This document shows positions 1-64,000 of a stretch of 64,000 bases of DNA, in pieces. The stretch is from Malus domestica (taxonomy: Eukaryota; Streptophyta; Magnoliopsida; Rosales; Rosaceae): assembly GCF_042453785.1 (NCBI RefSeq), contig NC_091670.1, positions 40,497,501-40,561,500 on the forward strand. Direction: 5' to 3'. The notes under the pieces were generated by a model. It was not told the origin of the DNA. It worked only from the letters and a program-made list of their open reading frames with translations, and ran no database searches. Each line of letters starts with the position of its first letter. The first letter of the stretch is position 1. Position numbers and translations under genes: made by a program.

Positions 1-311
1 CCTCTTGGTGAATATAGTTATTTCATTCGGGCATGGATCGGGTGGCTCAACATAGACACCATAGACAAGCCTATTTTTGTTTCCTTCAAGAACATTGAGC
101 CTCCCATTGGTGAGTTCAAACTCAACCTTATTTTAGTTTTAGGCTTAAATATGCCATCTTGTTCCCAAAGTTAAAGTTGTGGCTGTTGAAATAATACTTC
201 CAATGTTTTGATAGGTGCCTTGATGTCTGAAGTCGATGAGCAAAACAAGGACGAAGATGGATTCCTCCATGTCACCTACGGTGGAGAAGGGAAGGCCCAT
301 GGAACCATCAA

Positions 312-351
<40 letters not shown>

Positions 352-378
352 GAGAGAGAAGACAACGCCTGGGTCTAA
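1..378 (+). CDS. 3' end of an unrecognised protein-coding gene (partial)
   Basis: Two exons join in phase: 1-109 ends with a strong donor (G|GTGAGT), and 215-378 follows an ATAG acceptor. The open frame reads PLGEYSYFIRAWIGWLNIDT at its start and continues through GALMSEVDEQ and GFLHVTYGGEGKAHG. It then enters a (GA)n microsatellite at about 315-360 that encodes alternating Glu-Arg with one Asp, and stops at TAA 376-378 after EDNAWV. I do not recognise the family. The real C-terminus may have been replaced by the microsatellite, so this could be a decayed 3' end. The 5' part lies outside the window. The opposite strand is also open across the first exon, but it lacks matching splice signals. 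Confidence 0.4.
315..360. repeat. (GA)n microsatellite
   Basis: A near-pure GA dinucleotide run of about 44 bp, interrupted once by GATA. It lies inside the predicted last exon of the partial gene at the left edge, where it is read as Glu-Arg repeats. Confidence 0.95.
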
Positions 379-676
379 TTTATTGTTGCGGAGAGGAGTT
401 ATGCCAATTTCAAGGTGTAATGGAAAACTACACCAATAAACCAAAATAATATATATTTTTCTTCAACCACTTGCTTAGTTATTATATTTTTCTTTTATCG
501 ATTTCAAATTTCTATGTCCAAGATGAGAAGTTATGCTAATTTCATAAATGAATCACTTTTCTCCCAAAATAATGCAATTGACAAGGATACAATACATTGT
601 TGTCTAACTCTTTTATAATTCCCTCAAAACGAAAAAGTATTCACACCTATCTTCAAATGTATTGAACTCCGTCACT

Positions 677-1370
677 CTTAGAGCACTTTAACCTCTAACA
701 AATGTGCTAGCCCAAAGTCTATTTTTTAGGCTAGCGCCCCCCCCCCCCCTCCCCCAAAAAAACCCACTCCATCACCCAATAGGTTGGCCCAAAATGGAGG
801 CCAGCTTTGAGCCCAGCACATAATGGACTGAGTAAGAGACCGGCCTACATAACTCAAGGCTGATGTCAGCTATGTGATTTTTTTTTTTGCCGCTGGCGTG
901 TGGGATATACATGCGTGTGGGCGCGCATTCCAGCATTAAAAAAAAGGGGAGAATCTTAAGGGCCATGTGTCCACTTTTGGGCTGTTGGGTTTCCTTTTTT
1001 GAAATCCAACGGTCCAGATTAATTAACTTAATAAAAAATTATAAAAAATTGTTTAAAAAAAAAAGAAGATTTTTTTTTATATATAAATACCTAACCATCT
1101 TTTACAAAAAATGTACTTTTGGAAAATGACACGTGACGAGACAAGATTAGATAAAAATTCTATCCGAAAATAAAAATAAATTTATTTTTATTATTTTATA
1201 AAAATATTAATAATATTTTAATACGAATTGACTAAACTCTTGCCTCATTTTTTTAAGGGTAGAGGTGCACTTGGTCAATTATTGTTCATTGGAGTCAATT
1301 ACTATTCATTTTGGTGGATTAGTTGAACTTTAGGCCAGCTCATTTTTCAAAGGTAGAGTTGCTCTAATAG
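677..1370. mobile_element. MITE-like element with short terminal inverted repeats
   Basis: The left end CTTAGAGCACTTTAACCTC matches the reverse complement of the right end (ATTAGAGCAACTCTACCT) at most positions. The roughly 690-bp interior is non-coding. Ends of the type TTAGAGCAACTCTA are common among plant MITEs. No clear target duplication was found, so the limits are approximate and it may be a composite. Confidence 0.4.
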
Positions 1371-1868
1371 TAACCATACGAACATGAAGTATCATTAATT
1401 AACCCAAATAATCCTCTACGCACCACACCATACAACATACCTAATATCGGTTTGCAACTTTCTGGGCAAATTCCCGCACACAAATGATGTCACCAAACTG
1501 ATTCCAATTACATGATGTATTAAGAACAACAATTACACACATAAACGTGCACGCAAAGGTGGCCTTTTCGTACAAATGATCACCATTTGATGTCATCCAG
1601 ATCCAAGTTTTAAACCATGCATCTCGCACTGCATGGGCGCGGGGCACGTGCGGGGCAAAAACCGACGTCAAACGCAGGCAGGAGGACTCAGGATTCCCAT
1701 AACCTAAACATTTCGACTTGTGCGTTTTCTTGGAGTCATCAACTAGCCATGCCTTCCAAGTTATTATTTGCAGCAGATTAAACTAACAAGTAATTAAGCA
1801 GCAGCACCAACAAACTTTCAGCTTCGAAACCACTCCAAGTCCAACCTTCCCAATCCATAATATTTTTT

Positions 1869-2015
1869 GGGATGTGATATCTATTCATTCTTTTTTATTT
1901 CTTCCACATTTTTTTAGTTTTCAGTTGTCGGATCGGATGAATTGAAGAAGATCAACGAACATAATTTATCAAGGGGTGTGTGAGAAGTAAAAAAAATGTG
2001 TGGATAGCATACCCC
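1869..2015. mobile_element. Small foldback MITE, family A copy 1
   Basis: The arms GGGATGTGATATC...TTTTTTATTTCTTCCACA and TGTGTGAGAAGTAAAAAAAA...GATAGCATACCCC are imperfect reverse complements about 40 nt long. The centre contains a GTTGTCGGATCGGATGAATTG-like sequence shared with the element at about 30948-31100. It is non-coding. The target duplication is not clear. Confidence 0.5.
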
Positions 2016-2258
2016 TATTATTATTTTTAAATTATATCAAATAATTAATAGTTAAGCACCACCAAACACAAAACTACACCGAGAAACCAAATCCATGTGA
2101 CCTTTTTTTTATGACAAAAACTCCTAACTTTAGCACCTCCCCCATATGTTTAACTTTCTTCATTTTTTTTCTGGCCTAAGAAAAATTCTTCATTATTTTA
2201 TAATTTTCGGGCACAGTTTATAGTTTATACATTATGCATCGCGGAGTCCCATAACTAG

Positions 2259-2413
2259 GAGAAGTTTTTTCAATGTGCCTAGGAGAGGTTTTTCAGTGTC
2301 CTAAAAACAGAACATGACCTTTTATACGAAGTGTAATATTACAATTGGTACCAATTGTATTATTACACTTGATATAAATTGTGTTGTTCCCGACACACTG
2401 AAAAATCTCTTCA
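2259..2413. mobile_element. Foldback MITE with palindromic centre, family B copy 1
   Basis: The left arm GAGAGGTTTTTCAGTGTC pairs with the right arm GACACACTGAAAAATCTCTTC. A near-perfect palindrome around AATTGGTACCAATT forms the centre (2330-2363). The left end is tandemly duplicated, with two copies of an AGGAGA(A/G)GTTTTT motif. A related element lies near 20700-20850. Confidence 0.5.
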
Positions 2414-5400
2414 TAACTAAGCATAGGTATTATTTAATTTAGTAATTTTTCAATATGGCCACACACATTCACGTAATGTTACCAATCACCTTATATTATA
2501 GTACTTATATATATTTTTAGTATCATATAATATGTCCAGGACATCAGGTGCATAAACTAAGACAAGGCTTGAGTGGCCTCTAGCGAAGGGGAAGGTTTAT
2601 AAAGGTTTATAATTCTTAGACCGCCCACCCCATCCCACATATAATATGTCATCCCAACGGTTCCAACCTACTAAGCAAAAATTAACCCACCCCCACTCTA
2701 TCCGCTGCAAAAATGCAAAACCAATCTTCTGTTAATTAAGAATAAATTTTACTTACATCTTGATATGGTAGAAGAACTATTATCCTACTCCTATATAAAT
2801 TTCTGGTTCTACTCTTGCATTATATTACATATCAAATACAACATCGTCTATTTATATTATATCATAATAAAAAGCTTCTCGTGTCATCGTTCCAATAACG
2901 CCCAACCATATTATGAATATTATACTGGCTGCTAATTAACCTATACGTATCGGACTCCAACCAATCATCTTGAAAGTCTTTGCATTCATCGAACTTGATT
3001 GGGTGATGAAGTACTAATTTTCCGTCTAATTTATACATTAATGCGTTTAATGATTCCCATACTCCACTAAGGTGTAGTGGAACTTAAACAATGTCACTAA
3101 TTAAGTATCCTTTGATTTGATACACTAATCAATCTCATTTCTTATCACTTTATTATGCTAAGTCTACATATATGTTAACATCTTTTTAGGGTGAGGACAT
3201 AGCACAAGTCTGTTTGAGGACTTACCAAGAGAGTCTTGATCCATTTTTTTGTTTTTACAGATCATTCACTGAGAAAGATTGTCGACAACAAAACTCGAAT
3301 TTAAGTCTTGATTTATAAAAGATAACGATCCTTATCAAGAAGATGCCTTTTAAACAAGTGAAAGCACTTTTGGAAATAGATGGCTGTGAACCCATGTCCA
3401 TCATCACATGGTAAAGGTGACGATCATAAACTTAAAAACGATAGATCGAATGCTACACCTGATAAGCTTTAGGGTTCTTCAAAACTTACTTTTAAGTCGA
3501 TTGAGGTTTTTGTCACGCATCCGTAACAGAAAATAGAAAGGCAAACCGCCAACAACAACCCATCAAAAAAAGTTTGGTGAGTATTATATTTCGTAAGATG
3601 TGATTTCTCACCAAAATTTCTTATAAATATAAATAAATTAATAGATTACTTAACTACTTTCCTTAATCTCACCTTTTTAACTACTTTCCTTAATCTCACT
3701 TTTTTTTAATTTTCTTCATTCACTCATTGGATAAGAAAATTTAGAGTTAAAGCATCGATGCGTATGTACTTTGGTACGGTTTCGATTCCTACCAATCTCT
3801 TTTCTCCTTAATAATTAATAATTTAACTCACTTACGCTATTGTTTATGAAAGAGAAAACTATTATTTATTTATTTTAAGTGTTTGATGATTTAACTGTCT
3901 AATACTATCGTTTATGAAAAAATAGTGATTACGCGACCATGACATTGGTAATTATTGAGGAAAAAGAACACTAGCATAGCTAGTAGCCTGCAACTTAATT
4001 TGTGAGTTTTCATTTTTAGAATTTAACGTAAATTTTTTATTGTTTGTACCGAAAAAAAATCGTAAACCGTGGCTGAAAAGGTAATTGACAAGTAGATTAA
4101 TTGTTCGCTAATTATAAAAAAGACCACAGATTTGTCGTGGTCGTAAAAAATAGTTGGCAGTCCGGCTTTTGAGGGGGAAAGGTGGAAGAAGCTGATTGGT
4201 CCACAGCTTCTAGTTCCTACACCAAATCCAACGATCTCCTTGCAATGGAAAGAGACTTTTGTCCTAATGGGTCCATGCTTTCGTGTATTTACAAAACAAC
4301 CCAAAATTAGTGAGAAGCCACGTTTTTAATTTTCTAGTTTTTTTTTCAGGGATATATTATACGTGTCAAGCTGAAAATTTGACAGAATAATAAAGTTATT
4401 CAAACTTTTCTATATGCCTTACGCATGACAGACTTCACAAGTTGTATAAGTTATCACAAATGTAACGAATACGTGCTAGTTTAGAAGAAGCGGAAGATAT
4501 GTGCTTATTGCAGGAAGTATTTAAAGTGTTTTTTTAGATTTATTTATTTATTTTTATTAAGATTGGTTTTTAAAATATTTTCACCAATATCGTTTTCATT
4601 CATTTTAAAAATACTTTTAAATGAGCCCCTTAATACTACAGTATGTGGTATTTCTCTTCATTTGTAAGTGAGAGGTCTTAAATTCGATTCTCGCCAAATT
4701 TGAACATGAACCATATTATTGCCAGCTCATTATAAGGCTAATCATATCTCATTCCTTTAGTGTAGATAATATCGTTTGTTAAAAAAAAAATACACACTTC
4801 CAAATAAGATATTAGTTGTAAAAATATTGTAATGCTAAGAGAATAAAGGATGTGTGTGTAATTTTTTTTCTCTTTTTTACAAAAAAACTAGCTAGTGGCT
4901 TCGTCTTCACAGTTTTTATTTTTATTTATTTTTTAGGATCGAAAAGATTCATAAAGACATTTCAGCATTCTCTTGGTCATCTCAAATGATTGAATGTGTG
5001 TGAAAATTTAAATTTAGGTAATTGTATTCAGTCCTCTAGATCAAAAAGGAAAAAAAAGAAGAAAAGGTGTAGGTTTGAATTTGCATAAATTCACTTAGGT
5101 AACTATCCTATGCCACTAATCATCCATTAATCAAACATAACAAAAGCCAAGAAAAAAGAAACTTAATGTGGAAACTGAGTGTAAACCTTCCAAAATTGTT
5201 GACTTTTAAGCTTCTCAACCAATTTCCTACCTTAGAAGAGAAATCATCATCATTATCCTTAGCTCAAAAACAAAATTATCTTTGTTCTTATAAAATAAAT
5301 AACAAATCATTTGGATAAATCTGGTAAATTAATTCAATTGGTTACAAATTTTCCCACCCAAAAACAGATAAAATAAATAAATAAATAAATAAAAGATTTA

Positions 5401-5989
5401 TAGATTTGGACAACAAGGCAAGAAAATGGCTAAAAAGCAACACCCTAGAAAATTAGAAATCCTAAGATCTGTTTTGAGGAGGACAGACGGCGACACTTCA
5501 CAGTCACAGGTTTTGGTTTTTTTTTTTTTTTTTTTAACAAATTCTTGGTTGGTTTTTTGGCTAATTATGTTTCGCCCTTTTAAGTTTGAGGCAACTATCA
5601 AAATGGTACACAATGTTTTAATTTGGCCGCTTTGCATCTTGAAGTTTTATTTTGGTCACAGGTTTTTTTTTTTTTTTTTTTTTTTACAAATTCTTGGTTG
5701 GTTTTTTATCGCTTACACGTTAATTTATATAAGAGTATCATTACATAGTTTAAGAAAGGATCAGACAATCTATTCAACAAATGACATAAATGAATGAAAT
5801 ATAATATTTAATGGTGCAAAATAAGAAAATTAAAACATTATGACCTATTTTAGAAATTCGTTAGAACATAAAAGGTGTAAAATGCAATTAAATATAAACC
5901 TTATTTTTCTTATTAAACAAAATTAAAATAAAATAAAAACAAACAAATGGTGTCCGGTCTGAGATCTCACGAATATAAAAAAGGAACAT

Positions 5990-6943
5990 GATATTTAGGA
6001 AATAGGACACAGAAAAGAAACAGACAGACGGAGATCGGAAGGTTCGCGCGCGTCTGATTCGTACAGTGACACTCGTCGTCGCCGGAAAATCAGAACCCCC
6101 AAAACATATAAGTAAATGGATTTCTGATTCGTCCTCTGCGCATGCAATAGCTCAATACATCATCAGCAGCTGACTCTCTCCCTTGAAATCCGCCTTTCGA
6201 CTCTCTCTCCCCCCTCTCTCTCTCTCCCCTGCTTTCTCTCTCTAAAAAGCGTGTTCTTCCATTTTGCCAAATCCTACGGTCGCCATTGCTTGTGGGTTGG
6301 GCTGAAACTTTAGTGAGAGTGTCTGGCTTTCTTTCTTTTCTTTCCGCAGCTGTTGAATCCGACGGTCGTCAAGGCTTGATCTTTCAGCGAATCTCTGCTT
6401 TTGGTTCTGCTTTCTTTTGGAGATTCACAGAGGAAGGCCGGAGGTTTTATTGTTTGCATGGTGGGTTTTCTCTTTTGGGTTCTGATCAGTCATTGATCAG
6501 CTTCAAGATTCTTCAATTATATCTGCAAAAACAAAGAGGAAACATTTTTGTTTTTTTTCATTGTCTTTTTGGTCTGATTTTTTTTTTCCTTGTTATTTTA
6601 AAGAAAATTAACTTTCTGTATGTGGGTTATAGTATTTTTGCCTAATTAAGATCTAATTGGATTGATTTCTGTGTAGAGGTTTTCCCATTGATGGTAAAGT
6701 TTAAAAAGAACATAACTTTATGTAGTCCCATTTATAATTTTCTTTAAATTTTGATGGGTTCTGCAACTTTTCTTGACATTTACTCTGAATAAGATGCATC
6801 ATTATAAATTGGATCTCAAACTTGGATTTTGGTAAATTTGTGGATTATATATCTTGGTAGCATTTGGTTGGAATTACAAATAATATTGGTTTTTGTTTGA
6901 TGCAGCTTCGTATATGAAAACAAATTAGAGAACTTGGTTGTCC
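5990..6943 (+). promoter_or_regulatory. Promoter / 5' UTR region of the DUF707 gene, with a 5' UTR intron
   Basis: A CT-rich stretch at about 6170-6245 is typical of a plant core promoter or 5' UTR. The last non-coding segment begins after the acceptor TGATGCAG at 6905, so the start codon (6944) lies 39 nt into the second or later exon. The donor of the upstream UTR exon is not certain (perhaps near 6460). No convincing TATA box was seen. Confidence 0.45.
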
Positions 6944-9900
6944 ATGAAGTCGCCAAACTCATGGATATGGATGTTCAAGAAAAAGAATTCTTTTTCTGAT
7001 GGGGTATGACCCACAATTTCTTACCCTTTGGTGTTTTTGTTTCTGTCGTTGTATTCAGTTGAGTTGGAGCCAAAAGCTTGTATTCCGTTGAGTAACCCGT
7101 CTCACGCTCAATAATGTATGATGCCGGTGCAGGGGAAAAGCGGAATGAAGATGAAGCAGCTGTCATTTATGGGAGTTACATGTACCGTAATGTTATTCAT
7201 AGTGTATAGAACCACCAACTTTCAGTATCAAGCTTATCAGCAGACGGAGGTACCATCATACACACAAGAATTATGATAGCAATTCACTGCATTTGATTGG
7301 CCGATTGAAATAATTTTTCTCGGGTTCAAGAGAAACTCAAAAGTAACATAGTAGTAGCGTTATTGTTGTTTTGTGTTTGAGTTTGACCCTGAGTTCTCAT
7401 AGTCGTTGATAAATTGATTTATTTCTAGCTTTTTGATATCATGGTAATTCTATAATTGCTGTTTTCCTTGTCCTGGTGGTTAGTCTACTGATTGTCCTTT
7501 GCTCCTTTCGTTTATTAGATTGACGCAAAGTGGAATCCCTTTGACACAGTAAAGGTAGTGATTTGATCCTCGTGTCCATGTTGCCAAGTTAATGTTTTGT
7601 TACCTTTCTATAATACCTTAAAGTAAGACTTCAGTAGCTCTTTTTCCGTTGATTTCCAAATTACGGAGATTACCAGTCCAATATGCAATTCTTTCATGAT
7701 TGGATCATCCATTGCGGATTGATGTTTCTTCCTTCTTTATATTCTGAGGTTCTTCTGATGCTTCAGGAAATTTTTGCGACTTCGAGAAAGTTGGACAGTT
7801 TACCTCGTGGGATTATACAGCCTAGGTCAGATTTAGAGCAAAGGCCTCTATGGTTGACAAGTAGTTCAAGGTTAAAGGTAAGATTCTAATCATCTTGTGC
7901 TTAGCACCACCTTTAAGGTTCTTTCTTGCATATCAACTTATCCTCACTAATAGAAAATTGATAGATGATTGTTCAGTTACTGATCATAGACTGCAATGTG
8001 TAAAGTGAAGTTTGTTCCTTATGAACTGGATATAGACACTTTTTGTGATTTGGGTGCTTATTCTGATTCAGGTCGATGATTATAGCAACCGTAACTTGCT
8101 GGCTATTCCGGTTGGTATTAAGCAAAAGGATAGTGTTGATGCTATTGTGAGAAAGGTGAGTAATGCATTTTTCTCTTATTATGTTCCAAAAGACATCAAC
8201 TGACACTTCGGCTAATTTTATCCATTTCAGTTTCTTCCAGAAAATTTTACCTTTATCCTATTCCATTATGATGGGAATGTTGATGGGTGGTGGGATCTTG
8301 AGTGGAGTAACGAGGCCATACACATAGTTGCCCAGAACCAAACAAAGTGGTAAGTTAATCGTTCCACTTATGATTCCATTTATCTGGCTTGAATATATAA
8401 CATATATGTAGTGCCTGCAATGTGCTCGTTTGATCGTGATATGAAAAAACATGCAATCTCCTACCGAAAATCTCACAGTTGCAGTTATCCAAGAATTCCT
8501 TCTAGTGCTGTTCCTGGTTTTCTGTTCCGTTTCTCATCTCTCTTTCCTTCATCCTATTTTTTATGATTTATTTTCAGGTGGTTTGCGAAACGCTTTCTGC
8601 ATCCAGATATTGTGTCCATTTATGATTACGTATTCCTTTGGGATGAGGATTTGGGGGTTGATAATTTTCATCCAGGAAGGTAATTTTAATGCATCCCAGG
8701 ACACTTTATGCAACACATACTCTGATTATGTTCGACTCTGAATAGGGTAGTTTTTAGTTAGTTATTCATAATTACATGAGTGAGGGCATATCAATTGAAT
8801 GTAAGTTCATTGCCTTCTCATTGCATTTTCTTGTACTAAAGCATCTTTTTAGGACCATAATTCAGAAGATTATCTGTTTGAAATTATTTTCATTAGTTAA
8901 CTTGTCTGAAAATTGTTTAAGAGAGTTTATTTTGTCTAAACATTTTAACTTGATCCCATAGGCAGCATATGGTTTTATTTTCATGCTATTCTCTGGACCA
9001 TAAATGGCATGATAGCCGGTAACTTAAATTTTTGTTTTGTTTCCCAGATACCTTGAAATTGTGAAAGAAGCGGGACTGGAGATATCTCAGCCAGCTTTGC
9101 ATCCAAATTCAACAGATATACATCATAGAATTACAATTCGTGCTAAAAATAAGAAGTTTCATAGGTGAATATGGTGGTTTCAAAACAACTATCTTAAGTC
9201 TATTGATTTACTTTTCTGAGCACTTGTTATCTTAATAACAAGATTTCACTCTTCGCAGAAGAGTTTATGACACCAGAGGCAGCACAAAGTGTACAGAAGC
9301 AAGTCAGGGACCACCATGTACCGGGTGAGTTGGCATGCTCATATTAATATGTATGACAGACACAGCTATTCCTTCCAAGTTTGAAGAATTTGTTGGCTGC
9401 TTGTGTGATGAGTAGCTGTGAGGTCTGACCTGCCTTGTATGATGTTTTCTTGGTTTACCACTGCTTCTAAAATCCGTTAAGATGAGAGTTGACAGTTATA
9501 TCCGTTGAGATGAGAGCTGACAGTTATTCTATATTCTGAGACTATACGTGTGTAATTCAACTTTTCATCAAGGAGCTGTGAATACCGGAACTTGAATTTA
9601 GGATCAAATGTTAGGATGTGGGTTAACTGTTATTCAATAGTCCAACACTGTGTTCTTTTGTTGATTGTCATTCTGGGTGAAGAAAAGTTAATAATTAAGA
9701 CTAAACATTCCAAGGGGTCATCTGATATCCGAATTGCAAGAATTCTAATCAGCTTATTTTTTGGGATATAGTTTTTCATTTTCTAGAATGGACCATAGGA
9801 CTTGTTGCTTAGCCTTTTAAATTGACAAATGCAGGTTTGTGGAAGGCATGGCTCCCGTTTTTTCAAGAGCTGCCTGGCATTGTACTTGGCATCTTATACA

Positions 9901-11003
9901 GGTAGCCGTTGTATCTTAATCTGTTCACCTCTACTACAATATATTGTTGAAGAAAACATTACGCTTGCATAATATGAGCGCCACTACCATGTGTAATACT
10001 ATGTTAAACATTATCTTCATTAATTCCTCACGGAGCAGCTTTCTTTTTGTTCAGAATGATCTTGTACATGGATGGGGTCTGGATATGAGACTTGGGTATT
10101 GTGCACAGGTAAGAACTGCTTTCCTGGTTCTTGTTAGGATCAATTTCCTCATTAGGTTGCTAGAAATTGCTTAGGTTTCTTGCTTTTGCTTGACTATTGC
10201 TTATTCAAGTCAATAATCCCGAGTCAGTTTACATAACATTCAGCTGGCCATAACTAGAATACTGCGTTTTGTAGGGAGACCGTACCAAGAAAGTGGGAGT
10301 TGTTGATAGTGAATATATTGTTCACAAGGGAATACAAACTTTGGGATATGGTGGTTCGTCGACAAACAAGGTTAGTTAATCTCTGCATATTCTTTGTCTG
10401 CTAGAGAAGGAAGTTCTCGTGCTTGCAAGTGTTAAACCATAAGCATTGCATATCTCTTGCACATGCATATTTGATCCTTGTCGACGGCTTGGTTTTTTCT
10501 TTTCTTATTTTCACCATTAACATTTCCCATTTTTCTTTCCCTATTTCCAGGTTCCTGAGAAGAAGAGTAAGGTAAACTTCACAAGCAATAGCCATCCTTT
10601 TGTTTTCTTCGTTTTCTTTCTCAAAAGATTCGACAACTACTAGCATTCTAAATTTGATGTTGTTGACGTTGTTAATGATATACAGAAACGAGCTGCTTCA
10701 GGGCATGACGTGCGAATTGAGGTGAGACCTGCTGTCCAATATGTAGTATAGATGTCCAAAGTGATCAAGTTATCATGCGAAATCACCAATCCTCTTACCG
10801 AACTATTCAATATATGAGCGATGAATTATTTACCAATGTATTGTTGTTTACATTTGCAGATTAGGAGGCAGTCAACGCGGGAGTTTATAACCTTCAAACA
10901 GCGGTGGAACAACGCAGTAGAAGAAGACCCGAGCTGGGCTGATCCATTTAAAAGTAGCCTAAAACGCAGGAAACAGCGTAAATTCGACAACTTGAGATCT
11001 TAA
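6944..11003 (+). CDS. DUF707 family type II membrane protein
   Basis: Fourteen coding exons join in phase to 409 aa: 6944-7003, 7133-7249, 7519-7554, 7767-7877, 8072-8155, 8231-8349, 8578-8679, 9048-9164, 9259-9324, 9835-9901, 10055-10108, 10275-10370, 10551-10571, 10686-10721 and 10860-11003 (the 84-nt exon at 8072 included, 15 segments in all). A basic N-terminus precedes one hydrophobic segment (about residues 30-45, LSFMGVTCTVMLFIVY), suggesting a type II Golgi/ER topology. The DUF707 region follows, with FDTVKEIFATSRKL, GWWDLEWSNEAIHI, YDYVFLWDEDLGVDNFHPGR and HCTWHLIQNDLVHGWGLDMR; the acidic WDEDLG motif resembles glycosyltransferase metal-binding sites. Plant members are often annotated 'lysine ketoglutarate reductase trans-splicing-like', a label without real functional support. 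The exact enzymatic role is unknown. Confidence 0.9.
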
Positions 11004-11009
11004 CTTACA

Positions 11010-13080
11010 AGTCCTAGCCGAGCTAGTTGAAATTATTAGTGCCTCTTCATTCAGAGGCGCTCAATCTCGTCTATACCCATAGTTTGTGTAGCGTTTCATT
11101 GAACCCATAGTTAATTCATTATTTGAATTATTCACAAGTTTTGATCCTTGCAATTCAGATTTTGCCTCCGCCCTGTCGTGGTTCTCGTAAATTCGATATT
11201 TGTTCAGGCCGCGGTCCTTGTAAGTTTGATATGTCTCGGTGTAGTTGGTTATGTATATGGATGGTCTACACTGGTCTCATATGCATTTTTTACACCAGAT
11301 GGTTCTTTGAAGATGGCAGTGACAATATAATCAGTAAATTTTGTCCCTTATTTTCTCGGAATCCAAGTTTTTTTTTTCTTTTAATAAATGTAAAAATTAC
11401 AGACCGTAAGTCAGTAAGGTTCTCAGTTTTACGAGAGTCGGGACAACATCTTTTGTACATAGATTTACTTTTGCTTTGCAAAAAAAGGTTGCTTCTATGA
11501 CTCGAATCCGGAGCTATTTTTCTGAATAAATGTAATGCAGAAATGTAGTCTCAATCCTTCTGGAAGCACATGAATAACGCATTAGCGCGTAATCGTATAA
11601 ATAATCAGGTCAAGTCTTGATCGCTGGTGCCTTGCCTTCTAGTCTAACCTTTATATATTAGAATATGTTGTGAAGCTAATTTTAAAAGTGGGTGAGAGAG
11701 AAAGCGACGATAAAGATAGAAAATGATTCAGGTGTACGAGAATTGTGTGCTTAGTTCTTGATCTTGTATTTTTGTTTTTATATTAATCATGATGAGTTTC
11801 TTGTCTTCCATGTAATACAAACTCATGATAATTTGATATCCAAATCTTACTGGAATTCTACTTTAAGTTTGCACAATAACAATTCTGATTTGTATGTGGT
11901 CCAATATTTTAGTGGATAAGGTGTTGATTTCTATCCATGTGTTTTGGGTTCGAAAATTACCCATCTCCTAAATTATTGTAATAGTTTTGAACATCTCCTT
12001 CTCTTTTAACAATAAAAAGTAAAAAAAAAAAATCACGTTTCTAATTAATAATCCTATTCACAATAGAATAATCATTCTGATAAGAATTTTCTAGTTCTCG
12101 GTTAAGTGTTTGCAAATGAGAAGAAAAGTAGGGAATTAATTTCCGAACTTCCATCTTATACATACATTCATTATTATTTTTTAGCTTTGAATCGAGTAAA
12201 TTAAAAGATAATTGGTGGACGAAACTCAACTTCTTTGAGGTTCGAATCAAGTAAATTAAAACAAAATTGACGAACAAAAAGAAAACGAAAACAAAGAGAG
12301 AAGTGTAGAAGGAAATATAGATGGTGAAAGTTTATAAAACAAAACAAAGTTTTAGTCAATTTAGCTAGAGTAGCTAACTTCGTCTCTTTATATTCAAAGT
12401 TCGAGGTCGAGTTCGTATAGTTTAAGGAGGTCCGAGCGATGCCTGCCTAACTTTACATTGTCTAACCAAAGATTAAAAAATTAGGTGGGGCATAAAAAAC
12501 AACTACAAAACTACGAAATTTGGTACAACAAAACCCACAGCTAACATCATATGGATTGAGTAACACATCGAATATATGTAAGTAACAACGTTATGTTTTT
12601 ACCGTTGAAGTAGATACAGTCATCTGTCGAACTCATCATAAAATATATTGCATGCTCATCTCGTACCTAAGACATGATACTTCTTCCAAACAAATAGAGA
12701 TTTGGAAGCACTTCAAAATGTTGCTAAAATATAGGCATTTGGAATCTTCTCTGGATCTTAATGTTCAGAGGTCTGAAGCATAAGAAGTTAAGAACAAAAA
12801 AACCTGATCATCTTTTGTGAAAAGGAGATCAGAGCTTTTGATTTGTGTGAGATAACCAACTAAGTTAATGATAATTATTGACTTTAATTTTAATGGTCCG
12901 AATTACCTAATCATTACGTTTCAGACAGTGATATAGGGATAAGATAGCTTTCCAAAATATAGCATCACATTCACATCTCAATGTCATTGTCTGAAAAAAC
13001 ATACCATAACCAAAAACCCAAAATTAAATTGAATTTTCAATTATGCCCCTAAAATTCTGAAAAATCAAATAAAAAAGCCG
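11010..13080. other. 3' UTR and intergenic spacer
   Basis: The 3' UTR of the DUF707 gene probably runs to about 11530. The remainder has no gene. A SINE-like remnant at about 11895-12035 has a GTGGATAAGGTG A-box-like motif, a GGGTTCGAAAA B-box-like motif and an A-rich tail. Two short sequences with AATCGAGTAAATTAAAA / AATCAAGTAAATTAAAA at about 12190-12265 form a local direct repeat. Confidence 0.5.
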
Positions 13081-13382
13081 CCTTTGGCTGTCAAAAGCTG
13101 ACAAAGAGTCGGCGATTCATCCCCTTTCTCTCTCTAGAAAAAAAAAAAAAAATCAGTAAACCAAAGGCAGCGGTTCTCCAGTCTACTCACTTTCTCTCTC
13201 TAGAAATTCCTTTTTCATCTGCTCACAGTTTCCCTTCATACTTTTGTGCCTGAAACTATATTTTGCTTCAATTTTACTTCTTCCATCAAAGTCTTTTCTT
13301 TTATTCTCTTCTCATAAGCTCTCAGATCTCTCGGACAAGCTCTGAGACCGGTCCTTTGGGCGCTCAAATCTCTCTCTCCCCC

Positions 13383-16300
13383 ATGGCTGGTCGCTACGAC
13401 AGTAACCCTTTTGCCGAAGAAGAAGAAGTCAATCCTTTCTCGGTGAGTTATCTATCTAGATGATTTTTGCTGTTGTTTCTTTTGAAATCAATTGAATTCG
13501 AACTGGGTTTTCTGATTTGGTGAATCTGGTTGATAAAGTCGTCGACTTGGATTTGGACTTGGGTTTTAGAGATTTTAAGATCTGGGTTTTGCTGTCGAAT
13601 TGAAGTGAATCAAGTCAACATATCTGAATCCCACTTCGAAAATTTCATGGGTTTACTGTCTGTGTTTTCAAAATTTCAAATTTTAATTATATCTGTTTGC
13701 TCGAGCGGTTATGATTGAATCCTTGTATAGAAGTAACCTTATCTAAATCCAATTTACGCTTTTTTTTATTTCTTTTTTTTTTCCGTTATTTATTTATTTA
13801 TTTTTGGTCAATTTTGAGTTGGGTATTTGTGGGTTATTGGATTCCAGTCAGAATTTTGAGTTGGAAATATTTGAGCGCACATGTAGATACCAAGCTATGT
13901 ATGTATCTATCTTGTTTCAGATTAAGCTCTACCATTTGGGCAAGGCATGGGTGTTGTAAACTTATCAGGCGCATAAAACATAAATCATGGATTTATATGT
14001 AAAAACAGAGAAATAATTTGCTTTTTTGTACGTATTGTTTGAGCTCTTATGATGTGCTAACATAATTAGCAGAATCCTGGAATTGTTGCTCCTGCCAAAA
14101 ACTCAAGACTTTCACCTCTTCCTCCTGAACGTGCTGGTTTCAACTACGGCCTTGGTGACCCCGTTGATATACCTATCGATGGAAATGCAGTAAGTTTTAA
14201 TTTCAGATTGTTAGTTAGGCAATTGAAGTGGACTTCTTTTGTTTACTAAGTGTAGGTTCTTTTTTTTAAATATAGGATTTGAAAAAGAGGGAGAGGGAAC
14301 TCCAAGCTAAAGAAGCTGAATTGAGAAAGCGGGAGGAGGTATGACTTGAAAGATATTCTGAATTCTGAAAGTGTGGATAATCATTCAAAGATCATGGCAA
14401 TAAATGTTTCAGCAAATTCCCTGTTGTGGTTTTTTTATTCATCCAAACAAGTTTTTCACTGTCATCTTTTGTGATATTATGCAGATTGTAAGACGGAAAG
14501 AAGAAGCTGCCGCACGTGGTATTTTACTTTGACTTATTTTTCTGAGATACTTTTTCTCCTCATTCTGGGGGAGGTTAAAATAATGGTTTTCGAAACACTT
14601 ACAAGTTTGACATCCTTTGAAATTTTATCGACTAATGTTTTCCATCGTCCCTTTTGTTTTGCAGCTGGAATTGTTCTTGAGGAAAAAAATTGGCCACCTT
14701 TCTTCCCAATTATCCATCATGATATTGCAAATGAAATACCAATTCATTTGCAGAGGGTGCAGTATGTTGCATTCACAACATGGTTAGGTATGTCAGTCAT
14801 TGTTTTATTTATGGATATGATTATGCGTTGACTCTATATCACAATTCTTATTGCAGAAACTTAAATCTAAATTATATTCACATATGCGCTGGCTTTTTGT
14901 TCCCTTCACTGGAAATTATGATTGTTGATGGTGGATCTTAGATTATGGTGTTAAGGCTTGAAAATTTGAGGAAAACCAAAACTTCAAACAATCATAAGTA
15001 TAGAAGTTGGTCATAGTCTCTCTCTATATGTATCATTACATGAGCTTGGCTTCTAAAACTAACCTATTGTGCTGAGCAGATTTAGTTTCTAGTCATCTGT
15101 TTTTTTAGCATTACTTCATCTCTATATGTATAAGATGGGTGTGAGATAGGCTGCGTGAGTCTATCTGTGTAGTGTGATGTTTTATAGCTTATGTTATTGT
15201 TTATATGTCCTAAACTTCTAAAGTTCATTGAAGGCTGCCTAAATTTTGTGATGATCGATGGTGTTATGCAGGACTTGTTCTTTGCCTTTTCTGGAATGTA
15301 ATAGCTGTTACTACGGCATGGATTAAGGGGGAAGGTGCGTGTGAAAACATACTTGGCAACTGTCCTGCATGTAAACAAGTACTCATTTTGGATCTATCTC
15401 ATGTTGGGTGAAATTGATCGTTTCCTGATCTTTGGTGTAGGGGTAAAAATTTGGTTCCTTGCTGTTATCTACTTCATATCAGGGGCTCCTGGATCCTATG
15501 TCTTGTGGTACCGTCCACTGTACCGTGTTTTCAGGTATATATTGCCCATTTTTATTGAATCCTGCCAGAGTCCTACTTCTGTATACGACTTGTTTATAGC
15601 CAAAAGGAACTCCTTTAAAGCTTGGACACCATGTGAGACTATTATGAAGCAACAAAGAACCAGTTATGGAAGATTTAGGGAATAAAACTTATTGGATTTG
15701 GGTAATATGACAGTAGTATTGATGATGGTTATGAGGAATTCATCTGGTTACAGCATATGTAATTGTTTCAACCATGATGAATATAGCTGCTTAATTTGTA
15801 GCTAGCTATAGTATTGGTTTGAATTCTCTAATTTTATCTTCTTGCAGGTCCGAGAGTGCTTTAAAGTATGGATGGTTTTTCTTGTTTTATCTGGTAAGCT
15901 ATCCCAAATTTTTGTTGTTGTAGTTGATATGCAGTCCACATTGTCATTTAGCATAATTAACTAGTTACATATTCCATTTTCTTCTACCAACAGATCCACA
16001 TTGGCTTCTGCATCTTTGCTGCGGTTGCTCCTCCGATATTCTTCAAAGGAAAATCTCTCACGTATGTAGTTTAATTGAATTTCCCTTAACACTTTTTAGA
16101 CATTTATGATTGATCAATGGATTATTTATTTGGTGCGTGCTGATGGATATACAAAGTGAATGTTTTCTCCTGTGTATGCTGCTTATGATTTTATTCGTGT
16201 GCTTTTGAAACAGTGGCATTCTGCCTGCAATTGATGTTCTTGGTGACCATGTTTTGGTTGGGGTAAGAGTGTTGGTTCCATAAGTATATTGTTCTTCTAA

Positions 16301-16730
16301 TATTTTGTATGGCTGCCCAGCCACATGAGTGTTGCACATTCAGAACCTTTGAGAGGATATGGGTTAAAAGCATATTCCAGATGTTTTCAAAATACGGAAG
16401 GGAGAAACCAAACGGTCCTCAATGATACTTTTTATTTTTCCATTGCTTGCAGATCTTCTACTTCATTGGATTTGGAATGTTCTGTCTTGAATCAGTGCTG
16501 AGCATCTGGGTCATTCAGGTCTAGTTCCAATCCCAAATATCGTTGCCAAATTGTCACGAAAAAGAAAAGCTAGCATTTGTTATTTGGTCTTTTATAACAC
16601 ATTTCCCCCCTCCCCCCTCCCCCCTCCCCCTCTACATGTGCAGCAAGTATACATGTATTTCCGAGGAAGCGGTAAAGCTGCTGAAATGAGGCGTGAAGGA
16701 GCGAGAGGAGTCGTGAGGGCAGCACTTTGA
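13383..16730 (+). CDS. SCAMP: Secretory carrier-associated membrane protein (SCAMP)
   Basis: Twelve exons join in phase to 289 aa: 13383-13442, 14073-14189, 14276-14338, 14485-14518, 14665-14787, 15272-15334, 15441-15534, 15848-15893, 15994-16061, 16214-16262, 16453-16518 and 16644-16730. The N-terminus has two NPF endocytic-adaptor motifs (residues 8-10 and 17-19). A charged coiled coil follows (about 60-91, [20 protein letters not shown]). Four membrane segments come next, and the family's conserved segment after TM2 reads [13 protein letters not shown]. The cytosolic tail is short. SCAMPs cycle between trans-Golgi/early endosome and plasma membrane in exo- and endocytosis. Length and domain order are normal for plant SCAMPs. 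The start codon follows a CT-rich 5' UTR and gives the expected N-terminus. Confidence 0.95.
16606..16633. repeat. C-rich tandem tract (CCCCCCT)n just upstream of the last SCAMP 3' splice site
   Basis: Four G-tract equivalents lie on the minus strand (runs of 5-6 G separated by A), ending about 10 nt before the TGTGCAG acceptor at 16643. It serves as part of the polypyrimidine tract and could form a quadruplex on the minus strand or an i-motif on the plus strand. Confidence 0.85.
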
Positions 16731-16739
16731 AGCTAAGGT

Positions 16740-18060
16740 CTTGTATGGAGAAGAAAAGATGGCGGACTTGTGTATTTGATATAGGTTGTAAATGCCCCCT
16801 TTAGTTACAGGATTATGGTTTTGTTCGAGCCTTCATTTTTTATTTGTTCCGTCGTATTACGCCTGTTTCATAGATGATTTTTAAGTGCTACTTCTGTTTC
16901 TATACTGGAGAATATGATTAGGAGGCTTGACATCACTGGCTTGCTAGAAACATCATGTTTTCTTCATTTTTCTGTTTCTGAGAAAAACTCTTCATTCCAT
17001 CATTTTTTTTTTTTTTTGCTTAAATCTTTTGATTACTGCATTTTTTTTGGTTTACTGCGTTCTTTCAACCGTATTATGAAATTTCTAATCTTTTGAACTC
17101 GTTTCCTCTGAAATCCGTTGTTGTATGATAGAATTTTCCGATAATCAAGCTGCTTATTAGGTATTGATAGGCTGCCTAACTTCTCAAAACGTTAATTGTT
17201 ACTGTTTTGAGACTGCTTTTGTGTGAAGTGATTAATTTCTATGACTTTGCAAGGTACCCTTTGTTGTACCTTCATGGATTGAACACAAAAACTCTTAAGT
17301 TATACAACTCGTGTTTTTAAAAGAATTGAAAGTTTTGTTGGTGAAAATGTTTTCGGGTTTTAAAAGAACTCTCATCAAAAGTGTTTTCAGTCATTTTAAA
17401 AGCATTTCCAAACGAGTCAATATATTTATGAAAGCAACTTGTCGTGGAAGAAATTTATTACAAAAGTTATATTACCTTGTTTTAAGAATCAAGAATGTTA
17501 AAGATTGTTAAACAATCAATCAACCCTATGTGGATCGGAAATGCTTTTGTTCAAGTACTTTTGTTCATAACGGGCTTCTATTTAGAGGCACACCAAACTT
17601 TTCAATAAAAAAGTCCCTAAGTGTTTCTTGGAAAACACACTTTTATGGAGAAAAAGATTTTCGAGTGCTTTTATAACTCAGAAGCAGTTTAACCTTTTAA
17701 ATACCTTTTAAACATTCTCAGATATGATTTTGTTGTGAATGAACTGCTTCTTCCGATCATTGTTATAAGCGTTTTTGTTATCTAAAAGCGGTTTAGATGT
17801 CAGCTTGTGAAGCAGGAGAACATTACTCTTAGATAAAGCAAAATCACATATCATATATTTTAGGTTTGTGGTCACTCACAAACCAAACTCACTCTTAAAG
17901 CCCTCAAAATAGTAGTAGAAAAATAACAGGAAAATAAAATAGAGTTTGTCTCATAGAAACTCTTGCACTCAGAAATCCATTTATATCCATGGTCTACTTA
18001 GAAGGCTCACATCACATCACATCACATGCATAAACATACTAATTATAGTTAACTATTACC
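16740..18060. other. 3' UTR and intergenic spacer
   Basis: The SCAMP 3' UTR probably ends before 17000. The stretch at about 17300-17800 is rich in AAAAGTGTTTT- and AAAAGCACTTTT-like words in both orientations, suggesting an old MITE that I cannot delimit. (CACAT)n occurs at 18008-18027. No gene seen. Confidence 0.5.
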
Positions 18061-18104
18061 GGCTACCGGCTGCAGTACCATAACAAAAGGAGCAGCCTAT
18101 TCAT

Positions 18105-18566
18105 CTAGCAGTAAGCAGTACATTTCTTGCAGTCGATAGTGCACCCACCGCCGCCTCCGCCGCCACCAAAACCCTTCCCTGACCGGCTGTAGGATGTGAA
18201 GCACTTAGCAGGGCACGTCAGCTTCTTCTTGTAGCACGGACCCTTTTCTTTACACACAAGAGAAGTCCTCACAGTTCCACCCTTGGAGTACCCTCCATTC
18301 GGACTGCCATACCCGCCTCCATATCCGCCACCCACACCGCTTCCAAAACCCTTTCCGAACCCTGGTATGTCAAACCCGGGCGGGAAAAACCCCCCTATGC
18401 CACCACTGTTGCCACCCCCACCACCACCACCATTAGCAGCACCACCTTTGTCCTTTGAGTTCTTGAGCTCAGCTGAGAAGGCTCCATCGGATCCCGGTCG
18501 GGCTGCGATGCCAAGTGAAGCAGTGAGGAGCAAAGTGGCTAGGAAAAGACTTGTTGCTGGGATCAT
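18105..18566 (-). CDS. Secreted glycine-rich protein with cysteine-rich C-terminus
   Basis: A single-exon gene of 153 aa. A signal peptide (MIPATSLFLATLLLTASLGIA) is followed by a short polar region and a Gly-rich middle (about residues 43-105, GGGGGGG and GGGYGGGYG blocks). The tail has eight cysteines in paired spacings (CKEKGPCYKKK, CPAKC, CTIDCKKCTAYC) interrupted by another poly-Gly run. This build suggests an apoplastic or cell-wall protein stabilised by disulfides. I recognise the general glycine-rich class but not a named member. I chose the ATG at 18566; an in-frame GTG at 18590 is not a credible plant start. Its Gly codons make the opposite strand open as a proline-rich frame, which is a shadow. 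Confidence 0.85.
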   Translation of the reverse strand: MIPATSLFLATLLLTASLGIAARPGSDGAFSAELKNSKDKGGAANGGGGGGGNSGGIGGFFPPGFDIPGFGKGFGSGVGGGYGGGYGSPNGGYSKGGTVRTSLVCKEKGPCYKKKLTCPAKCFTSYSRSGKGFGGGGGGGGCTIDCKKCTAYC

Positions 18567-18644
18567 TTTTCTGGCTTTTTGGAAAAGCACTTATGGAGAG
18601 AGTGATGAGATAGAGAAGAGAAGGGATTGTTAGGGGATATGGTG

Positions 18645-18652
18645 AATATATA
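18645..18652 (-). promoter_or_regulatory. TATA box of the glycine-rich protein gene
   Basis: TATATATT on the minus strand lies 79 nt upstream of the ATG, which would leave a 5' UTR of about 50 nt. Confidence 0.55.
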
Positions 18653-19021
18653 CAAGTGGAGGGATTGTGGTGGGGGGGAAGGTTACCAAAAGAAGGGCAT
18701 TAATTGAGAGCGTGTTGGAGGACAGTTACGTAGACGTCCTCTCATGAACGGGGAGTAGGTTGGGTGCCATTACTATCCCTCTTTTACTCTCTAGTATTAC
18801 GTAATAAGTTGGACACATGAAGTTTGGTCTATGTATTAAGTGACAATTTGACATATATGCCACATTTTGTTCTTGATGGGGGCCCTCGTGAAGTTATTGT
18901 AGGTTGGATGTATTTGATTGTTACGTGACATGATCTGTTAAGATATCGGGTATGTCACGAAAATGATACGAATACGAAAAACACGACACGAATGCAAAAT
19001 CTAATAGAATACTGTAAATTA

Positions 19022-19428
19022 GAGTAAATTGTAATTATAGTCCCTTAACTTTAACTCAATTGGAGCAATGGTCACTCAACTAAAAATTCATTACTATTGG
19101 TCCCTCAACTTTAATTCAACTGGAGAAATTGTCCCTTAATTTTAACCCAATTGTAGTAATGGTCCTTCTAACATAACTCGTTTTAACAAAATTTTTGACG
19201 TAGTTGATGAAAAGGACCATAATTACACACTTTGATGAGTTAAGGGACCCTAATTGTATAAATGGTCATTCCAACATAACTTATTTTGACAAAATTTTGA
19301 CGAAATTGATGAAAATGACTATAACTACATATTTTGATAAGTTGAGGGACCAATGGTAATGAATTTTTAGTTGAAGGATCATTGCTCCAATTTGATCAAA
19401 ATAGAGGGACTATTGCTACAATTTACTC
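19022..19428. mobile_element. MULE-type foldback MITE with 10-bp target-site duplication
   Basis: The two ends are long imperfect inverted repeats (about 90 nt each), beginning GAGTAAATTGTA on both strands and sharing TTGGAGCAATG and CAACTAAAAATTCATTAC. The element is flanked exactly by the direct repeat CTGTAAATTA at 19012-19021 and 19429-19438. A 9-10 bp duplication with long TIRs fits Mutator-like elements. It has no coding capacity (407 bp). It lies downstream, on the plus side, of the glycine-rich protein promoter. Confidence 0.85.
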
Positions 19429-19439
19429 CTGTAAATTAA

Positions 19440-21735
19440 TATCCAGTATCAGCCAATTTATACCCTTTTCGTTTCTACTGAGTCGGTTGAATTATAAGCA
19501 TGGCATAAGGACTACATGTTGATGTTATTGGCGCTTTTTTATTGCAAGATTTTGATCATACGTCTTTTGATGATTGGTTTCTTGTCAAATCTCTCCAATT
19601 TGATATCTTGTTTCTCCAATTAAAAGGTGAAAAGTAGTTCGATAACGTTGATTCTTAATATAGATAATAATTTATGACCTGAAAAAGAAATTAGCTCTAA
19701 TTTGAAAGTTGAAACTACAGCTTTCCTATAATTTGGCAACATTTTTCTCCCAAAATTTTTCTATGAGATTGATTCAAATATTGTATAATTTGCAATGGAA
19801 ATTAAATTTCTTTTAGCTTTCGAACACGTGACAAATAAATATTGGATACTAATTAGATTTGGGTGTTCTAGGGTTGGGTTTAAGGGGATGCAGCAATCTT
19901 AGAAGGTTATGGGCTATGTCTTTATAGTTCACGCCCCCTAAATCCTAATTTGCACGATGGATGGACCAAATATGGTAACATTCATCACTTGATAGCCAAA
20001 AGTTGAGGTGAGAAGTGTATAGTCTATTGTAAAGCATCATTTTCAACTTTTATATGCATATATTCTTCTTAAATAGTAAGTGAAAATAATTTTAAACTCA
20101 AATCTTATAAATGACGAGTTTAATACTAATTTATTTCTTAAAGAAGATGAACAATGTCCTTCAAGACTATCATTGTAAGATCTTTAGTCTTAATAAACCA
20201 GATCACATGTCAAGTTGTCAAGAGAGGAGCTGACCAATTAAAGTTGGAGGGCCGACCACCTTTATGATCATTTATGACTAACTCCATACAGATATATGTC
20301 TCCGATCTCTCAAGTCTGAACTCCCAAAAGAAAGATAAAAAACTTATTCTGCATCCTCCAATCCGAAGAGCTAGGTTAGATATTTTTATATTTGAAGGTA
20401 AATTTTACCATCCATCTGTTGGGAATGGGGGTTTTCCTACTAATTTGAAGACTTAGGGTGTGTTTAAGTTAGTTTTAATCGAAAGTTTCACTGATTAGTT
20501 ACAAGTCTACGCAATAAGATTCGGGCTAGTTAAATATCACTCTCTCTCCGTTGTGCTGACAACCACTTTTTTTTCTTCTATCTACTATTAAGCAGTGGAT
20601 TGGGAGTTAGACCATTCAATAAACATTGATGCTTTGTAATACCGAGGTCACCGTCCTTGCTTTAGTTCAATTAATTGCATTTCTACGAGTTAAGATTTCA
20701 GAAAGATTTTTCAGTGTGTTCGGAGTACGGGACGATACGCCAAATATTCTCAACAATTGTTGGAAAACTCTTTTTTCAAGTGTCGACCCTCCAATTGTAT
20801 AATTACATGTAATGTACCACCTGTATTCTAGACACACAAAAATATTTCAAGATTTCATGTGGATTGCTATTAAGAAGATTGATGACTTGTATAACTAGTT
20901 GCATCCAAAAACACGGGTGAGATTTATTTCAACTTCTGCCCGTGCGTGCTTCATCTGTCAGAGTCTGTGACTCTCAGTGTGAGTGTCTCACTCATTTTTA
21001 TCTCAAGGTATCAATCACAGCTTGGGATGCCAAGCGCGTTATACCCTCCTTCACAAAAGGTTATGGTACTGGAATAACTTTGCGTGATATAACCAATTTA
21101 CGTGTTATAGTACTGATGAATTAGTTACCACATATTGTGTTTCGCTAGTACAGATAATTACAAAGTGAGAAGAGTCGTTTTTATACATTCAATGTGGTTG
21201 CTGACATCAAAGACTATATGCAGCGAAGTTTGATTTGGAAGAGAATGGCAAAACATGACTTGTAACATTTTAGGTGAGCTAGTAACACATGGGCAGTACC
21301 ACGTCGTGTTACAATTACACCCAAAGTTTCCTCAGAAGTTTCATTTCCTTCTTATTTTTCTTCCTTTTTGTTGGGTTTGTTTTGGGCCAAAGAGTTCAGC
21401 ATTGTCTCTGCAATTGGATTCCAATTCAATACATTTTACATTGCTTGACCCAGTACACACTTAGTTTCTCTAAATTGCAGCTAGGCTGCTAGGAGAGACT
21501 TCTAAATTACCTTAAAGCATATTGGAACATAGGCTAAGATGGTCAAGCATGAACTTTGTAGATATACTTCTGCATTTTCCCCTGAAGGATTTAATATTTC
21601 TGCCAATGCAAAAATCAGATAAATAAAGAACACAAAAATGAAAACAATAATTTACAATTTTTGTACGATTTCCGGTAATGTAAGGGCTAAGGAGTTGTGT
21701 TTTCATTGATGCCAGGCAGCAGCAGTAGACGGCTT
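19440..21735. other. Intergenic spacer
   Basis: No gene with splice or codon support. It contains the family B foldback listed separately and the 3' UTR of the nucleotidase gene (roughly 21480-21735, read on the minus strand). Confidence 0.5.
20700..20850. mobile_element. Foldback MITE, family B copy 2
   Basis: The left arm GAAAGATTTTTCAGTGTGTTCGG pairs with the right arm AGACACACAAAAATATTTC. The ends resemble those of the element at 2259-2413. It is non-coding. Confidence 0.45.
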
Positions 21736-24700
21736 TTATAGACTGGAGGAGTCCCAGCTAGCATCAACGGCCCTGATGATCTTGTCATGTAGATTGGCTC
21801 CAGCAGTAGCTACTACACCTCGATCAAGGCCTTCCAAGTATATGCCCTTCGAAAAGTCCAGTGGACGCCCTCCGGCATCTGTAACCACCCCACCAGCCTC
21901 TTGTATGATAACAACGCCGGCTGCATGATCCCAAATCTTCTCCCTGTAGCCAGCCCTTGCAAACTTCATAAAAATCTCGGCATCTCCACGAGCTATAGCT
22001 GCGTACTTCACCATGCTGTATACTCGCAGTGGCTGCTTCCTGCAGTCACAATATCATTTGTTCATCTTATCATACACCTGTAGAATGTAACATATATAGC
22101 AAAGAGAGATGAAAGTTTAAATTGTGGTACCTAAGCCCGACACTGTGAGCTAGCCCTGCAGTGAAGGAATGACTTGAATTTTCCTTCTCAACAGGTTCAC
22201 AAAATGTTGCCAGTGCTGGATTATCTATGGACGACACTCGGACAGGTTTTGCAGAGTTTGGCCACACTAAGTTCTTATTTACATGGAGCAGCGGTTGCAT
22301 CCAAGCCTCGCCGCTGCCTCTTCTAGCATATATCACACAGCCTTTGTCCCAAGATTCTGACGTTGGTGGTGTCAATTTAGATATAATTCTATGATACCGG
22401 TGATGATAATTGAGCCATTCCTTTCTCATTGGGTAATTAGGACAGCCAAGAACTCCAAGCACAACTTCTCCATCCTCTATTAAAGCCAGAGCTATTGCAT
22501 ATTGATCACCGCGGACAAAACCCAATGTGCCATCAACGGGGTCAAGTGTCCAAAATCTCCCAGCCGGGCCTCCAAGTGAGTTGCACCGACTGATGGCTTC
22601 AAGAACCTCTGTAGTCCCAAGGGCCATTTTCGGACTTTTAAGTCCAAAACGAGGTGCTTCAGCTAGACATTCGTTCACAGTTTTCACTACATCTTTTAGC
22701 ACTCCACCTGCCTTTGCCATGGACAAATTTTGAATATCTTCTTCAGCAATAATGGACACGTTGCTGCTCCCAAAAGACTCGGACAGTATCCAGCTCACAG
22801 TTGCTTGGACACTCCAATCTGTTTGCAAGGTACATTAAAGAGAGGACATGTATTAAAAAGAATTCATAGCTTCATTGACCATAAAATTGCACCCAAAATG
22901 TTGAAATTCCTTTTCCATGACGAACCATTGATACGATAATTTGAAGAAATAGACTCGAATAACATGTGGTCATCTGGTATAGGACTAAGCTCTCGCTTGT
23001 TTCTTGGTGTACATATTTCTTACGTTATAGATCGGAATTCATATCGGAAATATAACAAGTTTAAAACATAATATACTAACATAAATACTATATTGTAAGT
23101 TATTCCCTGGAGAGATGTTCAGGACCATAAACTGGCATACCAGCAACAACTTATTAAGAGAGTGATGCCAAATATTCCAGCTTTTTTATCGGAAGCTTTC
23201 TTTTTGTGTTGAAAGCTAAACTGTTCCAAATTGTAAAGATCCTGACCTAAAAAGCAAATTGGGCATGATTTTTCTCAATTAAGAATCTAAGTTTGAGCAG
23301 ACAAACAACGATTACGAGGCATATAAGTAAGATGATCAAGAGAGGTGCGTGAGGGAGATTTTGTGAGGAAATAGAGATGAAATGTCTCGGTCCTACAACA
23401 AAAAGACACGCTTTAAGAAAAATGTTCAGTTCTGCTATGATTTAATACATCTTGGAGGAAAACATAATGATTGCTTTCGAAGATAGAAAGATTGAGTGCT
23501 AGAAGAGACTGCAAAAAAAAGGACTTATGCTCCCACTATGCTTGGTCCAGAAATCAAGTTGTGCACAGAGATTCTGCACTCTCAAAGGCCGCACCAACTT
23601 TAGGCTAAATGATATATGCAAATTCAACGAATAACATAACATAGGACTAAGATTCAATGTCCTCTACAGGTTCTGATATGAATTTTGCGCATTCGGTTCG
23701 ACATTTTATCACATATTCTGCAAGTTTGTTAAGGGGTGAAGGTGGATTATGATAAAAAGGCTGAAAACAAAGCTTGCTGCTGATGAACAGAGGAAACTAT
23801 GACTAGCAGGCTAGCAGCATCGTTCTACTTTATTAGCATGGTACTATAGCTGCCACTAGGAAAACCACCAAACAGCTCCACAAGTTGATATTTTTAGGCT
23901 TATAGATACCTTTGTGTGTTTCCTTTTCCACATCATAGTACTTCCACTGGAAACCGCATTATGTTTACTAGTACAATTTTAATAGCACTTAAAATATAAA
24001 ACGAAAAGTAATATTCTGCCAAAGTTTCAAAATCGCTTCAGCGGTGCGCTACTAATTCCCATTAATATTACCTCAACTTATACTAACTGTACAAACCATG
24101 TGCAGAGTCTTATACAAAACGACTCTATGCAATTAATAGTGAAATACTTTAATACGAGTTAGATAAAAAATGTTAAGGAGACTTGAAACTTTTTGTTACC
24201 TCATAGTTTAACATTAATTTCTATACAACAATATAGAATATTGTGCCAAAAACATGAGATGATAGGAAGTCAACGAAAAGTTTCGCTTTTAAGAGAACTT
24301 GTTTCGCATTTCTAAGTTAGATTTAATTCGGCCCTCTCCTACGTGTGACTTCACATTCTTCAACGTGTTTTAACTTCAAGAAGTCGTAATTTTCGAAAGA
24401 AGAAACTTTAAGAACAATTTCTTCAAACCCAAATAATTTCTCAAAGATTTATAATTACTGAAATCTAAATTAAACCAAATCACCAAAATTCCAAATTTGC
24501 AAAAAAACCCAGTTCACAAAACAGAATTTAAGAACCACTGAAACAAAAAAGATCGCAGATTTAACTGACCTGCCACAGTGACAGGAGAGTTATCATCTTT
24601 GGATTGGACCCCATTGCTGTTCTTCGAAATCAAACTGTTCTGAACTCTCTGGCAGAGAGAACAAGCCAATTGCACAGCTCTAACAGCCACATCCAATTCC

Positions 24701-24903
24701 TGGGAGTAATTAATCACTGGCTCGGGGGCCAAAAGGCTCGAACTTTTCAGGCCCTCCATTACTGGGAAGGATTGGGTTTTCCTGAACTTGGATAAGGAGC
24801 AGCCAAATTTCCCAGAAAAGTTGAGGTGGATTTTGTTGCTGCGTGTCAACTTGTTGTCATTCCATTTTTCAAGACCCAAATTGTGCGAGAATTTTATAGC
24901 CAT
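21736..24903 (-). CDS. HAL2-like 3'(2'),5'-bisphosphate nucleotidase (PAP phosphatase), predicted organellar
   Basis: Three exons (24570-24903, 22131-22818, 21736-22039) join in phase to 441 aa. It belongs to the inositol monophosphatase superfamily, closest to plant AHL/SAL PAP phosphatases, which remove the 3' phosphate from PAP/PAPS-type nucleotides in sulfur metabolism and stress signalling. Metal-site motifs are all present: SPVTVAD (residues 106-112), IIAEED (134-139), WTLDPVDGT (201-209) and WDHAAG (377-382). The first 50-60 residues are Ser-, Lys- and Asn-rich and poor in acidic residues, as in a transit peptide. The start chosen is the ATG at 24903; upstream in-frame codons run through a CT-rich leader. 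Intron 1 is 1.75 kb and holds nothing else I recognise. Substrate preference (PAP rather than inositol phosphate) is inferred from family resemblance. Confidence 0.9.
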
Positions 24904-25009
24904 GGTTGAAGAATGTTTTGGGTTTGTGTGTGAGAGTGAGAGAGAGAGAGTGTGTTTTGTGTGGATTTGGAGGGTGTTGGTTTTGGTGACGTTGGAAGCG
25001 TGGTAACCA

Positions 25010-28000
25010 AAAGGCAAAATGAATAGAAAGTGATAGATAATGATTGGTGGAGACTTGTTTTTCGGCTGGACTTCAATAAATACAAAGGAATTGAGCTAAG
25101 AATAAGCTATAAATATGAGATAATAAGCTATATTTACTTGAACAATATTTAGGTTTCTTGCATACGATCATTATCAAAAAGTTAATCTAACTTAATTTTT
25201 CTTCATTTAAAGGAAAAAAGAATATTTAGATGCACTTTGTTTGAGAAAAACTAATATAAGGAATTCGGTCACGACATTGGTAAGATGAGTAAAAGGCGTG
25301 GCAAGCGAGCGAGTTCGACTCCCAAACGATTGACAGTTGAAGGACCAATCCTTTTGCGCCAATACTGTTGCAAGACTTGTAAACTCACACAAATTTTTAA
25401 TGTTTTGGTTCTACTTGATTTTATGATGATCTTACTTAGTGTGAGAACTACCTTAATCATACAGCTCTACTAAAATTTCTCTTCTATTTGTCTACCCTAG
25501 CGTCGATTAACAACTTATGTCACAATAAAAGATGTTCCTTTCCTAAATGACCATTTAAGCGTTATCTCAGCAGATAGTTAATCAAATTGAAGATTGCTTA
25601 ATAATTAACGAATTTTCACATGCTCGAAGTTCCATTTCATCTTTGACTGCTAGATGCATTGATCATGTGATCTAGCTGATGCATATGGTGGTTAATGAGA
25701 TTTCATGAAATTTAACTGGACTTTTCAATGAAGTGTCGAATTTTGTAAAAAAAAAAGGGTATAAAATTAAACCAAAGTTAGAGTCATTGTGAGCTCATCA
25801 AAACGTATGCAATGCAAGTTCATACTCGATCAAAATATGCTTTAGAAGGAGTGGTATATGATAAGATAGGAAAGCATATAATTGATAGAATAACACTTTA
25901 CACTTGATGTTGTTGATAGGCAAGTTGAATCCATGTTCATACTCTTTTGATAATGTTTATCTTAATTAGTGCAAGGACCCATATTTTAATCATCAAATTA
26001 ATGATTTTCTAGTAGTGTTTACTATTTAGTTTTGGAGACTTGTGATGGCTTAATCAAGTTGAACGAATTGGGTTCTCATTTTTTTTTCTTTTAAAAATAA
26101 ATCAGCATATGGTATCATTGCGGCAGTCTATCATTTTGGGGGTCAAGAAGATTCATGGAAGCATTTCAGCATCAGTCGGATTCAGATTCGAAGTACATAT
26201 TTTTAGTTTTATTTACTTTTTAATGATGCCATCAGTTAAATAAAAAAATTATGATAAGTGGTGAGTTCTAATCACACAAATGACAATTGTTGAGTAAACA
26301 AAACTACTGGATAGCTTGGAATCAGCCCCGGATACTGGTTACATACACTAACCAACAAGTAATAATCGTAATTATCTCATACAATGATGGGCCAAGTGTG
26401 CCACTTTAGTGCTTAATACAACAATACTGCCCACTTGATTTGAAATTATTAAAGCAGAAAGGCATTGTATGCCAAAAATCCCTCCCACAGGTGGGCGAAT
26501 GGGCAAGAATTTAGTAGCCGCAAATCACTCACAGCAGCATGATTGATTGGTATTGAATTCTTAATGGTCAATTTTTCTTAACCTGTTGTGTTTCGATTGT
26601 TTTAGATTCCTGGGGTTCAAGTTTCAATGTTCAAACACAGGACTTATTACTTCAGCGTTTCAACAGCATGACGTACTTCGATTTTCTTGTTTTCATCCAC
26701 ACTTCCATTATGAAAGTCCTCATTCTACTGCAACGAGTCATCATTTTGCAATACAAACATCATATTAGAACGTTTCATTTCTTTATTAACATCTAAAGAT
26801 CATTTTTAGATAAACTCATTCGATTAGGTGATCATTTAGCCATCTATGTGTGTCGAAGATTGATAGTTATGGTAGCAAGTGACATCGTCATAAAACTATC
26901 AACTGCTTTGACTCATATAAATGACTAAACGGTTTCTGAATCAAATGAAATTTTCTAAAGATGATCTTTAGATGATGATAATATAATGAACAATTTCGAC
27001 TATAACATTTGTACAGTGAAATGATATCACGTTTGTGAAAAAAAAGAGTATAAGTATCATAAGAATGTTGTTGATTGATCCCCTAATTAATGAATGAGGT
27101 TTTTGCAAAAATCATGAGGGAGCCCGCCCACACCGTTATTCACATATATTTTGACTTTTGGTCTGCCGCCATTTGTTTCACTGGGGGTGATAGGCATTCA
27201 CATTCTTATTAGATTGAGCCCAAAACTTATAAAATTGAATTTGGGCTTGATTGTGCATGGATGTTGCAATCAATCCATTTCATCTTTTAGAAAATGAATT
27301 TGCTTTCTATTTTTTATCATTATTTGTTATTGTCCCTAATCTTATCTTAGAACAAGGGTGAAAGCTAAAGCTCCCCAACTTCTTTGAACTTGAAATTGAA
27401 ATCAAAGCCAACTTGTCAACTTCACAATAATGTAGCTCAACTAGTGGAGTGGAGGTTATGATTTTCCTTTCGCCCAGCTTGGGTGAGTCTCACAATTGAT
27501 AAAATTAAATTATCTGATCATACTTATCTCATATAACAAAGTGCAAATTTCATCATCATGAAAAAACGCTTGTATGTCCGTGGTATATTGTTATACTCCA
27601 ATATTCTTATATCACTCCTTACGTGATGAAGAGGGCTAAACGAGCTCTAGCCCAACCCAATTTTAAAGTTTTTCCTACTTATATGCATCCATTATGATTA
27701 AAGTTTAGACGAATCTTTAGTCCAAATTTCTAAGTCTCCAGCCATCTCACTTTATCATCATGTTTTCTCGTCTAAATTGGGTGTATAAGTTAATCTCGAT
27801 GACCATGAGCTAATGTGTTTGTGTGGGGAGATTCTTGGATATAACTGAGAGTATATCACTTATTAATATCTCTTTTATCATGTGACTAATTAATTTTTCT
27901 TTTATCACGTGAAATGCCACATGTCACACGAGTTATTAGATAAAAATAAAGGGCTGAACAAGCTCTAGCTCAATCCAATTTTGGTTTTTAAAAATTTTCC

Positions 28001-28600
28001 TACTTATATTTATCTATTATAATTCAAGCTTAGACCAATTTTTCGGCCAAAATAGTCCCTCCAACTTTTCGATTCTCTAACCAACTCACTTATCATCCTT
28101 ATTTCTTCCATAAGTAAAGAAGTTAATCTCAAGACAATGAACCCATTTATTTGTCCTGACATTTGTAGATACAATAACTCAGGTGTATATCTTATATTAG
28201 TATCTTTCTCATTTCACATGTTAAAAGTAGTCTCTTCTTTGTGTGAGAACTGAAGAGACTGGCTCCCAAAAAGTAAGTAAACTATTATCACCACCTAATT
28301 CATATCTTAACCCTATCATTAATAACAAGAAATAGTGGGTTATATAATTTGTAAACAAAGACAATATTCCAAACAGTTCGACATGATCGGTGGAATGCTG
28401 ACTCCTTCAAACAACACAAAACTAATTACCCACGTGATCCATATGCAGCAGCCATCCACCACTTTATATTGTAGACCCATGCACTTGATTAATTCACAAG
28501 CATTATTGGTCCTATAAACAATAAAATGACTGGATCACGCATGCACAACTTTTGTATATCGAACCGCTGCATGGCCAATATGGTCATTATCCTAAACCAG
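25010..28600. other. Gene-free interval
   Basis: AT-rich, without gene-like ORFs. It contains a SINE-like remnant near 27425-27540 (AGCTCAACTAGTGGAGTGG A-box-like) and the tandem duplication at 27632-28240 listed separately. A stretch at about 26140-26195 resembles one at about 4935-4980 (AAGATTCATGGAAGCATTTC / AAGATTCATAAAGACATTTC), suggesting a dispersed repeat. Confidence 0.5.
27632..28240. repeat. Diverged tandem duplication, period about 319 bp
   Basis: Both copies start GGGCT(A/G)AAC(G)A(G/A)CTCTAGC and share TTCCTACTTATAT, TCTATTATAA-like, CCAACTCACTT/CCATCTCACTTTATCATC and TTAATCTC words in the same order. Copy 1 covers about 27632-27950 and copy 2 about 27951-28240. They are clearly diverged and non-coding. 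Confidence 0.7.
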
Positions 28601-28608
28601 CTGAGTGG

Positions 28609-28616
28609 TATATAAG
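28609..28616 (+). promoter_or_regulatory. TATA box of small-peptide gene 1
   Basis: TATATAAG lies 123 nt upstream of the ATG, with a purine-rich (GAA)n leader before the start codon. Confidence 0.6.
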
Positions 28617-28738
28617 AAAGCAGTGGGTTCTGGAAAGAGCATTCAGCAAAACCAACTTGTATTTTGCATCAAAACTTCAGAAAACCACATACAGAATTCA
28701 GAAGGTTTTATAGAAGAAGAAGAAGAAGAACTAGAGAG

Positions 28739-28909
28739 ATGGAAGGTTCCGCATCCAATTCTACCGCCGGGAGAGCGATGATGAACGGCAGGGATTTCTC
28801 GAGGAGATTTTCTGGCCGGCCGATTCCCAAGAGAGGTCAGGTGAAGAAGAGAATCGTGGTGAGATTAGCCAATTCCGTGGCTTCAGTATTCAATCCTCAT
28901 CGTCCATAA
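28739..28909 (+). CDS. Small basic peptide gene 1 (type I, IPKRGQVK family)
   Basis: An intronless ORF of 56 aa, starting MEGSASNSTAGRAMMNGRDF, with the core IPKRGQVK at residues 29-36, a basic/hydrophobic segment after it (KRIVVRLANSVASVF) and end NPHRP. It is strongly basic with no signal peptide. It is supported as a real gene by a TATA box, an A-rich leader and three related copies in this window that keep the reading frame around the core. I do not recognise a named function. The hydrophobic stretch could be an amphipathic membrane-associated helix. Confidence 0.7.
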   Translation: MEGSASNSTAGRAMMNGRDFSRRFSGRPIPKRGQVKKRIVVRLANSVASVFNPHRP

Positions 28910-30036
28910 AAGCACATGGCAGCAGCCTAAGTAACTCGTAGTTACTAAACTTAAACAAATTTCGAGATCGAGTAATTAGGTCAAGAAGTTTTGAGGATTT
29001 GAGCGGGTTGTTAATTTGTTCATGTAACGGATTTTAATCTTTGTACATAGTGTAGAATTTGAATCAATTATTGAAATGAGAATCTGCATTTCTTTGAGAA
29101 TCTGCATTTCTTTGGTCAAACAAAATCGTATCTCTTTGGTCAAATCATTTTGTTTGGTACAACAAATCTGGTGCGCGAAATGAAATCTCAAAACCTAGAA
29201 CAAAACTTGCAGGAACTCATATTGCATAGCAAGTTTTACTTAAAAATGAACAGATAATGCTTTTAGTGTACACTGTTAGTGTATCAGATCCGCTATTTGT
29301 AAAGAATTTGTAGCTTAAATAGTGAATAGCGTTTAGCCTTGCACCTTAGCTCTATGTTCAATTCGCCATCCCATAGTATCACTTTTATATAGAAACAAAA
29401 ATTCCACTTGTTTGGCCCTGGATCATGGATTTGATAGAGCTAGTACCTTTTATAGTATATCATGCGTTAGAGTAATTTATTGTAGACGATGAGTGATTTA
29501 TGATCGATTAATGTATTTTAAAGCTCAAACTAATGATAATCATTTACCCACACACAAACAATTGATTGTATCAAAATTCAAATACAATATTATCAAAATC
29601 CAATGATTAATACTAGCACTACGACATTTTCTATGTCTAAAAATAGATTAGATTGAATAATACTAAATTCAATACCATCATAAGTGGATAACACTGATCC
29701 GGATGCAGTGCATGTGCTTATGCAGTAGTTATGTAAGATATGGGTGGATTACGATATGAATGAAACCAAACAACCATCAACCAACTCTTACAAATATCGT
29801 AATAATCTCACTGCCTACATCGAATCTATGCCTCTTTCTTTTAACACAATCTGACACAATGAAACACATGTTCTTGCAGATTTTGGTCCAAAGTCCTTTT
29901 CAGTACAAGATTAAGTGCATGCATCGTATTATATAAAGGCCATCACAAATGGCCCTACTTTAAATAATTGTCAAGTATCATTTATCTCTTTCAACAATTT
30001 TTCTTTCACGGTATATACCTATGAGTGATCCAAAGA

Positions 30037-30183
30037 ATTAACCGTAGAATAATTTAGTAGATCAACTCGTTAATCTTGCATAAAATTCATATGATTAAGT
30101 GCGACGTATTAACTGTAGAATAATTTAATAGATCTTACAACTCGTTAATCTTGCATAAAATCCATACGAGTAAGTGCAACATA
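30037..30183. repeat. Tandem duplication, about 73 bp x 2
   Basis: Both copies contain TTAAC(C/T)GTAGAATAATTTA, AACTCGTTAATCTTGCATAA and TAAGTGC(G/A)AC in order. The equivalent place in unit 2 (about 35120-35200) has only one diverged copy, so this duplication arose after the segmental duplication or was lost in unit 2. Confidence 0.8.
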
Positions 30184-30947
30184 ACATTGTATCCAAATCT
30201 TGCATATTATATTAATCGAAAATAAGGTTTTAGATTCTAAAAAGAGATTGTAAGATCTTTGGTAGTGAAGGCTATTTGATTTTTCAAACCCTTGAACTAA
30301 TAAATAATTGCAGATAAGTCCTGCTTACGAGACCCAACAAACTTCACGAGTGGAAGAGAATCATATGACTTTACTTTTATAGTGGGAGTCAGCAAAGTGG
30401 TCATGTGATTCTTGTCGACTCTAATACAGCAGCAAGGAACCAGCACAATTTATACATTTGTTTAATTGGTCCTACTTTAATTTGCTACTTTCACCATGAT
30501 TAACTTAACTTTACTACTTTAGGTCATATTAATATTCAAATTCTTTACTTTACAAATTGTCGTGTTGATATTTACTGGATTTTTTTGTTGGTTTTCCATT
30601 TAAAAGATGTATTATGTTGATGAATTGGTGGCAGGAGAACTCAACAGCCGGCAGGGTCAATGTTGGCAACAAATGAAAGTCAATGAGTCCTAAAGAGATT
30701 AATTTTTGTTAATTGTTCAGCATATGTCCCTAAACTTGGTACTTTAAATTGAAGGTAATTTGGAAAACAACTAATTGGTTTTTTACTCGAGACTTGGTTT
30801 GAGTAAAATGAGGTTATGCGAAAGGGAAAATCTTCGGTGAGAGTCTTAACTTATGCGATTGTCAGACTTTATAGATAATCATTTCAATCTCAAAAGTATG
30901 AACATCTTATGTATTTCGGTCTCATCAGCCTCGCATTAGTTTTAAGA

Positions 30948-31100
30948 TGGTGCTATATATCCACACAGTTATTTTTACCTCTCACATACTACTCTCAATT
31001 TACAGCGGTTGGATCGAGCGAATTGAAAAACCCCAATGCTAAAAAATTAACAAGGGTGTAGAGAGGTAAAAAGATGTGTGTGAACAACAGTACCTTGATT
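30948..31100. mobile_element. Foldback MITE, family A copy 2
   Basis: The ends GGTGCTATATATCCACAC and GTGTGTGAACAACAGTACC, and the inner arms TTTTTACCTCTCACA and GTAGAGAGGTAAAAA, are inverted repeats. The centre GCGGTTGGATCGAGCGAATTG resembles the centre of 1869-2015. It is absent from the matching place in unit 2 (about 35940-35960), so it probably inserted into unit 1 after the duplication. Confidence 0.55.
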
Positions 31101-33060
31101 TTATTATTTTGAGACACTTGTCTTACGTGGCAATCACACACACGATTTATTTTTGTATGGCTGAAACGACCACGTCATCTTTAGAGTAGCTCTTACAAAA
31201 ATATGACGACCACCGTATTTCGTGGTGCATTGTTTTCGAAGGTTGATCTACAAGAAAAACATTCGTACTTTAGAAAAAGAACAAGCATTGCTGTACTTGT
31301 TCCATGTATAACAAAACAAAAACACTCAAAATATGCTGCAAAATAAGGGTTCCCTTTATAATTGGTAGCCTTATCAGTTATTTTGTCCATAATACAAATT
31401 ATTAGACCCAAATCTCTTCCCTTTTAAACATAATCTAACATAATTAAAATATTGTGTCCACTGTCTAGTGGGTATATTTAGATGAAGTACAATGAATCAA
31501 GGTGCTCCCTTTTCCACTATCAGATTCAGTGAATGGTTTGACTCTCTATAATTGTACTTTGAAATAATCTGATACAACTGTAATTCACATATAATTAGCA
31601 GTTTGTAATTAATTAATTATATTAGTGGCAGGGACATTATGTTTTTTGTTTTACAAACGAGAATTAGTGGATTAAACTGTTAGCTGGTAGAGAGAAAAAA
31701 GATTGAACCCGCACCAGAGCAAGGACATTATGTTTGGAAATCTTTAATCACTAGGCTTAAAGAAAAATGGAATATTTTTACTCACGACCCTCAAGTGATG
31801 ATGATGCTTATCATCTTATTTATCACCATTGGATGAGTTTAAATTTCGAGATCTGGGTAGACACAAACCTCAAAATTTAAACTCATTCAATGCTAATAAG
31901 TAGCGTGACGAGCATTACCTTCACTTGAAAGTGGTGAGCAAAAATGCATCATATCCTTTCTCTTTATAGTTGTTAAATTTATATAATTGTTCACTATACT
32001 TAAGGAGTCATTTTTTATTTCCAAATAACAATCTGACCTAGACAAAAGTAACTTGTTAAAATCGTACAAAGAAGTAAATATATCAAATCATGATTTTTCA
32101 TGCAGGCAGAAATAGCTCATTCAGGGTTTTCAGTGTGCAAGAAACTTTGTATTTGATTCCTATAAATTAGAAATAAACTAAAAGAACGAACCAGAAAACT
32201 GAAGTCCAATACGAGGGAGTTTAATTGCTGTAATTTAAGAGTTTTATGAGTTTGATTAGTATAAAATATGACTCTAACAACTATATTATGTTTATACAAG
32301 AAATAGAATACTGTTATTAGATTCAAATTCAAACAATTTAATTTTTATATATGGAAATCAGGCTCCCATACATAGCCGTAAAAAGCCTTATAACCCACAA
32401 TTTAGGTCATCTCTAATTAATACAGGTGACACATTTAGTAGCTCCAAATAATGTAACTCCTTCATGCATGCTCCACTTGGTCCAAGGGAGCAATGAGGGT
32501 CGGAGAATGACAATCATTCATTCTTAAAATCAACATTCTTAAGATTAATAGTCGGATGAAAAAGAGAAAAAAAATCTCTATTTCTTATTATCTTGTAACT
32601 AAATTTTTTGAAAATTTTACGTAAGGTAAAAGTTTGGGTTTCTCAGGAGTAATAGTTTAAAAGTTGACAATAAATTACTTTTACTATCACTCTAAAAAAT
32701 CGTACATGAGATTTTTACTCTTTTGTGAAATGTTGAACGGCTTTTTCTGTTTAACTGGTTGTGAAGAGAGAAGAATTTAGTTTATGAGTTTAAGGTGTAG
32801 AGATAAAAAAAGCTTAATAAAAATGGAAAACCGACAAAACGAGCCAATAAAATGTGAAGTGTGAACACGAGTCACAAGACCAACCAAGAAGGTCAAGATT
32901 GTCTTTATAAAACCATAGAAAATACAGTCAAATTCTACGAGCAACACTGGATACTCAAATATATTAATTTCCCCAAATTTTTAAAAAGTTGACATAAAAA
33001 ATAAAAAAAATAAAAAAAAATAAAAAAAATAAAAAACAAAAAAGTTTATGTCCTTAGTAT

Positions 33061-33068
33061 TATATAAA
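33061..33068 (+). promoter_or_regulatory. TATA box of small-peptide gene 2
   Basis: TATATAAA, conserved with 42130-42137 in unit 2, followed in both by a nearly identical leader of about 210 nt. Confidence 0.65.
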
Positions 33069-33285
33069 CACAAACAAGAAAACCCAAATCACAAAACAAC
33101 CTCACAGCTCAAAAGTTTCAGACTTTCAAGATTCAAACAGTCATTTCTTCTCTCTTGCTTAATAGAAGGACTGATCTCCGCATCGAGAAGAGCTTTCGAA
33201 GCGTTGGAATACTGAGAGTGTTCTCTGCTTGATATATATACTTTTTGATCCCTTATTACGATAATAATCAGAAGCAAAAGAATAG

Positions 33286-33486
33286 ATGGAGGGTGCAAGG
33301 AGTGCTATGATTAACGGGGGGAGTTTATCTCAGAGGTTCAATTCTGGCCGTCTGATTCCCAAGAGGGGTCAGGTGAAGGTGGCTATTGTTGGGGTTCTGC
33401 TTCACTCTTTCTCCTCCGTTTTCTCTGCCGTCAGCCGCCGTCGCGGCGGCGGTTGTCAATCTAGTGATGCTCATCACTTCTCTTAG
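33286..33486 (+). CDS. Small basic peptide gene 2 (type II, IPKRGQVK family)
   Basis: An intronless ORF of 66 aa, starting MEGARSAMINGGSLSQRFNS, with core LIPKRGQVK at residues 23-31. A hydrophobic segment follows (VAIVGVLLHSFSSVFSAVS, about 32-50), then an Arg/Gly/Cys tail (RRRGGGCQSSDAHHFS). It has its own TATA box. The 3' UTR contains a (GAGTGAGC)n repeat at about 33555-33590. The frame and most residues are conserved in the retrotransposon-split copy of unit 2, so selection acted on it at least until that insertion. Function not recognised. Confidence 0.72.
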   Translation: MEGARSAMINGGSLSQRFNSGRLIPKRGQVKVAIVGVLLHSFSSVFSAVSRRRGGGCQSSDAHHFS

Positions 33487-33554
33487 CTGATGAGATCATG
33501 TTCTGATCAATCTTTCAGTCCATTTTTTTTTTTGTGAAATATTTTTACATCTTA

Positions 33555-33590
33555 GATGAGTGAGCGAGTGAGTGAGCGAGTGAGTGAAAG
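33555..33590. repeat. (GAGTGAGC)n tandem repeat in the 3' flank of peptide gene 2
   Basis: A run of 4- and 8-bp units, GAGTGAGCGAGTGAGTGAGC. The unit 2 counterpart has only GAGTGAGGGAGAGG, so the array expanded in one copy. Confidence 0.8.
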
Positions 33591-33736
33591 GGGGTAAAAA
33601 GTTTGAGCTCTTGTCTTTGTTTCTTGCAACGTAGTTACATAAGGCTGTAAAATTTTTGTAGTTTGAAGAGGATTTTGCTACAAGAAGAAGAGCTACACAG
33701 TTCAGAGGGTTTTATACAAGAAGAAGAGCTACAGAG

Positions 33737-33919
33737 ATGGAAGGTTCCGCATCCAATTCTACCGCCGGGGGAGCGACGTCGAGGAGATTTTCCGGCCCGC
33801 TGATTCCCAAGAGGGATCAGGTGAAGATGGGAATCGTGGTGGGATTAGCCAATTTTGGCTTCAATCTTCAATCCTCATCGTCCATAAGTGCACATGGCAG
33901 CAGCCTAAGCAACTCGTAG
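33737..33919 (+). CDS. Small peptide gene 3 (type I, diverged, altered C-terminus)
   Basis: A 60-aa ORF starting MEGSASNSTAGG, a close copy of gene 1, with the core changed to IPKRDQVK (residues 23-30, Gly to Asp). About seven codons present in gene 1 (the MMNGRDF region) are missing. A net 2-nt loss near 33858 shifts the frame, so the end (NLQSSSSISAHGSSLSNS) is read partly from former 3' UTR. The duplication junction lies in the leader, so gene 1's TATA box is not present upstream; transcription would need gene 2's 3' flank. It may be a pseudogene or a young variant. Confidence 0.5.
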   Translation: MEGSASNSTAGGATSRRFSGPLIPKRDQVKMGIVVGLANFGFNLQSSSSISAHGSSLSNS

Positions 33920-33989
33920 TTACTAAACTTAGACGAATTTCGAGATCGACTAATTAGGTCAAGAAGTTCTGAGGCTTGAAGAGATTGTT

Positions 33990-36130
33990 AATTTGTTCAT
34001 GTAATGGATTTTAATCTTTGTACATTGTAGAATTTGGTTCAACTATTGAATGAGAATCTGCTTTCTTTGGTCAAATTATTTTGTTTGGTACAACACTTTT
34101 GGTGCGTGAAATGAAATCTCAAAACCTAGAACAAAAATTAAACTGGAACACCAGGAGCAGGAACTCATATTGCATTTAGCGTACATTGTTAGTGTATTAA
34201 ACTGCTATTTGTAAGGAGTTTGTACCTTAAATGGTAAACAACGTTTAACCTTGCACTTGAGCTCTATGTGCGAATTCGCGATCCTATAGTATCGCTTCTA
34301 TAGAAACAAAAACTCCACTTATTGGGTCTTGAATCATATATTTAATAGAGTTATTACATTTTATAGTCTGTGAAGCGTTAGAGTGTATCATGATCGTTGA
34401 TTTATTGTAAATGATGAGTGATTTACAATCAATTAATGTATTTTAAAGCTCAAATTAATGATCACCATTCACCCACACACAAATTATTGACTGTATCAAA
34501 GTTTGAAATACAATATTATCAAAATTCGATGTACAATACTAGCACTACGACATTTCATGTCTAAAAAGAGATTAGAATCCGGATGCAGTGCATGTATTTA
34601 TGCACTAGGATATGAAATAATATGTAAGATATGGGTGGATTACGATATGAAGAAAACCAAACAGCCATCAACCAACTCTTACAAATATCATGATAATCTC
34701 ACTGCCTAGATCGAATCTATGCCTCTTTTAACACAATCTGACACAATTAAACACATGTTCTTACAGATTTTAGCCCTATTCCTTTTCAATACAATATTCA
34801 ATGCATGCATCGTACTATAATAAGGCCATCACTTTGTTTGGCGGTACTGTTTCTATGTTTTTAGGGTTTGATAATGGAGAGCAAACTCTCATGGCAGATG
34901 TGCACCGCTACCGAGGGATTTCGGGTCAGTGAAACTAGGTCATGTGAAGAGAAAATTGCATAAAATATCATTTACGCACTTATAATATCATGATAATTAT
35001 ATACGTAACATCATGATTGTTTCCTGCACCATAGATTCGTAGAAGTCCTTCTCAAAATAATTGGCATCTTTCATCTTTTTCAATAATTTTCTTTCATGGT
35101 GCATGTAGCTGAGTGATCTAGAAAATTAACGGTAGAATGATCTAAGAAATCTTATAATAATTAAATATTGCATCAAATCTATACTATGAAGTGTACGTAA
35201 CATTGTATCTAGAACTCACTTGTCATATAATCGAAGATAATGTTTTAAATTCAAAAGAGAGATCCCAAGATCTTTGGTAGTGAAGGCTATTTGAGAAGAG
35301 AATCATATGACTTTACTTTTTTAGTGGAAGCTAGCTAGCAAAATGGTCATGTGATTCTTGTGCACTATAATATAGCAGCAGGAGCAACAAGAAGGAACCA
35401 ACACAATTTATGCATTTGTTTAATTTGGTCCTACATTAATTTGCTACTTTCACCATGATTAACTTAAACTTTACTACTTTAGGTCATATTAATATTCAAA
35501 TTAATTCTTTGACCTTACTAGTTGTCGTGTTCATATTTACTGGGTTTTTTTTTTTTTTTTTTATGGTTTTCCATTTTAAAAGATGTATTCATGTTGATGA
35601 ATTGGTGGCCAGAGAACTCAACAGCTGGCAGGGTCAATGTTGCCAACAAATAAAAAACAATCAGCCCTAAAGCAATAAAATGTAAAAGTATACATAAATC
35701 CAAAGATTAATGTTTGGTTAATTGTTCAGCTGTGTCCCTAAACTTGGTACTTTAAGTTGAAGGTAATTTGAAAACAACTAATTGGTTTTTGACTGGAGAC
35801 CTAGTTCGAGTAGATAGGGGTAACGTGAAAGGAAAAATCTTAGTGAGAGTCTTGACTCTTGAGATTGTCGGACTTTATTGATGGTCATTTCAACCTCACA
35901 AAAGTACAACCTCTTTTATATCTTGGTCTCATCAGCCTCGCATTGGTTTTATTATTGGGAGACAATTCTCTTATGTAGCAATCGTGCACAACATTATTTT
36001 TGTATGGTTGAACGACCACGCCATTTGTAGAGTAGTTTTCATAAGAATGTAATACTGATTGTATTTTGATCTAATCTCACCCAGTATAAACACTGCCCTA
36101 ATCAATAGTCATATCGAAGTTTCTTTCTTG
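33990..36130. other. Spacer of duplication unit 2, before the first LTR element
   Basis: Non-coding and alignable to about 28990-31180 of unit 1. A T18 homopolymer at about 35545-35563 is unit 2 specific. No gene seen. Confidence 0.6.
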
Positions 36131-36135
36131 GTTTA

Positions 36136-36734
36136 TGTTGGAGCAATATTAGAAAATATGAAAAATAACAATATAATTCCAATAATAATAAAGAAATTCA
36201 CAACATCAATTATATATGAGATTAATATAAACAACTAGAGTGAAAGTTAGAAAACTGACAAACTTGGAGATTGAGGCTTGCATAAATGCAATGTCCTAAA
36301 GATAGAATTTCGCCCCTACTCTTGTGCTTGTAGTTCGATAGGCGTCTATCTCCCAGGATTCAACAATTTATAATCCGAAGTCAAAGCACTTCAATCTTCG
36401 GACTCTGGCGAACTTCATATATTCTGTACTCTCAAGACACAACTCGGAATTTGACTAAGAATGAGAGAAATAAAGTGGGGAAACCCTATTTCTCAAGAGT
36501 AAAAATTAACTCTAATTTCTCTATTTCTAATACCAATGGTTTCATGGGTTTATATAGAATCCAACTTCTACTTATTAAAGAGATGTAACTTTTCACTATA
36601 AGTATACATCACCTATCAAGGGAATATCACTTAAACAACATAACCTTTCTAAGAAATTGGTTAACACTATTTTTCATTCAATTATTAAAATTATATATTA
36701 CAATATTTCATATTATAATATATAATTTCCAACA
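36136..36734 (-). repeat. LTR (3' in element orientation) of the LARD-like element
   Basis: 599 bp; pairs with 39708-40306. Confidence 0.9.
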
Positions 36735-39707
36735 ATCCCCCACATGAATGAAAAATTAGGAAGAATTTGAGAGTACAGGCGGAAAAGAGATGCATCGGGA
36801 GAGGTGTCTTTTGGACTTGAACCTACCCTAGTGAATATTTATCGGATTTACTTGGTGACGCAGTGAATATAGAATCTTGAACTGTTCACCGCAGTAGTAA
36901 ACCGAGACAATAAGCAACACACATCACTAATCCTAATATATTCCAGTTCATACGGTTGTGTTCATTTTGGTCCTGAACAAATCCCGGATTCATGAGAGCT
37001 TTAGAGAATTTAGCCATCTCATTCTCATAGAAGCGACCCACTTCTACTCTCACATAGGTGACCACTGATTAAGAATAGTCTGCTTTATTCCTCTTATTTA
37101 TAAGATATCATTGTCATTAAGTATAAATATACAACCTAAAACATCTGCAGACAACACACTTCTTCCATCTTAGGAATGAGGTATATAGTGTGTTAACTTC
37201 TTTGAATCATGCCCAACCAGTTTGCCTATTGAACTTAGACCATGGGATCTCCAATCAATTAAGTTAGGTTTCCGCTCGGCTGATTCATTAGTTATGTTGG
37301 CTTTAGCCTCATTCCCCTCGATGATCAACTTACTCTCTAGTCTAACCTTTAATAATTGGATCCACTATTAGGTTGACTATTTTTAATGGTGTGCACAATC
37401 CATCTTATGAAATTATATTTCATACGAGAGTAGTTGATTTACAATGTCAAGTCCTCAACCGTACATGTTGGGACTTTAGTTAGTAATTTGCTAATACTTG
37501 GGCATACTCCCCCACATTTAAGGTAGTTGTAAGAAGGTCTCTAACCTTGCCATACCTTAAACAATTACTCATTACAGGAGATGACATCTTAAATGTCGTT
37601 CAATCAGCAACTTACTTTTAACCAACCCCCACAATTCTTTCATAATTATAGTTTCTTGTAATGCTATCATTAAATCGATCACATTTTCCACTTTAAGAAG
37701 TAAGGAACAATTAAGATAGACTTTATCTATCTTTTTAGGCATTCATGCCTCACTAGAAATTATGAGAAAATCACTTCTTGGCTTTCATTCTTTCCTTACT
37801 ATGACTAACATGCATGACCCAATGGCCATGTCCAATCATATGCTTACTTAATAAGCATCATTATGTCGAATTCAAATCTGCGAAATGTCTTTTACATTTT
37901 CAGTATGGTTTTGTCCTTTTTTGAAAGACCCCCACACTTTCATGATTATTTCTTTATATTAATATCATTTTAAATGACACTCAATATCATCTTGAGCCTC
38001 TTATAATTTATAAATATATCACTTCGAAGAAAGCATATAAATGATTTTGCAACATTATTATCACTATATGATAATACATCCAGTCGGTATGTAGAAGTTT
38101 ACATACCAGCCCATGAACACATTTGAATATGTCAATGACTAGTTGGAAAGGTCATACCCTTTCACTATCAAAAGCAACACTTCAAATGACATGCTTTTCC
38201 TTTGAATTTCATGGCAGATTTCAATTTTCAATTCCACCACATTACAAAACCATCCATTTGTTAAATAGTTGCATCTTTCTACAACTTAACCTCCACATGG
38301 TTCAATATAAGTCTTGGACCTTGACCCCATAATTAAATAAGCGTTTTTCGACGTTGGCAGATAACTCATCTAAAATGAGTTCAGTTTATCATTTTATTTT
38401 CGTTGCTTCTCAAAGCCAAATTTATCCACTTTCTGGGTTCTTATCATGACTGACCATGACTAAAGACTAAACCCAATTTTGCATATGCACACATATGCTT
38501 GAGTAATTGTTCAATTTCCTTCATATGTATTCCATTCTTTCCATGAATAAATATGAATAATCATCTTATATTTCTATGATACCATGGAAGTTGGGTTCAT
38601 ATCTTCTACTGGAGTTTTCCAAACTGTTTCAATACAAATTTAGAACAACCCCATTTTATTTGGGTAGTAGCTTTCGCTGACATCTTTATGAATATAAGGG
38701 TTTTCTCAACAAAACCCGATTAATCATCCTCGTGCCCAATCAAAAATTGATTTCCTTTGTCCCAAGAAAGAAACATTGTATCAGTCCACGAACTGGTACA
38801 CATTATTGCCCTTTTATATTTGCAAATAATGCAAATTTTTGAATCAAGCCATTTCATTTAACCTTAACCGTCACATCCTTTCTAATAGAAAAGTCAATGC
38901 CAAACATACTTGCCAAATATTCATGAATGATGCAATTGAATCATGAGAATCGCATATGTGAAACAAAAGATTCATGATTGCAGTGTAACATATATTATCA
39001 ATATATCCATGTTTTCTCTGAAAATGTCTCAAAACCAATCATGATAATCAAAGAAAATTTAGAATAGCCATATCTGATTTCAGCCCCAACCACGAACCAC
39101 ACTAAACTGATTGGTTAAAGTACCGAATACCTTTTCATGGAGATATCCAAGTCACTTATCAGTAACTCATGAAATAATTTAATTTTGTTCTTTGAAAGAA
39201 ACACTCTGGGCATCAGCCCATATGACAATTCAAATTTTAACATGGTGGTAAATGGCCAAAGACATCAATACCCTATCACTGTCAAATGTAGAAAAATCTA
39301 TTTATTAATTCTTTTATTCTCTTACGCATGGCAGATTCATTTTAGTGAGAATAACCAAGCAAGAAGGCATATATGTTGTAACATACATATGCAGACAATG
39401 AAAGCACACATATCACTGCCAGATGAAAACCGAAAAACATCTTCTAGTATATACAGAATGCAATTTCCACTAGTGTGGCAACATACAGACATTATTGTAT
39501 ATATCAAGAATTCAAGCACATCAAATAAACTAATATACATCAATATGCACGTAAAATCCAGCCCCACAAATTTTCCAAAGCAACATCAGAATTTCTTCTA
39601 CTTAGCATTTAGGGCTACGTTCAATGTTATTGATTTTAACTTCTTCTATTACGTACTCAGACTCATACTCTCTAATATTGCAAGAGAAAAAAATTCTATC
39701 TTTAGAT

Positions 39708-40306
39708 TGTTGGAGCAATATTAGAAAATATGAAAAATAACAATATAATTCCAATAATAATAAAGAAATTCACAACATCAATTATATATGAGATTAATAT
39801 AAACAACTAGAGTGAAAGTTAGAAAACTGACAAACTTGGAGATTGAGGCTTGCATAAATGCAATGTCCTAAAGATAGAATTTCACCCCTACTCTTGTGCT
39901 TGTAGTTCAATAGGCGTCTATCTCCCAGGATTCAACAATCTATAATCCGAAGTCAAAGCACTTCAATCTTCGGACTCTGGCGAACTTCATATATTCCGTA
40001 CTCTCAAGACACAACTCGGAATTTGACTAAGAATGAAAGAAATAAAGTGGGGAAACCCTATTTCTCAAGAGTAAAAATTAACTCTAATTTCTCTATTTCT
40101 AATACCAATGGTTTCATGGGTTTATATAGAATCCAACTTCTACTTATTAAAGAGATGTAACTTTTCACTATAAGTATACATCACTTATCAAGGGAATATC
40201 ACTTAAACAACATAACCTTTCTAAGAAATTGGTTAACACTATTTTTCATTCAATTATTAAAATTATATATTACAATATTTCATATTATAATATATAATTT
40301 CCAACA
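39708..40306 (-). repeat. LTR (5' in element orientation) of the LARD-like element
   Basis: 599 bp; pairs with 36136-36734. Differences include CGCCCC/CACCCC and TATTCTGTAC/TATTCCGTAC. Confidence 0.9.
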
Positions 40307-40827
40307 GTTTAAAGTCACAATCATAGTTTTCAAAGGTTGATCTACTAGGAAAACATTCGTACTTTAGAAAAAGAATTAGCTTAGCTGTTCTTGTTCCATT
40401 TATAACGAAACAAAACACTAAGAATATACTGCAAAATAAGGGTTCCCTCTATAATTGGAAGCCTTATTAGTTATTTTGTCCATAATCCAAATTATTAGCC
40501 CCAAATCTCTTCCGTTTTAAACATAATCTAACATAATTAAAATATTGTGTCCACTGTCTAGTGGGTTTACCTAGATGAAATACAACGAATCAAGGTGCTC
40601 TCTTTTCCACTATCAGATTCAGTGGGTATTGACTTTACAATTGTACTTTGGAATAATCTGATACAACTTTAATTCACATATAATTAGCAGTTTAAAATTA
40701 ATTAATTATATTAGTGGCAGGTACATTGTTATGGAGGAGAGAGATCGATGATGACCAAATCCGCACCGATATGTATAGACAAAGACATTATGTTTTGGAG
40801 CTTTAATCATTAGTGGGGAAAAGAAAA

Positions 40828-40962
40828 TGGAACTTTAATAAAAAATCTGGTTCACATTTTTACACTAAAAAGTCAATTCTTTTACTATTAATTTTATTCT
40901 TTATTTTGTATTTATCATTAAAACTCAAAATTTTCAAACCATTTTCATTAATTTTCCTAAAG
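40828..40962. mobile_element. Dispersed MITE-like repeat, family C copy 1
   Basis: GGAACTTTAATAAAAA ... CATTTTTACACTAAAAAGTC ... CATTTTCATTAATTTTCC. The same ordered words occur at 53471-53620, and the ends are imperfect inverted repeats (GGAACTTTAATGAAAA / GGAAAACTAATGAAAA type). Confidence 0.6.
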
Positions 40963-42129
40963 AAAAAGATTCGAGTTGGGCACTTCAATTTGAATCTAGT
41001 TCAGGCCCTTACGGGACCGGGCTGACCCGATTCAGGATTTGCTTGGCTCTGCAGAATAAGTAAAAGCTAAAGACAAAACAATTCTCTAGGACTAATCTCT
41101 AGTTACATGTATAAACAGTAACCGAAAGATTAAAATGAACGGATGACATAAAATTTTGGTTTAAGTTATTATTCGGATCAGGAAAACTCGAATAAGAAAC
41201 CCGGTCGAAAATTTAACATGAATCACATCTCTTCATGGAGTCGTTGGCAGGGTTTATTTCTGTTAGTGAAATTGTCTCACTCACTTTGTAATCTTTTTAA
41301 TTAATTTAATTAAATTTTCTATATTAGGTTCATTAAATGACAGATTTATCGGTGCGTACTCAAAGTAAATTCATTGTAATTAATTTGTATATTTGTACTT
41401 CTATATATTGTATATTTGTGAATAAATGAAACACTGCCACTAAATTCAAATTCAAGTCTTATATATAGAATTCAAATTCATGTAGAAAGCAGCTCCAAAT
41501 GTGACATTTCTCCACTCTTATTTTTATTATACGTGTAAGAAAAACCAAGTATTTTCCGTTTTATATAATTTCAAGTTTGTGATTGTTGTGTGTGAAGTGT
41601 TGAACGACTTTTCCTGGTCGAAGTCATTGTGAAGAGAGAAGCTATTAGTTTATGAGTTCAAGGAGTACAGAAAAAATAAAAAAAGAAATCAAGATCCTCA
41701 TCAAATCTTCAAATTCGGATCCAGAAATCTAAAAATTTGGACTATTTAAAAGAGGAGAGAGAATTGAACTCTTAGTTTAAATGAGTTGATCAATGAAATA
41801 AATAAATTAGGCCGTAAGATTTTAATTGAGTAATTTGAATTTCTGAATCTGCTTATTTTGGACACAAAAATCAAGAGACGACGTAAATTCAGAAGAAAAA
41901 AAACTTATAAATTGGAGAACCGATAAAATAAAATTTTTCATCAGTTATATAAAAACACGTAATGTATCACTCGTGTTCCTGTCACAATTAAAAATTTCTC
42001 TAAGAAGGAAGGTCAAGATTGTCTCTGTCAAACGGTCAAATTCGACGAGCAACACAGTCTAATCAAATATATTAATCTCCCCAAAATAAAATAAAGTTAA
42101 AAAAATAAAAAAGTTGATGTCCTTGGCAC

Positions 42130-42137
42130 TATATAAA
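42130..42137 (+). promoter_or_regulatory. TATA box of small-peptide gene 4
   Basis: TATATAAA in a context matching 33061-33068 of unit 1. Confidence 0.6.
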
Positions 42138-42358
42138 CACAAGCAAGAAAGCCCAAATCACAAAACAACCTCACAGCTCAAAAGTTTCAAACTTTCACGA
42201 TTCAAGCACTCATCTTCTCTCTTGCTTAATCGAAGACGGATATCTGCATCGAGAAGAGCTTTTGAAGTGTAAAATACTGAGCGTTCTCTGCTTGATATAT
42301 ACTTTTTGATCCCTTATTAAGATAATCAGAAGCAAAAGAAGTGATGGAGAGTGCAAGG

Positions 42359-43036
42359 TGTTGAATTAATGGCCACAAGTGTCCAAAAAACCTTTCGGCT
42401 ATTAAACAAACCAAAATAAAAAAAGGTGAAAGACATCATGATGAGGAGGCATCATGATTATGTTTGTTGAAAAGAAAAGTTGATGGTCATGATGATGTTT
42501 TTGAATTTTTTATTGGGTGATGATGATGGATGAATGTTATCATACGGAAGTGAGAAAGAGAGATGAAGTAGTGTGCACCATTTTCTGTTTTGTAGTCCAT
42601 CTTTGAGAGAGCAAAGAGAGCTGAGAGCAGAAAACTGAGAGCAGAAAGAGAAGAAAGAAAGGTGATTTCTTTCTTTGTTGGTACTCACTCAATCAAAGTT
42701 GTATTTGTGTATTAGCTTTGAGTTTTGTATAGAGAGGAAATTATTCACTATATTTCCCTCTCTATTTGTTTCTTTGGTGAGTGAGAATTATTGGGTGTAT
42801 TGGGTTATTTGGGTTGTGAGATTGCCAACACTTTGTAAACTCCAATTTGGTTGATAGTGGATTATTGGGTGAGCTCCTACTGCTCCGAGGACGTACTCCA
42901 GTTACACTGACTGTTGAGGAACCTCGTTAAAATCTTGGTGTTCTTTAATATTTTGTTCTTGCATTTTATTTGATATATTTCCTGTGGGTTATAAAAGAGT
43001 TGGTTCTAAAAGGTTTGGTGCTATCCTAGCACAACA
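42359..43036 (+). repeat. 5' LTR of the copia element
   Basis: 678 bp, TG...CA ends; nearly identical to 47259-47939. Confidence 0.95.
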
Positions 43037-43085
43037 ATTCGTATCAGAGCACTGGTTGCTCTTAGGTACTGTCTAGTTGTCAAAG

Positions 43086-46000
43086 ATGTCAGACGGGCAA
43101 GATGAAAATCCTTTTGGAAGCACCTCCGGGTTTGCAAGAACTACGGTGCAAAATGCAAAGTTCGAAGTGGAAAAGTTTGATGGCACAAACAACTTCGGGA
43201 TGTGGCAATGTGAGGTCAAAGATGTGTTGGCTCAACAAGATCTACTTGCCGCTTTGGGAGAGAAGCCGGAAGCTATGTCGAAGCCAGAATGGGAGAAATT
43301 AAATTTGTGGGCTTGCTCTTCAATTCGGTTGTGCCTTGCAAAAACTCAGAAGTATTTTGTGATGCGGGAGACGGTAGCAAGTGTGTTGTGGCAAAAATTG
43401 GAAGACAAGTATATGACAAAGAGTGCAGAGAACCGGCTACACTTGAAGAAAAAGCTCTACCGCTTCCAATACAAAGAAGGTACAAAAATGATTAGACACC
43501 TTGATGCTTTTAATAAGTTGATTGCCGACTTGTTAAATTTAGATGAGGATATTAAGGATGAAGATAAGGCCTTAATATTGTTGAATTCCTTGCCAGACTC
43601 TTATGAGCATTTTGTTACCACTATTATGCATGGTAAAGAAACTGTGAAATTTGAAGATGTGTCAAATGCCTTGATGAATTATGAAATGAGGCATAGAGAT
43701 AAAAATCATGATAGTACCTCTGAAGCTTTATTTGTTAGAGGTAGATCATCGGAGAGGAGGTCATCTTCTAGCAGGAAAAAATCACAGTCTCGACCTAGAG
43801 GAAACTCTAAAGGTAGAAAACCTTTGGAAAAGGATGAATGTGCATTTTGTCATAATAAGGGCCATTGGAAGAAAGATTGTCCTAAATTGAAGACCAAAGG
43901 AAAAGAAAGTTCTGAAGCTAATGTTGCTGAGGTTGAAACAGATTTTTCTGATTTTGCTTTAACCACTTCCTCATCATTTGATTGTGCTACTAAGTGGGTG
44001 TTGGATACGGGTTGTACTCATCATATGACTCCTCACAAGGATTGGTTTTCAAACTTGAAAAAGTTTGATGGTGGCGTTGTGTTCATGGGAGATGACAATC
44101 CTTGCACAACAAAAGGGATTGGTACAGTTCGTTTGAAGTTGCATGATGGCATGGTTAAAGAGTTGACAGGTGTTCGGTATGTACCGAATTTGAAGAAAAA
44201 TCTTATTTCTTTAGGTACTTTGGAATCCAAGGGTTTCAGGTTTCATTCAGATGGACAGACATTGAAAGTTACTTATGGTGCACTTGTTGTGATGAAAGCT
44301 CCTAGATGTGGCCATTTGTATTTATTGCAGGGAAGCACTGTGACAGATGAAGCATCTGTAGTATCTGAAAATATGGGCACATCTGATTCAGATACTACTA
44401 AATTGTGGCATATGAGATTAGGCCATGCCGGTGAGAAAGCTCTACAAGGGCTTGTAAAACAAGGTCTTCTAAAAGGTGCCACGACTTGTAAGCTTGATTT
44501 CTGTGAGCATTGTGTCTTGGGGAAGCAAACTAGAGTGAAGTTTGGTACTGCAGTACATCAGACGAAGGGCATTCTTGATTATGTGCATTCAGATGTTTAG
44601 GGTCCTACAAAGACTCCCTCTTTGAGTGGTAGACATTGGTTTGTAACTTTTGTTGATGATTATTCAAGAAGGTCTTGGGTCTACACTATGAAGCACAAGA
44701 GTGAGGTGTTGAGCATTTTCTTGGGTTGGAAGAAAATGGTTGAGAACCAGACTGGGAGAAAGATTAAGATTTTGAGATCGGATAATGGTGGTGAATACAC
44801 ATCCGATCCTTTCTTTAAAGTTTGCAAAGAGGAAGGAATTGTGAGACATTTCAGTGTTCGGGGAACTCCACAACAAAATGGAGTTGCAGAAAGATTGAAT
44901 CGAATCTTGCTTGAGAAGGTTAGATGTATGTTGTCTCAGTCGGGTTTAAGCAAGTCATTTTGGGCAGAATCAGTTAATTATGCATGTCACATCATCAACC
45001 GGTTACCCTCAGCTGCTGTTCAGGGTAAGACACCAATGGAGGTATGGACTGGAAAACCTTCTTCTGATTATGACTATATCCGTATTTTTGGTTCACCTGC
45101 TTATTTTCATGTGACTGAAAATAAACTTGATCCTAGAGCCAAAAAGGCTATCTTTCTTGGTTTTAGTAGTGGTGTCAAAGGTTACAGGTTGTGGTGCCCA
45201 GAGATGAAAAAAATTGTAATCAGCAGAGATGTGACATTTGACGAAGAAAGTATGTTCAAAGACTCTGAGAAAAATGTGAAAGATGTCCAACAGGTGGAGC
45301 TTGAGAAAGTTGCCTCTGGTACTTCAAATCCTATTTCCGCTGATGTCGAAGCCACTACAAGTGAAGAAGTTGGAGACCATGAGGATGTTGAAGAAGTTGA
45401 ACTTGAAGATTCTATTCAAGTTGAAGAGCAAGTTTCACCTCAAGAGTCTATTGCCAAGAACAGAGGAAATAGACAAATTACCAAGCCAGCTCGGTATAAT
45501 GATTATGTTGCTTTTGCTCTTCCTATTATCACTGAAGAGATTCCATCCAATTATGAGGAAGCCATTGAGAGTGAGGAGAAGAAGAGGTGGTGCAATGCCT
45601 TGGGTGATGAGATGAATTCTCTCTTGAAGAACAAGACTTGGGAGTTAGCTAAATTGCCTAAGGGCAAGAAAGCTATCGGTTGCAAATGGGTGTATGCCAA
45701 GAAGGAAGATGCTGATGAGAAAAGCAATGTGAGATTCAAAGCAAGATTAGTTGCTAAAGGGTATGCACAAAAGAGGGCATTGACTACAATGAAATCTTTT
45801 CTCCGGTTGTGAAGCACTCCTCAATTCGCATTATGTTAGCTCTTGTTGCACAGTATGATCTTGAGCTTGTGCAACTTGATGTGAAGACGGCTTTCCTACA
45901 TGGTGATTTGAATGAAGAGATTTATATGTGTCAACCGGATGGGTATATAGTGAAAGGGAAGGAAAATTTGTTTTGCAAATTGAAGAAATCACTTTATGGC

Positions 46001-47116
46001 TTGAAGCAATCTCCAAGGCAATGGTATTTGAGGTTTGATAAATTTATGAGAGGCCAAAATTATTCTAGAAGTCAATATGATCATTGTGTGTACTTCAAGA
46101 AGTTGCAAGATGGGTCTTTCATTTATTTGTTGATATATGTTGATGATATGTTGATTGCCTCAAAAAATGTTGAAGAGATTGAAAAATTGAAGAAGCAAAT
46201 GAAGAATGAGTTTGAGATGAAGGATCTTGGTGAAGCGAAGAAGATCCTTGGCATGGAGATCACTAGAGATAGAGAGAAGAGTTTGGTCAGTTTGAATCAA
46301 AGACAATACCTTGAGAAGTTGATTCGGAAGTTTGGAGTTCATGATTCAACCAAACCGGTTAGTACCCCTTTGGCTTCTCATTTTAAATTGAGTTCTCTAC
46401 AATGTCCTAAAAATGATAAAGAGAAGCTGCAAATGAAAAATATACCATATGCAAATTTGGTTGGTAGTTTGATGTATGCAATGGTATGCTCTAGACCGGA
46501 TATTGCTCATGCAGTTGGCATGGTGAGTCGATATATGCATAATCCAGGTAAAGAGCATTGGCAAGCAGCTAAGTGGATATTGAGGTATCTCCATGGTACT
46601 CGAGATGTTGGTTTATGCTTTGAGAGAGATGACTCTGGTATTGGTCATTTTGCAGTTGGTTATGTTGATTCAGATTATGCAGGTGATCTGGATGGAAGGA
46701 AGTCTACTACAGGCTATGTGTTTACTATGGCTAAATGACCAGTTTGTTGGAGGTCCATTTTGCAGTCGTCTGTTGCCTTGTCTACTACAGAGGCTGAATA
46801 TATGGCAGTTGCTGAAGCTATAAAGGAGGCCATTTGGATACATGGGCTGATTAGGGATTTGGGGGTTGATCAGAAGCAGGTGGAGGTACATTGTGATAGT
46901 CAGAGTGCCATTTATTTGGCTAAGTATCAGGTTCATCATGCGAGGACCAAGCACATAGATGTGCGTTATCACTTTGTTCGTGAAATTGTTGGTGAAGGGG
47001 AAATCATTCTCCAGAAGATTCCAACTAAAGACAACCCTGCTGATATGTTGACTAAGGTTGTTGGTGTAGCCAAGTTTGTTCACTGTTTGAACTTGGCTCA
47101 CATTATGCCTATATAA
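43086..47116 (+). pseudogene. copia gag-pol polyprotein, interrupted
   Basis: The first ATG after the primer site is at 43086. Visible domains in order: gag with a CX2CX4HX4C zinc knuckle (CAFCHNKGHWKKDC, about 43840); protease (WVLDTGCTHH, about 44000); integrase zinc-binding region (about 44405-44520) and catalytic core (FVDDYSRR, RSDNGGEY, GVAERLNR; about 44640-44900); reverse transcriptase (about 45560-46390, YVDDM); and RNase H (STTEAEYMAV to the C-terminus). Three lesions break it: a TAG at 44598-44600 where the family has Trp, a 1-nt frameshift near 45775, and a TGA at 46736-46738. It cannot make a full polyprotein as it stands. Confidence 0.93.
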
Positions 47117-47258
47117 AGAAGGCGTTGAGCAGTAGGAGTTTTGGAGTATTTGGCTCGGCATGAGTTGTTCTCTTGCTAGTGTTCGGGAGTGATGTTGCGT
47201 GCTAATTGTGTTGGTTGGCTTATCATGGCGTTTTTCGGAACTTGGCCAAGGTGGAGAT

Positions 47259-47939
47259 TGTTGAATTAATGGCCACAAGTGTCCAAAAAACCTTTCGGCT
47301 ATTAAACAAACCAAAATAAAAAAAGGTGAAAGACATCATGATGAGGAGGCATCATGATTATGTTTGTTGAAAAGAAAAGTTGATGGTCATGATGATGTTT
47401 TTGAATTTTTTATTGGGTGATGATGATGGATGAATGTTATCATACGGAAGTGAGAAAGAGAGATGAAGTAGTGTGCACCATTTTCTGTTTTGTAGTCCAT
47501 CTTTGAGAGAGCAAAGAAAGCTGCAGAGAGCAGAAAACTGAGAGCAGAAAGAGAAGAAAGAAAGGTGATTTCTTTCTTTGTTGGTACTCACTCAATCAAA
47601 GTTGTATTTGTGTATTAGCTTTGAGTTTTGTATAGAGAGGGAATTATTCACTATATTTCCCTCTCTATTTGTTTCTTTGGTGAGTGAGAATTATTGGATG
47701 TATTGGGTTATTTGGGTTGTGAGATTGCCAACACTTTGTAAACTCCAATTTGGTTGATAGTGGATTATTGGGTGAGCTCCTACTGCTCCGAGGACGTACT
47801 CCAGTTACACTGACTGTTGAGGAACCTCGTTAAAATCTTGGTGTTCTTTAATATTTTGTTCTTGCATTTTATTTGATATATTTCCTGTGGGTTATAAAAG
47901 AGTTGGTTCTAAAAGGTTTGGTGCTATCCTAGCACAACA
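47259..47939 (+). repeat. 3' LTR of the copia element
   Basis: 681 bp; differs from the 5' LTR by a GCA insertion near 47523 and three substitutions. Confidence 0.95.
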
Positions 47940-48129
47940 CAAGGAGCGCTATGATCAACGGCGGACGTTTCTCTCAGAGGCCCAATTCTGGGCGTCTGAT
48001 TCCCAAGAGGGGTCAGGTGAAGGTGGCTATTGTTGGGGTTCTGCTTCACTCTTTCTCCTCCGTTTTCTCTGCCAGCAGCCGCCGCGACGGTTGTGAATCT
48101 AGCGATGCTCATCACTTCTCTTAGCTGAT

Positions 48130-48968
48130 GAGATCATGTTGATCAATCAATCAGTCCAGTTTTTTTGGTGAAAGATTTTTACATTTTTTATGAGTGAGGG
48201 AGAGGGAAGGGTAAAAAGTTTGAGTTCTTACCTTTGTTTCTTGCAACAAAAGGCTGTAAAAAATTTGTAGTTTGAAGTTTATAACTGTTGGAATATGTTT
48301 GTTAACTCTTAGTTATGTGTCTTCTTTCAATCCGTCTATTAAAGTGCGAGCATCGAACTCAAAATTAAATGACAATAGATTGGTGAGAAGGTCAAAATCA
48401 TTTTACCATTTACGGTACACAGAACTTCGCGACAAAAGATTAAGGGGTGGTTTGAGAGTGAGGTGCTTAAAAAAAAAGCACCCATGAAAAAAAGCTGTGA
48501 GGGTTTTAGGTGTTTGGTAAACTGAAAAAAAGGCTTATTTTGGAAGCTGCTGTGAGAATAAGCTGAAATCAAAGGAAAAAGCTGAAGCTGCTATTTGTAG
48601 CTTTGGAAAACTGGTTTTTTTTTCAAAGCACACGGAGCTACAGGGCTCCTTTAATGAAAAGACCCCTATCAGACTCCTTTTTTTTTCAAAAGCACTTTTA
48701 CAAAAAAGTTTACTAAACACTCTACTGATTTTTTTCACAACCGCTTATTCTCACAGCAACTTTTTTTCAAAGCACAGCAATATCAAACCAACCCTAAGAG
48801 ATTGAGTTTAAATTGAACCAAAAATTTCACCCAATTCGACAAATTGAGAGATCAAGATCTTAAACCTCTAACATATGTAGCCTTTATATTCGGAAGAAGG
48901 CGAAACGAGGAGTGTTAAAATCACTAGCCTATAACACATGGCAATGGTGTGTGAGGTGACTTGTAGCA
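48130..48968. other. 3' flank of the duplication and spacer
   Basis: The 3' flank of peptide gene 4 runs to about 48279, where similarity to unit 1 ends. The rest is the Harbinger-like MITE and the 3' UTR of the NDA gene (read on the minus strand). Confidence 0.6.
48444..48794. mobile_element. Tourist/Harbinger-like MITE with TAA target duplication
   Basis: The ends GGGGTGGTTTGAGA and (reverse complement) GGGTTGGTTTGATA are inverted repeats, flanked by TAA at 48441-48443 and 48795-48797. The 351-bp interior is rich in AAAAAGC/GCTTTTT words in both orientations and can fold back. The 3-bp TAA duplication fits PIF/Harbinger MITEs. Confidence 0.7.
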
Positions 48969-51595
48969 TCAACCTATTCTCGAGTTATCTCTGCCAAAGA
49001 CAAGAGTAGTAGCCCAGTTCACTGCAACATAGAACCTGTTCCTCCAGCTGACAACACGCGTCAGATAAGCGGAGCGCCAAATAAACCAGCTGAGAAATCC
49101 GGCAAGGGATATGCCCTTTGCATCCTGCAAAATTTTACTCAACAGGTTGAAGGAAAATGCTTGGCGGAAAAGCACACTGAAAGCGCTTGGCATAAAAGCA
49201 CATTGCCCTTACCTTAGACTGGCGTAGATCAACCAAAGCCTTATAGCCTCCAACTGTCGCCATGCTTCCAAGGTGCTTGTACACAAATTGCTTCCCGAGA
49301 GGAATGTCTCTTGCGCTGAAGGCCTTCCCGGCATCCTGCTTTCCTATCCTGTTAAACAACTCCACCAGAAACTTTCCCTCGCGTTCTGCCACCTATTCGA
49401 AACAAAGTGAACTGGGTTAGTTCTAAGATGGCTTCACAGTTGCTCATTTGCTCTCTCTCTACGTCGATCTATCAGCAAGTCTGAAAATGTGAATTCGGTT
49501 GAAATATGCTAACAATGTGATAGCTATTTCGATTGGAATGCCTTACAAATTTTGATGTTAAACTCTTCTTATCTGTATATTTAGCCTTTGGCATTAGCAA
49601 TTTTAACAAAACTCAAATATTGGATGCCATAGGGAATATGCATGAATTATGACAGGCTTGACAGCAATGTCTAGTTTGTAGAGTGAAAACATAATTCTAA
49701 CCTGAGCTAAAGCCGGAAGCACTGGCCTCCCCGTATGCTCAAGAAAACCGGCGCAATCTCCTAGTGCAAACACATCTTCCACTGAAGGAACCCGCATCCA
49801 GCCATCAACACCAATCCTGTATCACTCAACAGAGTTGATTTTAGATCCTTGATCAATTGAATCGAAGGAAGAAACCGGACCTTGAAAAAGAGAGAAAGTA
49901 AAGAAATGCTGGTGGTTATACCTTCCACCCGGGGACTTTGGAAGATTAAGTTTTTTCACAAACTCTGAGGGACCAACACCGGTAGACCAGACCAAAAGGC
50001 CATATGGAACATCAGTTCCATCGTTGAGAACTATCTTCTTCGGATGCACTTCTTTCACAACGCCTCGCATAAGGCGAACGCCAGCCTGGTGCAAAAGTTC
50101 ACATTTCAAATCAATCCCAAGAACCAACATGAAGTAGCCTCCAGAATGTTAGAAAGAAAATCAACTAACCTTGGTCAAGTGATTTGTTGCATATTGCCTT
50201 AAGCCAACATCAAACGATGACAAAATCTCGTTCGCCTGTTAAAAAAATTAACGAGAAAACAATCATTTGTTTCATAATTTGTCCACAAGAAGCCAGTGCA
50301 GAGTGCATAAATATAGGAGAGAATAACTGATTGTACCTCAATGAGTGTGACTTGGATGTAATCCTTAACGTGAGTATACCGTTCTTGGACATCTTTCATG
50401 ATGAAATCACTCAACTCGCCACTGAACTCCACCCCCGTAGGGCCACCTCCAATAACAACACAATGCAGAATGCGTTTCCTTTCTTCCTCCAATATGCCTG
50501 CAAAGTAAAATGTATAAGATGTAAGAGGGAAGAACACCGATTCCTACCAATTGTATTTCACTCATCCTTGAGAGAGCAAAACCAAGTCTTCAAATAATTG
50601 TATACTCTGAGAGACATATAACACTCACCTGGATGTTCAGAGAGCATGAGGTTCAAGAGAAGCTTCTTCCTAATCTCTTGGGCATGATTCACTTCACGGA
50701 GGAAAAATGCATGTTCCTTCACACCCTTGATACCGAATGTCAGAGGCTCAGCTCCTGCAGCTATGACGAGCTTGTCATATGCAACTTTGAACCTATAAGG
50801 TTCATGAGATAAACCGCCATTGCTAACTGTCTCGCAGTAAACCTATACGAAAGAAGAACATTAACTTTTCTGTTGCTATGACCAAAAATCTAAATTAGTT
50901 AGTGTCCATTATGTTATGAATCTTAAGATAACTGAACAATGTAAGCAAACATTTCCCAAATTTGAAAATAATCAAGTTGATAACTATAGTTCCGTTACCT
51001 CATGTTTGTCTGTGTCAAGGCCAACGCAGGAAGCCAGGTAAAAGTATGAATTGGGACTCGTCGCCATTGCAGATTGTATATGACTAACAGGTTCAGCAAC
51101 CGAACGAAATTCCAGGGTACCAACGCAAGTTGAAGCAAGTAAAGGAGTGAAGACCATGTGATTTCTCGGCGATATGCAAACAACATCATAAACCTTGGTG
51201 TCTAGTCCCTTGAGGAATCGACAAGCGGCCCAGCCAGTACCAAGGACCACCACTCTTGGCTTTTCACCCGGCCTGGTTGCTTCTAGTCCCGGATACTTGG
51301 GCTCATTACACTCCGAATCAGACTCCTCAACAATCCTTTCTGCAGAAGGGAACTGATAATTTGGAGTTATGCTTATTCCCCTGCTCCAGAATCTATTGTG
51401 ATTCACCTTTGAAATGCTGGAGAGGTACGAAAGATTGTTGTTTCTAGTCTCACTTTCGAGTGAAGGTACGGAACAATAATTGCGTGTGGATGCTCGCTCA
51501 CACAACATATCCTTCTCAATTGTGCGAGCGGATGCTCCTGATGACGACCTTCTGAATCCATTTCGAGCAGTCCTGGCAATCCTTTCTAATGCCAT
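48969..51595 (-). CDS. NDA: Internal alternative NAD(P)H-ubiquinone oxidoreductase (type II NDH, NDA-type)
   Basis: Eight exons (50999-51595, 50629-50842, 50337-50497, 50170-50235, 49922-50085, 49702-49816, 49213-49392, 48969-49124) join in phase to 550 aa. It is a non-proton-pumping NADH dehydrogenase on the matrix side of the inner mitochondrial membrane, bypassing complex I. Visible parts: an Arg/Ser-rich presequence starting [20 protein letters not shown]; the first dinucleotide fold [12 protein letters not shown] (near residue 115); [20 protein letters not shown]; the second fold [17 protein letters not shown] (near 283); [23 protein letters not shown]; and a C-terminal membrane/quinone segment ([20 protein letters not shown]). 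No EF-hand insertion, which separates NDA from external NDB enzymes. It ends SRIG rather than SRI. The start is the ATG at 51595. Confidence 0.95.
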
Positions 51596-52505
51596 GTTCA
51601 GATGAAGCACTACTCTCCGAAACAAGATTAACAAGTACCCGTTGAACCTTCTGAAGAGAAGCAAATCGGTGCTTGTTCAACCTGTTGAAATTGAACCAAA
51701 GGAAGTGAGCTACGAAAACCGCTACTACTATCGGATCAACATTTGAGGGCAGAAATATATATAGGGAGATGAACTGGCCACTCGTAACAGATGGAGAGGT
51801 GAAGACAACAGGCAGGATAATTAGAGCAATACTACAATCAAAGAATGGTAAGATTATTAGCATATGACAACGATTCGTGTCGAAAATACCAGCTTACATT
51901 TGGCCATCAGCTGACGGCAGAAACAAAGAGAAAGGCTCTTGTAAATTTAGGAGGAGTTGAAGATCATAAAAAAAACAGATGTCTAATTCTTATGCATTGC
52001 TTGTAGAAATTAACATTTAGCATCAAATCAAGATCACACATGCACAAACGCCCCGGCGCTTGATTTCCTGTGTTCGACTCCCTCTCTCTCAATATCGCTC
52101 GTATCAAAAAATAAAAAACAACCCGGATGAGTCCATACATCCAGATTCATGAAATTTTCAAAAATTCAATAACTTAGCTAAGAAAATTGGACGGCATCCA
52201 GAAACAAAGCCACACAAACAGAACAACTCTGCTTTATACACAAAAATCAACACCAAAGGCATGAAAAATTCGATCTGAAAGCGAAAAAGACAAAAACTTT
52301 CAACCCCAAAAATCAAACACTAATCTAACAGCAACCCACCAGCATCATAATATGCAGATCACATCCAAAAACTAACCAAAAATCCAAAACAGTAAAAACG
52401 TAATCTTCGTGAAGCAGAATTTACAGAGATTTTGGAGCGATGAAATCATGAAAGTTGCCTGCTTTGGAATATCCCAGATTCTTGGAGCGTCTTCGTAGGG
52501 CAAAA
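51596..52505 (-). other. 5' UTR of the NDA gene with a probable 5' UTR intron
   Basis: A likely acceptor (TTTCAACAG|GTTG) ends at 51682 and a likely donor (CTCT|GTAAAT) lies near 52422 on the minus strand, giving a UTR intron of about 740 bp. This is inferred from splice signals only. Confidence 0.4.
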
Positions 52506-52529
52506 AAATCAAAAGGGCCGTCGTGTCTG

Positions 52530-52537
52530 TTTATATA
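52530..52537 (-). promoter_or_regulatory. TATA box of the NDA gene
   Basis: TATATAAA on the minus strand, within a stretch that also reads TATATAAA-like on the plus strand. It predicts a transcription start near 52500, consistent with the UTR intron model. Confidence 0.5.
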
Positions 52538-53470
52538 AAGGTGATGGGAGATCACAAAATATAAGAACCGATTCGGGAATTAAAAAGTTGGGAAATGAAG
52601 AGGGAGTTTGAAGGGACCGACTTGCGACGCAAGGAAGGTTGTTGAGATTCGATATGTAAATATATTAAATATTAGGCAGTAAAAGAATGGAAAAGGTCCG
52701 TACTTGGCATGTTTTCTCGTTCTCTGTGGGAAAATCGAAATGTGGAAACCGGAAAGAAAATGCAGAGAGAGAGTGGTAGCAAATACGACGATGTTTCGTT
52801 TGGGGGTGTAATGGAGACTTCAGTGGGTCCCACTCCCATGAACTATTTCCCCTGCTGCTAGCTGTCTGTGTGTGTAAAACCTTAAACCCTAGTTGTTTGG
52901 TGAGAGAGGTGGAAGAGACAAAGTCAAGGTTTGATCTAGGTAGGCGGCATTGAATACAATTTGTCTTGTCTCCCACGATATCGGGTCGTACTTTTGAACT
53001 TTCCTTTTCTTAATTTCTGTGGGTCGAAAATGGCCCTTCCCCCAAAGGCTCACTACTAGTAACCAATAGCTTTACTCAAATCGGCCCTATGACTAGGAGG
53101 CCCAAATCCAAGTCTTTTGAGTGTTGTTGTGTGGCGGAAAGAGGCATTCTCTACTACGCATCAAAATATTTACACATCATTTAACCTAACAGGGTCTAAC
53201 AGCTCTTGTTCAAACTATATACAAATAGATGGACGGAATCGATAAAAGCATTATGAACGTCTATCTATTTGGTACAGTTGATTGACAACACGACCTTAAT
53301 TTTAATTGATTTGTTGTAAAGCTGAGCTGATATTTACGTAGTGTTTTATAATATAAATGGTTCCGATCATATAAATGAAGTTCTGTGATTCGGCAAAGAT
53401 TTAAATTAAGGAGAAAATCCTCCTCAATCTTAAGGAGCCAAGCTCCTCTCATAAATATATATATTTTTTT

Positions 53471-53620
53471 AGGGAACTTTAATGAAAAACTCTCGGTAAT
53501 GTTCACTTTAACGAAAAACCACATTTTTACACTAAAAAGTCAATCATGGTACTATTCACTTTACCCTTTATTTTGTCCTTATCATTAAAACTCAAAGTTT
53601 TCAAGCCATTTTCATTAGTT
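53471..53620. mobile_element. Dispersed MITE-like repeat, family C copy 2
   Basis: AGGGAACTTTAATGAAAA ... CATTTTTACACTAAAAAGTC ... TTTTCATTAGTT, ending in a T17 tract. It shares its word order with 40828-40962. Confidence 0.6.
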
Positions 53621-53792
53621 TTTTTTTTTTTTTTTTTAAGCTCCTCTCATCCAAGAAAATACTAGTGTAAAGTAAAGGGAAGTCAAAATGGAGTTCCATC
53701 AACCATAATGTGAAAAATGTGATTCCTAATTTTTCGAAGATTTTTGTGTACTTCATAAGTAATAACACCATCTTCAGCTTTCTATTTGAACC

Positions 53793-53971
53793 ACAGGAAG
53801 TGGTCTAGTGGTAAGAGTGCGGATTCCAACTCCCAAAATATAAAAAATAGGGAGGTTTCGGATTCGAGGCTCCAAGTTGGTGAGTCTGCTTGACTGTGGC
53901 CAAGGAGAGGCTAAAAATGAAATGCCTCTGTGGCCAAGGATAGGTTGTCCCCCTTTAAAAAAAAAAAAAAA
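53793..53971 (+). mobile_element. tRNA-derived SINE with poly-A tail
   Basis: An A-box-like sequence (TGGTCTAGTGGTAAGAGTGC, 53801-53820) and a B-box-like sequence (GGATTCGAGGCTCC, near 53860) lie in the order and rough spacing of a tRNA promoter. They are followed by a roughly 90-bp unrelated body and an A15 tail. GAACC flanks both sides (53788-53792 and 53972-53976) and may be a short target duplication. Confidence 0.65.
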
Positions 53972-54177
53972 GAACCTTCGATTTGGACATGTGGAAGTCG
54001 TCCTCCTTTTTCATTTAATATGACTTTAGCACATATATACATTAGCATTTTAGCAATGAAGTGGAATAACAAGTTTTCAACACACGCAAGTACTAATTAG
54101 AATGTCATGTCTTCTTCTAGCTAGGGTTCAATCTTCATGCTTGAGTTTGATTAGCAACTTCTGGTTAGTTGATTAGA

Positions 54178-56283
54178 TTAGGTGGGTGAGTGTGATGCTT
54201 CGTCAGCAACTTCTGTCTCTTGACCGGAAGAAAAGACGCGATTGAGGATGGCCGCCAAGCGAACCCCGCCTTGAGCAATCCTCTTCTCCACCACAGGTAG
54301 CCGAGAAAGGAAGTAATTCTCTAAAAAATTTCAATCACATCATTGATTAGTTAACAATTGAAATTTGGGAGTGTGTATGTGTAATGTATGTACACTGGTA
54401 AAAATGTACTTGCGTGTATATACCTGTAAGAGTATCACCCACCCCAACGTCCTTGTAACCCCACTTGCAAGCTATGTTTATACTCTCCGTAGCATACCTA
54501 AGTACATACGTAACAAGGTATATTTCAACACTAATATCGACCACCAAAATATCAAAGCTATGTATGTCTGTACGGACATGTGTGTGCTCGTGCACACTTG
54601 TGTATACGTATGAGACCATGAACGTTGATCAAAGCTTACTTGTTTATACATGAATGTTGATCATCGCAATGTTTCCATGATGTAACATCATCAGACCAGA
54701 TTCCCTGTTAACATAGTTAATAATTAATTCAAACATATAATTCCATGTATCGATAGATCCCTTGTAATTTAATAATTAATAAACATTGGTTCTTACATCT
54801 GTGATGTTCCCCTGTATGTCTTGTAGGAGGAGTTCCATGTCTTTGTCATAGTAGTCCTTCATAGCTTGTAGTATAATCTCCCTATCCCATACCTGCACAA
54901 ACAAGACATTTCGATTTTTAATAAATAATGGATGTTCGTTCCATAGCCGGACTACTATTTGGTTGTTCCAAGAGCGACAACTTCAAGGGCTTACATGGTG
55001 AAGATTGGATTTGTGCTTGTACCAACGCAAGTCTATCGTGTTTCCTCCCTCATCTGTCGTGAACCCGACATGCATTGGCTGCCAAAGGATGCACGAAGAC
55101 CATTAGAAACAAAAAAACTTGGCAGAAATTCATATAAATTACATCCCAAGATATCTAAAAAATAACATTCATATTTGCTGGAATTGCCCACAGGTATGTA
55201 TATTACCTGATGGATATCTCCCATAAAGTGTGACAAGAAAAGCAAGGCCTCAGTCATATTATCTGCAAAGATATTCAAACACCAAACAAACTTTGATATT
55301 ATTGTCCGTGCAATACAAGAAATTAGACATTGACAAACCCTAAAGCAATATCATCAATCTATATGTAAGAAAATCGGGGTTCCTTACATCGACGGTCAGA
55401 TGTTCCTTCTGTGTAGTGTGAAAGCTGAGAGGTGAAGTTTTGGACGGCACCAGCAACACACATGTTCTTCACGCCATGTTGATCATGACAATCCCCTATT
55501 TTTTTTTCAAAACCAAACTTTGCCTTAATGTTGCTTTCTTGCTAATCAAGCAGTGCTAAATACTAATTAGGCAGGGGGAAGCTTTACTTGAGTAGTCAAA
55601 GGTGCAAGCATTATCCGGTGTATCGATGAAGTGAAGCGGGCTAGTCCATCTGTATCTGTACCAATGCCTGACCTGATCCGGCCATACGCAGAGAGCTGAT
55701 AAATCACCATCAACGTTGTGAGGTAGTAAATTTCGAACAGCTTCTGCGGCCTCGGGCTTTAGAAGTGCCTGCAGTTTATCACTAATTAATCAGGATATTT
55801 GAAGGATTTTCTTTGAAAACTCAAAATCTAGAACTGGTCAGCTTGCATTTTTGCTTTCCTTTTCCTAAGGGCATGCAAATTGTGCAATCTGGATGATAAC
55901 AAAGATTAAAAAAGAAATTCTAATTAAGTTATTTGTAATTTTGATAGATTAAAAATATGACATGAAAAAAATGTTTAGACGTGTAAATTACAAAGAGTGA
56001 TAGATGTTACATTCTCTTTGGACAACTTGGACTCTAGGGCAACTCATTTAACGGAAATTCTCTCATGCAGACTCTAATGGTGCACATCAAGTGTGGGCTC
56101 GTGTGGTTGATGCCATTAAGGTCCACATAAGAAACTACCTCGCTTATTTACCTGCGCAATCCGGCACGTCATAATATGACCCTCTTTGCTCCATCCTTGA
56201 GCTCTTGGAACTAAAATGCAAACAAAAGCCAACAAAACAAACCAATGGAAGGACAATCTCCCAAAGTATCTGTACGTCTCCAT
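54178..56283 (-). CDS. S1/P1-type zinc endonuclease
   Basis: Nine exons (56152-56283, 55588-55768, 55388-55495, 55207-55262, 54995-55078, 54797-54892, 54640-54704, 54424-54497, 54178-54320) join in phase to 312 aa. Secreted or vacuolar single-strand nucleases of this family act in senescence and programmed cell death. The signal peptide (RLSFHWFVLLAFVCILVPRAQG) ends just before the invariant mature Trp (WSKEGH). Zinc ligands are visible: the N-terminal Trp and His, Asp in VWPDQVR, His in LHFID, His in DCHDQH, and the SHFMGDIHQPMHVGF cluster with DEGGN after it. N-glycosylation sites include NFTS, NMTE and NITD. The start is the ATG at 56283; an in-frame GTG at 56304 was not used. Which plant paralogue (ENDO1-5) it matches is uncertain. 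Confidence 0.93.
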
Positions 56284-56324
56284 CTTAATTCTCTCTGTTG
56301 ACACTACTATACTTATATACAGAT

Positions 56325-56332
56325 TATTTATA
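56325..56332 (-). promoter_or_regulatory. Possible TATA box of the S1/P1 nuclease gene
   Basis: TATAAATA on the minus strand, 42 nt above the ATG. This would give a very short leader, so it is tentative. Confidence 0.35.
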
Positions 56333-56339
56333 GGCCCAG

Positions 56340-57100
56340 CAGAAGGAATCTTATGTTAACTTACAAGTCACCAAAGGTATTCAATGAGTACAAGTTTCGG
56401 CTTCCAACTAATTTATGTACACCAAAAGTCATTCTTTAACACAAGCAAGGTGGGGATGAGTTGGAGCACAACATATTAGGGATTTACTGAGAATTAGGTT
56501 AAATTGCACTAATAGTCATTGCAATTTAGTCAGATTTTCGATTTCATTGGTGTAGATTTTTTTTGTTGTATTTCGTTATTGTAGCTTCATTATGTTTTCG
56601 CTACAATCCAATTCGTCAACTAAGTTGATTTCTCCATCCATTTTTGTTGCGCATCTTCTTGTTTGGAAAACTCATTTTAGAAGTACGGATTAAACTAACG
56701 GTGTTAACTGAATGAAATTACAAGGAAGAAAGTGAAAATTGAGATGAACTACAGGGATTATAAGTGCTATATATTTAGAATAATGTTAGATACATTAAAT
56801 TTGTAAACAAAATTTTGGAAACTAAAGGACATGGAAGTTAATAATTGGTATATTACTTGAGCATTGATAAACGTGTCAATTCCTACTGATGACACATCAT
56901 TTAATTTGGAAAATTTGTTTCTAAATTTAATTTCCCTAACATTACCTATATATTTAGCCTATGACTTGACGAGTTGGTATACGTGGGAGGTCTCTCCCAT
57001 AGGGGAGCTTCCACCTGTGAGCAATAATGGTGGGCCCCACTTTATGTGTTCCTCTGAAGGTCTTTCCCTATCCTTTTATCTTCATGCTTCAGCAAATTTT
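56340..57100. other. Intergenic spacer upstream of the nuclease gene
   Basis: AT-rich, with no gene or repeat that I can delimit. Confidence 0.5.
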
Positions 57101-57103
57101 TCT

Positions 57104-57360
57104 GGGATTTTTTGAAAAGTAACCATATTTTAGATCCCATATAGAATTATAACCACCATTTTAGTTTTTTTATAATTCTAATAAGGTGAGAAACCAGAAG
57201 GTTGCAAGAGAGTTTAAAGGAGTTTTTGTTGTGAGAAACCCTAATATTAAGGGTACATTAGTACTTTTACGTCAAATTTTGGTTAGAATTATCATAAAAC
57301 TAAAATAGTGGCTATAATTATATATAAGATCTAAAATATGGTTACTTTTCCAAATTTCTC
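57104..57360. mobile_element. MULE-type foldback MITE with 9-bp target-site duplication
   Basis: Long inverted repeats share GAAAAGTAACCATATTTTAG, then AAAACTAAAATAGTGG on the opposite strand; arms are about 75 nt. The 9-bp direct repeat AATTTTTCT flanks it at 57095-57103 and 57361-57369. 257 bp, non-coding. It sits between the intact nuclease gene and its decayed paralogue. Confidence 0.82.
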
Positions 57361-57399
57361 AATTTTTCTTGCTCTCTTTTTTTTTTTTTGGATAGAGGA

Positions 57400-58425
57400 A
57401 TTTTTTTGCTTGAGAAGAGAAAACACGGCTGAGGGGTGGCAGCCACACGGACCCCACTTTGAGCTAGCCTTTTCTCCACAACAGGTAACTGGGAGAAGAA
57501 GTAATCATCTCACATGATAACAACAAAATTAGATGAGAAAATGATCCATTTCCATACGATGCGGAGAAAAGTGGATGTAAGAAATATTTCTAGGACAGGC
57601 AATTATGTAGGTATAGGTTTGTCATTGCTGCAGTAGTCAGCTAGAAGTCTATTATTTTTCATTTGCAAAAAGAGCCTTCCATGCAATTGAGATGATACAG
57701 TGATAGACAGTATTCTAAGTCAATCACGCACTATCATGTGTGAGAATTAAAAACACTGTAAAGTTAGGCTTGAAACTGAGGCTAGGTTTTTCACCATTTT
57801 CTCTCCTATGATGTTGTGTACTTTACCCTTTCCAGGATAGTGAAAGAAAACTTCTATAGGGTCCTGTTGTGAAAAAAGCGAATCTTCAACAGAAAATGGA
57901 ACATACCGGCCGCTCAATGTGCTTCCGGATGTATCATTTTTGTAAGCATATTTGCATGCCAAACTAATGATTTCAGAAGTATACCTATCTTTTATGTCCA
58001 GCAGAATCACGGCAGTCTCCTATTGAACAAGGGCATAACATTATCCTTTACTTTCAGATTGAAAAACTGTGAATTGCTGACCAGTGATCACACTTGCACC
58101 ATATACACCAGCACGCACAAGCTGCTAAACCAATATGTTCCATACTCGAGAATCCCATGAGCATATAATTAGAGAAACGTTCGTATACGTAAACCATACT
58201 ACATTAACATTCATATAATTACTGCAGCATTTCATTGTAGTTACACTTAAAATCCGGTGCGTCAACGTACTGTGAAGGACTACTCCATCACCAATGGTAG
58301 CTGTGTAGTAGTGTCTCATCATCAGGCCTGGAGAAAACTTCCGCAAGATCACCTTCAGCAGATGCCCATCGCGATTCTTTCACCGCAGCTAGAGCATCTT
58401 CATTCTTCACTCAGAAATCCAGGGA
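57400..58425 (-). pseudogene. Decayed S1/P1 nuclease paralogue
   Basis: Reading the minus strand, three fragments match exons of an S1/P1 nuclease in order. About 58230-58420 gives DALAAVKESRWASAEGDLAE, then a stop, then YVDAPDFKCNYNE. About 57880-57995 gives YTSEIISLACKYAYKNDTSG. About 57410-57510 gives YFFSQLPVVEKRLAQSGVRV. Signal-peptide and main zinc-cluster exons (SHFMGDIHQ region) are missing, and frames are broken. The fragments look more like the ENDO4/5 type than like the intact neighbour, so the pair may be an old tandem array rather than a recent copy. Confidence 0.75.
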
Positions 58426-58429
58426 TAAA

Positions 58430-59570
58430 ACAAGGGCAGGAAGCTGCGTGAAGATGTTGAGCATCGTCCAAATTAACAATGTATAGGACTGCACTGCACT
58501 TATTGATAGATAGGACCACGACCACCCATGGGGGTGCGACCTTGTTGATTAGGCCAGAAAGGACACCAACGTTGTCCAACAGGTAGTCCTTGAAGAAACT
58601 GATCAGATTGAGGGTGGTTTGATGCAAAGAAGGCCACTACAAAATTTGCAAGATTGCAGAGCTCAGTTTACTGCGCAGTAATTTTTTTGCTATTATTTGA
58701 TTATTTTTTTGTTCAATAAAAATTTGTAAAATTAGGAGCTGAGTTTTTGCTGTAATTGATAAAGATTCAGTTACTTTTGTGTCGTACTTTGATGTTTCAA
58801 GAATTAGATTATGACATAGGAAAAGATGCCAGCTTTGGTTTCGACTCATGGGCCAATATCAATCATCCAAAGAGATGATGTTGTGCAAGACAAGCTGTGA
58901 GGAAAGCCCACAAGAAACATTCCAACTCTTTCTCACTCGCGCAAGGGAAGGGAAACGTGTCAGGCTTTGCACGAAGAGTTTGGAGAAGGAGGTAGATAAC
59001 CACCTCCACTACGGTGGACCACTAAGAAAGAGGGAGAGAAGGACATGTCGTGGTACTTGTTCTCCAAGCGTCGTAGTCCTATAAATATGGAGAAGAGTCA
59101 AAGAGCAAGGTACGCAAGAAAAACCCAAGGCTAAAGAACATAAATCCAATTGACTGACTAGAGCGTCGAAGTATCTCTTGCAGGTACCCCCGCCTAGACA
59201 AACTTCAGAGAAAGACTGTTCGTGGACACCACTCACGAGGGATTCGGCAAATGTGAGGATTATGGTCAACGAATCTGTAGAGGTATTTCTTCCTGAAAAA
59301 AATTTCACTCCAACAGAATCTAGACTAAAAATTTTACACACTTTATATCATGCGAGGACAAAGTCTACAAGTGTCAATTAACAATCAAGTACATAACAAA
59401 ACCTAGCTAGCTCGGAATAGCAACGTTACATGTATATACATAATAATCGATACTACACATACGTAGAGACATGGACTATGACATTCAGACCAAGTATAGT
59501 CATGGTGATGGCAGGTGGGTGGGTGGGCGGCTAATGTGGCAGTTTGAATTATTTGAGCTAGCTTGCTCCC
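58430..59570. other. Interval with a probable LTR fragment
   Basis: About 58840-59330 has the look of a plant LTR: CCTATAAATATGG (TATA-like, near 59078), then a GAGCGTCGAAGTATCTCTTG sequence and a GCAGGTACCCCCGCC stretch, and a CCAACAGAATC end. That combination resembles Gypsy-type LTRs of rosids. No internal domains, partner LTR or target duplication found, so it may be a solo or truncated LTR. Confidence 0.4.
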
Positions 59571-59576
59571 GTCGTT

Positions 59577-60901
59577 TCAGGATCGGCCACCATGGGAGTA
59601 TGAATGGGAAGTAGTACCACCTTTGGCCATCGTTTCATAAGAAACCTTAGTTTTCCAAGCTTCGATTAGCGTTCCTGCAACACCGTTGAACTTGACAATG
59701 TGTTGAAACAATTCTAGATACAAGATATCCTCATCATTTGGGTCCAAAGCAAGCACACGTAACTCGTTACGAAAGCGGCTGTCAAGAGCCCATTTGATGG
59801 GGAGCGGATTAAGCGTAACCATACTTTTCAGGTTCACTCTGCCTCCTAATCTCCAATAGCATTTGCCTGCTGCAGCCTGATCATCTTTCACGTAATCCCA
59901 AGCACACAGATCACGAAAGGAACCTGAACTATCTAGAACGAGCAGGCACATTCGCATATAAGATCCTGATGATGATCTAAACGCACCTAGGAAGTCAGAT
60001 TCTACTGCATCTTCACCTTCAGGCTTATCAATGAAATGACAATTAATATAATTATTACCATCAACAGTACTAGTAGTACTACTACTAGTAGGACTCGCGG
60101 GAGGAGGAGTGATATAGTTTGCGTAGGGATCCAGACCAATAACAAAGCCATCATCGCTCAAGAAGTACAACATTCCATTGAAAACAACCGCCACATGCAT
60201 TTGAACCAAATTACCAACAAAAAAATACTCTATTTTTTGGGTATAATACAACTCTTTCTGTCCATTTACGAGTCTCGGAAGCAAAAAATCTCCGCTTTGA
60301 ATTGACCTAGGGATGAATTACACCTTTCATCTCTATCATTAGGAATAATTATTTGCACAACCCTGTACCTACACTGATCGTCACAAACACGACGTTCATG
60401 AAGGTTGTTGTAGGGATTGCACATGAGTCCAACGATTACTTTCTTGGTGCATTGAGGAGGGGGAGGAATGGCATTCCATTGCATGGTGTATGGATAATCC
60501 TGTTGAAACCACCTCGTCCCGGAGCAAAAAACAAAGTTGTTGTGAGCTGCTACCACAACGGGTTCACCTCCTTCAGCTATTTTCTTGACAGGCCCTTGAA
60601 TACAAGGGAGGAAACTCAAGGACAAATTGCACCGCAGCCGGCTGCCGCGGAGTACTCTTTTGGGCGCCCAAGGGTGCTCGGACGTGGTAAAGAAATCCCT
60701 CAAGTCTATTGGATTCGTGAAGATTAGACTACGCGTAACGGGCCTCTGCTTATCAATTTGGACACGCAAAAAAGGGTCATCAAAACGAGGATTATCAACA
60801 ACGAGACTGCACCAACGTTTGGACACGCACATGCACTCAACTGCGGATTTCCAGGAAAGCCGACGAAGGATTTCAACCAATATGGAATCATGGAGAGAGT
60901 C

Positions 60902-60946
<45 letters not shown>

Positions 60947-61051
60947 ATATATGTATATACAGCGTTTGCTAGTAATCTTGATTGTACAAGTGAAATACGA
61001 ATCCCAGTAGAAAATGAATTCTGAGTACAAAACTGAATGTAAATAAATCAT
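59577..61051 (-). pseudogene. F-box protein gene with frameshifts and a microsatellite at its start
   Basis: An N-terminal F-box is clear (LHDSILVEILRRLSWKSAVE, then CMCVSKRWCSLV) and is followed by an F-box-associated, beta-propeller-like region. The frame then changes twice, near 60272 and near 60240, both beside homopolymers (T6, A6), before a long last part (MHVAVVFNGMLYFLSDDGFV ... to the TGA at 59577). The only in-frame ATG (61051) lies upstream of an (AT)n run translated as Tyr-Ile repeats, which is not a normal F-box N-terminus. Either a pseudogene or an intact gene hidden by assembly errors. The product would have been an SCF ubiquitin-ligase substrate receptor. Confidence 0.7.
60904..60952. 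repeat. (AT)n microsatellite
   Basis: About 49 bp of alternating AT directly upstream (in gene direction) of the F-box. Confidence 0.95.
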
Positions 61052-61059
61052 TTTGGAAA

Positions 61060-61765
61060 TTGGAAACTAGCTAATAGGGTTTATTTTTTAAGCGATACGT
61101 TAATCGTAATTCAAGTGTTCGGACCATGGTGGCCGAAAGGAAACCGCGTGATAGCTATGCTTTGGTGGGTATAGCTATCAAAATCGTGGGGATGGTTCCG
61201 TGTGGGTTCTTGCCGAACGATTTGCGAATGCATCTCTACACTGCATATGCTCAAAAGAGAATGTGTCAGCAAAAGAAGAGACTGGGTTGTATCGAAGTAG
61301 CAGTTTAACATATAGGATATCCAATGCAGCTTGGGAGCCTTGGAAGCCTGACATTATCAACATCCTTGTATCAGATGGTGGTTTTGTATGCAGCTGCCGC
61401 CTTGCGGATGCGGTACAAAGGTCTAGAGAACAAATGGGTAATTGTTAGGGAGGTGGGAGAACAATGTGTGGACTGCAATTGTTGCTGGCAAGGTGAAAAC
61501 TGTGATCTACATGTCTTTTCCGTTATCTTAGGCAGCAGAAGCTCACCGGCTCTTGGAAAGCAGTCAGCATATCGGAAAGATACTGCTGCTTGTGTGATCA
61601 TATAATTGTTATTAAGTAATCAAGTGAACAAAATGGTCCAGACCTCGTGATGTCGGGTCTATAATAATGCTGAATGCCCTTCTCTCGACATTCATGCAAA
61701 ACTGATCCATCTTATTAATCTATAACAGTGTCGTCTTTAATCGCCATTTAGGGTACGAAGTGGAA
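61060..61765. other. Interval without an identifiable gene
   Basis: A plus-strand 93-codon frame at 61324-61605 has a Cys-rich stretch (QCVDCNCCWQGENC) but no start context, splice partners or family I recognise. It may be a fragment of a decayed gene. The 3' UTR of the beta-galactosidase gene occupies the right end. Confidence 0.4.
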
Positions 61766-61768
61766 CTT

Positions 61769-63881
61769 TCATTCACTGCAAATAGCTTCGACAGCTAAAC
61801 TCTTAAGCACTCCAGGGCAAGGATCGCCCAAGGTTGCAGCGGAGATAGGGATTGAACATCCTTCTTGGCCAAGGCAAGCCTGCAAGTCCATTGAAACGAG
61901 CAAAGGTGTTAAGCATGTTTAAGCCCTCTCTAATTAGAAACTACTATTTGCAATCCCGTTTCACTCCCTTGCACCCGGAAGTCAATATTTCATAGTTTTC
62001 GACTCTTAAAAAGAGGAGTGCAAGAAGCTCATTGGAGGGGAGTGTGAATAGCATTCCCCTACGAAAACATATGAGTTACTGGTTCAACATTATAATATGA
62101 ATAAGCTGAGGTTTCGCCTACCTGCTGAACGATTGATAAGATGTCAGCACTGCAAGCTCCCGAAGCGAATGTGCCACAATTTCCAATAGGAGTTCCAAAG
62201 CTAGCAAAATTGATTGAAGTGATACTCCATCCTCGTTCGCAGGTCAGTTGAACTTCAGGGTTTTGAGATATAAGTTCCGAGTTTGGTTTCCAAGAACTGG
62301 CAGGCGGAGGATCAGTCTCGGATACATGTGCACATATTTCTTGGCCAGTTTTTGTCCTCAAAGAAATCTTTGAAGGGTCACCACCAAGCTCTTCGTGGAG
62401 AACTAGAAGGTTATCTCCGGTATGTACCCATGTACGGGGAATATGATACCTAAACATTATGTCTTTGCATTTGTTAGTAAATCTACGTGCAAGAGATGCA
62501 TAATACTGCATCGTGCAAAATATATACAGGACTACAAAATGAACAAAACCAGCAATGTTCACTCTTACAGAGTTTGAGCCGGTTGACCACAGTTCCTTAG
62601 ACATTTAGATGCGTTATAGGCTCCTCTGTAGTCACAATCACTGCCATTTACGCAACCAGTTGATGGCGAGAGGTAGGCTTGCCAATATCTCCCTACACTC
62701 TGCCCGTTAACCCACGCTTGTCCCTTTCCCATGCTAGCAAGATTTAACGCCAAAGGACCCTTGCCTTCAGGAGCAAGGAATGAAACCTGAGGATGAGAAG
62801 AACATCAATTGAAGCGGGTGAAAAGGAAACAGAAAAACATCAGTCAAGCATGCCAACTACTTACCTTGTACCATATCAAACTCTGATTAAGTGGTGGAGC
62901 AGCCCCTGTAGTCCACAGTGAACTGTTTGCAAGGCTTATGTTATCCAATCCAAGGTATTCCCCCTCAAGTCCCACCTGGTAGGTCCATTCTTCAAAAGAA
63001 AAATCATTTGTTCTGTTCTTCAAGTCTCTAAGAACAACAGAAAAGATTCCTGCTCCTGCAACATCGAACCACGGCCCGTAATTCTGGAAAATAACAGAGA
63101 TTTAGTAACAGTAATTACTGCATAAAATTTCTGAATAGTTACACACACTGTGTTTATATAAGCAGAGGAAACGGTGCAAAGATGGCTGTTAACAAACAGT
63201 TTTTACGTACCTGTACACCAATCATCATACTCAACAAATCTATTGTATTGTTTCCGTGGTTTAGAGTAATCTTCTCATCAACGATGAAACTTGCATCTTC
63301 ATGGTTACCATATCCAAATCCTTCAAGATAGCGATATAAAATGTTCATTTAGATGCACAAAGGAACGTAAGATTCAAAGCTTCCGAATAATTAGATGGTC
63401 AGTTTTTCGCTTCTCTGCAATTCAATAGACTACTTACCCACAAGTCTTTTATTTACGAAAACTAGGGCTGCATGTCCCAGACTCTCGATGTGTAAAAAAA
63501 GTTCTTCCTCTTGACGGGTTATTATGTTTTCATTCACATTAATGCTGCCAGTATGGTGAAGCACATTCAAGAACATGTCAAATTTTGATAAGAACAAAAA
63601 TAACTATAATGCAAGTATGCCAAGGATTTGGATTGCACTGTTCTGATGAGCTCAGAAGATGATCAAAACTGGATTCTTTACCTTATTGTATACCATAAAT
63701 AATCACTAACATCTTTCGTAGTACTTATCTGCTCCAGTAAGCCTGAGTCAGTAAATGAATTGTTACTCCAAGTACCAACTCTCTCTTTATACCAACTCCA
63801 TGAAGCTGGTTCCAGTATAAAATCATGTACACCGGGTGTGAGGGCGAAAGGAGAATGTCCAATATTTCTTTGTGAGACAAC
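61769..63881 (-). CDS. BGAL: Beta-galactosidase (GH35) with C-terminal SUEL lectin domain, 5' part outside the window
   Basis: Seven exons (63682-63881, 63438-63544, 63211-63320, 62865-63083, 62569-62786, 62122-62449, 61769-61879) join in phase to the last 430 aa. Plant BGALs act in the apoplast on galactan side chains of cell-wall polysaccharides. Visible: [11 protein letters not shown] (a conserved plant BGAL motif), the galactose-binding-like jelly rolls ([22 protein letters not shown]-type [15 protein letters not shown]), [36 protein letters not shown], and a C-terminal SUEL-type lectin domain with regular cysteines (CERGW ... [11 protein letters not shown] ... CLGQEGCSI ... DPCPG). The catalytic GH35 domain with its Glu pair lies beyond the right edge. 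The sequence from 63882 to 64000 looks intronic. Confidence 0.92.
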
Positions 63882-64000
63882 CTTCAATTGTGACACATTT
63901 AGGAGAGGAAAAATAATCAGGCAAATGTTAGGTTCAAGAGATTCTGGGACATTCTGTTTTGTGCTAAAAGAAGTTGCTAGTCCGGATTGGCCCATGATAT

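Follow-up and report, generated by a model that had tools for sequence, protein, structure and literature searches.

A doubled two-gene peptide locus in apple with a truncated type I copy and a type II copy split by a Copia element

Duplications and insertions of the kind described here are common in plants. Published parallels come from other systems. Tandem duplications reported in Drosophila yakuba make chimeric or partial genes (PMC5460883). In blood orange, the 3' LTR of Tcs1 is reported to supply the transcription start of Ruby (PMC5056178). For small apple proteins, HIPM is a protein of 60 residues described as transmembrane (PMC7529791). A tandem duplication and LTR element insertions are found together at a locus of Malus domestica that encodes small peptides of two types, I and II.

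The window, i.e. the whole stretch of 64,000 nucleotides that was analysed, corresponds to C10:40497501-40561500. Compared with itself, it yields 23 repeat pairs, the strongest being two LTR pairs and the segments shared by units 1 and 2 (Table 1). These units are collinear head-to-tail copies separated by a novel junction, the arrangement left by a tandem duplication. Their sizes agree with the initial annotation: 5004 bp for unit 1 (counted to 33693) and 14586 bp for unit 2, or 4824 bp once both LTR elements and one copy of each target site duplication (TSD) are removed. The collinearity claimed after removal of the insertions was recovered as nine unit segments in the same order and orientation. 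Unit 1 gave nine collinear BLAST matches with three unit-2 pieces kept as separate records (70.7-993 bits), together with two type I/type II cross matches (52.7 and 58.1 bits); the maximum over 100 dinucleotide shuffles of the unit-2 pieces was 32.8 bits. Across eight segments, the collinear segment 32888-32977 / 42008-42085 being left out, the units differ at 389 of 3077 sites (K80=0.139±0.007). Divergence does not vary significantly among the five longest segments (p=0.31), and does so among all eight (p=0.001).

Table 1. Features of the doubled locus, in positions of the window.
Feature	Position	Strand	Basis
TATATAA box 5' of I-a, outside the duplicated segment	28609..28615	+	motif scan
Unit 1	28690..33668	+	self-comparison, divergence analysis
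Type I gene I-a, 56 aa	28739..28909	+	frame; comparison with type II
TATATAA box 5' of II-a; no ATG before the start codon	33061..33067	+	motif scan
Type II gene II-a, 66 aa, frame intact	33286..33486	+	frame
New junction, II-a 3' end to I-b leader	33669..33693		unit alignments
Unit 2	33694..48277	+	self-comparison, divergence analysis
Type I gene I-b, 60-aa frame	33737..33919	+	alignment to I-a
LTR element A	36136..40306		LTR pair; TSD GTTTA at 36131-36135 and 40307-40311
TATATAA box of II-b, now 5.8 kb from the coding remnant	42130..42136	+	motif scan
II-b codons 1-5, ending in TSD CAAGG (42354-42358)	42344..42358	+	alignment
Ty1-copia element B, same direction as II-b	42359..47939	+	LTR pair, TSD CAAGG, Pfam domains
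II-b remainder behind element B	47940..48124	+	frame, alignment

The four peptides I-a, I-b, II-a and II-b share 14 invariant positions around SG..IPKR.QVK..IV. They had been taken for an apparently undescribed family, which stands as far as Pfam-A, NCBIfam, the PDB and text were searched. None of the four matches Pfam-A at E<=10 and none exceeds an NCBIfam cut-off; one sub-cutoff match to ribosomal L23 (14.6 of 166 bits) was rejected as chance. A PDB search with type II gave nothing at E<=1, and the strings PKRGQVK and IPKRGQ were not found in the running text of the papers covered, few of which are from subscription journals. No type II relative was found at E<=1e-3 in viral and genome contig collections, in which 49 viral and 489 genome stretches matched the peptide pattern. 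Within the genome, I-a matches seven places at E<=0.001 among the best candidates scored; the window accounts for all four of those on C10, and the others are on C5 (two) and C14 (one). A tblastn search of selected stretches adds two C5 type II genes, and C3 31037001-31047000 contains no family member at E<=0.01, a result that carries no weight because the coordinates come from another apple assembly. The AlphaFold2 model of type II, built on a four-row alignment, is weak (mean pLDDT 58.3, pTM 0.26), with a short helix at 14-17 and a long one at 27-49. The N-terminus is not signal-like by eye and a basic SGRxIPKRGQVK core precedes the one weakly predicted helix; from these traits we would guess, tentatively, at a small intracellular, membrane-peripheral regulator. 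On C14 (29555593-29556052, minus strand), a type I leader with 48 codons (window 28647-28882, 79%) lies just 5' of a frame with a DIOX_N match (PF14226, E 2.9e-9). There, a type I promoter and leader may possibly have been donated to a dioxygenase gene.

The initial annotation described the duplicated unit as a two-gene unit. This holds for the type II gene, which was copied whole, but the second type I gene is missing its 5' part. Homology between I-a and I-b starts at about 28685-28690, some 75 nt downstream of the I-a TATA box. The left breakpoint of the duplication is thus probably inside the type I leader, whose position is deduced from that box, and I-b would accordingly have been copied without a promoter. 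The copy starts in the leader, 25 nt past position 33668, where the II-a 3' homology ends, and a scan for TATA[AT]A[ATG] from the II-a start codon to I-b found no TATA-like match. I-b has also suffered an in-frame loss of 18 nt that are present in I-a and in the type I sequences of C5 and C14, and a 2-bp deletion whose frameshift replaces the conserved SVASVFN end. Neither the frameshift nor the missing promoter figured in the initial annotation, and neither did the position of element B within a type II coding sequence. With two synonymous and eight nonsynonymous changes (w 1.37), the I-a/I-b pair displays no sign of constraint. The C-terminus of I-a also differs from that of C5 type I. Between I-a and type II, dN is 0.33 and dS about 2 (saturated); I-a and II-a differ by 23.3 synonymous changes over 33 sites and 27.7 nonsynonymous changes over 105 sites (Fisher p=2e-5 on rounded counts), a pattern by which both look like old coding genes. 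I-b is presumably silent, although transcription running on from II-a could include it as a second ORF. Spanning the II-a/I-b junction, TACAAGAAGAAGAGCTACA occurs twice, 36 nt apart (33679-33733); this repeat is a small secondary duplication at the breakpoint.

About 1 kb of the mid-unit is non-homologous between the units. Positions 31639-32723 of unit 1 and 40728-41590 of unit 2 have no BLAST match to each other and 40-59% identity per 150-column window in a global alignment. C5 matches parts of the unit-2 version (e.g. 40981-41077 and 41560-41643), and its matches to the unit-1-only stretch are limited to the edges and an 84-nt inverted-repeat piece. Since C5 resembles the unit-2 version, unit 1 probably carries the replaced one. 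The unit-1-only stretch contains a palindrome (31774-31945, two 85-nt arms, 76% complementary, 2 nt between them), which also has C5 matches, left of the C5 type I gene. A short dispersed repeat at 40853-40967 and 53473-53622 is also present, inverted, on C5 at relative positions 31451-31612 (86% and 93%). Elsewhere, a glycine-rich 161-aa stop-to-stop frame with a cysteine-rich end (18108-18590, minus strand) has no Pfam match at E<=1, and comparison of the window with Rfam returned no family at gathering scores.

Unit 2 was said to be expanded by two LTR elements. Both are real and lie where they had been placed, but this wording hides that a gene is broken by B. Element A has 599-bp LTRs and the TSD GTTTA; its LTRs differ at 6 of 599 sites, all transitions (K 0.0101). 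Its interior contains 12 frames of at least 50 aa, the longest of 183 aa; a Pfam scan of that one frame returned CRLF2-like_D2 as best match, far below the cut-off. On the minus strand, one LTR is preceded by a GGGGGAT tract, which points to a minus orientation of A. LARD-like elements are large non-autonomous LTR elements of plants; A shares with them two LTRs, a TSD and an interior devoid of any gag-pol-sized frame, but its interior is only 3 kb. Alignment between the units was reported to resume exactly at both insertion sites. This is so at B and not at A, whose flanks (36049-36135 and 40307-40321) have no alignable counterpart in unit 1, where only 31203-31227 is left. Visual inspection shows the A site, unoccupied, in each of the two C5 units; it is gone from unit 1 of the window.

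Element B has near-identical LTRs of 678 and 681 bp, starting with TG and ending with CA, and the TSD CAAGG, as LTR-retrotransposons do. The LTRs show 3 differences in 678 sites, all transitions, plus three gap columns (K 0.0044). Retrotran_gag_2, gag_pre-integrs, rve and RVT_2 follow one another in three separate frames, in the copia order; the Pfam scan of a fourth frame (46802-47113) returned a sub-cutoff match only. Directly 3' of the 5' LTR stands ATTCGTATCAGAGC, a candidate primer site of the initiator-methionine type. The coding region (43086-47116) is broken by stops and a frame change despite LTRs differing at three sites.

Comparison with the orthologous locus in related species had been suggested initially. 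A comparison was made within the same genome, with C5, which we take to be homoeologous to C10; the loci are collinear, and a second doubling was found. C5:43925001-43975000 gave 85 BLAST rows with the window, most of the longer ones in order between 20.2 and 60.7 kb, some inverted, repeated or displaced. The C5 order is I-II-I-II: a type I gene of 64 aa, a type II gene of 54 aa, a fragment homologous to type I from about codon 23 onwards and a type II gene of 61 aa. The C10 junction links the type I leader to the place where the II 3' homology ends; on C5, type I sequence from about codon 23 is linked to a point lying earlier in the II 3' region. A deletion in a C10-like junction could have given rise to the C5 one. 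C5 unit 1 has its own LTR pair (515 bp, 94%) at about C5:43941066-43948909, with TTTGGCGCC after it; one frame at this pair includes a 60-aa piece with a sub-cutoff Retrotrans_gag match (E 0.009).

The four copies were compared over six blocks, hand-chosen from the BLAST rows (the label B4 is unused). Informative sites group 67 times by chromosome, 7 times by unit and 4 times across, and indel runs 27, 5 and 6 times, respectively. Without the two type II blocks, 52 sites group by chromosome against 3. Unweighted block means are 0.117 for the C10 pair, 0.179 for the C5 pair and 0.199 between C10 and C5. The C10 copies are closer to each other than any C10-C5 pair in all six blocks. The C5 copies are closer to each other than to C10 in four (narrowly in B3) and further apart than all C5-C10 pairs in B2 and B6. 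From these distances, the C10 duplication is either younger than the chromosome split or homogenised, the case of C5 being less sure. It is the in-block comparison only that carries a duplication younger than the split, as the C10-C5 flanks have a K of 0.134 (10497 sites in nine segments picked from the 85 rows, exons included; 0.09-0.19 per segment), about the same as the unit K of 0.139.

The main alternative to separate doublings is a single tandem duplication before the chromosome split, with gene conversion later homogenising the copies on each chromosome. One event is simpler than two, and the I-II-I-II order is identical on both chromosomes. The distances in B2 and B6, which make the age of the C5 duplication uncertain, suit an ancestral duplication followed by conversion, and the site pattern would also be expected if only the C10 pair had been homogenised. 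Against it, sites and indel runs group overwhelmingly by chromosome, the seven sites grouping by unit are no excess over the four across (p=0.55), both C5 type II genes have in common a 15-nt gap absent from C10, and the breakpoints of the two chromosomes differ. The balance of these observations suggests that two separate duplications are likelier than one; the ancestral duplication is possible but rather doubtful, and we infer that the C10 and C5 doublings were independent.

Both insertions followed the C10 duplication, as initially claimed. Differences between units far exceed those between LTRs, with odds of a difference 14 times higher than for A (Fisher p 5e-24) and 33 times higher than for B (Fisher p 2e-31), and neither element has a match in the collinear C5 locus. 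Expressed as fractions of the in-block C10-C5 distance, the divergences are about 0.6 for the C10 duplication, 0.05 for A and 0.02 for B. The difference between the two elements is not significant (p=0.32), which leaves the insertions unordered. Substitution rates of 1.3e-8 to 4e-9 would date B to 0.17-0.55 My, A to 0.39-1.26 My and the duplication to 5.4-17.4 My; as these ages depend on the assumed rates, the ratios are preferred.

The type II copy II-b is split by B exactly after codon 5 (AGG), in ATG GAG AGT GCA AGG, a site that is uninterrupted in II-a and in both C5 type II genes. Before the insertion, II-b seems to have been constrained. Its comparison with the C5 type II genes gives w of 0.17 (p 0.001) and 0.22 (p 0.004), and II-a against II-b gives 0.33-0.34 (Fisher p 0.055 or 0.035 with two slightly different codon pairings). 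Apart from these and the I-a/I-b pair, the other eight of the 12 pairwise comparisons give 0.38-0.83 (p 0.08-0.77), among them those of II-a with the two C5 genes, at 0.55 and 0.49, neither of them significant. All 12 have small counts, uncorrected p and a w that mixes both lineages instead of isolating the II-b branch. These values suggest constraint on II-b until B arrived, after which its function would have been lost.

Alternatively, B may have captured II-b, its 3' LTR driving a shortened type II peptide, for which the case of Ruby and the Tcs1 3' LTR offers a published parallel (PMC5056178). B and II-b have the same direction, and the first ATG 3' of the LTR (47951, 11 nt between) opens an in-frame ORF of 57 aa that keeps the whole conserved core. 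A single ATG, opening a short frame at 47698, is present in the last 470 nt of the LTR, a TATAAAA lies at 47893, and the methionine that would start the remnant is at a position where type I has a methionine too. Plant LTRs are however usually methylated and too little time has passed since the insertion for selection to be visible, and we hold such a capture to be improbable. That mis-joined haplotypes, an error known in plant assemblies, imitate the tandem duplication is scarcely credible, with a unit K of 0.139 far above allelic level and a doubled order that recurs on C5.

The history that we favour, and consider likely as a whole, would have begun with a local tandem duplication from inside the type I leader to just past the type II gene. 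It would have copied type II whole and placed a promoterless I-b directly behind II-a. Freed from constraint, I-b would have lost 18 nt and shifted frame; II-b, with its proximal promoter, would have remained coding until the Copia element inserted in the same direction after codon 5. A would have inserted independently in the noncoding spacer. On C5, an analogous and probably separate doubling with other breakpoints would have left both type II genes whole and one type I gene truncated. Of the genes at the C10 locus, I-a and II-a are most likely the ones that function today. A bolder version combines separate duplications on the two homoeologues, in each of which type I was broken and type II copied whole, with a Copia LTR that has just taken over a constrained type II gene, an LTR-driven, N-terminally shortened microprotein being born; we regard it as a long shot.

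The events themselves are ordinary, and the interest lies in the unnamed peptide family and the LTR-fronted remnant; this remnant and the C5 parallel raise the locus somewhat above the ordinary. One genome here holds a relative history of chromosome split, doubling and two LTR insertions with an internal control locus, around a family that has no name in the curated libraries searched. If expressed, the LTR-fronted remnant would show, at a very early stage, a microprotein gene given a new promoter by a retrotransposon.

Compared with described systems, the peptides share with HIPM their size and perhaps the plant group, and differ in that HIPM is described as transmembrane (PMC7529791). I-b recalls the duplications reported in D. 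yakuba, with a breakpoint in a gene and a frontless copy behind another gene, but it is a plant case, old and decayed (PMC5460883). Tcs1 is in the promoter of Ruby and is reported to drive its expression, whereas B is located after codon 5; in both cases a retrotransposon sits at the front of a plant gene, with its 3' LTR adjoining that gene (PMC5056178).
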